Part shown: piece by piece, positions 1-64,000 of the stretch | Layout of the letters: each line of letters begins with the position of its first letter | Numbering within the stretch: position 1 is the first letter of the stretch | Origin: Scytalidium lignicola | Taxonomy: Eukaryota; Ascomycota; Leotiomycetes | Length of the DNA: 64,000 nucleotides | Reading direction: 5' to 3' | NCBI GenBank assembly: GCA_002812745.2 | Contig: NCSJ02000065.1 | Location: 1-64,000, forward strand | Notes under the pieces: generated by a model | Databases searched by the model: none | What the model was told of the DNA's origin: nothing | Seen by the model: the letters and a program-made list of their open reading frames with translations, nothing else | Position numbers and translations under genes: made by a program

Positions 1-681
1 AAAAAAGGGGGGGACTAAGTATATAATCACACAAAAATAAAAATAGGGTGGGGAATAAAGTTGACAACGACGGACGGCGGCGGCCCGGGGGTGTTTCAGC
101 TAGACCTCTCTCTTTCTTGACATAAAGAGGATAAAGGATAAAGGATAAAGTTAAACAGGAGTGAGCGAACGGGAAGGTCAAGAAGAGCCCATGCGCGCGA
201 CGTGTAAAGAGAGTAAGCAAATCTACAGTAGTGCGGGCTGGCCCGTTTTTGATTCGACCTTTACAGAAACTTTATGCCTGGCAAGGACACGAGGCTCTAC
301 TCAGCGCTACTCAGCGCTAGGCTGGTTTCGGAATGGTAATTATCGGAAATCACGTGGAATTCAGGCTTTCAGGAAGGCATCTTCTCTCTTATTGGAGGCA
401 CTTTAATTTCTACGGTCTGTGCGGAAATATCATACTGTCTGTAATCATCTTGATAAGTCCTGATTAATGCTAGTGTACTCATGCTAAGATGTCCGATAAT
501 TAAAGCCAAAACTTCAGACGATACTCTTATCACAAAGGAACAGTAAGAACCTTCTTTTTTTGAGATATGGAGGTCTATTCATTAGGTTATAACAATTAAG
601 GACATACTGTAACTTAGTGTAAATACGCTGATACCCAAGGAAATGAACAGAAATGTCAATTGTCTAGATCTGCTGTTCCTC
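1..681. other. intergenic, no gene seen
   Basis: No convincing coding sequence. It holds a short tandem run of GGATAAA (about 129-149) and a 10-bp direct duplication CTACTCAGCG (about 298-317). The right end lies just downstream of the minus-strand carboxylesterase and probably contains its 3' untranslated region. Confidence 0.6.
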
Positions 682-2699
682 TCAAACTAACAAGTAGGCA
701 GCAAAAACGGCTCCAAACAACACCGTCACCGAACTCGACACCTTCAATGAGCTGGCGCCATTAGCCGTAGCAGCAGGAGGCGCGCTGGGCGATGTGGTGG
801 AAGATCCAGTAACAGCCGCCGTTGGTGCATGAGTAGGGATAGCTGAACCCGTAGCTGATGGTGGGATTACGGTTGCTGGGAAGCTCGTTGGAATACTTGA
901 AGGGAAGCTCGCAAAAGAGCTGCCGCCGGCGATCGTTCGTACGTTGATACCAGCAACACCATTGGCGATATCACGCGCGTGCAATGGAGCAGCCCCAGAA
1001 CTACTGCAAGCAGAATCATAGTAGCTTGGCAGCCCTAGGTTTGTGCCAGTGATGCTGTTGTATCCCAACCGGATAAGAGTAGGTTTAGAGGGGTCATAGA
1101 CGGGCCAACCGCCCGAGTAGGTGGTCAATCCAGTCTCGGGGGACTTGGCGAATGCCGCCCACGCACCGCGCATATAATTGGCGATGGAGATCTCTGCAGC
1201 TGTAGGTGCAGGATCTTGAATCATGTTGTTGAAGAGGAGGCTAACTTCGCTAGAGTGGTAGGCACCGGATCCAGAGTAAATATCTGTGTTGGGGAAAGAA
1301 CCAAACCACCGGTATCTCCAGGTTGGAATGCTGCTTGATATGGATGCGTTTGCGCGGTAACTGGCGGGGCAATCAAAGCCTTGAGCATTGAAGTCGGCCC
1401 AGTAAGATGTGCGGTGTGTAGCACCCTGGAGAGCAGATGCGGCGACGAAGAGTCCCGCTTCATTGTCGGTATTACCGAGGAGGAGAGGCGCTTTGATGAG
1501 TTGACCTGCTGCTGCGCGGGTAGCATAATTGTTGAAGATCACCTTGTTATCGATGGTTGGGCCGAAGTCACTAATGCGGCCGCTTGTGAGTCGCGCAGGA
1601 ACGGCCTTTGTGATTTCTCGAGCATCTTTGGTGCGCATGCAAGCCAGGACTGCAGCTGGATCACTTGACAAGCCACAGCCTACATCACCAGCCACTCTTG
1701 TCCACGAGGCTGCACTCCTGGCTGGAGTGCTTGGGAGACCAAAGCTAAATGCTGTTCCGGATTCACAGATTAAGCCGGAGACGATTGGGTCCTCCGTCCA
1801 GGCAAAGGCATAGTAGTCCACGGATGCAGCGCCGGCGGATTGACCAAAGATGGTGATACGGCTGGAGTCACCACCGAAGGCCTCGATGTTGTCCCGAACC
1901 CATTCGAGAGCAAGACGTTGATCGAGAAGACCTAGGTTGTTGCGAGTCTCTGTACTTCCAGGGAATCCAAAGATGCCCAGTCGGTAGCTTTAAGGTGAAA
2001 AAAATATTAGCACGCCATAGAAGATTCAAAACCAAAACATAGGATTGGGGCCTCCTTACTTGAACGACACAAGGACAACATCTTCTTGATCAGCAAAATA
2101 CTGTCCGTTATATATCGGATTTGACGAAGACCCTTCGGTGAAGCTGTTGCCCTGGATCCATACCAAAACCGCCTTCTTCGCATCTCCAGCTTGAGGCTTA
2201 GTCCACACATTCAACGTCAAGCAGTCCTCGTTTGCGGTGATCGCATTGGCTTCCGAATCCAATATTTGCACTCCGGTAGGCGTGATTCCTGCCGCCGCTA
2301 GATTCGCAGCACTGACTGGTGCGCGAGGTGAAGCTAGACAAGAGTATCCCTAGACAACCAGCAAGTCAGTCCTCAACCGTCCACAGCGCTTTGCTCGGAT
2401 GACCGTCGACTCACGAAAGCTGATCCATTGATAGCATCACTCCCGGTATACTTCTCTGGCGGCGCAAAACGAAGGTCTGCTACGGGAGGTTGCGCATATG
2501 GAATCCCCAGGTATTCGGACACCTGTGTAGCGGCGCTGGCAGCATGGCCCTGCACGGGACCACTGGATGTCTGGACGGTCTGTCCGACGGTCCAACTGCT
2601 GCTCGATCCCTCCTCCAGGATTGGGGCCTCAAAGGTGAATTGGTCATAGGCAGAGGCTGCCGCGCAGCATGCTAAGAGGATTGAGGCGGTAGCCCTCAT
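682..2699 (-). CDS. GPI-anchored type-B carboxylesterase/lipase
   Basis: Secreted alpha/beta-hydrolase of the type-B carboxylesterase family, predicted to cleave carboxylic esters at the cell surface; the substrate cannot be told. Three exons join in frame (2699-2415, 2349-2060, 1987-682) to give about 626 residues. The N-terminus is a signal peptide (MRATASILLACCAAASA). Family hallmarks are visible: the EDCLTLNVW block, NYRLGIFGFP at the exon 2/3 junction, and the nucleophile elbow GQSAG with Ser near residue 242. The likely remaining triad residues are Glu in TDNEAGLF (about 368) and His in AYHSSEV (about 436). The C-terminus is a long Ser/Thr/Ala/Pro-rich stalk ending in a hydrophobic segment, typical of a GPI-anchor signal. 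Both introns have GTGAGT or GTAAGG donors. The ATG at 2699 is chosen because it starts the signal peptide; the upstream open frame is only a CT-rich leader. Confidence 0.88.
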
Positions 2700-2835
2700 G
2701 ATGATGGATAGGAAAGGTTGAACGAGTGTAATGGGGTGGGAAGGAGGGAAGAAAAGGGAAGAGGAGGAAGGTGGCGCAGGAGGAGATGGGTGAGTAAGAA
2801 AAGAGGGAAAGAGAAGGAAAGAAGAGAGGAATCGA
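2700..2835 (-). promoter_or_regulatory. CT-rich core promoter/leader of the carboxylesterase
   Basis: On the minus strand this stretch is almost wholly pyrimidine, directly upstream of the esterase ATG. Long CT tracts in this position are common in filamentous-fungal core promoters. No TATA box was recognised. The role is inferred from position and composition only. Confidence 0.4.
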
Positions 2836-4180
2836 GATGCAATTGACCAAGATAGGGAGATTTGCAGCGGGCCTAACACCACCCACACCCGCACTCACCT
2901 GTTCAGGGAGGGAAGCAGATACTTGTTGGACTGCAATCTTAGGACCCTGGGTACTACGCCGTACGTTCGCACAGATGTACCGCACAGCACGATTCTATGC
3001 TGTGATGTACCAGGCCCGGGATGGCGAGCCCTGGAAGCCGTTCGTCTTGGGGAAGTCAATTTGTTTACGGTACCACTTTCTACCTGGACTGGACCTCAGG
3101 TTCCGTGCATTAGTCCCTCCTCCCTCCCAGCTTTTCCCTGCATTTTCCCTGGCCATGGGCAGAGATTAGCACTGATTAGCCATGAATTGGGCCGATGGCC
3201 TCTTCCGTGAGGAAGACTGGGGGTGGTGAGAGAGCACGACATGGTCTGGCACGTCTGGCCACCAGGACCTTCGAAGCGTGAGAAGTTGCGTTGAAGTCGC
3301 TCTTTCAGACGAAAACGGACTTGAAAAGGGGAGGTAAGCCGTCCAGGGGGGTACCCCGGTCCCTCAGCATGGGTATAGTAGAATGAGGACCGTGAGGACC
3401 AACCAGAAGGGTGGCAGCGGCCGACGGTAGCGAGGATTGTCATGAATCATCTCCTGCAACGGCACCATCGCCGGAAGGCTCAAGGGGACCATGGATCAGG
3501 GGCGTTGGCTTCCAGCTTGGTACGGCGCGATGCACATCGTCATCACACTTATCAGCAACTTTTGCCCTTCTTCCTTCACACTCTCCTCCCAGTTCTCCCC
3601 GTTGCCCGCCAAATTACTGTACAGTACGCAGGATTGTGTTTTCTCTGCTCTGGGGTCCTCCGTGCCTCCCCTCAAGTCCGTGCAATCCCGTGTTACCGGC
3701 ATCATTTTGTTTCGTGCGACACCCGGCACGCCGGTTCGAAAAGAAGGAAAAAGGCGCAAAACAAACTCGCATAAAAATCTAATCTCGTATTCCCACTGCG
3801 GGGAGGGGGCGTGGAGAGAGAGAGAGAAGCTTTTCTTGTGTGCTTCTTCCAGTAGTTACTGTATTGTAGTTCGTCAGTCCCCCCGTACATGCCGTATTCA
3901 GACTTGGTACCTGTAAGCACCAAATTCCCCAGGAAAAAAAAGCACCAACCACCCACATCCACACCCACATCCGACCTACAAGTAACTTAACTGGACAAGC
4001 GCCCCCAATCTCACAATGCAGTTGCGGGAGAGAGCAAAAAACAAGGTTCACCCACCTCCACACACAAACCAACGCCAACCCAACCCAAACTCAAAAGGCG
4101 CCCGGAAGTCTCAGCCATGTGTGCGGAGTCGAGACCGACCAAGGCTGAACCTCCGCTCTACTAACTAAGACTAAGAAACA

Positions 4181-4212
<32 letters not shown>

Positions 4213-6076
4213 NAGAAGAGCATGTGCTTCTCACACCCGCCCTCTTCTTCTTCTTTTCTCCTCACTTCATCTGTGGCTTCAATTCGTGGCTTACTCTCTC
4301 TGCTCGATTTGTCGGCTTGATCTTTCCATTTTCGTCATTGNTTTTTTTTTTGTCCAATCCTGCACCAGAGTTTCTTCGGAAGGTTCTCCGGATTCAGCAA
4401 AGAGATACTTGTACTGCATTCAGCCATCGATCGGATGATACCCAATCCAACGACGATCTAATTAATTTAAAAGGTTTGATTCAAAAAGATTCAATTTTTT
4501 TGCCTCGGTGATGTGTATGGGTTTGAGTATATGCTGTAAAACTTTGCAAAAGGATTGCGGTTTGCTGTAGATGGAATAATTGATCAGGTCAATCTACTGT
4601 ACATGTATGTACACGAGAAGGACCCAAATCCCAACCTCTTCGTTTGCTGCAAGATGGGGATGTTTTGATGGTGTCTTCCGATTTGGTAGCCCCAAAAAGG
4701 TTCTATCACATGTGTTATTACCGCATTCAAAAAGTAGATGCTTCCTCGGCATCCACATTTGGACTATGCGTAGCCCCGCGTTGGCTAGTAGCTACTGTAG
4801 ATGCTAGATTAAGAACCCTACAGTTATCTCGTCAGCCCCCGAGTCGTTGATGTCATGCTTCCCCATAGTTACNAAAAAAAATTAGATTTCCTAGGCCCAA
4901 TGCAGAGAGGTGAGCCAGGTTCATCATGGAACCCCGCAGACATTACTTCAAGAGACTGCAGCGCCTCGGACTGGCTGGATATCTAGAAATGTCTCACACA
5001 TCTTCCTTCTCGTGTTCACATTCACTTTATTAGGACTTACTTCCATTCTCATCCGATCTCAAGTTCCACAGCGTAAAGCCACAATTATCATCTATCTTAG
5101 TCGTTACTCCATCTAATCCCTGAACGAGTTATTTTTTTTCCCTTTTCCCTCTTTACTCTCATTCCACCTTCTTTCTCTCCACACAACTAGCGTTCCTTCT
5201 CCCAATTCTCTTTTTACAAGTCCGTTTACCAATTTCCAAAGAATATTTTGCCTTGGCACTTTTCAACTGTACCCTACTGTATTTTTGCCATCCACATCCC
5301 CGATTTCTTCCTCGTATTTCTTCTATGGTCCGAAAAATTCATCTTGGCTTTTTTTTGCCACGAGAAAGATTTCTTGGGCCTTTTTAATCTCATCTGATTG
5401 GACTTTAGCCTCCTCGCCACTTTCACTCAGTTGCCTCCCACTACGTGATTTGAGTTTGGGATCGACCAATCATGTCNTTTTTTTGTTTAGGTTCTACTGT
5501 ACTCTGTAAGAATTTTCGCTTTCGATGGAGAAAAAGAAGTTTGAAGAGAATTTCCATACTTCTGGTCTCTGTAACTTGTGATCTCCTACGTTGTTTCTTT
5601 GGACTAGCACTAGGGAGATCTATGGNTTTTTTTAATTTTTTTTTAGTTTAGAGTATTTATCTCGCCTTGCTACACTTTCTACGCAAGGCTCCTTGCAAAT
5701 GATAAAGTACGAGAGTGGTGATGTCCTAGTGGACTTCTAAAATAACTTATGAGTGAATTTATTCTTGTGCTGGAGGCATGTTAGATGTCTACTTGACTCG
5801 GTGTATTTTCATGACGCATGCTTGCAGCAATTATGCAAAGTGATTATTCCGGCCAAGGTCTGGACAGCGTTGCTTGATTTGAGCAACCTGGTGGTGTGGG
5901 ATTTGACGTAGTCTTGCCATCAGTTCTCATTCAGCAAATTTGTTCGTCATGTCAAACACATTGCATGTAGGGCTGTTGGTTAAGCAATATATAGTGGCCC
6001 TTTTCTACAAGGTAGGTCCAAATACTATCTCATATGTCTCAGCATATATCAATTAAAAATTAATACATTAGTAATT
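2836..6076. other. intergenic, low-complexity tracts
   Basis: No gene supported. It contains an AG dinucleotide tract (4185-4212), many T/A homopolymers flanked by single N bases (4341, 4873, 5477, 5626; another N at 4213), and several TACTGTA/TACAGTA motifs (for example about 3615, 4594, 5275). GC content falls towards the right, where a decayed coding relic begins. Confidence 0.5.
4185..4212. repeat. (AG)n microsatellite
   Basis: About 14 uninterrupted AG units, followed directly by an ambiguous base at 4213, so the true length may differ. Confidence 0.85.
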
Positions 6077-7030
6077 ATGGAATATGACGAACTTAGAGCA
6101 GAGGCTAAGTCTTCAAGGTTATATTTCCCGCATACTTACTTCTCTGATTACAAGATCATCCCAATAAAATGGTGTGCTGGTTTATTCCCATGATAAATAT
6201 CATATTATTTTCTCTTTAAGTATAATGATCAAGTATCGATTGTACAAATCTCGAAATCTGGGGGGTGTACCAACCAGACCCATCAATCCCTTTGAATTTT
6301 GGAACCTCTTATAGGTGATGTTGCTTCCTCTACCATATAGTGTTTCTGATTCGAAAGCTTATTCCAAGACTCATATTTGTAGGTTGTCGCTTTTGTAGAT
6401 TTTCTTAGTCCCATTGCGAGGAAGTGTGATCGTGTTGTACGGTCTCCACTCGTACGTATCTTGATGATTTGTTGCCGTTAGATAAGGATACGCTACCAAT
6501 ATTGGAGGATATTCACAACCCATATTTTGTGTCCCTGCCTGCTTTCAAATCATATTGTGGTAGGGAATTCTCGTTCCTTACATGCCTAAAGTTATAGATA
6601 TTTATCCTAATCAAACCCACAATGCAGCCCAAGACCACCGGCTCCAAGACCAGCATGGAGACATAGGATGGAACTGTTTTCCTCGTTTACCTAGGAGATA
6701 GAATAAATTAGACTATGCTCCCAACTTCTAGACTCCACTAGATTTCTGCAAGGACCCGAGAGACAATGTATTACACCGGCGTCCTACATAGACCATGGAT
6801 CATCCCGTATCATCACGTGGTGACAAATGGTAGGAAAATATTGACGGTGCTAAACCCTCCATTTATATTTGGTGGAAATCTCTTGAACTCCTTTTATAAG
6901 CAAGGAGCTGTTGTACTCTTTTCATTACGTTGGCTGTTGTCAATGTACAAAGAATTTCAATCGAGCAAACTTTTTAGGAATTATAAATTCGACTTCCTCG
7001 AATAGGAAATTTTCTGTTGATGTTTAGTTA
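6077..7030 (+). pseudogene. degraded coding relic, unknown protein
   Basis: Plus-strand translation gives long protein-like stretches broken by stops that are nearly all TAG or TAA. Examples in one frame are GGVPTRPINPFEFWNLL near 6260, LVPYMPKVIDIYPNQTH near 6585 and TPLDFCKDPRDNVLHRR near 6730. A second frame near 6077-6190 reads MEYDELRAEAKSSRLYF. Most stops can be explained as former CAA/CAG, the pattern left by C-to-T mutation such as RIP. I could not identify the family. It might be a dead host gene or a transposon fragment. There is no intact reading frame and no terminal repeats were seen. Confidence 0.4.
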
Positions 7031-8063
7031 TATGGTTAACACACTTTCCATGGAACAGAGCGAGTACGGTGGAAAAGATGTTGGGTAAGAACACGACAGA
7101 GTAAGAATAACAATGAAAAATAGAAGGAAAATCTTATAAAGATTTCCAGGGAAATACAAAATACAACTAGCTATGAGCCAGGTCGTCTGACACATTACCT
7201 CTTCTTTCCACTAGCATTAACTCAATCTCCAAGAAAAACCTTCAACTTTTAACAAAAGAGNAAAAAAACCATACAAATCAAAACCCGTCCGTCAAACATG
7301 ATAACGCAAACCTTCTCCACAAATAAAGAATTTTATCAGATCGAAAAACACAAATAAATAACAACCCATCTTTCATTGGTCAATGGCTTGCTCAGCAAAA
7401 ACAACTAAAATATCGTACGACTGACGTTTTCGTTTTGCCACCAAGTTCTGATCTGAGGGCCTTGGCAGGTACGGGTGTACAGTAACGTAGTATCGTATCC
7501 AATAGCAAGTAATAGCTTTGTCAGGGAAAGTCTCGTATCTTCCCCGGACTTCGTTCACATCTACAATGCAGTTTTCTTTTTTCACCATACTTGCGTCTAT
7601 GGGAATTTGCCTAAAGTGGACCGCTGGAAGTTTTTTTTCCCTCGTACATCTGGGTTTTATACGCCCATTAGATGGGGTCAAGTACATAAAGTTCACCAAG
7701 ATCAAAACAGAGACTTTACAATTATGACGCACAGTATTGAGTATAAGATCTCACCCTCCATCGATTTTAACCAAATCCCATCAAGACATTCTATGGACAT
7801 GCATAAAGAACCAGCAAAGAAGGATTCAGCGAAGCCGATAAGAGTAAGTAAAAAGGAAAACACATCAGGGAATTGCCTAGGTTATAAAGTACAGCAGCGA
7901 AGTATGGAAAATCCCAATAATCCACCGCGAATTGCTCCAGACCATAGCAATGGATGTTCTGCAACAATTGTCCACCTGCTACGCCATCTCCTCTAAGTCC
8001 ACATCTCCCAACTTGTTATTAACACCTGCCCAAGCACCCCACTCCCTTACTTATACATTGCAT
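7031..8063. other. intergenic, AT-rich
   Basis: No supportable gene. The left part may be a continuation of the decayed relic. The right end is the 3' flank of the minus-strand ADP/ATP carrier. An N sits at 7261 before an A run. Confidence 0.45.
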
Positions 8064-9591
8064 CTATTTGAATGCCTTGCCGAAGATGAGGACTTGCATT
8101 TGGTCGTAGATGGACAACACACCAGCACCAGCAACACCACGGAGAATGTTGGCACCAGCACCCTTGAAGAGAGATCGGACACCCTCCTTAGCAATGATCT
8201 GGCGACCAGCATCCATGGAGGACTTGTACTTAACGGCCTCACCAGAGGTCATCATCATACGACGACGGATAGTGTCCAATGGGTAAGAAGCAATACCAGC
8301 ACCAGTAGTGACACCCCAACCGAGAAGGAAGGAAGCAAGGAAGTTACCCTCAAGAGGACCAACGAGGATAACAGGCTTGATGGAGTCGTACATACCGAAG
8401 TACAGACCACGGTAGACGACTATACCAAGAACGGAAGGACCGAAACCACGGTAAAGACCGGCAATACCATCAGAGGCAAGAGTCTTCTTGTAGACATCAA
8501 CGAGACCGTTGAATTGACGCTCACCGCCAGACTTGGCAGACTTGTTGTCGTTGGCAAGACGGGTACGGGCGTAGTCCAGAGAGTAGACGAAGAGAAGAGA
8601 GGTGGCACCAGCAGCCTATTCAAATTTAGCTTTGGTCTCCAATCAAAGAATTTCAAAGTAAACTTACACCACCTGAAGCCAAGTTACCAGCCATCCACTT
8701 GGCATATCCATCACGGTCCTTCTTGAAGGCGAACATGGACTTATAGGTATCACGGAAAGCAAAGTTCAATGCTTGGGTTGGGAAGTATCGGATAACGTTG
8801 GCAGTGTTTCCTCTCCACAACGATGCAACACCCTCGTTTGCGATTGTGCGGCGGAAACACTCCATGATACCATCGTACTTTCGGTCGAGACGACCAGCCT
8901 TGAGCATCTCATCCTGTAGGGCGGAATGTTAGCAATCTGTTTTCTACACCAACCCTCGGTTATTCGTCGCAAATGCTCGGCTGACAAGTGTATTATCTAC
9001 CGAATAGATAAATGCAGATGTTTTACCGAATTTGGTAACAAATCTTGGTCGAGATATAAAGTTTTCAAATACGGAAAAATTTTTCTTCTAAACATACCTG
9101 GTTTTGGATCAATAGCTTGACACGCTCAATCGGAGCGGCAGCGGTCTTTGATACGGCAGCAGAGACACCACCCACTGTTATCGCAAGTCAGTTTGGTTGG
9201 TCTAAGGATATTATTCATTGGCGTTGCCGGCAACCCCGATATTCCATCGCTCGTGAAAGCGATAGCAATTTCGCGGTCCCGACAAAGGACTAGACGTACT
9301 CAAGAAGTCGATGACGAAGGGTGGGACTGTTGAAAAGGACAAGTTAGCTTGATGACTTCACATGCAAGGATGAAAATTTTCCATCGCAACACAATCCAGA
9401 GTCAACGAAGGTGATTAATCGATAGCCAAGTCCAAATATCATATCTGGGACTTCCATTGAGATCAATTGAGCCTCGTTTAGCCCGGAATTGTGATGGATC
9501 AGATGGAATAGTTGTCCCAAATGTTGCGTTCGAAAGGGGACGTCTACTTACCGCCCATGACGGACTCCTTCTTTGGTGCTTCCTTAGACAT
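8064..9591 (-). CDS. mitochondrial ADP/ATP carrier (AAC)
   Basis: Inner-membrane antiporter that exports matrix ATP in exchange for cytosolic ADP. Five exons join in frame: 9591-9552, 9326-9300, 9174-9098, 8913-8668 and 8615-8064, giving 313 residues, a normal length. The diagnostic RRRMMM signature is at about residues 247-252. The three mitochondrial-carrier repeats carry their PX(D/E)XX(K/R) motifs: PIERVK, SLDYAR and PLDTIR. The sequence [19 protein letters not shown] is typical of AACs and is reconstructed only when the 27-nt second exon is included. All donors fit GTAAGT, GTACGT or GTATGT. Intron lengths run from 52 to 225 bp. A partner carrier for phosphate lies at the other end of the window. 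Confidence 0.95.
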
Positions 9592-11374
9592 GGTGACGGT
9601 TTTGAAAAACAAACAGTCAAAGAATTGAGAGGAGATGTGGTGGTTAGGATGGAGGATGGAAGTCTGGAGTCTAAATGTTCGATAAGAAAAAGTTTTGTGT
9701 CTGAGAAGGAGGAAGCTCTGCTTCTTAATACGGCGGTTCGGGCAATCTCGCTCGAGCAACTGCGCTAATTTTTGCAGTTTGCTTCGGCAACAAAATTTGT
9801 TCTCTAGGCCTGAGGCAATAAGGCTACAACGGGCATTTCACGGGATAACGGAATTCACGGCACTTGCACAAACGTCAAGTCTTTAATGAATTAAGATTAA
9901 TAATAATTCTTACAGATTAGTCGATATTCCTTCCAGAATTGCATTTGCCACAGACAGCTGTGCCTCTTAAGTTTCTTTATCAAAATCTGAGCCTAGGCGA
10001 AGTGGATCTAACTGGGCAACCGCGCTCCAAGACACCGGATTCGGGCAATAGTAATTATCTCCCTTAGCGTCAAATTGCACTTTAGTGAATTTATATCGGA
10101 CGTACGGATAGTATTTTGAGCCGTTCTTCATGGCGATATTCTGTAGGGAAAGAATAGAAATATCCATTGAAATAGTTAAAAACAACGAGTCCTAGCTTTC
10201 GGCATTTTGCGAAAAAGTAATTATCAAGATCCACTTACTACTCTGCAGCTGTACCTCCGTGCAGCTGTACACGACGCTAGGGGGTTCATCTATGACCGCC
10301 CCTAGTATCTGACACCTGTCAAGACACGCACAAAGAAAATAAAGGAGAGAGACACTCAAATCCAGATGCAAAGATCACAAACAAAGGTATAACTAGCATA
10401 TAATATAGGTTTTTGTCTATGCAAAGAAAGACGACCGAAAGATGAGCAATTGGCCTGGGGTTGCTAGATATAAAAAATGTAAAATTTCCACAAATGATAC
10501 TACAACGATGAACAGCAGTTATACAAAAGACACATAGTATCCGTGTGTGTGCTTCATTGTATGAAATCAGACCTGAGCGCTTCGAATGCACTTTAAGAGA
10601 AAATTTTGGAATATCTATTCTTGGAAATAGATATTTAAGAGAGAAACCAAAGAAAACGACACTAGCAAGTAGTATTATTAGAGTAGAGTAGAGAAAGGTG
10701 ATAGTGGATATAGATGTTTCACAGCCATGGCCATTTTGATTTAGTCCAGATAAATATAAAAGCAATGAAAAATTAATCCACGGGTAAAGGGTTGACTTAT
10801 ATATCCCATTTAAAGCTAGAGAAACATGAGAATGTTAGAATGATAGCTGGGGAAGTTGCGGTAAGCGATAAGAAATCAAGCTAGTCGTTTTGCTTACTAC
10901 AGAGTTTTTGAGTTCATGATAACTATTGTGGCTTTTCTTGGCTTTAATTATCCCACCTTACCTGCCCGATGTACAGTACGCCAATTGTAAGGTGCCTCGG
11001 GATTCCACTATCCAGATCGACGTACGGAATATACAAGTGGTAGTATTTGTCATGCTGGAAATGCAGCTAGGGGTGTTTATCCGGTAGCTAACTAACCGTC
11101 GGCCCTGGCATTCGCACTAGATAAGCAGAATACACCACTTTCTTAAATTTATATGGTATGATACAAGTATATAATATGGATATGGTATGAAGGAACCATG
11201 CAAGTTTAAAAAAGTGACTTATCTAGAGCGGATATCTTTCGCTGACTACGAGCGGATGCCAATAGGAAAAGGCCTAATAGAATACCCAGGGCCGACGTTT
11301 ATATATTCATTGCAATCGCAGTTTATTTTCTATTGAAACCACTCTCTTCTTATCATTAACCAGACTCATCAACT
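9592..11374. other. intergenic, AT-rich
   Basis: It contains the carrier promoter on the left and the nitrilase promoter on the right. One short exon-like minus-strand reading frame (9967-10160) is listed separately. Near the nitrilase is an 11-bp direct repeat ATATGGTATGA at 11151-11161 and 11180-11190. A possible TATA sequence (tatata) lies near 11300. Confidence 0.5.
9967..10160 (-). other. possible orphan exon or gene remnant
   Basis: A minus-strand frame of about 55 residues begins at MKNGSKYYPYVRYKF and ends at LGSDFDKET before a TAA stop. It is preceded on that strand by an acceptor-like CTACAG. Its composition (Tyr, Pro, Trp, Cys) looks protein-like and unlike the AT-rich surroundings, but no partner exon was found upstream. 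It could be the last exon of a dead or undetected gene, or chance. Confidence 0.2.
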
Positions 11375-12454
11375 ATGGCAGCCTCTAACGAGCATGCAAC
11401 ACACGTAAAAGTTGCGGTAACTCAAGCCGAACCAGCATGGCTGGACCTCGAGAAGACGGTCGAAAAGACTTGTCAACTCATTGAAGAAGCTGCCAAAAAT
11501 GGAGCTCAACTTGTAACCTTTCCAGAGTGTTGGATTCCTGGATATCCGTCGTGGATTTGGTAAGAAAGACTCCCACCTTGTAACAACTACCTCAGCTAAT
11601 TACTTAGGACGCGGGGTGTGGATTTTGATATGGTAACCACATATCAGAAGAATTCCTTGAAAATCGATTCTCCTCAGATGAAGAGGATCTGTGCAAATGC
11701 GAAACAAAACAAGATTGCTGTTGCTCTTGGTTTCTCAGAAAACTACAATAACTCTCTCTACATCGCACAAGCTCTGATTGGAGCAGATGGAGATATTAAG
11801 ATGCAAAGACGAAAAATCAAGCCAACCCATTTGGAGAGGACCGTGTTTGGTGATGCTTCTGGAGACTCTCTCAATAACGTAGTGAATGTACCTGGAATCG
11901 GAAGGGTTGGTATGCTTGCTTGTTGGGAACACACCCAGCCGCTATTGAAATACCATACCTCCCACCAAAATGAAGAAATTCATGTAGCAGCATGGCCACC
12001 AGTGTATCACCATGTGGATGGTCCTGGTTTATGGTCAATGACACGGGAAGGTGAGAAACACCCTGTCTCGGACCGCTCTCCCTAACTAAAGATTCTAGGG
12101 ACTCGCAGTCTTTCTCAAACCTATGCCGTAGAATCGCAGACCTACGTTCTGCATACTACAGCAGTACTTACTCAAAAAGGCATAGACCTTATGAACACTT
12201 CTTCTGGAGCCATTATGAATATTCCTGGTGGAGGAAGTTCCGCTATCTTTGGTCCAGATGGGAGAAAATTATCTGAGGATATACCGGAAACCGAGGAAGG
12301 AATTCTGTATGCAAATCTGGACTTTGATGCTATCTTGAGGGCGAAGGGCTTCCTGGATACATCTGGGCATTACAGCAGGCCAGATCTGCTCTGGCTAGGA
12401 GTTGACAACAGGGAGAAAAAGCATCTAAGAGTTGCAAATGAGAATGTAGAATAA
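11375..12454 (+). CDS. nitrilase / cyanide-hydratase family enzyme
   Basis: Hydrolyses the carbon-nitrogen triple bond of organic nitriles (to acids or amides) or of cyanide (to formamide); the exact substrate cannot be assigned. Three exons (11375-11559, 11608-12050, 12099-12454) give 327 residues. The catalytic triad is visible: Glu about 51 in [10 protein letters not shown], Lys about 133 in KIKPTHLER, and Cys about 167 in [15 protein letters not shown]. Fungal cyanide hydratases are usually somewhat longer (about 360), so a nitrilase of the aliphatic/aryl-acetonitrilase type is slightly favoured. The introns have GTAAGA and GTGAGA donors. The gene stands alone, with AT-rich flanks on both sides. 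Confidence 0.92.
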
Positions 12455-13105
12455 TGACTGTTTTATGATAGTAACTAATAGCTGTTGTTCCAATTATATG
12501 GAACTGGTTAATCTATTCCTCTGAAAGAAATAAAAATGCTCTTGTGAAGGAGAACTGAGGGACTATGCTGAGGTGGATACAATTGAAAGGAGGACAATCT
12601 ACCAACAATGCCAAGCCACCATATTGGTTTATGCTAAATTAGGTAAGACTAATTTGGCTTTACAAAAAATAATTCTAAAGTATGTACGTAGTTAAATAAA
12701 TTATTATAATTATAAGTGATCAAGAATTAACTAGGTGTACAGTATAATTAATTAGTGATTATAATGATTAAGTGTAAGCGATTATAGTGGTTGAATGCAC
12801 TCTAGTTTTAGGTTATTACAGTGATTGAGTGCCCTATAATTATAGGCTATTACAGCATATCGAGTTAAGGTTTAAGGCCATGACATTCTTGGCAGAGTGT
12901 AGTGTCCTTTCAATTGCACGCCTGAGGAGAGATGAGGTGGGGTCCACAAACCGTGTTGCTCCACGGTAACGCAACCGAGCGCTGCCGCCCGCAATTTGAT
13001 GTAAACAAAGCACTGACTTCTCAGTCGATGCCAGACAACCACACCTCTCTTGCGAGAAAGCATAATCCAATTTTGTTCCACCTGCCCTCGATATAATTAA
13101 AGCAG
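12455..13105. other. intergenic with degenerate tandem repeat
   Basis: AT-rich spacer between the nitrilase and the spindle-pole gene. The right half holds a degenerate tandem repeat, listed separately. The last 80 bp presumably form the promoter of the next gene. Confidence 0.5.
12757..12872 (+). repeat. degenerate tandem repeat, about four units
   Basis: Successive units of roughly 23-34 bp start near 12757, 12780, 12812 and 12846. They share the pattern GATTAT/GTTATT, then AGTG(A/G)TTGA(A/G)TG, then a TATAG/TTTAG end. Units differ by several transitions, so the array has decayed. Confidence 0.5.
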
Positions 13106-14723
13106 ATGGATCAATCATTTAAATTCCCTGGTTCACCAGGGTCTCCTTTACACCAGATTTCACCTGAGCGCGTGAACCAACAACGTTCTATCTTTGACGA
13201 TAATGGATCGCCCACCGCCGTAAGAAGTGGAATTCATTCTCGTGAAAGCTCTGTCCATGATAAGGTTGCAGCATTTAACTCTTTAGCTTTGAAGGGGAAG
13301 GACTTGGAGCGCAAGACAAATGATGCAGCTTTGCGACGAGCAATGCTTGGTCGCGAGGAAGCTGAGAGCGAGATGCGTAGGTACAAAGAAGAAGTTAAAG
13401 CTTTACGGCGACAGGTCGAAGAGGGAAGAGAACGGGAGAAGAAAGTCGGCGAAAGGCTGGAGAACGTCATGGTAGTTAACTTCACCCGGTTTGAATATCA
13501 TGTACCTGACAATTTCACAGGAAAACTATGGTCGTGCTAAGGAAACCCATGCACATACCCAAACATTATGGGAGAAGGAGATCAGAAGGGCCAAGAAAGA
13601 GTCGTTTAAATCACAATCCGTTGTAGTGAAGCTTCAAGAGGAATTGAAAATGTCGCGAAGTAATTTGAAGATGGCGCAGGCTGATTTTGAAGAAGAAAGA
13701 GAGCGGAGTCTAAAAAGGGAGCAGGAAGCCTTTGCAGCGAGATACCAGGTTGTCGGACTTCAGGAGGAACTGGTCCAGTTGGCTGAAAGTATCAAGCTTT
13801 TGGAGCAGGAGCGAGACGCTTTTAAGACAATTGCTGAAAATGAAGAGATTGCAAGGATAGCAGCGGAAGGCCGAATACCACTTCCATCATCATCGCCGGA
13901 TGATGAATTTGCGTCACCCAAGAAAAAACGGCAATCCCGAATTTCTATTCCGTTTACATCTTCAGTCGTGAGCGAAGACGAGTTGGAAGAGTGCAGGATG
14001 AGACTCGAATGGGAGAAGAGGAGGGCTGACACGGCTCATGAGCGTATAGAGTTTTTGGAAATCGAATGTCGACTGAACTGTTGTCCTTCAAGAGCAGCTC
14101 GAAACACTAGCAGATTATCTGAGATCTCCACTTCCGAGGACAAGGAAGCTGCCACAGCTAATAAAACTTCGGGCCATCCCAGTCATATCTTTATAGCTGC
14201 GGAGGGTATTTTTAGACCTGTGGTTGATGAGACACCTTCGGTATATCTAGAAAAGACAATCACGAATCACCAGAGTGAACTCCCATCCCCGCAGCAAGAG
14301 GCATATGAGCCCTTTAGCTACGCTCGGACACCATCTTGTGAACCTCCTTCTAGAGCACTCACAATGGATCCAAACACATCTTTGCTCTCCTTATTAGATG
14401 CACCTCACAATCTTCCTCAAGACGAAATTGAAGAGGAAGAGGAACAGCCGACAGTCATTGAAACCTTCCACACAATCTCGACTACTACTCGCATTCCCTT
14501 AGCAGATCCACAAGAGCCTAGGCCACTTGGAAGCACAACTGTCGACCTTACCAACCCTGCTTTAAGTCCAACAATGACAAAGGAGGAAGCTCTGGCACAA
14601 ATACGAGAACGAAGAGGAAGGGCAAGAAGTCTAGCACATGGGACTCTTACTCCTAAGAAACAGATGGTCGAAGGCGGAATAAGGAGAGATGTCAGTGCTC
14701 CTGATATTCGTGGGAGAACGTAA
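13106..14723 (+). CDS. Cut12-domain spindle-pole-body-associated protein
   Basis: Resembles fungal proteins related to fission-yeast Cut12, which acts at the spindle pole body to help bipolar spindle formation. Two exons (13106-13471, 13521-14723) encode 522 residues. The N-terminus is Ser/Pro-rich (MDQSFKFPGSPGSP). A long coiled coil of Lys/Glu/Arg-rich heptads runs from about residue 55 to 250, crossing the intron (the exon 2 start reads ENYGRAKETHAHTQTLW). The C-terminal half is low in structure, acidic and Ser/Thr-rich, and ends in a basic Arg/Gly segment. The intron has GTAGTT at the donor, slightly off consensus, and TTTCACAG at the acceptor. Identification rests on the overall pattern and domain memory, not on catalytic residues. 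The next gene on the same strand is a kinetochore protein. Confidence 0.75.
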
Positions 14724-15422
14724 CGTTCTGCATAAATGAGAGGAGCGAAAATAATGTTGAAATGATATCTTACGGCAAAAACTTGGAGGCAGTATTAATT
14801 ATATTCTAGTTGCATAGCACCTGGCGTTTTTTGGAGGTAGGCTGGGTGTTCTGGCTACTTGCTTCATAGTGTAATAACCTTTATTCTTGTACCAATGAAT
14901 CTTCTCAGAAAGTACGCTGAGGATATCTTAGAGATAAGCTCTAAAGGAATATGTCTTGGGCTATGAAAGTTGGATGCAACTACTGTGAGACTGGTGACAT
15001 TCGAGAATGTCTTTGCTCACAAAACAAATAATATGCAACTGACAGGTTAGGAACTGTCTGGAAGCCGGTGGATAACGATACTATCTTCTCAAACCTTCTG
15101 AGCATGACTAACATTTAGTTTGGTTGGGGGAATCGAGATAATTGAATTCGGTTATTGTTAGGAAGTAGTTAACATTCAAGGCATATCATGATGGATATTA
15201 AATATAAACATGAAGATAAATNAAAAAGACGAATCTTCGAGGAGATGAGCCACTATTCTTAAGGAAATATGAAAAGTATATATGAGACATGTGATCACGC
15301 ATCGCTTAGTGGCTACACGCTTGAAGCGCGTCGCGTTATCCTTCAGACGAGGACCCTAGAGCTTTCAACCTTTTGTCTAACTGCAACGGATTATTCAATT
15401 TAACGGCTCTTTACAGGTAAAG
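14724..15422. other. intergenic
   Basis: Spacer between the two same-strand mitotic genes. No gene seen. An N at 15222 precedes an A run. Confidence 0.5.
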
Positions 15423-16015
15423 ATGCCGCCAAAGCCATTTAAACCTCCACGCCCTTCGAAAGCAGCAACCGCTTCAGCAAGTCGCAATTCCACCAGTTCA
15501 AAGGTCACCAAATCTAAACCCAAACCCCGCAACTCCACGAGTACGGTTGGATCCGCAAGAAGGAGCACGAATGCCCTCCCATCGCTTTCTCCAGACTCAA
15601 GTCAAGCGAGTGGCCGACTTTCTTCCTCTCCTGCCCCATCTGTAGACGGTGCCCAGTCGACTCAACGACAGGATCCGAAAGTTACCCTTCCGCCAAAACT
15701 GCTCACCCGACTTCTACATGAATTCTTCAAACATGACAATACGCGGATTAGCCAGGATGCAGGAGTTGCGATTGGGTGCTATATGGAAACCTTTGTGAGG
15801 GAAGCCTTGGCTAGAGCTGCTTTTGCTAAAGAGGAAGAGGATGGAGAAGGAGACGGAGGAGGATTCTTGGAGGTATGTTATAAGATTCTCTTCCTGGTCT
15901 GGCCTGAGGACCGGACAGTCGGATTTCGAGACTGAGAATCATCACTGACTTCTCTTCGCTGTCATAGGTAGAAGATTTGGAGAAGCTGGCTCCTCAGTTG
16001 CTACTAGACTTCTGA
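15423..16015 (+). CDS. CENP-X / MHF2 histone-fold protein
   Basis: Small histone-fold subunit that pairs with CENP-S (MHF1). The pair acts at the constitutive centromere and with FANCM-type helicases at stalled forks. Two exons (15423-15872, 15968-16015) give 165 residues. The first ~85 residues are a disordered Lys/Ser/Pro-rich tail, longer than in animals. The histone fold follows: LPPKLLTRLLHEFFKHDNTR, then ISQDAGVAIGCYMETFVREALARAAF, then the short second exon VEDLEKLAPQLLLDF ending at a TGA. The intron runs from GTATGT to CATAG. The 16-codon terminal exon is needed for the last helix. Confidence 0.88.
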
Positions 16016-17805
16016 ACGCGTGTATGGGCAGTGCAGATTCAGATTGATATGTCAAGAACCAGGGATATGCAGATCCGCTGCCATGATGTTTCAATGGCAT
16101 TGACTGGAATTAGAAAGCACTTGCGTGGCTAAGGAGACGTCATGCGCAGAAGATTTTTCTCTTGTAGCACCAGTTATCGGTGTTGAGAATGCGCATCTTC
16201 AAACAAGCCATCTTTATTGAAGGGCCTGGCTTGAGAGAGAAGCTCGCCGGATTACAAAAATCTCCCGAAACGGCAAAAGACCATATTATAACCGCAACCA
16301 GTAACTTGGATTACTTACGAACGCCCAACCGCAGGAGATTCGTAATCAGAATATTGCAGGGAACCGTGGATGAGTGTCACAGCAAGTCTCCGGCTAAAAC
16401 ATCTCATGTATGTTTAAGTTGTTTGGTGGTATATTCAGAAACTTACTAAACATAGCGCGCACCTTGAGATGATCTTAAGACGTTCCTCTGAGGCATCCCT
16501 AAGGGCTTGGAATCCTCGCCAAGATAACTGTTCTCATAATTAGAATGCTTTTTGTTCTACTTCACTAATGTTTCGATCGACGAGTACGTCCTGCTGCTGA
16601 TCATTGGCGGTTACTCTTATTCCGTATGTTGCATCTGTTTCGTCTCCTAAGCTATCCCTGCTAATATTGAAACACTAGTTAATAGGTACTATTTGCTTGC
16701 GGAGAACGCATCGTAGTATATAAAAGCACCGATATTGTACGGTAATTAGAGGTAGTCACTTTAGTCTATCGCTCAATCGGAAATTAGCTGGCTATTCTGG
16801 TGTAGGCATGTCTAGAGTTTAATTACTCAAAATAATGTAGTAATCTGTGCAAGAACCACCGGGACGCCGGAGTGATTATTGTCGTGCGTCCAGCCACATC
16901 TCAGTGTACTGTACCCTCCGTACAAGCCGCAGTATCTGCCCAGAACCGTACACGCGAGGTACATGTAGTTGTTGAAACCCAGTCAGTTTCGTCAGCGTTA
17001 CATCCTGAAGCAGCGGCCGTGCCCACCTCCTGCCCTTGACCTCGAGGCGGCCTAAGCGCGATTAAGAACTTGATATACTCCGTACAGAAGTAAAAACTAA
17101 AATCGATTGGGATAGGATGTGGAAGTATATTGTACAAGGAGGATAACTTGTGAATCTGTGTACTTGACTAGAAAGTTTCTTGGTTATACGCATGTCGAGA
17201 CTGTAAATAAATACTCGCAAAACTCACAAATCTAAGGCAAAAAGGCATGATGCACTAAGCCATAAGCGACTGAAACGGTCCATAGACCTCCTCCTGAGAA
17301 CATCGTCAAACTCACCTCCGTGGCTTTCGCGCCAGCTTTAACTAATTGTCCAATTCTGTCTAAGGGCGCGAAGAAGTCTTCGCGTAGAGGCCATAAACCA
17401 TGTCTTAAAACACGTTTCAACGGAATAAACTTCATCCCATGGAAGTTGGGGGTAAGGAGAGAGGCGGCCTCGACCTTTCCGTCTCATCCCCAGCCCAAGA
17501 CCCCTAGCCTTGTGATGGAACATCCAAGGTCCGTGTCTGGAAATTGAGGATCTTCCAAGCATCCACGATTGCTATTTATGCTGGACGCTCCCTCCAGGAA
17601 AGTTACCCTTTTCTCTCTTCAGTTGATCTCAAAACATCTTTGCTTTTCATACAGCTCTCTTTTCTCTCCTTCAGTTCACATACCCCATTACACTTTAATT
17701 GTCGGCTAGTTCGATATTTCAACGTTACAAACTTCATCAACACTCTCTACAGTCAATTTTACCTCTACTTTTTTAAAGTCAAAGAAACGAATCCCGCAAA
17801 TCAAA
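16016..17805. other. intergenic
   Basis: About 1.8 kb with no credible coding sequence; short open frames are fragmentary. The last 250 bp are pyrimidine-rich and probably hold the cupredoxin promoter and leader. Confidence 0.5.
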
Positions 17806-18510
17806 ATGCAGTACACTACTCTCCTCCTTTCTGCTTTGAGCATCGGCAGTGCAATGGCACAATCAGGCAGTGTTAACGTCCATGTGGTCGAAGTTGCTAT
17901 GAATGGCACCTTAACTTTTTCTCCAAGTAATGTCACCGCCGCCGTTGGAGATATGGTTCAGTTCCAGTTTATGGGTGGTAATCATACCGTAACTCAATCA
18001 ACCTTTGACCAACCATGTGTACCCATGGACCAGTCTTCCAACGCAACCGGCATTTTCTCAGGTTTCCAACCCGTTTCTGCAGGTGCCGCCACCATCCCAA
18101 CATACACCATCCAAGTGAACAACACCACCCCAGTCTGGATCTACTGCTCTCAAGCCAAGCATTGCCAGGCGGGTATGGTTATGGTTATAAATGAAGCGTA
18201 AGTTCTGGCTCCTATTAGCTAGGAGGCTCTCGACTAATTAGTATAAAGCCCTGCCAAGAATGCTAGCCGTACACTCGAGAACTTCGCGGAGCTCGCATCC
18301 AAGGCCACCGCCAATCTTGCACCAAGCTCCGCATCGAACGGTACCGAGGGTACCGTTAGCAGCAGCTCAGCTGGTTCAGCTGGCTCCGGCACCTCGACTT
18401 CAACCGGCTCTTCCACATCTACCACCCCTAATGCTGCAGCCTCGGTCAAGGCATCTGGAGCTCTCGGCTTGGGAGCTCTGCTGGCTATTGCTATTACTTT
18501 CTTCATGTAA
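17806..18510 (+). CDS. GPI-anchored cupredoxin-like surface protein
   Basis: Extracellular plastocyanin-like protein of the fungal serine-rich cupredoxin group; the physiological role is not established. Two exons (17806-18197, 18249-18510) encode 217 residues. A signal peptide (MQYTTLLLSALSIGSAMA) precedes the fold. Type-1 copper ligands appear intact: His about 60 (GGNHTV), Cys about 114 (WIYCSQ), His about 119 (KHC) and Met about 124 (QAGM). There are several N-glycosylation sequons. The second exon is a Ser/Thr/Gly stalk ending in a hydrophobic GPI signal (GALGLGALLAIAITFFM). The intron is 51 bp (GTAAGT...AAAG). Confidence 0.9.
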
Positions 18511-18906
18511 GGGTATGGGTCAGCTTTTTGGGATGGTATGATATAAGGAGACAACTTCGGGGGCTTTCCTCGTGTTGTGTAATTCGTTCTAATCTGGGCA
18601 CTGGTTTGCATGGATGTTTGTATTTACAGTTTCGCGTCTTAAAACGCAGAGGTACTTGATAGAAGTCATTTGACTAAAGAGGAATTGATGAGATGAAAAG
18701 CAACACTAGTATTCGCTAGTTAACAAAAAATTCCCTGGTGATTTCCATAATTGAATACTCAGACGCCTTTAGATGATTCCATGTATATTTATATCCTTAA
18801 TATGAAATTATCGTTCAAGTAATACATGCTGTGTTTCTAAAACCTCTTTAGAGTTCAAATACGCTATTTTGAAAACATAATTTCAGAGATTATCTGAAGC
18901 TTAGCT
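18511..18906. other. short convergent intergenic region
   Basis: Separates the converging cupredoxin (+) and b5-like (-) genes and presumably holds both 3' ends. No gene seen. Confidence 0.5.
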
Positions 18907-19719
18907 CTACTTAGCAGGCGGATCCCTATGCTTTCTCCTCTTCGCAGCCTTCTCACATAGTACTGGCGGATCTCCCTTCGTCTCCCACCCAGGCTCCCTC
19001 TTCACCGTTCCAACAGCCGTGTACTTCTTGCTATTTGCAAAGAAATCCACCCAATGCTTCAATGCATTGTACACTTCCTGCTTAGCCTTCCTCCTCTCCT
19101 GCTCCTTCAACGCCTTCAATTGCCCTTTTGTGTATTGGTTGTCAATCTCAGGATCGTCTAATGGGAGATACATGTCTTCTACGCCTCGCATATCCGGCAT
19201 TATATCCTCTCTGAAACAGCCCGTTACGAAAGCACGACTTGCATCTGCGCCGGCGAAGAAGTGGTAGGAGCCGTGAGGTCCGTAGTGTTTTCGCCCGGCG
19301 GTGACATCGTAGATTGTACCGTTTACGGCGAGATATATGGGGAGATCTTGATTAAAGCCATCGTATAGCTTCAGCTCTTCATCTGTGAGTTGGATAGGGC
19401 CGTTCTATGAGATGGTATTAGCTCCTGGAAATAGGGAATGAAATGTTGAACTTACAAGCCAGCTCTTCAATACATCGAGACGAGTGAAATTCGGTCGCTG
19501 GAGACCCCATATTAAACTCTCCCTCGTCACTAACCAGCTAAAAGCACTGGAAACAAGAATGAGGAAGAAGATCGAGCGGAAGATATCAAGTACGGAGATG
19601 GCGCTGTCTTCGGCCTTTACCCGAGCTGCTAACGTTGGTGCAGCGTCTTCTTTCTCCTCCTCCTTCTCCTTCTTTTCCTTTTTCGAATCTCCAACAGCTC
19701 TCTGTCGAACTTCTGACAT
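18907..19719 (-). CDS. Dap1/MAPR-type cytochrome b5-like heme protein
   Basis: Membrane-associated progesterone-receptor family protein. Yeast Dap1 binds heme and supports P450 steps of sterol synthesis; the same role here is inferred. Two exons (19719-19456, 19404-18907) give 253 residues. A charged Lys/Glu-rich N-terminus precedes one membrane segment (about residues 48-66, LDIFRSIFFLILVSSAFSW). The b5-like domain follows (ELKLYDGFNQDLPIYLAVNG, then YDVTAGRKHYGPHGSYHFF and FAGADASRAFVTGCF), with the family's conserved Tyr residues. The C-terminal tail is basic. A GTG 15 bp further upstream extends the frame, but the ATG at 19719 is the credible start. Confidence 0.85.
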
Positions 19720-20363
19720 GATGTTATCTTCCACTCTTTGTATGTCGCGAGTTGCGATACCCTCGTGAGTTTACATGGTACTACTGTATTACACAGGATA
19801 TCTGGTCAGTCGTGGCTAATTAGCCTCGGGAGATCCTAATCAGCCGGAGACTCAGGCCACCCTTTGGCTTGTGTCGATACAACCAACGTGTCCTTCGTAC
19901 AACTATGACATTTTGGATCTGATTCGTAGGTAGTTTATGAATCTATGCGTCAGACAATTGGGGTATTTAATAGTGTTGGCTTGGGAATGTCCTGATACGC
20001 ATCTACATGTACCCCGCCTACTTGCCAAGCTCGGCGTTCACCATCGTCTATAAAGTTTATCGAGTGGGAAATCATAATAGATAGCATATTAGAACGATCA
20101 GCATATGATACGCACATCATTGATACCATGACTTGGTCACTTGTTATATTGGGAAGCCTACTTGACGTAGGCTAATGGGAGGCGATTCGACTTTTCACAT
20201 CAGTCGTGAATGCAGTTCCATTGGTTATGCTACACCGTAAAAAAGAAATCCCCAGAGCCCATTGAAAAGCGCTATCCCATGCCGTTAATCCACCACATCT
20301 AACCCACGGTCAATTTCGAAGGAAGAGTGGTCATGACATCGTAGAAGTTGGTATTTGAGGTAT
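19720..20363. other. intergenic
   Basis: Holds the promoter of the b5-like gene and the 3' flank of eS25. No gene seen. Confidence 0.5.
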
Positions 20364-20801
20364 CTATTCCGCAGCAGCGACGGCACGAGCTGTGTGGACA
20401 TTAGCATCCATAACTTTCAGATCTTAGGAATTCACAATTTCACGTACTATAAATCTGCATTTTGCTGTGGGCCACGACCTTCTTGATTTGTCCCTTCTCC
20501 TCTAAATCCGCTAAGCATTGTCGTGCCAATGATCCGTTAATCTTCAGTCTGTCGACGAGGACTGCAACTGTGATGAGACGATATGATTGAACATCCTTTG
20601 CGAGTTTCTCTGAAGTGGCCTTATCGAGGATGACAGCGTGTTGGGCCTTGTCCTTGACTATGTGAAGGAGGGGATATTAGCACACTATACTTCTTCAATC
20701 TGCGCAGACCAGAACGGGTCTTTTGATAGCAACAGCAACTCACCCTTTCCCTTCGACCACTTCTTCTTGGCTTTGCCTCCTTTTCCAGCTACTGGGGCCA
20801 T
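20364..20801 (-). CDS. rps25: 40S ribosomal protein S25 (eS25)
   Basis: Small-subunit ribosomal protein near the head of the 40S subunit, involved in tRNA and IRES contacts. Three exons (20801-20744, 20657-20448, 20389-20364) splice to 97 residues, the normal fungal length. The protein opens with a Lys-rich tail (MAPVAGKGGKAKKKWSKGK). The winged-helix part follows, with LITVAVLVDRLKINGSLA and LEEKGQIKKVV. The last exon is only 26 nt and supplies the conserved end TRAVAAAE. The introns are 86 and 58 bp. The gene is divergent from the S5 gene across a shared 259-bp promoter. Confidence 0.95.
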
Positions 20802-21060
20802 GATCGTAGTTGATAATTTGAGGTTGACGAGAGTCAAATTGAAAGTGCAGCGCCCACTTGAAACTAACGAGCCCTTTCCTCGGATGCGCCTAAGGAAAAT
20901 TGAGGGTTGAGTGCAAGAAAACCCTCGCTAAGACCAAGTCGAGCCTAGCGCGATCTTAGCGCTGGACATTTCACGATCATTTTGCGAATTCGAGACGACC
21001 ACCACCAAGAACTTCGAGTTTCGCATCATCCACCACCTCACATAGTCAGTCACCGCAATC
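20802..21060. promoter_or_regulatory. shared divergent promoter of eS25 and uS7/S5
   Basis: Only 259 bp separate the two ATGs, so both genes must share control elements. An inverted pair GAGGGTT (20902-20908) and AACCCTC (20920-20926) lies near the middle. AGGGTT cores resemble telobox/Tbf1-type sites known in ribosomal-protein promoters of several fungi; binding here is inferred. A further imperfect palindrome around 20941-20965 contains repeated TAGCGC and CTTAGCGCT. Confidence 0.65.
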
Positions 21061-21895
21061 ATGTCTGACAGCGGAGACATCGAAGTCGAGGCCGTCGCCG
21101 GCTACTCGGTTCTGCCTAAGGAGGTCACCGACGAGATTGGTAGCATCAAGCTGTTCAACAAGTGGAGCTACGATGATGTTGAAATCCGCGACATCTCCCT
21201 GACGTAAGGATTCCCTGGAATATCTTTGATTGTGCAAGAAAAATTGGATGGCATGATGGAACATCGCGGGGCAGATTTGAAGGAATTGAGGGCACATGGT
21301 TTGACAAAGAATACGTGGCTAATGTGTATCCACCAATAGTGATTATATCCAAATCAGACAGCCAGTTTATATCTCTCACTCTGCTGGTCGATACGCACAA
21401 AAGAGATTCCGAAAGGCACAATGCCCAATCGTCGAGCGTCTCACCAACTCGCTCATGATGAACGGCCGTAACAACGGAAAGAAGCTCATGGCAGTCCGAA
21501 TTGTCGCACACGCCTTTGAGATTGTACGTTGAGGCACGGGACTAAGTCAAGAACAACATGCTAATATTTAACCTTAGATCCACATTATGACCGACCAAAA
21601 CCCTCTCCAGATCTGTGTTGATGCCATTGTCAACTGTGGCCCACGTGAAGACAGCACCCGTATTGGTTCAGCTGGTACTGTCCGTCGTCAAGCCGTTGAT
21701 GTCTCTCCTCTCCGCCGTGTCAACCAAGCCATTGCCCTCCTCACCATTGGTGCCCGAGAAGCCGCTTTCCGTAACGTTAAGTCTGTTGCTGAATGCTTAG
21801 CTGAAGAGCTGATCAACGCTGCTAAGGGAAGCAGCAACTCTTATGCTATCAAGAAGAAGGATGAGTTGGAGCGTGTCGCTAAAAGCAATCGGTAA
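21061..21895 (+). CDS. rps5: 40S ribosomal protein S5 (uS7)
   Basis: Universal small-subunit head protein at the mRNA exit/E site. Three exons (21061-21203, 21340-21523, 21578-21895) encode 214 residues. The acidic eukaryotic N-terminus is followed by [18 protein letters not shown], the [20 protein letters not shown] segment, and the strongly conserved core [32 protein letters not shown] and C-terminal [14 protein letters not shown]. The introns are 136 and 54 bp with GTAAGG and GTACGT donors. Confidence 0.96.
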
Positions 21896-22222
21896 AAGAA
21901 TGGTTGTTTTGCATGGTTGGGGTTTTACTATGTTATGGTCGGGGTTTCTGGCTGCATTCTTGTGTCACATAAAATGGCTTATATGAATGCTACTCCTTGT
22001 GAAACAAAATATGAAGGTTCTGCATTATGATATCAGGTCATGGTCTATTTGCTACTGTGCATTATGTTCTTCCCTTGTTCAGTTCCCGAGTGGATATGAG
22101 ACAGACTGCTAGCACATAAAAGAGTGTAATACATGGTCATGATAAAATTTGCTAGGAGAAATCTCTCAACAAAGAGTACTTGGAAACGTCAGCATTGTCC
22201 AATCAATGGAAAGAAATACAAC

Positions 22223-22546
22223 TCACATATTGTTGACCTTACTCAAAAGTCCCTCTATTTCTACCTCCAATCCTTGAATGATCTCCCTACTCCTCTCAAT
22301 GTTTCCTTTCCAAGTTCTCGCATCTTCCTTCTCCCATCTCGATATATGTTCTTCCTCCTTCCTCTTCCTCCTATACTTTACCTCAAGCTTCCCACAAAGT
22401 TTGCACTTCTCCTCTATAGAATAAGTATGCATCACAAGCTTCATAGTACAGGTCTTTCCCGTTCTGTAGGTATTAGCACAGTGTTGTTGAAACAAGCCCC
22501 ATTTATAGTGCTGGCACGAGAGGAGATATTGATCAAAGAAGCACAT
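22223..22546 (-). CDS. small conserved-looking Cys-rich protein, function unknown
   Basis: About 107 residues from the ATG at 22546. The N-terminal half has paired Cys/His residues in a pattern that could bind zinc (MCFFDQYLLSCQHYKWG, then HCANTYRTGKTCTMKLV and EEKCKLCGKL). The C-terminal half is a highly charged coiled-coil-like helix (KYRRKRKEEEHISRWEKE). The overall shape resembles small uncharacterised proteins of filamentous ascomycetes, but I cannot name a domain. A GTGAGT overlaps the stop. If spliced with a 48-bp intron, the end would move to 22166 and replace the last residue by a few others. No function is assigned. Confidence 0.5.
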   Translation of the reverse strand: MCFFDQYLLSCQHYKWGLFQQHCANTYRTGKTCTMKLVMHTYSIEEKCKLCGKLEVKYRRKRKEEEHISRWEKEDARTWKGNIERSREIIQGLEVEIEGLLSKVNNM

Positions 22547-23464
22547 TCTCGATCCTAGATTAGGCGTTAATTTGGTCAGGCTGAAGAAAAGCTCTAGAGC
22601 ACTACCTCCTGAGAAAGTGATAGGGTAGCCAAAGCTTCAAGATTGATAGAGTAGATTTAATAGTAGCAAAGTAACTACGTCTCTGAGGGTCAAATTAATA
22701 TCACAGGTGTTTTTTTCCGTTTCATTGTACCCCCGAACTTTCGACTGGAATATATACATATGCACCGGAGCCGCATAGATCATGCCTTCGTACTCGTCCA
22801 GAGCTTTTCTTACGTCCCTAGCCTTTGGCAAAAGGCTATGAGAACCACAACCTAACCGCCAAGGTCTTCATACCCTGAACATGACGGGATAGGAAATCTA
22901 ATTGTCTTCCTGAATGATGAACAATAGGTATTGTCAACTCAAGCCCTGCACTTTCCAGCGACTCGAGTCAGTGAGATTGACATACTCAGCCAATAAGTCC
23001 CTGCTATTCCCTCAGGTCGCAGTGATAGATCACTTTGGCTAATATTACACATACCTCATTTTTCTCTGCTATTGTTCATCAAATTGCTCATTATTTTTCA
23101 CGCATGTAATTTATTTCTACTATTTCTTTACATAGAAACCCCGGGATGTTGGTTCGACCAATTAAAACCGAGCGCGATACGCTGGAGAAACTCCAACATT
23201 TTGATACCCCTGGAATATCCAATGTGCTTATCTCGTGACCAGACGTTTTTAAATAAATAATACACATCGGCGGTCCAACATATTGAGGCTCAGCCGTTGA
23301 CGAATTGATACTACTAACAGTTGGGATTGGAATAAGCAACACGGACGGAAAGGGAGTTTTACATTACTAATATAGCTGCATGAGGAAGCGCTTGTGTCTA
23401 TATTCAGAAACATATTTATTATTGATGACATGTCAACAACGCTAATTTTTAACAATAATCTACT
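22547..23464. other. intergenic
   Basis: No supportable gene. It holds the promoter side of the small Cys-rich gene and the 3' flank of the Lhs1-like gene. Confidence 0.45.
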
Positions 23465-26400
23465 TCACAGCTCATCATGAGACTTTTCAGGTGACTCTGC
23501 TGATTCTGTTGGAACTGCTTCGTCCTGTGATTTAGCCCCTTCCTTTCCTGATTCCGCAGCTTTATGCGCATCAAAGGCCTTCCTGATCTGTTCCTCAATA
23601 TCACCTTCCCCATCAATATTGATGAAACGTGGATCATTAGGATCGATAGATTGCTCAGCATCTTTAGCTGAGGCAGTCTTCGACTTCCCTCCCTTCTTCG
23701 TCTTAGATTTTGTCGATTTCTTCTCGCTTCCCTTGTCCTTCTTTGGAGGTTTAGTATTCGTGTATGGCTTTCGCATACTCTTCATAAGAATCTCTACACC
23801 TATATCTTCAAGCTCTTTTGTTCTTGCTGCCAGATCTTTCACAAGAATAACAGGATCTGCATTAAGTGGGAGATTCTCTTGCTCAGGGAGTTTTTCCTCT
23901 AGCCACTTCATAGTAGCATCATATAACTCAATAGCCTTCGTGATATCATCCATTGTATAAATAGGTATGGGTGCTGACTCCTCCCCAGCAGGTGCTGTCG
24001 TTGTGGCTGTCGGATCCTCATCTTCAAGACCTTCAAATTCCTTTGTTGATTCTGGCGATGCTGAAGATGAAGTAGTTACAGTGGAAGAGGCCTGCTTGGC
24101 TTCCCAGGATGAGCTCCGCTCCTCGAATCTCGCAATCTCGGACTTAATACCTTCGATAAATCCTTTTGTTTGGTTTAAGGTCTTATGTATGTTTTCGATA
24201 GCCTTTGGTCTCTCAGCAGCTTCCGCTTTTCTCTTCTCGATAGGATTGACGATATCCTTCATTTCCTTGAGACGTGATTTCAACTCCTCACGACTGGCAT
24301 CGTGCCCACCAGAGTAGATCCAATCACTTGCTGCCTTAGATTTAGCTTCTAGTTCGGCTTTCTCTGCATCCGTAGCAGCTGCAACAAACCCATCATTATC
24401 GAGAAGGTCTCTGACTCTATACGTGAAGCCCTCTAATAGATTCAACGCTTCTTCACGCAGACGCCGAGATCTATCTGAGTCATCAAATGCTGATAGGCGC
24501 CCCTTCATTCGCACAATTTCTTCCGGAGGCAGTTGAGGATAGCCCTTAATCTCAGTTGTATATGCAATATTGATCACTTCAAGGCGTTTCGACGGCTTTG
24601 ACTTGGAGTCCTTAGCATCCTTAGTTGAGGCTGAGGCTGAGGCAGAGGCCGACTCTGAAGCCGAAGTCGTAGAGGAGCTGGTAGTTTTTGATTCGCTTGT
24701 TGACTCTTTAATATTTTCGGCTTCTTCTGATTCTTCGAGTGGTGCCTGGTCCTTCTTTCCAAAACCAAATAATCCTTTGACAGTATCAGCCATAGTTGCT
24801 TTCTCATCAACTTCGCACTCTACAGAAAGTTTTGTAATCTCAGGCTGGCCATCCACACGACTAAGCTGAGTGCTTATTCTTAAGTTGATGTCACTATCTG
24901 CACATTCAAACTTCTCTTTGAGGTGAGCTACAGAAGCTGTAAGATTTGTCGTTGTCACAGAAAACGTTTCCTTCTCCTCGGATCCCGGCGAGACATTCTC
25001 GGATGACGGCACCTGTTGGTAGAATGCGATAGTAAAGTCTTCTTGATTCTTGAACGAAAATTGCTTTTCGGCTGCGAGTAAAGAAGTGGGTTGCCAGAAC
25101 CGTTGATGTTGTGGCTTTCCATTGGTATTGATCCATTTAATACCCGCTGCATACTCGGCTGCTTCATATGGTCGGATTTCCTTCACCTTAAAGCTTGGGC
25201 TCAAAGTAGCCCCTCTGAATCCGGCACCAAAAGCCGCGGCTTCGTCCGAATTGACGTTGCTTCGAAGTTTGTCTGGACCACCCAACAGTTTTTCAAGTTC
25301 CTTTTGAACAAATGGGGTGCGGTTTGCACCCCCGTGGAGAATAATGGAGTCGATTTCAGAAATGGACATGCCTGCCATATCTAACGCCTTCTGAATGGGA
25401 CCGGCAACCCTGGCAGCGTGAGACTCTGCCAGTTTCTCAAATCCATCCCGAGTGATTCTGTACCGGAAGTCAATATCTTCATATAGACCTTCGAAACTGG
25501 CCTGGGTATTGGCATTAGCACTTAGAACCTGTCGCAGTCGTTCAGCTTCTTTCCATAACTTGGCAATGGCGCGACCATGGCCTTTGACAGCCTCTACAGA
25601 AGGAGATACACTCTTTGCGGCCGGAGATGCCACAAATTGAGCTATGATATCATCGACAATAACTGCATTTAGAGAATCACCTCCCAGAGTTCGGTCCCAC
25701 CCACTCCCCAGAACCTGAACCTCTTGGATAGTTTTGTTGAATTTTCCAACATCCTTGACATTACGAGCCTGGAACCTCAAAATTGTTGCCTTTGTTGATC
25801 CAGCCCCCATGTCAAAAACCATATGGTATTCAGGCTTTTCGCCTTTACTGACGCTTGGGAAAGTTCGAGTTGTGGCATAGTTCAGACCAACCGCTAATCC
25901 ATCGCTGATCATTTCGAGAACCTGAAGACCAGCCAATTGGGCTGCTAATTCAACAGCCTTCTTTTCTTCCGTTGTATAGAATGGTGGAATCGTTATAACT
26001 ACACTCTTCACACTGCTACCCTTCCCAGCCAATTCTTCTGCGTTCTTTTGGATGCTCTGAAGCTCCATAGCAAGAATCTCTTCCACTGTCCATGCTGCCT
26101 CATCCACTGCAAAAGCCTTGCTCTTGAACGCAGCTGTGCCTCGTATCGTCTCTGTTTCCAATTGTAAAGCGGGATGTCTCGAAGAATATTCTGTAACCAA
26201 CGAATTATCCGCCGGAAGACCGAGGAGGGTTTTTAAGTTTGGATAAACATCTCCAGGAAATCTTGCGGATAATGACATAGCATCAGAACCATAGACTCTT
26301 TCTGGAAATTTTCCGATTTGTGGGTTCTTATATGGCTTGAAAGATACGGCCGAGGCCTCCTTCCGTCGTGAGTCTTTAGTGAGGACGATCTCGAGGGGGA

Positions 26401-26563
26401 TTCCCGGTTTGACTAAAGTAGCTTTTATATATTCTGTACCAAAATCAACCCCCAACACTGCTGACGCAGCCAGTGCAGTCGAGCTGAAGAGGTAGAATAG
26501 ACATATTGCAAGTATAGGCGAAGAGAATATGCTGCGCAAATTGCGCGGAGTTGAAGTGCCCAT
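23465..26563 (-). CDS. ER-lumen Hsp70-family chaperone, Lhs1/Hyou1 (Grp170) type
   Basis: Large Hsp70-related chaperone of the ER lumen. The family acts as nucleotide-exchange factor for BiP/Kar2 and helps translocation and folding. A single exon encodes 1032 residues from the ATG at 26563; the open frame extends four codons to a TTG, which is not used here. A signal peptide (about 1-34) ends at SSTALAAS, followed by the nucleotide-binding domain (VLGVDFGTEYIKATLV, then VFDMGAGSTKATILR and SIILHGGANRTPFVQ). The substrate domain contains a Ser/Ala/Lys-rich low-complexity insert around residues 590-660. The C-terminal helices end in a Lys-rich stretch, and the final residues HDEL are the ER retention signal. 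Divergent from the GNAT gene. Confidence 0.93.
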   Translation of the reverse strand: MGTSTPRNLRSIFSSPILAICLFYLFSSTALAASAVLGVDFGTEYIKATLVKPGIPLEIVLTKDSRRKEASAVSFKPYKNPQIGKFPERVYGSDAMSLSARFPGDVYPNLKTLLGLPADNSLVTEYSSRHPALQLETETIRGTAAFKSKAFAVDEAAWTVEEILAMELQSIQKNAEELAGKGSSVKSVVITIPPFYTTEEKKAVELAAQLAGLQVLEMISDGLAVGLNYATTRTFPSVSKGEKPEYHMVFDMGAGSTKATILRFQARNVKDVGKFNKTIQEVQVLGSGWDRTLGGDSLNAVIVDDIIAQFVASPAAKSVSPSVEAVKGHGRAIAKLWKEAERLRQVLSANANTQASFEGLYEDIDFRYRITRDGFEKLAESHAARVAGPIQKALDMAGMSISEIDSIILHGGANRTPFVQKELEKLLGGPDKLRSNVNSDEAAAFGAGFRGATLSPSFKVKEIRPYEAAEYAAGIKWINTNGKPQHQRFWQPTSLLAAEKQFSFKNQEDFTIAFYQQVPSSENVSPGSEEKETFSVTTTNLTASVAHLKEKFECADSDINLRISTQLSRVDGQPEITKLSVECEVDEKATMADTVKGLFGFGKKDQAPLEESEEAENIKESTSESKTTSSSTTSASESASASASASTKDAKDSKSKPSKRLEVINIAYTTEIKGYPQLPPEEIVRMKGRLSAFDDSDRSRRLREEALNLLEGFTYRVRDLLDNDGFVAAATDAEKAELEAKSKAASDWIYSGGHDASREELKSRLKEMKDIVNPIEKRKAEAAERPKAIENIHKTLNQTKGFIEGIKSEIARFEERSSSWEAKQASSTVTTSSSASPESTKEFEGLEDEDPTATTTAPAGEESAPIPIYTMDDITKAIELYDATMKWLEEKLPEQENLPLNADPVILVKDLAARTKELEDIGVEILMKSMRKPYTNTKPPKKDKGSEKKSTKSKTKKGGKSKTASAKDAEQSIDPNDPRFINIDGEGDIEEQIRKAFDAHKAAESGKEGAKSQDEAVPTESAESPEKSHDEL

Positions 26564-27298
26564 TTTGAAGAACAAAACTTGACAAGACTGCTAATGAGTG
26601 GAGCAGTCCAATCCCAGGGAATAATAAAATATATATGTGACTCCCAAGATGTCACGGCGAATCTGTCCACAAGTCAGTCATTGAAGAGGTTGCTATATAA
26701 AGCTACCCTGGTCAGGAACAAAAGGACACCGTAGTCGGTGACGGGATTTTATCATTTAAACTGCCGTTTTGGCCTGAGGCGCCACGCTATGTCATCGCTG
26801 CCCCTCACTGAGTTCATATCTCCAACGGTTTTGCCACGCCGCATAAAATATTGACTTTGCGGTAGAATCGATTCTGTAGGCTACCCATTAGAAATATTAT
26901 TCTGAGAAGTCTATATATTGCCACACTATTACATCGTTTACCCGAGCGTGTAGCATAGTCGACTCTAGGCTCTGTTGAATAACAAGAGTCAGCCTCTTTG
27001 GTTGCGAAATAAGCTAGAGATGGAAATTCACAACACTTCGTTTCGCCTTTTTTCTTTCTTTCCCTCTTGACTTTCGCCCTTTCTTTTTACATCTCTTATA
27101 CTCTTTCGACTTGTAATAGGTGTCAGTCTCTAATGACAAGGAAAGAATAAGTTCTATATTTACCTATAGAAAGAATCGACATTGTCATTGAGAACTGCCC
27201 CTCATTGACACATCAAAACGCACTATTGCTTCTAATCAACAACAAATTAAGACCGCAAGAGTCTCTAGAAAACACGGTAGCATCCAATCCAAGATACC
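26564..27298. promoter_or_regulatory. divergent promoter of Lhs1-like and GNAT genes
   Basis: A 735-bp shared upstream region. Two CCACG cores lie at 26782-26786 and 26834-26838, which could belong to ER-stress elements of the chaperone gene. CT-rich tracts lie near 27040-27110 before the GNAT gene. Assignment of sites is inferential. Confidence 0.4.
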
Positions 27299-28096
27299 AT
27301 GGCCGCAACACCATTCATCAGCTTGTTGACCCCACCAGGGGCACAGCTTGACGCATATGATCCAAAACTTCCAGCAGACCAACAAGCTCAGTCCATCCCT
27401 AGAACATTCGTGGATGCCATGATGATCAGACAAGAAGTTTTCGTCAGAGAGCAAAACATCCCCTTAGCAAACGAATATGATGCCGATGACCCACGATCAT
27501 GTCACTGGGTCGTCTACGCCTCTATCAATGAGAAGATAGAGACGGACGAGGTGGACGAGAATGGCAACAAGAAACGTCAAAGCGTGACTAGGACCCAGCC
27601 TATAGGCACAATCCGGCTTGTCCCATTTCCTCATCCGCCACATCCTGAACCTGGATCTTCATATGCTGCCGATGCTTTAGAAACAGCTGGTCCAGAGGGT
27701 CCTAGTGGTCCTCCGCCTTACATTATCGATCGAGCTACTACCTATCATGATGGAAGGGAACCATATATCAAGCTGGGTCGGCTTGCGGTGCTTAAAGAGT
27801 TCCGAGGGACTGGACTAGCAAAACTACTAGTATCCACGGCAATTACTTGGGCTCAGCAGAATCCAACTTTCTTCAATCCCTCTGTCGGGAAGTGGGGGAT
27901 GGAAAATCTAAATGCGGTGTCTACATCACAGATACCAGTATGGAGGGGCCTGTTTTGCGTTCATGCCCAGGAGCAGGTTACTAAAGTTTGGGAGAAGTGG
28001 GGGTTTAAACTTGACGAGGGAATGGGTACTTGGATTGAGGAGGGGATAAAGCATTATGGGATGTTTAAACGGATACAAGTTGAGCTTAACGATTAG
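27299..28096 (+). CDS. GNAT-family N-acetyltransferase
   Basis: Predicted acetyl-CoA-dependent acyltransferase; the substrate is unknown. A single exon encodes 265 residues. The GNAT fold is recognisable: an N-terminal helix with MMIRQEVFVREQNIPLANEYD, a strand GTIRLVPFP, then IKLGRLAVLKEFRGTGLAKLL containing the acetyl-CoA loop (R-x-x-G-x-G/A type, here RGTGLA), and a C-terminal WEKWGFKLDEGMGTW block. The N-terminal EVFVREQ(N/K)IP motif is common in ElaA/YjcF-like acetyltransferases. A Pro-rich insert sits around residues 105-145. The gene is intronless. Confidence 0.85.
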   Translation: MAATPFISLLTPPGAQLDAYDPKLPADQQAQSIPRTFVDAMMIRQEVFVREQNIPLANEYDADDPRSCHWVVYASINEKIETDEVDENGNKKRQSVTRTQPIGTIRLVPFPHPPHPEPGSSYAADALETAGPEGPSGPPPYIIDRATTYHDGREPYIKLGRLAVLKEFRGTGLAKLLVSTAITWAQQNPTFFNPSVGKWGMENLNAVSTSQIPVWRGLFCVHAQEQVTKVWEKWGFKLDEGMGTWIEEGIKHYGMFKRIQVELND

Positions 28097-28318
28097 TTGG
28101 GAAATTGACGGTGGATGCATTTCAGGGAGATATGATTTATCATAAGTAATAATGGGGGGATAGATTGGTTAAGCATATTTANTTTTTTAGCTGGATCCTA
28201 ATAATACAAAATTATTCAATAACTATCCTAGCTGTCTTCATTCCTCGTGACATTAATAGACCATAATTCATAAGCTCGTCGAAAATTCAAAAGTATCCAT
28301 CTGTATGTATTACCTGCA

Positions 28319-30249
28319 TCACATATTGAAAATAAGCGATAGCTTGCCATCCCACCAAGGGTCCTCCTTACACCCTCGAAAATCTTTCAACGCCTGAATA
28401 ACATCTAGAAATTCTATATATCCAACTCTAGATGCTGCAGCTCCATCATTGCCAGTAAAACTCAATTTCCTTGTCTCGGATAACGGTAAACTCTGACCAG
28501 AATTCATACGGGATAGTGTAGGGGTTCTCGGAGACGACGGCTGTTCGCCCTCAAAGAAACTGAAGTCACTTGATGACTGGGCCATAAACTCATCTGCATC
28601 TGGATCTTCGGACACAGATGGTCCGCTTGGTGATTGAGCACCATCTGCAGCCTCGAACTCTAGTCGTAATTGCCTTAATCCAGTAAGAAGTCTCGGGCTG
28701 CGATGATGAGTGCAAGCGGCTCTGGCTCTGGCTATTTTCTTCTCCTGGATTGCGCAGGCTTTGATGAACCCGATAAGCTTCTCAATGAGAACTCCCGTCG
28801 ATTTTCGAGGAACGTCAACGAGAGTTAGAATTCTGAGAGAGGGCATCATGTCTGGTAAAAATGGGTTCCAATCATCTTGGTCCTGCTGTGACCGTAATTC
28901 TTCTTCTTTAGCTAAGAAACCCGGATCTGTGATGACACTGCCAGCCCTCCTTGCTGAACGGATTTGAGTCACAATGGAGTGATGAATACGGAGTATTTCT
29001 AATCGACGAGCCCGACTTCTTTGGATGATGTCCACGAATTTTGGTTGGCCATAGACATTCTTCAGATAGGGGTCATGGGGAGAGGATATGTTTGTTCGAA
29101 CTAATCCTGTATCCAGAACCTGCAATCGATTCATACGGAGGACGAAATTCGAGATACCTTGACTGGTAAGCTTGTTGCCAGATAGATATAGGTTTGTCAA
29201 TCCAGTGACTGCAAAGTAATCTTCCCTGTGATGCCAGCTTCCTGCGCTTGAATTTGAAAGATTTCTATCCCGGAGATATATCAGAGACCCATCAATATCA
29301 TCTGATCTCAAGCGAACATAACCATTTGGATCTCTACTCGAATTTTCGATCTGAATGTGGTGTTCACTATATCCGGGTACCTCTTCATAATACATAGCGT
29401 CACTTACACCCGTAGAATCCTGATCTGTATGTGAAATTGACGACGAATCCGACGGTAGACAACAAGACAAAAGAAGTTCCTCAAGAAATGCATCAGTAAG
29501 AAGGTTATCACGGACGTCAAGACTCCACAGGTTTTTGTTTAGCCCAAGTCTATTGATGACGAGAGACATTAGACGATCCGTGAGTTGAAGTCGGCGAATC
29601 TTCAACACTCGGAGATTGGGGAGTGAGCATGAGGCATCTCTCAGCCAACCCGCAGGACGTAATGTGCCAGACATATCTAAAAACACTAGAGATTCCAGGC
29701 TTGGGCCAACTGACGTAAAATCGAAGGCACAATTATTAGCTCCCAGCAGAAGTGCATTAGAAATCAACGATGTCGACGAAGAAAATCCATCGAGTCCTTC
29801 CGTGATGATAAATTTGACATTCGGGAAGAATCTGATGGCCCTCGATAGTAACCTCCCCTTAATCTCGGGTGCAAAAGAATGAAAGTCATAAAGATCTTCC
29901 ACACCAGAACCTCTAGCTTTGAGACTTCGAAAATCCAACGTGGTTACTAAATCACGGTTTGAATTTCGGATATTTTCTGCTTTAGCTAGAAATAGATATA
30001 TCCTGCCTTATAACTAGTTAGTAGAGTGTATTTAGGCAAGTGAGAGGGCAAGTAAGTAAGCTCACGATATTTCTGCCTCCCAAGTGACATAACATTGATT
30101 GGATCTGCCCAGAGTACTGGAAAGAAAATCTCCTTGAATTTTCTTGACACAGCACAACACCTAGCGAGAGACGTCGGATCGATCCATTCAGTAATCAAAG
30201 TAAAGATCTCAGGATTACGAGTTGCATCTTCATACGATGGTAGCTCCAT
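28319..30249 (-). CDS. F-box-like leucine-rich-repeat protein
   Basis: Probable substrate-receptor-type protein. Two exons (30249-30066, 30006-28319) give about 623 residues. The first exon is an F-box-like helix bundle (IFTLITEWIDPTSLARCCAVSRKFKEIFF). Exon 2 carries irregular leucine-rich repeats (LESLVFLDMSGTLRP, LRVLKIRRLQLTDRL, LWSLDVRDNLLTDAFL, LTNLYLSGNKLTSQG). The splice chosen (GTGAGC donor, CTAAC branch, TATAAG acceptor, 59 bp) is the one that keeps the frame; the nearby GGCAG acceptor does not. A Ser-rich acidic region precedes the C-terminus (WWDGKLSLIFNM). The target is unknown. Confidence 0.75.
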
Positions 30250-32002
30250 ACTAACGATAGTTCATCTGGCTTGTAAGTATTAAGTTGTTGAAACAGTATC
30301 TTGGTATCAAATATGTATCAAAGTGCAAATCATCAGATAAAATATAACACAGAAGTGGTTGTCTAAGTTGTAGTTTTAACTAAGAACAGCCCATAGCCAG
30401 CAGGCCGAGAAAGTAAAAGATGAAAGCATATATGATTTAGACTTGTACTCTTAAGATCTGTGTCAGTGTCTTTTATGCTTTGAATCATTTCATTGAACTC
30501 ACTTAAAGGTTAGCCGTTACTACAGGTTTTGGGGTTCGCAGCAAACCCCGCAACTCTATCCATGAGGCTTGTACTCTATAGAGGATCTTCCTGTATTTCT
30601 AGCAATCAAATCTGATATTCAATACAAAAGTGTCAATCTGATAATGGCTAGAACATGAACAGTAATCCAAGAACAGAGAAATAGCAAATGTTACACTTCA
30701 AGGCTGGGGAAGATGCTAGGTCATGAGAACAGCTGCGGTACCGTATTTTCACGTGACGTACTGTACGACTGGGATGTCTGCTCCCCTGCTGCTATCCTTA
30801 ATGCCGCTTTTACCCTTGATGAGTTGATATTCTAGAGCATCTACTGTACCAAATGACTTTTTTTGAGGCACCTTACACTCAAAACAGATCACCATTTCTT
30901 GTCACACAATATATTGTGAAACGATGGAATTGGTCGTAAAGTATGTCTCATCTACTGTAGCTCAGCGTAGATATGCTTCTGCCAAGCCTGGCTTCAAACA
31001 GGACACGTGCCATTTTTTTCAGTGCAAAATGTATTTTGCATAATAGTCTTGCACTCATATTTCCGACCATTTTGTCGTCTAATATCTACCTGATTGGTAA
31101 TTACGGAGCAGGTCTTCTTCTCGGAGGTGCCGTAGACCTAATTATCCCTTGTCATGGAAGAAGTGAACCGTCAGAAGCAAGCCACACCTTCCTCAATCTC
31201 CAGGAAAAGTAATAAAAAAAAGGAAGAGAAGTGGGACTTTGAAGGTTGAAATCAGCTAGCCGCTGCAACACTCCTTCGGATCTCATTCTAGTTTTAGCCT
31301 CCCCATGACGGATGACAACAACCCCTTACCCCGTTACTTAACCATCATGCAAGCTTAACAACCTTATCGAGAGGCGGGCATCGAAAACGTGCAGAGATTA
31401 CCGTGCTTCCTGACTGGGGTGCGGACTATGAGGGAAGGTTCTAACGACATCTCTGTCCGGAACGGGCGATCTCTTGGTTTCGGATACTGAGCATCCGGCT
31501 TGACAACCCCTCAACGGGCCTACTGGCCTGTATCAAGAATCACGGAATGCAGGATTACCGGTATCCTTAGTCATCTATGGAAGGTATGCCATTGGAACAG
31601 AGGCGCGCATTGATTCCATAATATGCAGCAGGAGCCCTTATTACGGGGGTCTTGGTATGTGTCGTGCTACCATGATTAGAGTATCCGGCAAGGCTTTCTA
31701 GCAAAACTTGGAATGTTCAATGTATGCCGTGTTACAGAAGGACAACATCGCTCAAGGATGTATACAGTAGAGAGAATCTAGCGCTAAGATGAGCCTTTTG
31801 TGGTCGTGTCTCCGTGATACGTTACGTTGAGCTGTAGGCATGGAGTGCTCCCTGCATATCGCAAATGCCAACTTTTAGATAAAAGCAGTCTCATCGAACA
31901 TGTGCAAAAGCAAACCGCCTCCTCAATCTCGCCTTCCCGTGGATCGTAGGGCAGGCCAATGTGTTAATATCTCCTCACAACAATCGAATGCGATAATCAA
32001 CC
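30250..32002. other. intergenic
   Basis: About 1.75 kb without a supportable gene. It includes a small hairpin (GGGGTT/AACCCC, 30531-30549) and four TACTGTA/TACAGTA motifs near 30760, 30842, 30953 and 31765. The right end is the P450 promoter. Confidence 0.5.
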
Positions 32003-33760
32003 ATGGACCACCTTGAAACCTTAGGATATCTGCCCTTACTGGGATTGGCAACACTGACCTTTCTTACCTTCATAGCGTGCCAAAAAAATCTTCCAACAGT
32101 TCCCAAAGGACTACCTTGGCATGGGCTACAGAAGGGGTTATTCGGACGTCTGCGAATGCGACTCGCAGCTATGACATGCGGTCCGGCTGAGGTGACAGAG
32201 AGTTATTTGAAGGTGAGAATGAGAAGAGTGCTCCCCCTTTTACCTTAGTATATATATATAGTCCAAGGGTTGATCTAGTCTATTGCAGTATTCCAAGAAG
32301 GATGAGGCTTTTGTATTCCCGGGAGTGCAGGATGAGTTTGTGGTCCTACCGAATTCGAGCCTCAAATGGATTACCAACCAGTCTGATAATGTACTAAGTG
32401 CCTCTGCATCGCAGGCGAAGAACCTGGAGGCAGACTGGACAATATGGGGCAATGAGACGCTAAATAAAGAGCGTATAGTGCATCAAGCTCTTGTGGTTAG
32501 GGATCTGACCAGATCTATTGGTTATCTTGTACCCCAGGTCATGGAGGAGATTGGGGTGGCTTTCGACGAGTTCTGGGGAATGGACACGGAGAATTGGACA
32601 GAGGTCAACGTGTTCGAGACGACTAAGAAAGTCGTAGCAAGATCTGTGAATCGCACTTTTGTTGGATTCCCACTATGTAAGTGCCTTGCCCGTGCTTTGT
32701 TGGATTTTCTAGTCGAGTACTGACCCTATCAGGTCGGAATGACGAATATCTATATTATGCGGGTCAATTTGCTTCACAAGTCCCTCTGACAGCGGCGCTG
32801 ATCAAACTTGTGCCGAACTTTCTTCGATCAATAGTCCCATACGCACTTATACTTCCACTCAAGTATCAGTTCTATCGATGCCGCCGCTTTCTTCTCCCCT
32901 TGATCAAGGAACGGAAGGCACAAATAGCGGCGAGAGCCCGAGGAGAAGAAGTGGAGGATGACCCGCGAGACTTCATCACCTGGCTCCTCCGCGATGCCGA
33001 AGAGCAAAACGATGCTGTAGAGGCTAGTCCGCGTAGATTGTGTCAACGACTCATGATCATAAACTTTGCGGCCATCCATACCACGACCTTTGGCGGAACC
33101 AACGGTATTCTCGATGTCTATAGTGCAGATCCGACATTTAGTGCCGCTGAAGGCATCCGAGAAGAGGTCGAGCGTGTGCTAGCTGAAGAGAACGGGGTTT
33201 GGAGCAAGAAAGCGCTGCAGAAGCTGGTGCGAACTGACAGCGCAGTCCGCGAAAGCCTGCGAGTATCAACGTTCATGACTCACGGCGTGGATCGCCTGGT
33301 GCTCCCTAAAGATGGCATCACGCTGGAGAGCGGCATGCACATTCCGCAGGGTGCAACCGTTGGGACTATGGTCTGGCCGGTACATCACGACGAAGCCTAC
33401 TACCCCCGCGCAAGCACCTACGATCCGTTCCGTTTCTCGCGCGATCGTGAAAGAGCTGCGACTGGCTGTCCTGGGAAGGGAGATGAATCCACCAGCACCA
33501 ACAGTAGCACCACGAGCACCAAAGGCCTGGGCGTCACGATTGCCACGACAAACGACCACTTTCTTACCTTCTCACACGGCAAGCATGCTTGTCCGGGCCG
33601 TTTCTTTGCCGCGGCAGAATTGAAGCTGATGTTGGCATATATCGTCACTCATTACGATGTCGAGCCCATTGTCGAGCGGCCGCACAACCAATGGATTGCG
33701 GGCTCAGTGATACCTCCGACCAAAGCAACGATTCGTATCCGCAGGAGGAGGGGGACGTGA
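32003..33760 (+). CDS. cytochrome P450 monooxygenase
   Basis: Membrane-anchored heme-thiolate monooxygenase of the fungal secondary-metabolism/ent-kaurene-oxidase-like group; the substrate is unknown. Three exons (32003-32212, 32289-32676, 32733-33760) encode 541 residues. An N-terminal anchor (LGYLPLLGLATLTFLTFIAC) is followed by a Pro-containing hinge. The I-helix reads NFAAIHTTTF, the ExxR motif is ESLR (within SAVRESLRVS), and a PERF-like FDPFRFSRDRE appears as YDPFRFSRDRE. The heme loop is FSHGKHACPGRFFA, with Cys about 486. Splicing across intron 2 rebuilds the conserved FVGFPLCRND. A TA-dinucleotide run lies in intron 1. All key residues are present, so the enzyme should be functional. 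Confidence 0.92.
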
Positions 33761-34664
33761 AATTTGGATTGTGGAGGGGGTTGGGCGGCGGAAGGATTAA
33801 AGAGGACGAAAAGGGGGCGGGGAAAATTCTTGATTGGCTGGTGGGCTAGGAGTTTTGGGCGAATCAGGATGGCGAATTGCGCGTTATTTATTTGATCATA
33901 TATTTCGAGAAGGCGCTTGACCTGCGTACATGTGCGGATATGTGCATGCGTTGAGGATGCGAATTAATGGTTGGCTGGGCTATATGATAATTTATCAGCG
34001 ACTCGTTGCATTATACCGCACATAAACTTACAGTTTACAGTCTGCTGCTTCTCCTCCTGCTTGTGCTTTGTGCTTGTGCTTCTTGCTTATGCGTCTGCAT
34101 ATGCTTCGCTGCCCAAACGCAGCCGGGCCAGCGAATGCACCCAACTTCCGGCAGCACCAACCAAGCAGAACAGCCCACAAATCACCTCTATCTAGCCAAT
34201 TGCCTAATCAGACCAGACTTCTGCCAGCGAACACACACCTCGAGGCTATCTCCCACGCCAGTTTTGCCCATGGGACGGATGGGAGCACGCTGCAGGCTGA
34301 GTACCAATCAATCCGACGAGGCTGAATAGCTTCATTTTTCGTATGAGATATTGGTAAGAGGTAAATATTTTATATATATATCCACCAGAGTAAATTGCGG
34401 GTCGCTCATGGTGCTGTGGAATGGTCCGTTCTTGTCNTTTTTTTTGTGTGTGTAAATAATCCCCAGAGGTAGGAGGAACAGAACTACTACGCTTTTTCCT
34501 GATTTCTCCTATTGCCCCTGATGATGTCTCTCCTGCCCCTTCCATAGCGAAGGGTGTGTTCCTGTGTTTCTCCCCCCTCTCAGCTTGCCCCCTCCTTGTT
34601 TTTCTGCTACCTGCTTGCTGCTGCTGCTAGTGGTACTTCTTTCGCCTTATATTCTCTCCGCGCA
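33761..34664. other. intergenic
   Basis: No gene seen. The right half is pyrimidine-rich and contains an N at 34437 before a T run. Probably the leader of the next small membrane protein. Confidence 0.45.
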
Positions 34665-35111
34665 ATGCCTGTATTAATATACCCTTCGTCCGATTCGCCT
34701 TCCTCCTCCTCCTTTCTATCAACCCCTATCCGTCAACCTCGTCCCGCTGCTCAGCAGCAACAGCAACAAAATGACCTCACATCCCGTTCTACCATCACTA
34801 CCACTACATCTCCTCCTTCAAATCACAACCAGCATGATGATCAGCATGCCATCCACATCTTTGCAAGGTCATCAACCTCGGTCTCTGGCGCCACTTTGGG
34901 TATCATCATCGGCGTCTCAATCGGAAGCTTGCTCCTCATGGGCGTAGCTTATATCTACTGGCTCCGAGCACGGCAATGGAGGAGGAGGGAAAGGAGGAGA
35001 AGAAAGAGGCGCAAGAGTAAGGAGAGTACAGGATCCGGTGGAGCTGCTGCGGCGGGAGGGGCTGCTCCACCTGCCGATGTGGCCCCCCCAGATGCGCCGG
35101 CAGCCGCATAG
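34665..35111 (+). CDS. small single-pass membrane protein, unknown function
   Basis: About 148 residues from the ATG at 34665 (MPVLIYPSSDSP); a longer frame upstream opens only at GTG. A Ser/Pro/Gln-rich N-terminal half (with a short polyQ) is followed by one membrane helix (GATLGIIIGVSIGSLLLMGV, about residues 84-108). Then comes a very basic Arg/Lys cluster and an Ala/Gly/Pro-rich tail. The layout (Ser/Thr-rich outside, one helix, basic stop-transfer) is like fungal surface-sensor or Mid2-like proteins, but there is no signal peptide or Cys-rich domain. Function unknown. Confidence 0.55.
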   Translation: MPVLIYPSSDSPSSSSFLSTPIRQPRPAAQQQQQQNDLTSRSTITTTTSPPSNHNQHDDQHAIHIFARSSTSVSGATLGIIIGVSIGSLLLMGVAYIYWLRARQWRRRERRRRKRRKSKESTGSGGAAAAGGAAPPADVAPPDAPAAA

Positions 35112-35614
35112 TTTTCAATGCGAGAAAATTATGGATGTTTGGTTCAGGAGAGATGAAAATTGTGCTTGGAATGGGAAAGGGACAATGGAACTTTCTCCCT
35201 TCCTTTTGGATATGGAATTCTAGGCAGAGCGAAGGCGAAAGAAGTGATGGTTATGATTGGTACCACTGGGGAAGGAGTTAATCATTTTTTACTTTTCCAC
35301 TTGGAAGATTTATGGCATGGTAATGGTAGAGAAATGGATGGAGTATTAGGGGAAACAATTGGAACAATTTTAGGCATATACAATTGACGTATATAATATT
35401 TAAAGGGGAAAAGGGTATATAATTGAGCGGGGATATGTTGTTCAATCAAACGCACCACTCCCTAAATATTTCCAACAGAAGTTCCGTGTACAAGTAATGA
35501 TAAAAGACCCCAAAATTAGATGGGTAAATACCTCCGGCTTTTGGATTTAAGCTTCTCGTTCACTACGAGTCCTGCTAATCCTAGGGGTTAGGCGTTCCAA
35601 GGTAATAGTAGTTT
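35112..35614. other. intergenic
   Basis: No gene seen. It contains the 3' ends of the small membrane protein (+) and the MFS transporter (-). Confidence 0.45.
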
Positions 35615-37447
35615 TCATTTCTCTTCCAGGGTCACTGACTCTGGATCTGGAGACTTCGAGTTATTACTCTTCTCGTGTGTCGTGGTTGGACCACCATGAT
35701 CCTTCCCTTTGACGCTCACCCATTCCATAGTCAAGCCTCCAAGAACTGTACAACACGCACAAGCTAGCGAGACCTTGAACGAATCTTGCAGCGCTCCGTT
35801 GTAAGCTACTAACACTTGTCCTAGGTACTGGGGTGGTACCAGCGATCTTAATTGCGTGGCTCCAGTGTTGACTATAACTTTTGTATCGAGACCTTGAAAA
35901 CCACTCAATTTTGAAGATAGCGAGTGGGTGAAGACTGTCTGCGCGATAGAGACAATTATCGATCCGCCGAGACCCTGACCAAAAAACATGAGTGCCACGC
36001 CTGTCATCACATCATCTTTGCTAAGGCACGTCTGAGCTGCCATAGCAGCTTGTTGCATGCCCAGGCCTAGACCGAAGCCATAGACGACTTCGTAGCCGAT
36101 CCATTTCGGATGCTGAGTGTTTATTTGGAACGTGGTAATAAGACCTGCTCCAATGGATAGTATCACGGTGCTCACTATTAACTGTGGCGTGTAGTATCCG
36201 GTTTTGGTTGTCAATCCTCCAGATATAATACTTGCCACGACAAGTGACAGAATTAGAGGGAGGATATCCAAGCCTGACGTTATTGCACTAACACCTTTTA
36301 TAGCCTGGAAGTAGAGGGGAAGGTAATAGATCATAGACAACATAGTGCCGCCTGAGAAGAATGAAAAGTAGAAGCCGGATGCTACGCTTCGCTGTTTAAT
36401 AATCCGGATAGGGACAGTGGCGTTATCTCCCTGTTTAAATTGATCATAGATAAATATAGCTAGTAGGATACCGGCCAGGATGAACAAAACTATGATTCGA
36501 GCATTCTTCCAGGCATATGTTGTCCCACCCCATTGCAATGCCAACAATAAGCACACAATCCCGGGAAGGAAGACAATTGTTCCGTAGGGATCCAGCCTAA
36601 TGATTTTGTTTTTCAGCGGAACGTTGGATTTCTTAGACTTAACTTGGAGAATGAAGATCAAGATGAAGACAACTAGAGCCCCACATGGTAAGTTTATATA
36701 AAAACACCATCTCCAAGTAACCTTTGTTGTAAAAACTCCACCGAGAAGAGGACCGGCGACTGATGCTATTCCGAATACGGCCCCAAAGATGCCCTGGAAC
36801 ATGGGCCGCTTATGGAGGGGAATGGTTATCACCATAATGATTATCACGCCGCTGAATATCCCGGCTGCACCCACACCAGCTACACTGATCATTAGTTATG
36901 CACTAGATAAATCATTGGCCTGTGATATACTTACCAATAGCTCGACCAACAATGAAAACATGGGAACTCGGAGCAGCACCACATATTGCCGACTGCAACT
37001 AATTAGAACATATTCAATCCCTTTCGATTCCGGAACTCACACCAATCTCGAAGATTCCAATAGCACCCAAGAGAACCCATTTAGGGGAATAGAAGGTAAA
37101 TATTCGGCCGTAAATGAGTTGAAAGGCAGAACTTGTTAGAATATAAGCACTTGCATACCAGCCTACATCACCTATTGAGTGGAATTCATCCGTGATGCGG
37201 GGAATAGCTGTTCCAATGATTGTTCTGTCCTAAAACATGCAGTTAAAATCTGATAGGCAAACTTGCAAAATAAAAAGGGGTATACCAGAGCCACGATAAA
37301 CATGGATAAGTAAATAGCGATTATGATAAATATTAGTTTCCGCCATGGAGGGAATTCATCCTTAATTTCCGTATCATCGACTGTATTTTCTTGCGCTATT
37401 CCCTCCACCTCTGGGCCTGACTTGGTGACTTCCATGCTCGAACCCAT
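35615..37447 (-). CDS. MFS transporter, DHA2-like (14-helix) drug/toxin efflux type
   Basis: Proton-coupled efflux pump of the plasma membrane; the substrate is unknown. Four exons (37447-37286, 37229-37041, 36992-36935, 36879-35615) give 557 residues. After a hydrophilic N-terminus, helix 1 is [18 protein letters not shown]. Then come the DHA2 signature [16 protein letters not shown] and WYASAYIL, and motif [17 protein letters not shown] followed by CFYINLPCG. About 13-14 hydrophobic helices can be counted. The acceptor for exon 4 is GTGTAG, one of two nearby AGs; only this one keeps frame. The gene is divergent from a Zn2Cys6 regulator, an arrangement common for regulated pumps. Confidence 0.9.
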
Positions 37448-38144
37448 GATTATCCGCCGAGTAGGCTCAAATTGGAGTAGCAAAGCATATCCTGAGAAAC
37501 AGAATGCAAACTTGGAACATGATTAAACAGCTCTACAGCTTTTGAAGTGTCCAGGTGACTAGCTGTTTTAATGGCCATATACGGACGGATAAATTGCCCG
37601 CGCCACGACCACGCATTTCTCCATAACGGTTTACTGTGTAGATAAGATCGGGGTTCAAGTTTCCCCATGATTATGTGAATAATGAACCTATAGATACTGT
37701 AGCCTAAACTCCACATCTAGAATCGAATGACAAGGTAGACAGAACTTTGATGCGTGCATCCTCCTCGATATAGAGATCTAATTGCTCGGCCGCGACGGAG
37801 GTAACTTTATAGTTTCGGGACCGAGATGGGCTTCGTGAAGGGACAATGTCGGTAAATAGCTGTGATTTACCTGGTATTGCCCACCGCGGATTTGCGAGCA
37901 AGTGTTTGGCTGTTTCTCTGAGGGAACTACTGCTCTTTGTTCTTCTTGCATCATAGAAATAAATTTTGAATTTTGCCAGTCCTTGTTGGCACCGAGCAGG
38001 ACAGTGTTGCAGGGCTGCGGTATGGCGAAACGAAGACGTGAACGTAGCCTAGACCTTCCCTTCTTGGTCGGCGCTACCCGAATCGGTGACCACGCTTTCC
38101 CTCTACATCTGGATCGATCATATATAAACTCCGCTCCTACAAGA
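37448..38144. promoter_or_regulatory. divergent promoter of MFS pump and Zn2Cys6 regulator
   Basis: Shared upstream region. It contains a CGGCCG palindrome with a nearby CGACGG (about 37787-37800), i.e. CGG half-sites of the kind bound by Zn2Cys6 proteins. A TATATAAA box lies at about 38120-38127. If that TATA is used for the regulator, its transcript would start very close to the ATG at 38145, so an upstream start (ATG 38022) with another TSS remains possible. Autoregulation is inferred only. Confidence 0.4.
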
Positions 38145-40418
38145 ATGTTAACGGCGGCGGCGGCTTCATCTTCAGAGCACCAACCTTCTTCTTCTCAACC
38201 GCAAGTCATTGTGGAAAAGATCACTCGTGGTCACTCTTGTATTCTCTGTCAGCAGAGAAAGGTTCGCTGCGACAGGGCAAAGCCATGTTCTAACTGCATA
38301 AAAGCAAAGGCAGAATGTATCCATAGGGCGCCGATACCACCTCGTCGTAGGAAGAAGAAGAGTTCTGAGGCGAATCTTGTGGCGAGGTTGAAGAAAGCAG
38401 AAGAATTATTGAGAAAGCATGGCGTGCCATTTGAGTATGACAATGTTGAGGAAGAGGCAGAGATGGCCCTCCCTTTTTCTCCAAAATCGAATCCTGTCAA
38501 AGGTACCTTGCTCGCTGAGAGAGGAAACTCCAGGCTTATAGAAAAGTATGTACTCTAACTTATATAAGCACACCAAGAGGATAAAGTTAACTCATATTGA
38601 TGATCATAGCCCTCTGTGGGTGAACTTGAAGGAGGAAATTCAAGAATCAAGTGGAGCTCTTCAAGATTTTTCATCGGATGACGAGTCCGATACACGAGGT
38701 TATCCTGATGCCAGCTCTATACTCATCATTCAACGTAGCTACTCTGAAGACCTCCTTTCTCTTCATCCAGAGCCAGTGCATATCTTCAAGCTATGGCAGA
38801 CTTTTCTGGTTAACGTCAATCCTCTGATCAAGATCTTTCATGCGCCAACCGTCCAGCAGACTATCCTTGATTCGAGCTGTGATTTAGAAAATGTGCCGAA
38901 GACCTCTGAGGCCTTAATGTTTTCTATTTATTTACTGGCAGTCACTTCTTTAAACAATGAAGAGTGTGAGAATACCTACGGAGAATCTAGGGAGTCACTC
39001 ATTACGAAGTACTGTTATGCAACGCAACAAGCCTTAATTAATGCAAATTACCTTAAATCTCTCAGCATAGCTGTTCTCCAAGCCTACACGTTGTTTCTCG
39101 TGAGTTTTACTCTCATCCGATTTCCAACAGGTAATTGCATATTTGCTAAGTTGAACAGCTCTCTCTACAAAAGAATCATGATCCTCACTCCTTCTGGATC
39201 CTAAGTGGCTCGGCCGTTCGGATAGCCCAAAGACTTGGGCTACACCATGATGGGTCCACACAAAATATACCTCCTTTCGAATCTGAGATGCGAAGAAGGC
39301 TCTGGTGGCAGATTATCTCCATCGACTTCCGAGCCGGAAGGCTCTCCGGATCAGGATTCCCCAGTTGGATCCACCAATACAATACAAAGCTTCCATCTAA
39401 CATCAGTGACAGTGATTTGAGCCCTACTATGACCGAATTGCCATCTGAACGTCTTGGGGCTACTGAGATGCTCTACTGCTCTCTCCGCTATGAATTGTCA
39501 TTAGCGATTCGTGAAATGATCATGATCCGCAAGGGAGAGAAGAATAACTGGATTGCAGACACCGACCTCACACATGCAATGAATGCAGCAAAAGACAAGG
39601 TTGTTGATGAATTAGAAGCTCGATTTCAGAAAAGATATATTAATTTCTGCGATCCATCAATCCCTCTACATTATATCACTATTAATACTGCCAGATCCAT
39701 GATTTGTAACATGCGTCTCATGGGTACTTACGGGTGTAAAACCCAAGAGCAGCATGCCAAAATGCCACAGGAGGAGAGGGACTCAATCTTCGCTCAATCT
39801 CTCAAGTTATTAGAATACGATACCCTCTGCTTTTCCAACTCAATTGTCCAAGGATACCTCTGGTATATCGAGTCGTATTTCCAATTCGACGCTTTAATCT
39901 ATCTGCTTGGTGAACTACGAAGTCGGACGACGGGTGATATGGTTGACAAAGCGTGGCAGCAGATCAAGCTCTATTATGGTTTTCATCCCGAGCTGATTAC
40001 GGATACGAAGAACTATCTCTACTTGGCGCTTGGGAATATGACCGTTAAGGCATGGGCTAAAAAGGAGGAGGCCATGAGCGTGCTTCTTGGATCAACCCAG
40101 CTTGAGCCTCCACCGCGATATATCTCCATATTACGATCACAGCGGAATGGAACACAGCGTCAGACAAAAGTAGTTATCCCCTCAAATCAACAGACAACTA
40201 ACCAGCCTACGAACTTGCCAATAGCAAACCAATCTTTTGAACGTACATACACAACCAATTCCTTTCAAGAACCTAGTTTCTCAAATCCTACAGATTCTTG
40301 GAGCAACCTGGATTTTTCCAGTCTTAATGCGAGTACGCCTGATCCTAGTAGTACCGACTCCATGGAATGGTCATATTGGCAGACTTTGATACATGGAGAA
40401 TTTCCCACCTTTCACTGA
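38145..40418 (+). CDS. Zn2Cys6 transcription factor, divergent to the MFS pump
   Basis: Fungal binuclear-cluster regulator, likely of the adjacent transporter. Three exons (38145-38545, 38610-39099, 39159-40418) give 716 residues. An in-frame ATG at 38022 would add 41. The zinc cluster is complete: Cys 32, 35, 42, 48, 51 and 58 in CILCQQRKVRCDRAKPCSNC and the following KAKAEC, followed by a basic linker (PPRRRKKKSS) and a short coiled coil. The middle homology region reads HDPHSFWILSGSAVRIAQRL and EMRRRLWWQIISIDFRAGRL, the fungal-specific TF domain. The second intron is placed so that LFL joins LSLQKNHDPHSFW; the alternative AACAG acceptor breaks frame. The C-terminus is Asn/Ser/Thr-rich. Confidence 0.88.
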
Positions 40419-43083
40419 ACGTGTTTGGTGTGACGTTAATGCCACATGTAAGATTTAGTTATGTCAACTACGTCAGAATACAGTTACAAGTAAATGATAT
40501 AGTGATACTGTATGACGGTTAGTCTATTCAAGTTAGTTCTTTAAAATAAAATCATGACAAAATTCTTCATGCCGATTTCTTTATATGTACAGTTCTTCCT
40601 AAAACCATGCATCTTTCGGTGAGAAGGAAAAAGCACCTTGGTCTTATTCAAATAGGGTCTCTATTGCAACGACAAAATACCCATTTGCACTGCCACCATC
40701 AGGGGATGTAGAGGTCGAGGGCATGGAAGCTAGTACACGGCAGATATTATGCGGCATTTTCTTTCTTTCTTTCTGGTTGCTCGGTAGTGCAAGACCAGGT
40801 ATTCAAGGGTATGTAGAGCCGAGGGCTTTCTCAAATACAGTACTGCCCCCCCGGCTATGTGAAAGGGGGCGGGTTGCCAGGGGTGGAATATAAGGCTGAG
40901 ACAGACGTCTGCATTGAATTTGAGTTTCAGGGGAGTTTACCACTCTGTTCGCTCGATAAATCTGGTTTTGATATGAAAAGTGCTTTTAGTCAGTGTCCTT
41001 GATGGATTACGGAGATTTCTTCTGCAAGTATTTAAGATTTGTAGGTCAGCTTTAGTACAGTAATGAATCGACAAGGGAAAAAGATTTCCTATTTAAGTAA
41101 ATGACTTCTACTCTTACCCGGTGACAAACAGTCTCTATCTTACTAGGACGGCTTACATAGTACAATATATTATTCTTTTGGAAAGGTCATAGTTAAAGTT
41201 AGATTTGTAATGATTGATTACAGTACGGTACTAAATAACTCAGCGTGATTTAGGAAAAAGAAAGTTTGGCTTTGGTCATCTCTTGTCAATGCTGCAAGAT
41301 CGCAATGCTCTTCTGGCATGCTGCTACACTTACCGTCTTAAATCCAAGTTGAGCATTCAACAAGTAGATGGAGAGAGGCTAAAGTCAACAGAGTAAAAGC
41401 CAAGTACGGGTACTGTACATATAAATAAATCCTTTACAGTAGGAGAGATGTTTCGAGCAGTAGCTATGTTTCAACTCCGAATATAGAACGTTTTTCTGGA
41501 GACCGAGCCACACACGTCATGCCATGCAAGTCCAGATGGTGCCTCGTAACTGGGAATGCACGATATCGTACTCTGTACGAGCTCGGATCGATACGGGCAC
41601 GGGGGGGTCTGGCGGAGTTAATTCCAGCAGTGCCGGTAGCGAGTGCGAAAATAATGTGCGGTATGCGCTGGATTACGTCCGTACGGACCTGCGGCCGGAA
41701 GGATTTCAAACCCGACGATCATACTCTACTCTGTAGGGCTCAGCCGTTGAACCAAGTCGTATTATATAAACATTTAAGCTTGAGCCCAGTGGCGAGGACA
41801 AAGGATCGAAATAGAAACCCTGATCGACTCGAGAGTTCCGGCTCCAGTTGCCCTTGAAGGCAGTTCTAATTACTGTGGAGACAAAACGCAAAGCATAGGA
41901 TCATGAGCCCTGGCTTTCCTGAGGAGACTTGGTGTTCCAGATGTCACGGCAAGAGCTTTGTCCATAGGCTAAACTTGACCTGTTCGCTGTCTATGTACTG
42001 TAGCATGAATGAAGTGGGTGAAATGGATAGGGGACTTTATGCACTTATCTCCGGTCGGACGCCTGCTCAGCCTTGCCGTGTTGTATTGCTCCGAGGCTCC
42101 GTGAGAGACGGAGATTCGCACTTCAAACCGTTCCAGGAATGCAATGCGTAGTGACTGACTGACACTCAACATTTACGGGATGAAGATGGCTGTAATTGGA
42201 GATCAGAGTAAATAATGAAATACATCGCTGAGCCCCTTCCAGAGGCACAGAATTCCCCGTCCTTGAGGAAACAACACATCTGGCCTTTTTGCAGCTGATG
42301 ATTCAGCATCGGTTACGATACGAAACGAAACATCCAATCGTCGGCGTCAAAGTCTTTGCGTATCACAAAATTTGCCACGCGGCGAGTCGGCGCTAAGAGA
42401 CCAAGAGGCGTTTCTATTGCTTCTCCTCCGCTCTCACCTTACAGTCGCTGCAACAGCCTGGAGGCTGTGCACAAGGGAATGGATTGAAGGAGCACGCGCT
42501 GAGTTCTCCGTTGTCCGTGGTCTGCTGGGCATGGCCAGACCAAACCGCATCATTCGTCTAGTGCACCATCCTCTCTTGTCTCTTCAAATCCGATAAACAA
42601 ACATTGAAAGCGAACATCAGCTTGATTACCGTACCCTTCCATTGCTCACCAAGGTCAACAGCGCCTCGACTCAGCACCCGATCTCATACTGTAATACCGT
42701 ATACCGTAATAAGCATTCGGATCGACCCTATCCTCGTCAGCACAACAATCCATCGTGAGCCTAGTCGCTATCCGGTTTAGCCTCGCAGAACAGGCCAATA
42801 GCTAGTGGTCCGCCCGATTCCCTTTTCGTCTTGGCGCTTCCGTAGGCCACGCGTCCTCGCGGCCGAGCCTGATTGCGACCTCCAGGCATCGACATAATCA
42901 TCTCATCAAAACCCTCAACCCCCATTAACCTCCTATTCTCGAATTTCCATCACTATTCCACCGCCTAGAAACCCCCATTGCTCTCCGTTTCATCTCCTTC
43001 GATTCGGTTTTACATCATCACAGGCTCAATCGATCGGCAAAGCAACCAGCGACGTCGAATTCAGAGATCTCGTCGGAGGCGAA
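40419..43083. other. intergenic / long leader of the bZIP gene
   Basis: About 2.7 kb with no supportable gene. Short open frames near 41.5-42.2 kb do not look like proteins. Several TACTGTA/TACAGTA motifs occur (about 40506, 40840, 41058, 41217, 41412, 41437, 41998, 42690). The last few hundred bases are pyrimidine-rich and may be the long 5' untranslated region of the bZIP gene. Confidence 0.5.
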
Positions 43084-44961
43084 ATGTCCTCATCAACCCC
43101 ATCCTCCGCAATGTCGTCCTCCAACTCACAAGCAAGTTGTCTAGATCCACTAGATTCGCTCCTTGACTTCTCCGAATATGAGACGGTCTCATACCACTCA
43201 CCTTCGATGACTCCCACAACGAAGCAGACATTCTCCAGACCGGTCACGAGCTCGCAATCGGCACCATCGACCCTCCCTTCAGTCTCACAGCCGACTCTAT
43301 CGGGGCCCAGCCATCAATATGACCTGTATCGACAGCAGACGGGTATTCCTCAAGGGGCAGTTGCATCGACGCTGGCTGTGAACTCATCCAACGCCCACCT
43401 TAACAATAGCTACAACTTCAATGAGGGTTATTTATCTGGTCTTAGTCCTACGGAAGACTTCGTAGACTTTGGTTCTGCTCCCGGCATGACTCCCTTTAGT
43501 GGGGATATGGAGATGGAGACCAAGTTTGAGCCAAATGAACCGGCCTTTTTCTTCCCCGAACGATCTTCGTCGGAATTCGTTGATCCAAGCGCAATTGGAG
43601 GAAGTCTTTCGTCGACGACTACCCTCCCAAGCCAACCAAGCAACGTGGGCCGGTTATGGCCTGGGATGCACCAACAGCAAGCGGCTCTTGCTAAAGCCCA
43701 AGCGCAACAGAAACAGCAGCAACAGATCATCGCCCAGCAGCGACAGGGTTCAGTGGCTAGCCAGTCGCGGCCACGACCAAGGGCTCACCCACCAACTGAT
43801 CCTATCGTGGAGGAGAAGATCACTCAGCTTCTTAACTCAATGAGACAGAGTAGCGTCGCTACTGAATCTACTGACGATCAAACTCCATCTACTGGCACAA
43901 TGTCAAACATGCATCGTACCCGGAAAGACGAGGAAGATATGGATGAAGACGAGAGGCTGTTAGCCAGTGAGGAAGGGAAGAAGCTGAGCAGCAAAGAGAG
44001 AAGGCAGCTCAGGAATAAGGTCTCAGCACGAGCTTTCAGATCAAGAAGAAAGGGTAAATATATTAACTATATCGTCAACTACTTAGCCGAAGACTAACAT
44101 TTCCTAGAATACATTGGACAGCTCGAAGGAGAAATCGCTTCCAAGGTTAACGAGAACTCCGACCTCCGTCGTCAGAACAGACTCCTGATGGAAGAGAATA
44201 CCCGATTGTCAGACCTAACGCGCATGCTACTCTCTTCCCCATCCTTCTCTGGTTTCCTTGATCAGATCAGCACAAACCCAGGTGCCTTACAACAATCCAC
44301 TTCACAGCAGCAACCTCAAGCCCAACATCAGCAGCAACAGCAACAGGTCCAAGCACCCACTCAACAGCAAATACGCAAGGACCCTAACCCGTATGCAGCA
44401 AATCAGCATATGCAACAGCAAATTGGCCTTGCTATGATCCCAGAACAGTCTGTTGACTTCTCTATGCTGGATCTTACCTCCGATGGGTTGTACAGCTATC
44501 AGCCTCAAGTTTTCTCCGTACTTGAAATGCCTGAGACTTGCATCGATACGGACGTTCTATCGGGCAAGGCTTCTCATGCTGATGCCATCAATCCGGAAGC
44601 ATTGGGCGAGGAGAAGACCTGTGTCCCAGTTATTGAGCACGCCCCTGTTGAAGCTGAGAGAGAAATCAGTGAAGCAAAGTCAATCACTCCTACACCGATT
44701 GAGGATGCTGAGTTTGATTCGAATCCTGCATTTGCTCTCTACGTTGATTCGCCTAACCCCACCTCGTCAACAACATCAACTCTACCACTTGAAATCGACA
44801 CTACTCCACTTTTTGGCATTGAACCCGAGAAAGCATTAGCTCGTATTGAATTAGTTATTGTTTCCGAGGATAACTCGATGGATATTGCATCAAGTATCAA
44901 AGTCCAACGGCTTTTTGCAAGCCTAGATGCCATCACATCAAGACTCGAAAATATAATATAG
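43084..44961 (+). CDS. bZIP transcription factor
   Basis: DNA-binding regulator with a basic leucine zipper. Two exons (43084-44053, 44108-44961) encode 607 residues. The bZIP lies across the intron: the basic region KERRQLRNKVSARAFRSRRK ends exon 1, and EYIGQLEGEIASKVNENSDL opens exon 2, continuing with LRRQNRLLMEENTRL as the zipper. An acidic EDMDEDERLLASEEGKKLS stretch precedes it. Both halves contain Gln-rich low-complexity runs. The combination (N-terminal S/P/Q region, LLASEEGKKLSSKERRQLRN, then LTRMLLSSPSF) resembles the MeaB/LziP type seen in other filamentous fungi, but this is from memory and the symbol is left blank. The intron is 54 bp. Confidence 0.88.
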
Positions 44962-45984
44962 AGTCTTAACTTTTGAAGACTGTCGATCAAATGGTTTTGT
45001 ATTGTTGTCGAGCAATTTAGCGATATTTTGGGAATGGGGTTCTGCTATTTTCTAGGGGCGTTGGGCAGGTTAAAGAAAGGGGTTTTGGGATGGATCTATT
45101 GAATCTCAATATTTGCAGTTTTCTTATGTCTTGGTCCTCTCACAACCATCTTGGTTATTTCAATCTCCATAAACGATTTCCCTAGTGGGAATATAATTGA
45201 CGGATAACTCGTCTCAACTGTGTTGGAGTGAGAGGCGATGTAGGCCTCTCATGCACTTGTCTTATTTACTATATACAAAATATATCATGAATTTATGCCA
45301 TACTCTACCTAAATCTCCACTGAAAGCTTTTTGCTGATATGTGTGAATCTCTACAGGTGTGGTATCACTCTACTAGTATGACGCTTAACCTCTTTGTTAT
45401 AGTTGTCGCTTTTGGTCAGAGTGTTCACCCCATCTCAAGACACGGAGTACGACTCGCAAGTTCTATTCTAGTTTTAAGATGTGCAACAAAACTACCTTCG
45501 GCTCCCATAGCGACAACCTTAACGAAAGCCTTAGGTTCCTATATAAACCCAAATAAGCAACTTTCAATCAACAAACAACAAAAGGCGCCATTGTGGCAGA
45601 ATGGTCAGGTCAAATTGTTGTTCAGAGGTGGATAAAGGGAAGTAAATCTAATGTATTGATGTGCTGGTCACTGACATTAGTGGAGATGTAGAGCATGCAG
45701 CCTGTAAATGCAGCTGTAGGGCACGAACTCTTTTGCTATCTTTATTGTTCTTTCTTTTTTTGTTTCAATTAAAATTCTGTTTATTTATTCTTCTTCCAAA
45801 ATTATTTCCCCCCCTTTCCTTGTATATACACGGTTTACTCTTTCCTCCCTGTAATTAAAGTTAAGAACCCATGCAATGAGTCTGCCTTAGTAAGGGCCTT
45901 CGCGGTAAAACTATATACATTCCTCCTAGTAAGTTGCAAATACGTTATCATAGCCTACGTGTTGACTAAATCTTTAGCAGAAGT
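44962..45984. other. intergenic
   Basis: No gene seen. It holds the bZIP 3' flank. A tRNA-A-box-like string near 45590-45610 lacks the other tRNA parts. Confidence 0.45.
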
Positions 45985-47724
45985 TCTCTTCTCCCCAACA
46001 CTTACACATACAAAGCATTTGATGCTGTGACAAAGGAATAGAGAGACCTTGCAGGCAAGGATACTACTTTTATTGCTCCATTTGAAGCCCGCTTTGCTCG
46101 AATCGCATTTATTCTAGATTACGGCCATGCACATTCTGGAATCAAATCAGATAAAAATGTGCCTTCAAACTTAGAGGTACCTTGGGGATTCAGAGGAGCT
46201 GGTTTCACTGAGAAAACTTGCCGAATCTGGATTTTGTCATGCCGTCAATATTCTAGTTTGAGTATAGATGAAATCCTCGAGCTTCGAACAGAATCATACC
46301 AAAAAAATGCTTGGTAACTTCCATCAGCAACTCATTCAAGAAAGCTTTCAGAGTCATATTTTTGTGTGGATTTAACGTTCGCCGAGTTCTTCTTGCTAGA
46401 ATTGGGCCATCTACTGCATTTCATGAATTCAAACTAAATCTGGAAAGGTGTCAGTATGAAGCTTACTTAGAACTCTCAAGTCCTTGGCCAAGATTGTATA
46501 TATTTTGTCCAGAATTACCTTGGAAAATTGGAAATATAAACTGGATTGCCTCTTACCGAGTTGATACAATTGTCAAGCTTGCCGTCTATCATTACAGGGA
46601 TCAAGTTAGTTCGTCCTAGATTATATGAAAGAGTGGGGGGGTTTTGCAAAGCTCGAAAAGAAAATCATGGCGGCCAAAGACTTACCGTTGAGACTTTAGA
46701 TATCAATCTCAGATCCTGGCTTTGTCGAAAAAGCATCACACAAGATAAAGATTTAAAGAAGATAGAGGAAGCAGCCGGATCTCTAACTAAAGGTTTACTG
46801 ATGCTGTTCCACATTTTCCCTCGTTGTCCTCAAAGTAATGGCCAAAGCTTAGTTTTGACATTTAAAAGGAAAGAGAGAGAGAGAGTAACACACTATAACG
46901 AAAACAAAGTCAACACTTTGATAAAGAAGCAAACTAGATTATTGCTCAACTGTATGCAGACTTAAACCAGGCTCGCGAAGAAAATATTCAATAACAACCT
47001 GCAATCTTACAAGATAAAATTCTTGATCACAATGATAGTGCAGATATAAATCTCTTGTTGGACTTTGACAAGGAAATTCAGCAGAGAGACATCCCTGACG
47101 AGACCGATGATTTAATAAAATTGCTAAAAGATTATTTACCAGGAGAGGTAGATGATATAACTATCCAAAAGCTACTTAGCTTCAGAGAAAATGATGATAT
47201 AATTCTTATTGCTTAGGAGTCTAGTAGCTTAACGCTATTTAACGATAAGCTACTTCAGAAGAATCCTGAAGTAGGTCTGGTAGACAAAGGTCCTCAAAAG
47301 CGTACAGCAACATCTTCCCCTTCATTATCCCCTTCACCTAAACATTCTCGTAAGTTAGGTGTTCCAGCGTCTCACTGGTATCCCGCAAGCCAAGTCAAGG
47401 TTCAATGGCAGGAAAAGCACAGAAATGAGGATTATCTTGTTAGATCATCTGACACAGTACACAACCGCGTTCGAGAGGTGAAGTTCTGCTATATACGATT
47501 GCGCTTTCCAGAAAATGTGGATTTTGAGGAGCAGTATATTACTATATATCCAGAAGTCCACGCACCCGGGCACTAAAAATCTTAACGTATGGGTAACCAA
47601 AGCGCCACATGAAGACTTAGCTATCAAAGCGCACGGTACCAGGAAAAATGGCGAGGCTTTCAATATGTACTTGAAGTCTAATGGGGATTATGCTGTTGCA
47701 ACGGCGAATGCTTTCTCTGATTGA
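45985..47724 (+). pseudogene. frameshifted relic of an unrecognised protein gene
   Basis: Protein-like plus-strand segments follow one another but change frame and carry TAA/TAG stops. In order: NTYTYKAFDAVTKE and DTTFIAPFEARFARIAFILD (about 46000-46130), VPWGFRGAGFTEKTCRIWIL (46180), FHEFKLNLERCQYEAYLEL (about 46420), a Lys/Asp-rich part near 46740, IIAQLYADLNQAREENIQ (46940), LLKDYLPGEVDDITIQKLL (47130), VREVKFCYIRLRFPENVDF (47470) and KAHGTRKNGEAFNMYLKSNG (about 47640). Stops mostly fit former CAA/CAG. No family recognised: it could be a dead accessory gene or mobile-element protein. It ends about 260 bp before the tRNA gene. Confidence 0.5.
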
Positions 47725-47981
47725 GTGTTAGAACTAAATGCCTCACAGTTCGGCAGTCGGCCGAGGCGATATGTTCTTCCTCTCAGAGATTAGGCAAAGT
47801 AAGCTCACGGATGAATGAATCTAAGTAGATAATAGCTGTCATACTACTAACTTCTCGGATATTATGTTACGCATGAAGACGTGGAATTCCAGTGGGTGGG
47901 AGAACAGTGTAGAGGGGGTTTAATACTGTGTGACTTTGTGATTGATAGTAATAAATTTAGATAAGCAGGGTAAATTTTAAC

Positions 47982-48134
47982 GGCACTTTGGCGGAGTGGT
48001 TAACGCGGCAGCCTGCTAGTTTCTCCTGAAACTGAAAGCTGCTTCCTTCGGGGTAAGTGAAATTCAACCTTATGCAAAGGTATCAAATTCCTAATAAAAA
48101 TCGTAGAGCGTGTGTTCGAATCACACAGGTGTCG
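47982..48134 (+). tRNA. tRNA-Ser(GCU) with two insertions
   Basis: All cloverleaf parts are present. The acceptor GGCACTT pairs with AGGTGTC, with discriminator G at 48134. The D stem is GCG/CGC. The anticodon stem is GCAGC/GCTGC, with loop C-T-GCT-A-A. The T arm is GTGTG-TTCGAAT-CACAC. The A box (TGGCGGAGTGG) and B box core (GTTCGAATC) are intact. Insertion 1 (48019-48036, 18 nt) follows the base after the anticodon, the standard eukaryotic tRNA intron site, and can fold with AGTTTC/GAAACT. Insertion 2 (about 48053-48106, 54 nt) is in the variable arm and looks like a spliceosomal intron (GTAAGT, CTAAT at 48091-48095, TAG). Without both, the variable arm is TTCC-TTC-GGGA, normal for tRNA-Ser. 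Confidence 0.85.
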
Positions 48135-48145
48135 TAAATCAAAAC

Positions 48146-48150
48146 TTTTT
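48146..48150 (+). terminator. Pol III T-run terminator
   Basis: TTTTT begins 11 nt after the tRNA 3' end, as expected for RNA polymerase III termination. A second T-rich run follows about 20 bp further on. Confidence 0.7.
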
Positions 48151-49242
48151 GCAATTTTCTTTGATTTTTTTTATTTAAAATAACTAATTGTGACGGCTCG
48201 GCTGTGACTTAGTCATTAGGATAAACATTCTGAGGATGTGTCTAAAATAAATTTAAGTTTTATCAATTGATGTAAGACCTGTCTTCCATCGTATTCTTAC
48301 AACTACAACATGTCCTTCGCGACTTTAACAACTCTATCCTATCCTATCCTATGGGGCCCGGCTCGTTTAAACTCGTCAAAATTCGTCAGGCAAAAATTCA
48401 TATACTTACGTACAAAGATATCAACCATTGAGAACCTTTCATTTCCAACAAATGGCTAATCAGAACACTTTTCATTTTAAAGCGACAACGCTAAAAGGTT
48501 CAAGTCCTCTCCCAGGCCCCCAATGGGATAATCGATCACTTTCGTCTAGTCAAAAGAACACTAATCGTCGGCTGCTCTTGGGTCTATTCATGGCTTGTAG
48601 CAGTGATGGTAATTAACCGTTTTTCTTTGTTATGCGTATCTCCTATGTTCAGAGTTGAGTCTCATATCCGGGAGTGGCATTTTGTGTTCTTGTTCTTACG
48701 TCTCTCAACAAGAAGATACTTAAACCTCCCCATGGAAAGAATCTCGTCCTCTCAATGAGTAGATCACATCTTAGGGCATGATTATTTATCGTAATTTAAA
48801 GCAGGCAGTCAAGAATTCGGAGACTTTGAGAAGATTGGGGCTTAAGGAGCAGAATAATAATGTTATGCATGAAAGATAAAGAGAGAACCAGTGTGGACTT
48901 TAGAGAGAGTATGCCGTGATAATGAGTTAATCTTCTCAACGAATCCAGTGAGCTATAATATTCATGATTGAGCACGAGGGATAGTTGCATGTTATGGACA
49001 GATGTGACAGGGCTCTAAATTCCCATTCCATGTCTCATCTGCCTGGCCAGTCTCAACACGCCGTATATAGGAGGTTAGTTTTGTAGTCTTTTAATATTTC
49101 AAAGCTAGGGATTATTTCAATAGTAGATTTCCTCGGATAGGCCATCTATGTTGTCATGCTATATAAGTCCAGATATCATCTAACAGGCGTTGATACGTAT
49201 AAGTCGTAATAGATACTCGTAGTACCTGGCAAATCACAACAC
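48151..49242. other. intergenic
   Basis: No gene seen. It contains three tandem TATCC units (about 48335-48350) and the 3' flank of the adenine deaminase. Confidence 0.5.
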
Positions 49243-50304
49243 CTAATTTGGAACAAGAAATCTCTCCACACAGGCATCAACTTTCTGCAGTAGAACCTTC
49301 TTTCTTTCCTCATCACACCAACTGGCTTCAATAGCCCCATCAGCAATTGTCCTCCACTCCTGAATAGACAAGTCAAAAGCTTCCTGAACAGCACAGTAGT
49401 TATCAAGAATATAACCTCCAAAATAAGCTGGATCGTCACTGTTGATGCTGAATCTAACACCTTCGTCCAGGAATCTTCTGATTGGAAGATCGGCAATCGT
49501 CTTCACGCAACGTAACCTGACATTGCTCAAAGGGCACATAGTAAGGAGCGTTTTCTGGTCAGCCAATCTCTTTATCATGGCATCGTCATCCATGGCCCGA
49601 ATCCCGTGGTCGATTCTCTCGGCCTGACATATGTCCAGAGCTCCCAAGATGTAACTGACATCACCCTCCTCGCCGGCATGCGCTGTCCGCCTGATTCCTT
49701 TCTGGGCAGCATCCAAATACAACTCCTTGAACATCTCGGGTAAGTAGCCAATCTCAGTGCTATCCATCCCAACCCCGATCAACGTGCCATCGGAGAAGTG
49801 TCCGAGAGAATGAGCCTCCCAGTATATGCCATGTGCATCCGGAACCGGCATGGTTCGCAGAAAACACATAGTTAATTCAGTAGTCATACCAAGGTCTTTC
49901 TTAGCTCGCACTCTTGCAGCTGAGAGGCCTTCTATTACAGTAGAGTATGCTATGCCACGGCTAGTATGTGCCTGTGGATCGAAGAAAATCTCGGCATGGT
50001 GAACTCCATCTGCATGGGCACGTAGGAAATACTCGTAAGCCAAAGTCTCGAAATCTGATGCTTTCAGAAGGACACTAAGAGCGAGGTAATAGTAGTGGAG
50101 AAAATCATCAAGAGATGTGAAGTTCTCATAGCGGGTAGATAGAGTGGATGTGTTTTCGAATGCGGGGTCGTCTGTTGGGAGGGTGATGTTGTTTGTCATT
50201 GCCAGGCTGAAGAGAAGAGCCGGGGAGACAGTTCCCTCAATATGTAAATGTTGCTCGCATTTTGGCAGGCTTTCCAAAAATGGATGAAGTGGTGATTTGC
50301 ACAT
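49243..50304 (-). CDS. adenine deaminase (Aah1-type)
   Basis: Hydrolyses adenine to hypoxanthine and ammonia in purine salvage. A single exon encodes 353 residues from the ATG at 50304 (MCKSPLHPFLESLPK); the open frame continues upstream only to a TTG. Zinc and catalytic motifs of the adenosine/adenine deaminase fold are present: HLHIEG (His 19 and 21), a FFDPQAHTSRGI block, HAGEE with the catalytic Glu, RIDHGIRAM, and SINSDDPAYFGGY with the paired Asp. The SDDPAYF form and HIEGT start favour fungal adenine deaminase over true adenosine deaminase. Confidence 0.92.
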   Translation of the reverse strand: MCKSPLHPFLESLPKCEQHLHIEGTVSPALLFSLAMTNNITLPTDDPAFENTSTLSTRYENFTSLDDFLHYYYLALSVLLKASDFETLAYEYFLRAHADGVHHAEIFFDPQAHTSRGIAYSTVIEGLSAARVRAKKDLGMTTELTMCFLRTMPVPDAHGIYWEAHSLGHFSDGTLIGVGMDSTEIGYLPEMFKELYLDAAQKGIRRTAHAGEEGDVSYILGALDICQAERIDHGIRAMDDDAMIKRLADQKTLLTMCPLSNVRLRCVKTIADLPIRRFLDEGVRFSINSDDPAYFGGYILDNYCAVQEAFDLSIQEWRTIADGAIEASWCDEERKKVLLQKVDACVERFLVPN

Positions 50305-53300
50305 TGGTGCTTGCAGATATTGTAATCTCGGAAAAGTTGGAAGAGAAGGAAAACCTTTGTGTGTCTCCAATTAAGACCTGAGATAGTGTTGGCCCAAGGC
50401 TTAGAGATATAAAGGAAAGTATTATATATAGACAACGTTTGAAAACTAAGGAGGGACACCCTATTGTAATGCCACGATTATACAACAGTATGCGGCTCCT
50501 ACTTCTTCTGAGAACAGTGGAAAAACTTTTTGCAAATTGACGCAAAATGGGTAGCNAAAAAAAAGGGAATAATGATAGATCCACAAGTAAAACTTAGGAG
50601 AATGGGAGATATTTTCAAATTAGATTTGAATATAAATATACGGTTTAAAATATAATTCTAATACCTATGTAGAATTTGCTGATTAGCTTATCAAATCAAG
50701 AGTGAGAATTTTTTTGGGGGACCGCTAAAACTTGACAAATTTTAAGTAGATCCTCGTCGCAGAACGGCGCCTTCCGGCGTCTCTAGAGATCTAAAATCCG
50801 ACCTGTATACATTGCAGATTCAAGTGTCTACATTGAGAAATTCATCTTTCATACTAGCTGAGGCTCTTTCAGATCTTTGAGTAACGAATGCTAATGATTA
50901 AATTAGCCTAGCAGCTATTTCCACGACAAGAAGAGTCTCAATTTTAGTTCTAAGCACGGGTTTTTATTAGTACAGTACAACTCGGTCAACCCATTTTTCT
51001 GATTCCAAATCAATGAGATTGGACTGAGAGAAGAGGCAATGAAAACCGTAAACTAATGTCGAATTCAACGAAGTGATGCTACCACTTCTCCATTTGGCGC
51101 TCCACCAGAACTACTCCGGGAATGTTTGCGAATCGGAGGATCTCCAACATATTACTCCAGAGATGTATATCGTGACATGCATAGCCACACTTCAGTTTCT
51201 CACTATTACTGGGATTCTTTGACCTCGCAGACACGCGCACGACGCGTATTTACCGCAATCTCATAGGGTTCTTCTAGCATATGCAAGGTCTGTCACGTTT
51301 CAGGTTCGCAGTTATCGGGACGCTGTGCAGCTAGTGTTGCTGATCAGACAGACAAGAATAGACACTCTTCTAGTCACAACCGCACCTGTCATCCCGAAAG
51401 GTCTCGACATGCATGTGTTGATCCGACAGTTTACACAGTTCCGATACGCTGGCGCTAGAGCTTCTGAGATGGTTCCGACGGGCTGGGAGCCGTGCATGCG
51501 TTTCCACTGTCACAGACAGATTATACAGATACCGGTAGACCAAGCATCTCGATGGCGTTAGCCGAGCAGAAGCAAATTGGTCTAGCATTTGTTCTTGGGG
51601 GCTTCCAGGCGTGCCAGGGTCTCGATCTTGGACCTTCTCGGCAGGGCTGCTGACAACTGGTGCTCCAGACTTCTAGGGCCCAGCTAAGTTCTGACGCCCA
51701 CAAGCGTCGGGGTTTCGGGATCTCTAGAAGGCCTTTGGTGCGGCCTCCACCATGTGAACGCCATCCCTTGGGGGAGATGACCACCACGTCCGTACCAATG
51801 AGCACTATCCAGCCCCGAAACACACTTTGATTCGCACCACAGATTAGGCTTATTTCCGCTACCAGCCAAAGCCCACCGTACTATTAATATGCTCATATCC
51901 ACATGTGGCTCGAAGGAGTCGTGGTTATGGATCTCACACCGACTTCGAGAGATCCGGAGGGAGGCGAGCAGAGAATCGGAATTTGGCAAATTATATTGAT
52001 CCGTCAAACAATCCCATTGTCTGCTCCGGACATCTGTTCCGGTTCGGCGACATCCCGCCGAGGTCTATCGAGCTTTGGGGATGGAAGATACCGTACATAA
52101 TTACAGTACAAACTACTTACTGTACTGACAACCACACCAAGAGAGTGATCGACTGCTTCCATCGTTTCATGACGGAAATGCGTTGGAAATTAGGAAGGTC
52201 AATTGCCCATTCATCGAAGCGGCGTTTCAAAGCAAGTTGTCGTCCACAGATCAGCGCTCGACATCTGATCTCATTTGACAGGAATTTCCCAGGCAGTCGA
52301 CTCCTGATTCAGCTGCAAGGTCGAATGCCAAAACACCTGCAGCCCACCAAATCTGTTCCGATGGACGGACGATAGTTATTGGTCTTAGCCATATTCTCGT
52401 GCATCGGCATCATCCTACAGAGTCTATTTTAAACTCTCAAGCAAAACCTCTCCAGTACAGTAGATGGCCATGAATCCTGAAAGGCAAGAAACCACATGTC
52501 CTTTTATTAGTACCGATTGATGGGCGAAATCTGGACCCCAAAACAGCCTCTAAGCGACAATCGTTATTACGACACTGCAACAAATGCTATCAAACCCGCG
52601 GGTCTGGAATGCTTGCTTTTTCAAGTCTTGGCAGACTGAGACAATTTAGAACGGCCCTTTTTGCCCACATCAATTCCAGGCCGGAGCACGAAACGAATCC
52701 AGAGGGGGTTCCCACCCTCTCTTATAAATAACGCCGCTTTCCTCAATTGTGATTTGTTTGGTCGCGACCGAATAAGTGTATCCATCATCCATCGGTCAAG
52801 CTTCCGAACTTTCAATACTGTAATCATACCGGTACAACGACACGGATGACTGCTGTTCTCACCATGTGGTCATATGGAACAAGGGGATACGAGCAAATCA
52901 GGCCAAGCACCGAGAAGGTTAGATCGTGCTAACCAGTTCACTAACAAAGTTTAAGGTGGTGCTTGCATTCCCTGCAGGTTCGGGCATCCCCAGATTGTTG
53001 TACTGTACCTGGTCATGCTGGTTGGTGTAGGAGGTAGCTTTCGGCTGATGAACCGTAAAGATCCACCACCAACAGCAGGAGCGCAGAAACGGTATGCACT
53101 GCAGTGCTTTATCGTGTTTATGTGCAGCACATGGGAATGGAAACCGGGCATACATCCGTACTTTGGGGCCTCGTGACTGCCTCTAAATAGAGTCATCCGT
53201 CATCTCTCAAGTCATCCTGCCTCTCTATCTCATGCTTCTGCTCCTGTACCCAATCTATACGACGTCAAGCGCGCACGCAATGATCATGATGGTCGCATTG

Positions 53301-55442
53301 ATCGCTTGACCGCCATTAGGATGTACATGTACTATCCAGCAATTGCTCGTAGTGTACGAAACGCAAGCAATTTCACCTCCATTGAATGGCACTTTTTCCC
53401 TTCTCGATCCACCAGCCGCGGTCAAGTGGCAGAAGAGGAGTGGTGCCCCACATTGGTCGGTGAAGAAAGTATTTTATACTCCACCAGTAATCTCCAGAGC
53501 AGAGAGACGCCATTCCTCAAGGAACAAAGCACGCTGGGATAGTTTGATGATCTTTGATGTCTCTTCCCTGATCTGTTTGGCTCGAGCAACCTAGCTCCAG
53601 GCTCTTGACAACCCCCGCCCCAGTACTGTACTGTACAGTACCGTAGTTTGTCCTCTCCCGAACCTGTCTGGCCTGTACGTACAGTAGAGCTACAGCGACA
53701 GGCCAACCCTGAACCCGCCCCTTGATCTGTTCTTCAGGGCTGCAGTTGAAACGAGCCCACCCCTTTATTTTCCCTAAGTGTCGTGAGTGTCTGGGTTCAC
53801 AGCTCTCACTTCATCGGCTCGCCAGCTTGGATTTTGCCCGTCCTCCTGATTCGCCCCGGTCCACTTACCGTGATGACCACCGAAAAAAAGGAGGGAAAGG
53901 GGTGCCGAGTAGGAGAAAGGATGGAAGACGCGAAGAAGAATCGACGCCTCTTCCTTCCTAATTGAGCCCCCGTGGCTTTGGTTGCCCGGCCTGGCCGACC
54001 GTCGTCTTATCCAGCATGTCGGAAGCAAATGTGACAGCGAGTTCATCGTGCCCATTCACCAACCGATATACACTAATTACCACGACTACTACAGTACAGT
54101 ACAGAACTAGGTACAGGACGATAGTACAAACTGCATAGTACAGTGCACTACGGTACCTTGTTCACGCAGTACCATGAATACCAGCTCAAGACCCTGTCTG
54201 CAACGTGTCTTGCTACACACGCTACCATGCGCGTTACGGCGTGCCTGGAACTGCAGTACAGTACAGTATAGTACATGAGGGTTGGAGTGGCACCGAGCTC
54301 TTACGGTACTGTACCTTGGACGGCCCTTGACGATCCAGACAGCCAGCACCAGTGCCGTGGACTCTCTGAAATCTACTGCGTACCGCGGCTCGACTGTGTA
54401 GATGGCGCATCCCTTGAGGACTTCGATAGTGCCCATGCACGCCGTCCACCAGGTTGTTCTAATTAGTTCCAATTAATTAAGGGCCAGGAAAGAACTTGGC
54501 AAACTAGGAAGCGCAAGTACCACTTCTTATTGTACTGTGTACCGCGCTGTACGGCGTACTCTCTCCTTCTTGATAGCACAATGCAGGCCACATCTCACGA
54601 GATCTACGAGAACCTGGGAAACTACTGTATGTTGCGGTTGGAAGCCACTATCAACCAACTCCAGCACACAGCATACAGCCTCACTCCGAAGTCCTACTCG
54701 GGCCATTGATTTGGTTACACTCGCCTACTACGGAAGAATAATTAGAAGCTGTACATCCGTACGAAAGGTACATCAGGACGGAAGTACCTCGAAAATCACC
54801 TAGCATTAACCCACAGACGTTCACCGCGGCTGGTGGTAGTACTACCACACTATACCCGGATCAGATATAAGATGATGGACGCTTGTACTGTAGTAACTCT
54901 CTGCTGCTGCATTGCTGTCATGTTGGCTGAAGGAACATACCGAAGCTTGCTTCCGGTAGCCCTGACTCTGATTGGTTTGACAAAGGGAAGCCGGAGGATG
55001 AGGAAAGATAATTATCATTCCTTGGAGTGACATTCTTCTCGAGCACAGCACTGCACATGACTCGGGTCGCAAGTAGTGGACCGGTCCTTTCCACTAAACC
55101 CTCGCCAAAGCCAACCAGCCATCCATGGGGGGAACCATCAGCGTATCTGGGCGATTCTCTTACTTGATTCTATTCTATCATCACCACGAGATCGACCGTT
55201 CGGGAAGGTGTGCCTGGGGTCGGGTGGAATTGAACTACTGGACCACAACTGGAGCAACTGGTGCAGGAACCCTTTTGCAAAAGGTTTCCTTGTCCTCCTC
55301 CCAAGCGGCGAGCAGAAGCTGTCGCTTAGTCAAACTCTACCGGTAGTAATTACCGTACAAGTGCTAGACCGTACTGTACTGTGCTATTCTGTATACACTA
55401 TGGTTACTGGTACGGTACCTTTCAGATCTAGCCCGACAATTG

Positions 55443-55448
55443 AAGAAG

Positions 55449-55483
<35 letters not shown>

Positions 55484-55489
55484 AAAAAA
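55443..55489. repeat. (GAAA)n microsatellite
   Basis: Pure purine tract of about ten GAAA units ending in an A run. Confidence 0.85.
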
Positions 55490-55544
55490 CAAACCAGCCA
55501 AAAGCCACCCTCGGTATGTTTCACTTTACTAATTTCTTTTCTTC

Positions 55545-55571
<27 letters not shown>
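55545..55571. repeat. (CT)n microsatellite
   Basis: About 13 CT units, 55 bp after the GAAA tract. The sequence around it (GTATGT at about 55514, ACTAAT at about 55529, long pyrimidine tract) also resembles an intron, possibly in the leader of the downstream gene. Confidence 0.8.
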
Positions 55572-55576
<5 letters not shown>

Positions 55577-56965
55577 GTGAAGGCCCTTCAATCCCCTACC
55601 GGCTTTAGGCTGCTCGAGGCGGCTAGTTGTTACCGAGCTGTCATGCTTATTAGGACTTGGCCGTGCGAGCCGTGCAAGTGCGCAATCGAGCAATGCACAT
55701 CACATCCCGGTGTGGGACAAGAGACCTCTGCCGGGTCCGAAAGTCAATGTAAGATCTGGGAAATAATTCCTGTCTGCAGGCCCGCGATCTGGCACCTCCT
55801 TTTTATTTGATTTTACTGCACCGTAACCTTACCCAAGTCCTTGTTTCTCCCGTCAACCGTCAAGCTTCCACGTTCTCGCTCTGCACGCTCCCCCCCCCCT
55901 TTTTTCACCCTCTCAATCAATGCTGCCCCTGTTTGGCCGCGAGTACAGTACAAGAGAACCGAGCTTGAAACATTGCAACTTGGACTCCCTGGTTCCTTAT
56001 CGGACAACAGTAGGGCCTGCATGGATGTCCGGGTAACAGGGGCAAGGGCAAGCTCTTAGGTCTCAACCACCAGTTGTTTTGGGGCGAAGGGTTTTTCCAG
56101 TTCAACAGCGCTTGTCACGCTCTGGTGGCAGTGGGAACCAGGGGCGCTCGACTCCAGATCCCCCCCAAAATCAGCCTTAAGCCGGAGAGCCAATGCCTGC
56201 TCTTCCGTCACCTACGGTTGCTTAATTAGCTCCCCCCAAGCTTGAAAAAGCAGCACGCGCCCAATTTGGCCCACCGCACATAACAAAAGTCGCCTGGCCC
56301 ATAGTGTTGTGTTCTCGGCGTTTTCCACCCCCAAGACTCTCTCCAACTTATCGAGTCCCGCTGCTGCGAACAAAACAACCCTATGTGTGCTTCTGTGGCC
56401 CGCCCTATTTAACCTTTCTCCAGCCAACATCATAGAGTTCTGGCTGATCAATGCGCCGTCAAGGATCAAAACCCTATATTACGGATCACCTGCCGACATC
56501 TGGCACCTTTGGATAATGGTGGTGGGGAAGCCTTTGGCCCGGTCGTCGTAAAGTTTCCCACCTCCTGCATCGGAACATAAAGACGTTCCTCGCCTTAACG
56601 CTGCGGCGCCCTACGACCCGGTGCCCGCTCTCGCGGATCTGCGAGATCCTCGCGAGAAACACACGGGAAAGGCGGTTTTTTTGGCCACAACATCCTTTCT
56701 TACTAACACTGACATAAAGGGCTGAACCTGTATCCTGCATCTGCGACTCTCCTTTCGAATTTTGGGCTGTCTCTTTGGGGTTCCGGACTCCGGTTGCGAC
56801 TTGGGCAAAGACAACGAGGGTTCTTAGCGACCACAATGGAAAGTTGAATATTCGTACCCGTGTTCAACTGTCTGTAGCAGGCAGGCCACACTCCTTTGTA
56901 TCTGGATTTTCGAAAGAAAAGAAGAAGAAAATAAAATCCTCCTCCCCCCTTCCCCCCTCTCTGAG

Positions 56966-59386
56966 ATGGCGGCTCCACACAATACCTACACGAGGTCTCC
57001 AATTCCTTCTAACGCTTCTTACGATTCGTCTTCCGTCTCCTCAGCGGCATCTCCTACCTCCCAGAAGCCGTTGGGATCGGGCCTGATGGGCGCATCCCCG
57101 AGGCCAACGAGTGCCCAACACCCTCAGCAGATAGCATTGTCTTCTTCGGGACTTGGATTGGGCCAAACCTCTTTCCAACATTCCTATAACTCCTCGGCCG
57201 TCTCTCCAGGACCGTCGGGGATGGATTCAATCGCTTCGATGGGTTCTCCTGGCGGGACACCAGGAGCTTCAGGAACACCTTTGTCGACAAATATGCAACA
57301 GCAAAAGCGAGCATATCGACAAAGGAGGAAAGATCCCAGTTGTGATGCCTGTAGAGAACGGAAGGTAAAGTGTGATGCCACAGAGACCACCAGTTGTTCG
57401 GAATGCTCGAGTCGAAACGTCAAATGTCAGTTTACCAAGGAGACGAACCGGAGGATGTCGTCCATCAAGCAAGTGCAAGATCTGGAGAAGCAGATTTCAC
57501 AGATCAAGCGGGAGAATGCGCATCTGAGATCCATGCTGAATATGAGGGAGGGTCAGATGGACATCGACGAGCCCCCGCAGCAATCGGTTCTACAACTTCC
57601 TGAGATTGGCTCCCACCCTAAGAGAAGACAGCGTCCTCCACCGCCTCATGACCTTTCTATTGTACGTTCAAACATACGGAATTTCGGCCGAGGAATATTC
57701 AAGCCACCTGCTCCCTATCGTCAGATTGGCACTCAAGCGCACTTCAATCCGCCTCGACCAGATTTACCCCCGAAACATCTCGCGGATCATTTATTGAATT
57801 CATATTACTCCTCCATACATATGGTTATTCCGATACTACACTGGCCAACGTTCCAACAGGAATATGATGACGTCTATAAAGCTGGAACTCTCCATGGCGT
57901 ACCTCCTGTCTGGACTTCTCTTCTATTCGCAGTTCTAGCTGTTGGTGTTCTCTTCAGCACAGAACCCGGCATTCATAGACCGCATAGAGGAAAAGAGTTT
58001 ATCGAGATCTCGCGCATGTTGATAGATTTATGGAATGATGAATTTGTCATCGATCATGCAAGAGCGGCTATTTTGACTAGTATATTTCTAACAGAAATGA
58101 ATCTAAAGTCTGCAGCATGGACATGGTTGGCCTCGGCAGTGCGAATATCCCAGGACATCGGACTGCATCAAGACACCGGGCCTTGGCCGATGATTGAAGG
58201 GGAGATGAGGAAGAGGGTTTGGTGGGGCATCTACGTCTGGGATAGACATATGTCTCTAGAACTTGGCAGACCACTTCTAATCGAAGATGCTGACTGCGAA
58301 GTGAGCTTGCCTGCAGCTATCGACGACCGATATATCCATGATGGTGGAATGGTTGTGCCAAATGGAATAGCGCAAGCAAATAATTTTATCCTGCCGACCA
58401 TTCACGTCGTTCGCGCTGTCAGTCAACTTATCAAAACATTGAAATCAACCGTTATATCCCCCAGCACACTCATGACATTCGATACCCATTTCAGTTCTTG
58501 CATGGCCTCCTTTCCACCAGTATGCCATCTTTCTGCTACTGAACCATTGGATCCGAGGATGCTACCTCCAATCTGCGATTTGATGAACGCTAGATTGGTT
58601 CTTCACCGTCATAATCTTAATACATCCTGTCCACCAGACGTCCGAACAAATGCTATCGACCAATGTGTCCGCGCCGCCCTTGACTCGTCGAAGCTCGTTG
58701 CCCGCGCTACTGCCTCGAACCCCTCCATGCCTCCTTTTGGTCCAGTTATTAATGCAATGACTTGCACCCATATCTGGCGTTGTACATTATTTCTCTTATA
58801 CGGTGGACATTTCGAAGCGGCTTTAATATGCATTCGAGCTAGTGCGAACATCGGGGCTTTCAGGGATATCAATGTGGCATGTGGACGCAATATGGCTTTC
58901 TTCCTTAGTGTTCTGATTGAGAAGAAGAGGCAACAAGGCAATATTGACAGCGGAGGCTATCGAAACGATCGAGAAATAGACGAGGAGATCATTTCGTATG
59001 TCTCTGGTGACATGCAAGCTAGCACAGAGAACAGCTGGGTATGGCAAGGCAGTGAAACGGGAATGAATATTAGTGGCATGCCACCAAAAAACCCGATCTC
59101 GGTAGGACCCAGCCCTACGCTCATGGGAGGTGGGACTTATGAGGGAACGACTGTACTTACTGATTTGGAGGCTAGGGATTGGGGTGGTTGGGAGAGAGTT
59201 GAGTATTTAGTTGGAGTGCTCGCTCGCGCTAGCTATCCTACAACGTCGAGTCCTCCGAGTGTACCGAACTTTGGATCTGGTGGACCTGGAGGAGCTGCGG
59301 GGCCAGGGGCTTTTGGACATGGCGGAGAGAAGAAAGATAACGTGAGGAGTACGAATGACCGGATGAGTCTTAAACATCTCATATGA
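56966..59386 (+). CDS. Zn2Cys6 transcription factor with fungal-specific TF domain
   Basis: Nuclear DNA-binding regulator; the target pathway is unknown. A single exon encodes 806 residues. A long Ser/Pro/Gly-rich N-terminus (1-110) precedes the zinc cluster: Cys 126, 129, 136, 144, 147 and 154 in SCDACRERKVKCDATETTSC and the following SECSSRNVKC. A coiled coil follows (SSIKQVQDLEKQISQIKREN). The fungal-specific TF domain starts with LLNSYYSSIHMVIPILHWPT and contains EMRKRVWWGIYVWDRHMSLE. The absence of introns in so long a gene contrasts with most neighbours. The C-terminal part is Gly-rich. Confidence 0.9.
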   Translation: MAAPHNTYTRSPIPSNASYDSSSVSSAASPTSQKPLGSGLMGASPRPTSAQHPQQIALSSSGLGLGQTSFQHSYNSSAVSPGPSGMDSIASMGSPGGTPGASGTPLSTNMQQQKRAYRQRRKDPSCDACRERKVKCDATETTSCSECSSRNVKCQFTKETNRRMSSIKQVQDLEKQISQIKRENAHLRSMLNMREGQMDIDEPPQQSVLQLPEIGSHPKRRQRPPPPHDLSIVRSNIRNFGRGIFKPPAPYRQIGTQAHFNPPRPDLPPKHLADHLLNSYYSSIHMVIPILHWPTFQQEYDDVYKAGTLHGVPPVWTSLLFAVLAVGVLFSTEPGIHRPHRGKEFIEISRMLIDLWNDEFVIDHARAAILTSIFLTEMNLKSAAWTWLASAVRISQDIGLHQDTGPWPMIEGEMRKRVWWGIYVWDRHMSLELGRPLLIEDADCEVSLPAAIDDRYIHDGGMVVPNGIAQANNFILPTIHVVRAVSQLIKTLKSTVISPSTLMTFDTHFSSCMASFPPVCHLSATEPLDPRMLPPICDLMNARLVLHRHNLNTSCPPDVRTNAIDQCVRAALDSSKLVARATASNPSMPPFGPVINAMTCTHIWRCTLFLLYGGHFEAALICIRASANIGAFRDINVACGRNMAFFLSVLIEKKRQQGNIDSGGYRNDREIDEEIISYVSGDMQASTENSWVWQGSETGMNISGMPPKNPISVGPSPTLMGGGTYEGTTVLTDLEARDWGGWERVEYLVGVLARASYPTTSSPPSVPNFGSGGPGGAAGPGAFGHGGEKKDNVRSTNDRMSLKHLI

Positions 59387-62246
59387 ATACCACCTATTGC
59401 GAAAAAAACAACAACGGCATATACATAACACGACGGACGGGGAAGGGAACATAGCTTATACCACGATGAGTGTTAAGGGATTTCACCTGGAGCTGGGATT
59501 GAAGAGTTGGGGGGGCCTTGGAACACGAAAGGAGCGTATAAGCAGGCGAGACACATCAGGGTATTTTATGAATTGGGAATGAGGAGACATGAACAATGGA
59601 TGGGTACTGGAAGTATATGAGGGAATAGTCCTGGTTCCGTTCAGGGCCAAGAAACAAGAAACAAACAACATTTATGTTGTGGATTCTAAGGGGTAGGAAG
59701 GGGGGGCCCTAGAACGTGAATATGGATATTAAAAAAAAAACGGCAACCTGGATAGGGTTAAAATAAGGTTCTCAGTACAGACTAATTATCCGGCCGGAGT
59801 CAATGCCAGCCTTGCTCTCTGACGTGGGGGTCCACTTTGGTTGTTCTATTCATAGGAGATTTTTTTAAGGGTCACTTTTCTCTAATGACTTTAGGTTTGG
59901 TGCCTGGTGGACTTCTAGTCTAGTCCGTGCTTGTTTCTGGAACTCTAGTATTTTTGCCTGCATCCCTGTTTCCCACTCAATTTCAGCCCTGATGATGGAC
60001 GAGTCAACAAGCAGAGAAAATAGACTACTGGCCCTGTAAGCAAGCTTATGGCAAAGGCAAAAACTTTATATCGTTGACTAATGCATATGAATACGTCTCG
60101 TCTCTCCGGAAAGATGGTGCAGGGTAAAAAATAAATTAGATCCACGTCTTTTCAAAAGAGGAGGTAATACAAAATGAGCTTTTGTGTCATCTAGGTTAAG
60201 ATTATCATATAGCTAGTTTTTTAATGTTACGGTTGAAGTTAATAGTTTCGGAACGATTTTCTTTTTTCTGGTTGATTTTCTGATGGTATGATGAGATCAA
60301 ACCTTGGTTTGATTATTTCCGGTTGGTTGGTTTTGGGATGAGGTTGGGGTGTCTATTCGATCACAATGTTTAGCCTTTTTTTTGGATTTGTTTTAAAAGA
60401 AATTCCCTTCTCATGAGTGAGAGCTTTTTTGATCAAATGTCATGATGTGTAAGGGAAGTTTTGGCACAGGTGTGCCTCATATGTGATGAAAGATGACGGA
60501 CTTACGATTCAGGAAATGGGCTGTTTTAGGCTTTTATTTCTAGGCTAATTCTACTACTCATAGGAAATGTCATAAGAAGAGTTAAGAAGTTAACCAATTG
60601 AGACTCAGGCTCGTAAGAAGATGGGGACGCCTCATTCTAAACAAGAACTAGTTAAACTAATGCTCACTCTTACCGAAGCACTGGTATTCATCCTTACTAG
60701 GTTACACAAGCAGACCTAAGCAGGAACAAGAACTACTTATCCAATCCAGGCTTGACATCGGGATCATCCTTCGGCCACTAACGTGGAAAATACTCTACAA
60801 GCTGCAGGTAATTTAAAGTAGCCTGCATGAATGGGTTCCCAAGATCATTGGTTTGCATGCGCATGGATCAACAAGGTGGCAAGGGAGATATCATGGTGGC
60901 GTGACTGTGAGCTTGTTGCACCCTCAGAGCATTGTCTATGATAACATACAAAGAGCAAATAGGAGAAAAGGTAAGCATCCCTAGGGACAAGCCACGAATC
61001 TTACAAGCTCATAGTAGGAATCTGCTGTAGTAGTAAGACTAGCAACAGCTTGAAGTCTACAAACTTTGGTTTGCCGATATTAGATGCTCAAATCAGCCAT
61101 CGATGGAGTATGATCCAATCACACTCCCACGCTTTAAAACTCAGCTACAATCCACAGGATGCCATTGGGAGTTGCACTTTTAGTCAAGGATCTTCTGTAG
61201 ATTGGCTCCAGCACCCGGTCTCCCAAACAATGTGGGGATGGAAACGTAATTCGCTCTTCGGCCCGTTCCCGTCAAGCCAGACAGAAGCCAGCCCTGACAG
61301 CCTAACAGTCTAACGTGCCTACTATCACCGTACGACCTTTCTGCAGCACAATCTCTATGACCCTTGGTTGAGGATCCTCAATGTTGCAGGGGCTCGACAA
61401 GAGATCCACCTACACAACGAGAGTGGGAAGTGTGGATCCATAGGGTTAGAGAAGCTGGTTTAAATCCCGGAATGTTTGGGTTGTGGATATCGTCGTGCTT
61501 AGTTTTGCTTGTTGTTTATTCTGAAGTGCAACAAATTTCAACAGAATGAGCCCAGGCCGAGTTCTGATCCCCGTGCACCTCCTACAGAATCCAAACCCAT
61601 GTGTTGGCCGCTGACTTGTGGTCTCCTTCTATCGGAGCAAGAGTGCAGCTCGCATGATTGTATTCGTGGCTGAGACTACACGCAAAATCAGGGCGGCAAA
61701 GGAGGAGGAGCAGAGGGAGGGATTCGTATGAGCAGAGGATCCATAGACGCCGAGTACCGTACCTCTGCTGACATGGCAGGAGAGCGAGATGCCACAAAAC
61801 TCTTTAACCTTTAGCCGTCGCTATGAAGGCGTAGACGTCATGTTCGGTAGCCACGGCAACCCATGCCGTTGGTGCCTCAGACATTACAAGAAACATTCAG
61901 GCCGCCCACGTTGCCTTGGCCTTATCAGGTCTAGTGGCATCGCCCCGTGGCTCCTCGGGCGAAGATAACTGGTGTGCCTTGCCGTAACCATCCTAGCGCT
62001 CGGGTGCATTAGCGCGCTGCTCCTGGTTAATCAACCGAGAATTCCCTAGCGCCCAAAAATTTGGTATCTAATTGAGGCTTTTCTTCCCCTTCGGATTTCC
62101 AATAGTCATAATTAATAATTTCTCTGCTATCAACAGCACTCACTTTTTGTCCTCGTTGACAATTCACACTCTCCTCTCTATCGTATCGCCCTTAATACCT
62201 TTCTTCCTATTCTCCTCGATCTTCTTCTCCACACCACATATATACA
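59387..62246. other. intergenic
   Basis: About 2.9 kb with no supportable gene. The left end is the 3' flank of the transcription factor; the right end contains the pyrimidine-rich promoter and leader of the phosphate carrier. Confidence 0.5.
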
Positions 62247-63328
62247 ATGGCTGCCGCTGCCCCAAAAGTTGAGGCCGTCCCGGCCCTTCCTGAGAAGATG
62301 AGCAGTGTTGGTCTCTACTCCAGATTCGCCTTGGCTGGTGCTGTCTGCTGTGCTGTGACCCACGGAGCTCTCACACCTGTCGATGTGTAAGTCTTGAAAT
62401 TTTTCTCTCTTAATTATAATGATGGCCACGGGCCGTACAGTCGTGTCAGCTGTCAGGACAGCTATGAAACTAAAGATAAGGAGAGAAAAGAAAAGAACAC
62501 TAGCTAACCATCCTCTTCTCTTCCAGCGTCAAGACCAGAATCCAACTTGATCCCGTCACTTATAACAAGGGTCTCATCGGTGGTTTCCGACAAGTTATTG
62601 CCAGCGAGGGTGCTGGTGCTCTCTTGACCGGTTTCGGCCCAACTGCCACTGGTTACTTCCTCCAGGGCGCCTTCAAGTTCGGTGGTTACGAACTATTTAA
62701 GCAACAATCCATCAACATCCTTGGTTACGAGACTGCTCGTGAAAACCGAACAGCCGTCTACCTCGCTTCTTCTGCCATTGCAGAATTCTTTGCCGATGTC
62801 GCTCTTTGCCCTCTTGAGGCCACCCGTATCCGTCTCGTCTCTGAGCCAACCTATGCCAGCGGTCTCGTTGGTGGTTTCTCCAAGATGATGAAGTCCGAGG
62901 GTATTGGTGCTTTCTACGCTGGTTTCGGTCCTATCCTGTTCAAGCAGGTTCCATACACCATGGCTAAGTTCGTCGTCTACGAGAAGGTTTCTGAGGCTAT
63001 CTACAAGCGTGTCGACAAGGCCACCGCCTCTCCAGGCATGCAAACCACCATTAACTTGGGTTCTGGTCTCGCTGCTGGTTTGGCTGCTGCTTTCGTCTCT
63101 CAACCAGCTGACACCATGCTCAGCAAGATCAACAAGTCAAAGGGTGAGCCAGGTGAGGGAACCATCACTCGTCTTGTCAAGATCGGTAAGGAACTTGGTC
63201 TTCGCGGTTCATATGCTGGTTTCGGTGCTCGTGCGGCCATGGTTGCTGCCATCACTGCCGGTCAGTTCAGTATTTACGGAGATATTAAGAGAGTTTTGGG
63301 AGCTACTGGAGCTGTTGACTTGTCCTAA
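62247..63328 (+). CDS. mitochondrial phosphate carrier (Mir1/PiC type)
   Basis: Inner-membrane importer of phosphate, with proton symport, for ATP synthesis. Two exons (62247-62386, 62527-63328) give 313 residues. Carrier repeats carry PVDVVKTRIQ (rebuilt across the intron), CPLEATRIRLVS and QPADTMLSKINK, the forms typical of phosphate carriers, with GFGPTATGYFLQGAFKFGGY as a second hallmark. The 140-bp intron (GTAAGT...TTCCAG) splits the first signature motif. It pairs functionally with the ADP/ATP carrier at 8-9.6 kb but is not clustered with it. Confidence 0.95.
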
Positions 63329-64000
63329 AAGCTGTAGCTTGCATAACGGCGATATGATAGGGGGTAAAAGGGGGGCACGTTCAGAAATCTTTTCTCTTGT
63401 CTCATTTCTGGGTTTTCTCACATCATGCGTGCATATTGGGGCGGTGTCTTCCGCCTTGGGGGCTAGTATAATACACTTAGACCTTAGAGTTTAGACGTCG
63501 TCCTTTGGTAGACCAAAGGACTTGCTTTAGCGCGTGTGTACAATAGGTTCCTTTTGTTTTCCACGATAGAGAAATAGACAGGCAAAGATAATTCGTTTTC
63601 AGATAAGCTTGGTTTCTGAAGTCTTGGGAGAAGACCTGGGTAATGTGATAATTGTTCCTTAAAGTAGTAATTGGGTTGTATTAAATGCAATTGCATCTTA
63701 TGCTAAGAGGAATACGGAGTACATCATCTGCGGCTAAACTTTGCTGATATATCTGAAGTATTATGTTAATCACACGCAGTTCTCCAAATACATCTATTCA
63801 GAGTAAAACAAATCATCTAAATCATGAAACAGCAATATCTCGACGCAAAATTGGGTTCGGAACTGAGTCTGCAGTTCTTACTCTCCGTCATTATTTGTTA
63901 TCTACTTTGTATATGCATATATACGTACATGAGTGTATGTGTACGTGTGATGAAGTAGTTCCAACGAATACGGGCCTTAAGATGCCATCGACCATCGTAC
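63329..64000. other. 3' flank, no gene seen
   Basis: Downstream of the phosphate carrier. It contains a near-perfect palindrome listed separately; no coding sequence recognised up to the window end. Confidence 0.5.
63500..63521. repeat. 10-bp inverted repeat with 2-nt spacer
   Basis: GTCCTTTGGT (63500-63509), AG, then ACCAAAGGAC (63512-63521). As RNA it would fold as an 8-bp stem with a 6-nt loop. It lies 172 bp after the phosphate-carrier stop, so probably in or near the 3' untranslated region. Confidence 0.8.

Follow-up and report, generated by a model that had tools for sequence, protein, structure and literature searches.

Splicing of mRNA and splicing of nuclear tRNA are treated as separate pathways acting on separate substrates. 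U6 snRNA genes of some fungi carry spliceosomal introns, which are likewise of the mRNA type and located in a gene transcribed by RNA polymerase III (Pol III); U6, however, is a single RNA and itself a part of the spliceosome. According to excerpts of the respective reports, the rDNA of the lichen fungus Cladonia grayi contains a 57-bp spliceosomal intron that is removed by yeast from a Pol I transcript (PMC8527467), and fungal U3 snoRNA genes, which are called Pol III-transcribed there, contain ordinary spliceosomal introns, nearly all of them in a single stem-loop (133 of 138 share one site; PMC5832005). The ascomycete rDNA introns are likewise short, spliceosomal and situated in a structured RNA, but they belong to Pol I rRNA genes and not to tRNA genes; the U3 introns also are spliceosomal introns of a structured RNA, U3 being one snoRNA. 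Ectopic tRNA introns are described for archaea, nucleomorphs and Cyanidioschyzon; the excerpt of that report ties them to the tRNA endonuclease and to bulge-helix-bulge (BHB) motifs (PMC3978253).

Scytalidium lignicola is a saprotrophic opportunist able to become a human pathogen, and the genome note on strain DSM 105466 (826 contigs, 47.7 Mb) makes no mention of tRNA introns (PMC6256649). In the assembly searched here (664 contigs, 46.85 Mb; the versions may differ), 20 tRNA genes of 10 anticodon families were found to contain 21 GT-AG inserts, both numbers being lower bounds for the genome; two of the genes look decayed. Judged from the sequence, these putative spliceosomal introns form a genome-wide set that is larger than the single case in the window (the whole 64,000-nucleotide stretch that was analysed), and with ten tRNA anticodon families hit S. 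lignicola differs from the U6-only case. The set appears to behave like the U6 and rDNA introns, but in a gene class for which no precedent was found: no earlier description of tRNA genes with spliceosomal introns was among the matches listed by a search that left preprints and most subscription papers outside.

The window gene (contig C621, 47982-48134) is a tRNA-Ser(GCU) gene with two introns, an 18-nt anticodon intron and a 54-bp insert, and is composed as follows:

47982..48018, + strand: exon 1 with acceptor (GGCACTT, beginning at 47982), D arm, anticodon stem, anticodon GCT and A37 (sequence, Rfam, ARAGORN)
47989..47999, + strand: Pol III A box TGGCGGAGTGG, intact
48019..48036, + strand: ordinary tRNA intron of 18 nt at position 37/38, not GT-AG
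48037..48052, + strand: exon 2 with A38, the 3' half of the anticodon stem and the start of the variable arm (TTCC-TTC-GGG; variable-arm sequence TTCCTTCGGG, last base 48052)
48053..48106, + strand: putative spliceosomal-type intron of 54 bp in the variable arm (GTAAGT, CTAAT, TAG; begins with gtaagt and closes with cctaataaaaatcgtag; same site and length in the copy on contig C499)
48053..48058, + strand: 5' splice site GTAAGT
48091..48095, + strand: branch-site box CTAAT, with 12 intron nt beyond the branch A
48104..48106, + strand: 3' splice site TAG
48107..48134, + strand: exon 3 with the end of the variable arm, the T arm (GTGTG-TTCGAAT-CACAC), the 3' half of the acceptor and the discriminator G (48134)
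48114..48122, + strand: Pol III B box GTTCGAATC, intact
48146..48150, + strand: T5 run, probable Pol III terminator

The tRNA-Ser(GCU) gene with its anticodon intron and its variable-arm insert had been proposed in a first-pass annotation, and the coordinates and features given there proved correct by sequence, Rfam and ARAGORN, as did the GTAAGT start, the CTAAT box placed 11 nt short of the insert's end and the final TAG. The Rfam family RF00005 matches 47982-48134 with 38.4 bits, the insert notwithstanding, and is the sole Rfam match in the window. ARAGORN in no-intron mode reported zero tRNA genes across the window and called the raw gene a tRNA-Asp. With the insert removed, a tRNA-Ser was obtained whose anticodon (tga) is wrong owing to a misplacement of the 18-nt intron by ARAGORN; once both introns were taken out, the remaining 81-nt sequence was called tRNA-Ser(gct), so that the tRNA is regained as had been claimed. 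A group I or group II intron was rejected, as the catalytic core of such introns takes hundreds of bases as opposed to 54 bp and the only Rfam match is that of the tRNA.

The window insert is very probably a spliceosomal intron of the U2 type, located in a tRNA gene that is transcribed by Pol III. This reading is preferred because of the GT-AG ends, the branch box, a length typical of mRNA introns, the fold regained upon removal, splice signals that are kept among related copies though the intron cores differ, and the lack of an intact copy among the places found for Phe and Ser(GCU). Transcription by Pol III would rely on the intact A and B boxes of the gene, the GT-AG intron would be excised by the spliceosome, as happens with the U6 introns of some fungi, and the ordinary intron at 37/38 would be taken out by tRNA endonuclease and ligase.

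A pattern derived from the 5' half of tRNA-Ser(GCU) was run over the whole genome with up to 3 mismatches and gave three places (0 places in the backwards control), namely the window gene, a gene on contig C499 and a Ser(UGA) gene. Besides the window gene, the C499 gene is the sole Ser(GCU) gene detected with this pattern; it is interrupted at the same site, and no intact copy was among the places. Its variable-arm insert is also 54 bp long, starts with GTAAGT and has CTAAT equally far from the end. Because site, length and signals are shared even though the two inserts agree at just 39 of 60 aligned positions, the window insert is more than a chance occurrence. A second insert of 51 bp (GTATGT...TTAAT...TAG) lies in the T loop of the C499 gene. 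Between the mature sequences of the two genes there are 11 differences in 81 positions, each of them within the acceptor and anticodon stems, and 17 of 17 pairs of the acceptor, anticodon and T stems are kept in each gene. From their sequences, both Ser(GCU) genes look selected as tRNAs. The view that the window gene is a dead copy, which the first-pass annotation had offered as an alternative, is unlikely in light of the differences confined to stems, the kept pairs and the lack of an intact Ser(GCU) gene among the places of the 5'-half pattern.

The remaining genes came from several genome searches. Rfam yielded a list of 55 tRNA matches, which is incomplete, with 63 of 2176 candidates scored. 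Among its long matches, C129 and C555 represent genes of the Arg(UCU) type in which an insert of the form GTAAGT...CTAAT...TTAG separates the D stem from the anticodon stem. Contig C648 (142,778 bp) accounts for 14 of the 55 matches and is probably the mitochondrial genome, an assignment made because tRNA matches cluster there. The nuclear Phe genes and both Ser(GCU) genes are missing from this list, which was incomplete for other reasons as well. Essential genes can escape standard tRNA finders. With a D-arm pattern (24 places, as compared to 45 in the control) we obtained a Ser(UGA) gene (C188:154269) with a 162-bp GT-AG insert between anticodon bases 2 and 3, which is followed by two exon bases and then by an ordinary 38-nt intron. 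Another Ser(UGA) gene (C333, around 280900) and a damaged copy occupy opposite strands, have similar flanks and, by eye, resemble an inverted duplication.

Two patterns searching for CTAAY...AG upstream of a B box matched 67 and 56 places, as compared to 69 and 59 in the backwards control. Since these numbers are close to the control, the counts as such are meaningless, and tRNA structure served as the criterion for every place. From the 67 places, 42 were read with flanks and 11 passed a T-stem filter (duplicates counted once); nine of the 56 were read with flanks. The remaining places of both patterns were judged from the matched letters. The genes added in this way are Thr(AGU) on C125, Arg(ACG) on C140, C355 and C373, two Pro(AGG) on C636, Phe(GAA) on C173, C188 and C653, Leu(AAG) on C288, Trp(CCA) on C30, and Pro(UGG) on C399 and three times on C532. 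A Glu(CUC) gene (C646) also passed the T-stem filter and was discarded upon being read as carrying an ordinary 37/38 intron. In two Arg(ACG) loci the ordinary anticodon-site intron is only 7 nt long and occurs alongside the spliceosomal-type one. A last pattern matched 40 places (126 in the backwards control) and no new case was recognised from the matched letters; the 40 include the known genes on C621 and C129 and three apparent Ile(AAU) genes in which the anticodon loop itself reads CTAAT.

A GT-AG register compatible with the tRNA exists in 21 of 21 ectopic inserts, versus 0 of 16 ordinary introns from the same genes. The register is unique in seven inserts; the other 14 permit two to four registers, one of them GT-AG, because bases at the junctions repeat. 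The 5' splice sites conform to GTRNGY, with G at position 5 in 21/21 and T or C at position 6 in 17/21 and 4/21, respectively. A CTAAY branch box is found 9-15 nt from the insert end in 20/21 and TTAAT in one, a count to be read with the knowledge that 15 of the 21 inserts were found via the CTAAY...AG patterns and picked by eye for tRNA structure. The 5' ends were outside these patterns, yet all 15 inserts found with them begin with GT(A/G)NG, and CTAAY is present in five of the six inserts obtained by other routes (window gene, 5'-half pattern, Rfam, D-arm pattern).

Insert lengths range from 48 to 61 bp with one of 162 bp (median 54). For comparison, the predicted proteins B7463_g4407 and B7463_g4405 were aligned to the window letter for letter with GT-AG junctions, which gave six introns of 48, 55, 56, 56, 65 and 76 nt in these two predicted gene models. 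A motif finder for protein-gene introns produced 24 candidates versus 8 in the reversed sequence and was too noisy, so that only the six protein-mapped introns are cited. At 54 bp the window insert falls within their 48-76 nt, in agreement with the protein-gene-like length ascribed to it at first sight. The length class, together with the GT-AG register in 21/21 inserts, lends good support to the original reading as an mRNA-type intron.

The same features bear on a proposal which we regard as very unlikely, namely that the inserts are ectopic tRNA introns of the kind known from archaea, nucleomorphs and the red alga Cyanidioschyzon and are cut out by the tRNA splicing endonuclease. To our knowledge, the ectopic introns of those organisms, likewise located away from 37/38 and linked there to BHB motifs and endonuclease, come without GT-AG ends and branch boxes, and we know of no role for GT-AG, a G at position 5 or a branch box in the endonuclease pathway; here GT-AG is found in 21/21 inserts along with the position-5 G and the branch box. 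Canonical 37/38 introns, presumed substrates of the endonuclease, are present in most of the same genes; they differ from the inserts by their fixed site and by the absence of a GT-AG register in 16 of 16 cases, while position 37/38 is occupied by 0 of 21 inserts (numbering by hand). A strict BHB motif has a 4-bp helix flanked by 3-nt bulges; its central helix was found in 0/21 inserts (mean 1.38 of 4 pairs), but equally in 0/16 ordinary introns (mean 1.81), which makes it a weak test with little power here. In favour of the proposal are the ordinary introns in most of these genes and the fact that non-canonical tRNA introns are known from the organisms named, many of those in the Guillardia nucleomorph having no defined BHB motif according to the excerpt of the report (PMC3978253).

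Removal of the putative spliceosomal introns in silico restored most of the genes. ARAGORN assigned the correct isotype to 2 of 20 raw genes, to 16 of 20 after removal of the insert and to 16 of 20 after removal of both introns; at least one spliced form was assigned correctly for 18 of the 20. The two failures are the genes that look decayed, C555 (anticodon TTT, a D-arm deletion and a change in the B box) and C399 (no tRNA detected by ARAGORN).

Closely related copies were compared. After splicing in silico the Thr(AGU) gene on C125 is identical to an uninterrupted paralogue (C510:141753-141824) at 72/72 bases, and the pair offers an empty-site comparison for the birth of spliceosomal introns. 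The three Phe genes share the same exon sequence (72/72), while their intron cores agree at 15/31, 17/31 and 19/28 positions with GTAAGC and CTAAY kept. The upstream flanks of the Phe genes are alike at 45 to 52 of 60-62 positions, and part of the exon identity may therefore reflect recent duplication. The acceptor pair 4-69 is a G-G mismatch in 3/3 Phe copies. Two of the Pro(UGG) genes on C532 have identical exons (72/72) and cores agreeing at 16/30 positions, and the third gene on this contig matches at 69/72. The two Pro(AGG) genes on C636 are also identical in their exons (72/72); their introns share the last 22 bases, so this pair may be young. The Arg(ACG) exons are less alike (64, 65 and 71 of 72).

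Intact copies were sought with short motifs. A 19-nt motif of the Phe anticodon arm (up to 3 mismatches) matched 12 places in the genome (control 10). The three exact ones are all split, the nine others have 3 mismatches and are un-tRNA-like from the matched letters, and no intact Phe tRNA gene was found with this motif. A motif for the intact form of Arg(ACG), with 1 mismatch allowed, matched 11 places (control 12), and none of the three inspected with flanks was tRNA-like. A Pro motif matched 34 places (control 19); of two inspected, one is an intact Pro(AGG) gene (C640) and one looks decayed (C443). Intact copies are also present for Thr(AGU), Trp(CCA), Arg(UCU) and Ser(UGA).

If the split tRNA genes were insertion-hit pseudogenes, decoding would be left to intact copies elsewhere. 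The intact copies just listed for five of the families, Pro(AGG) included, would fit such a situation, as would the decay seen in 2/20 genes. For Phe and Ser(GCU), however, no intact copy was found by the respective motifs, the places up to one mismatch from the intact Arg(ACG) motif were not tRNA-like in any of the three inspected, and the Ser(GCU) genes differ from each other by paired stem changes only. We therefore consider the pseudogene interpretation highly improbable for the set and retain it for only two genes (C555 and C399).

Insertion sites were assigned with our own numbering. Nine inserts belong to the D loop or its edge (Phe 3, Leu 1, Thr 1, Pro(UGG) 4), two to the junction of D and anticodon arms (Arg(UCU)), six to the anticodon loop, either inside it or at its edge (Arg(ACG) 3, Pro(AGG) 2, Ser(UGA) 1), and one to the T loop (C499), so that loops and junctions hold 18 of 21. 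The other three interrupt stems, namely the anticodon stem of Trp and the variable arm of both Ser(GCU) genes. Insertion, perhaps through reverse splicing, is the probable origin of the introns, and the tRNA sites hit were mostly loops and arm junctions. Such sites would suit reverse splicing into a folded tRNA, an origin that is possible but unproven; insertion at the DNA level is possible too.

Many inserts of similar length in one genome could also point to an introner or transposon family that is merely intron-like. Across the 21 inserts, the longest word shared by intron cores of different anticodon families is 11 bases, within the range of 9-13 obtained from shuffles, and this explanation is accordingly given very little probability; the introner-like insertion envisaged in the first-pass annotation is not supported. 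When the window locus was compared with the genome, solely the self-match was returned. This agrees with a lack of further copies of the insert, but the search also missed the exons of C499 and is hence weak. It is extremely unlikely that the inserts are an assembly artefact: the genome was indeed built from short Ion Torrent reads, with gene models from AUGUSTUS (PMC6256649), but 21 inserts with splice signals at 20 loci would be unlike homopolymer errors.

The U6 family search returned three places in the genome, two of them above the family cut-off. The first U6 gene (C33:222316-222428) contains one 51-bp GT-AG insert with CTAAT, and the second (C195:44158-44260) has two inserts that match it in form and measure 52 and 50 bp. 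The third place (C657) is under the cut-off and looks decayed. The U6 inserts show that the same intron class occupies another Pol III gene in this genome.

Taken together with the U6 genes, the tRNA introns suggest that the spliceosome is likely to be an obligatory enzyme of tRNA maturation in S. lignicola, all Phe, all Ser(GCU) and probably all Arg(ACG) genes being split by introns gained repeatedly, perhaps via reverse splicing and mostly in loops and junctions of Pol III transcripts including U6. As every Phe and Ser(GCU) copy found is split, the cell of this wood and litter mold probably needs mRNA splicing for tRNA production. If this is true, the spliceosome is able to act on tRNA precursors made by Pol III, and translation is tied to splicing capacity, with the decoding of whole codon boxes directly dependent on it.

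Finally, the internal promoters and possible terminators of the genes were inspected. The A box is intact in 20/20 genes; the introns of Phe and Leu begin at the end of the A box, which is restored by the intron's own first G. Runs of four T occur in 4 inserts versus 7.4 in shuffles (P = 0.055), so that avoidance of terminators is at best a weak trend. T5 runs are present in 2/21 inserts (C129 and C555) as compared to 2.9 in shuffles, and these two might terminate Pol III. The B box is intact in 18/20 genes, being mutated in C555 and split in C499 by the T-loop intron, which casts doubt on the transcription of the latter gene. A GTTCGACC motif located downstream of the C499 gene (C499:74600-75050) might act as an outside B box.
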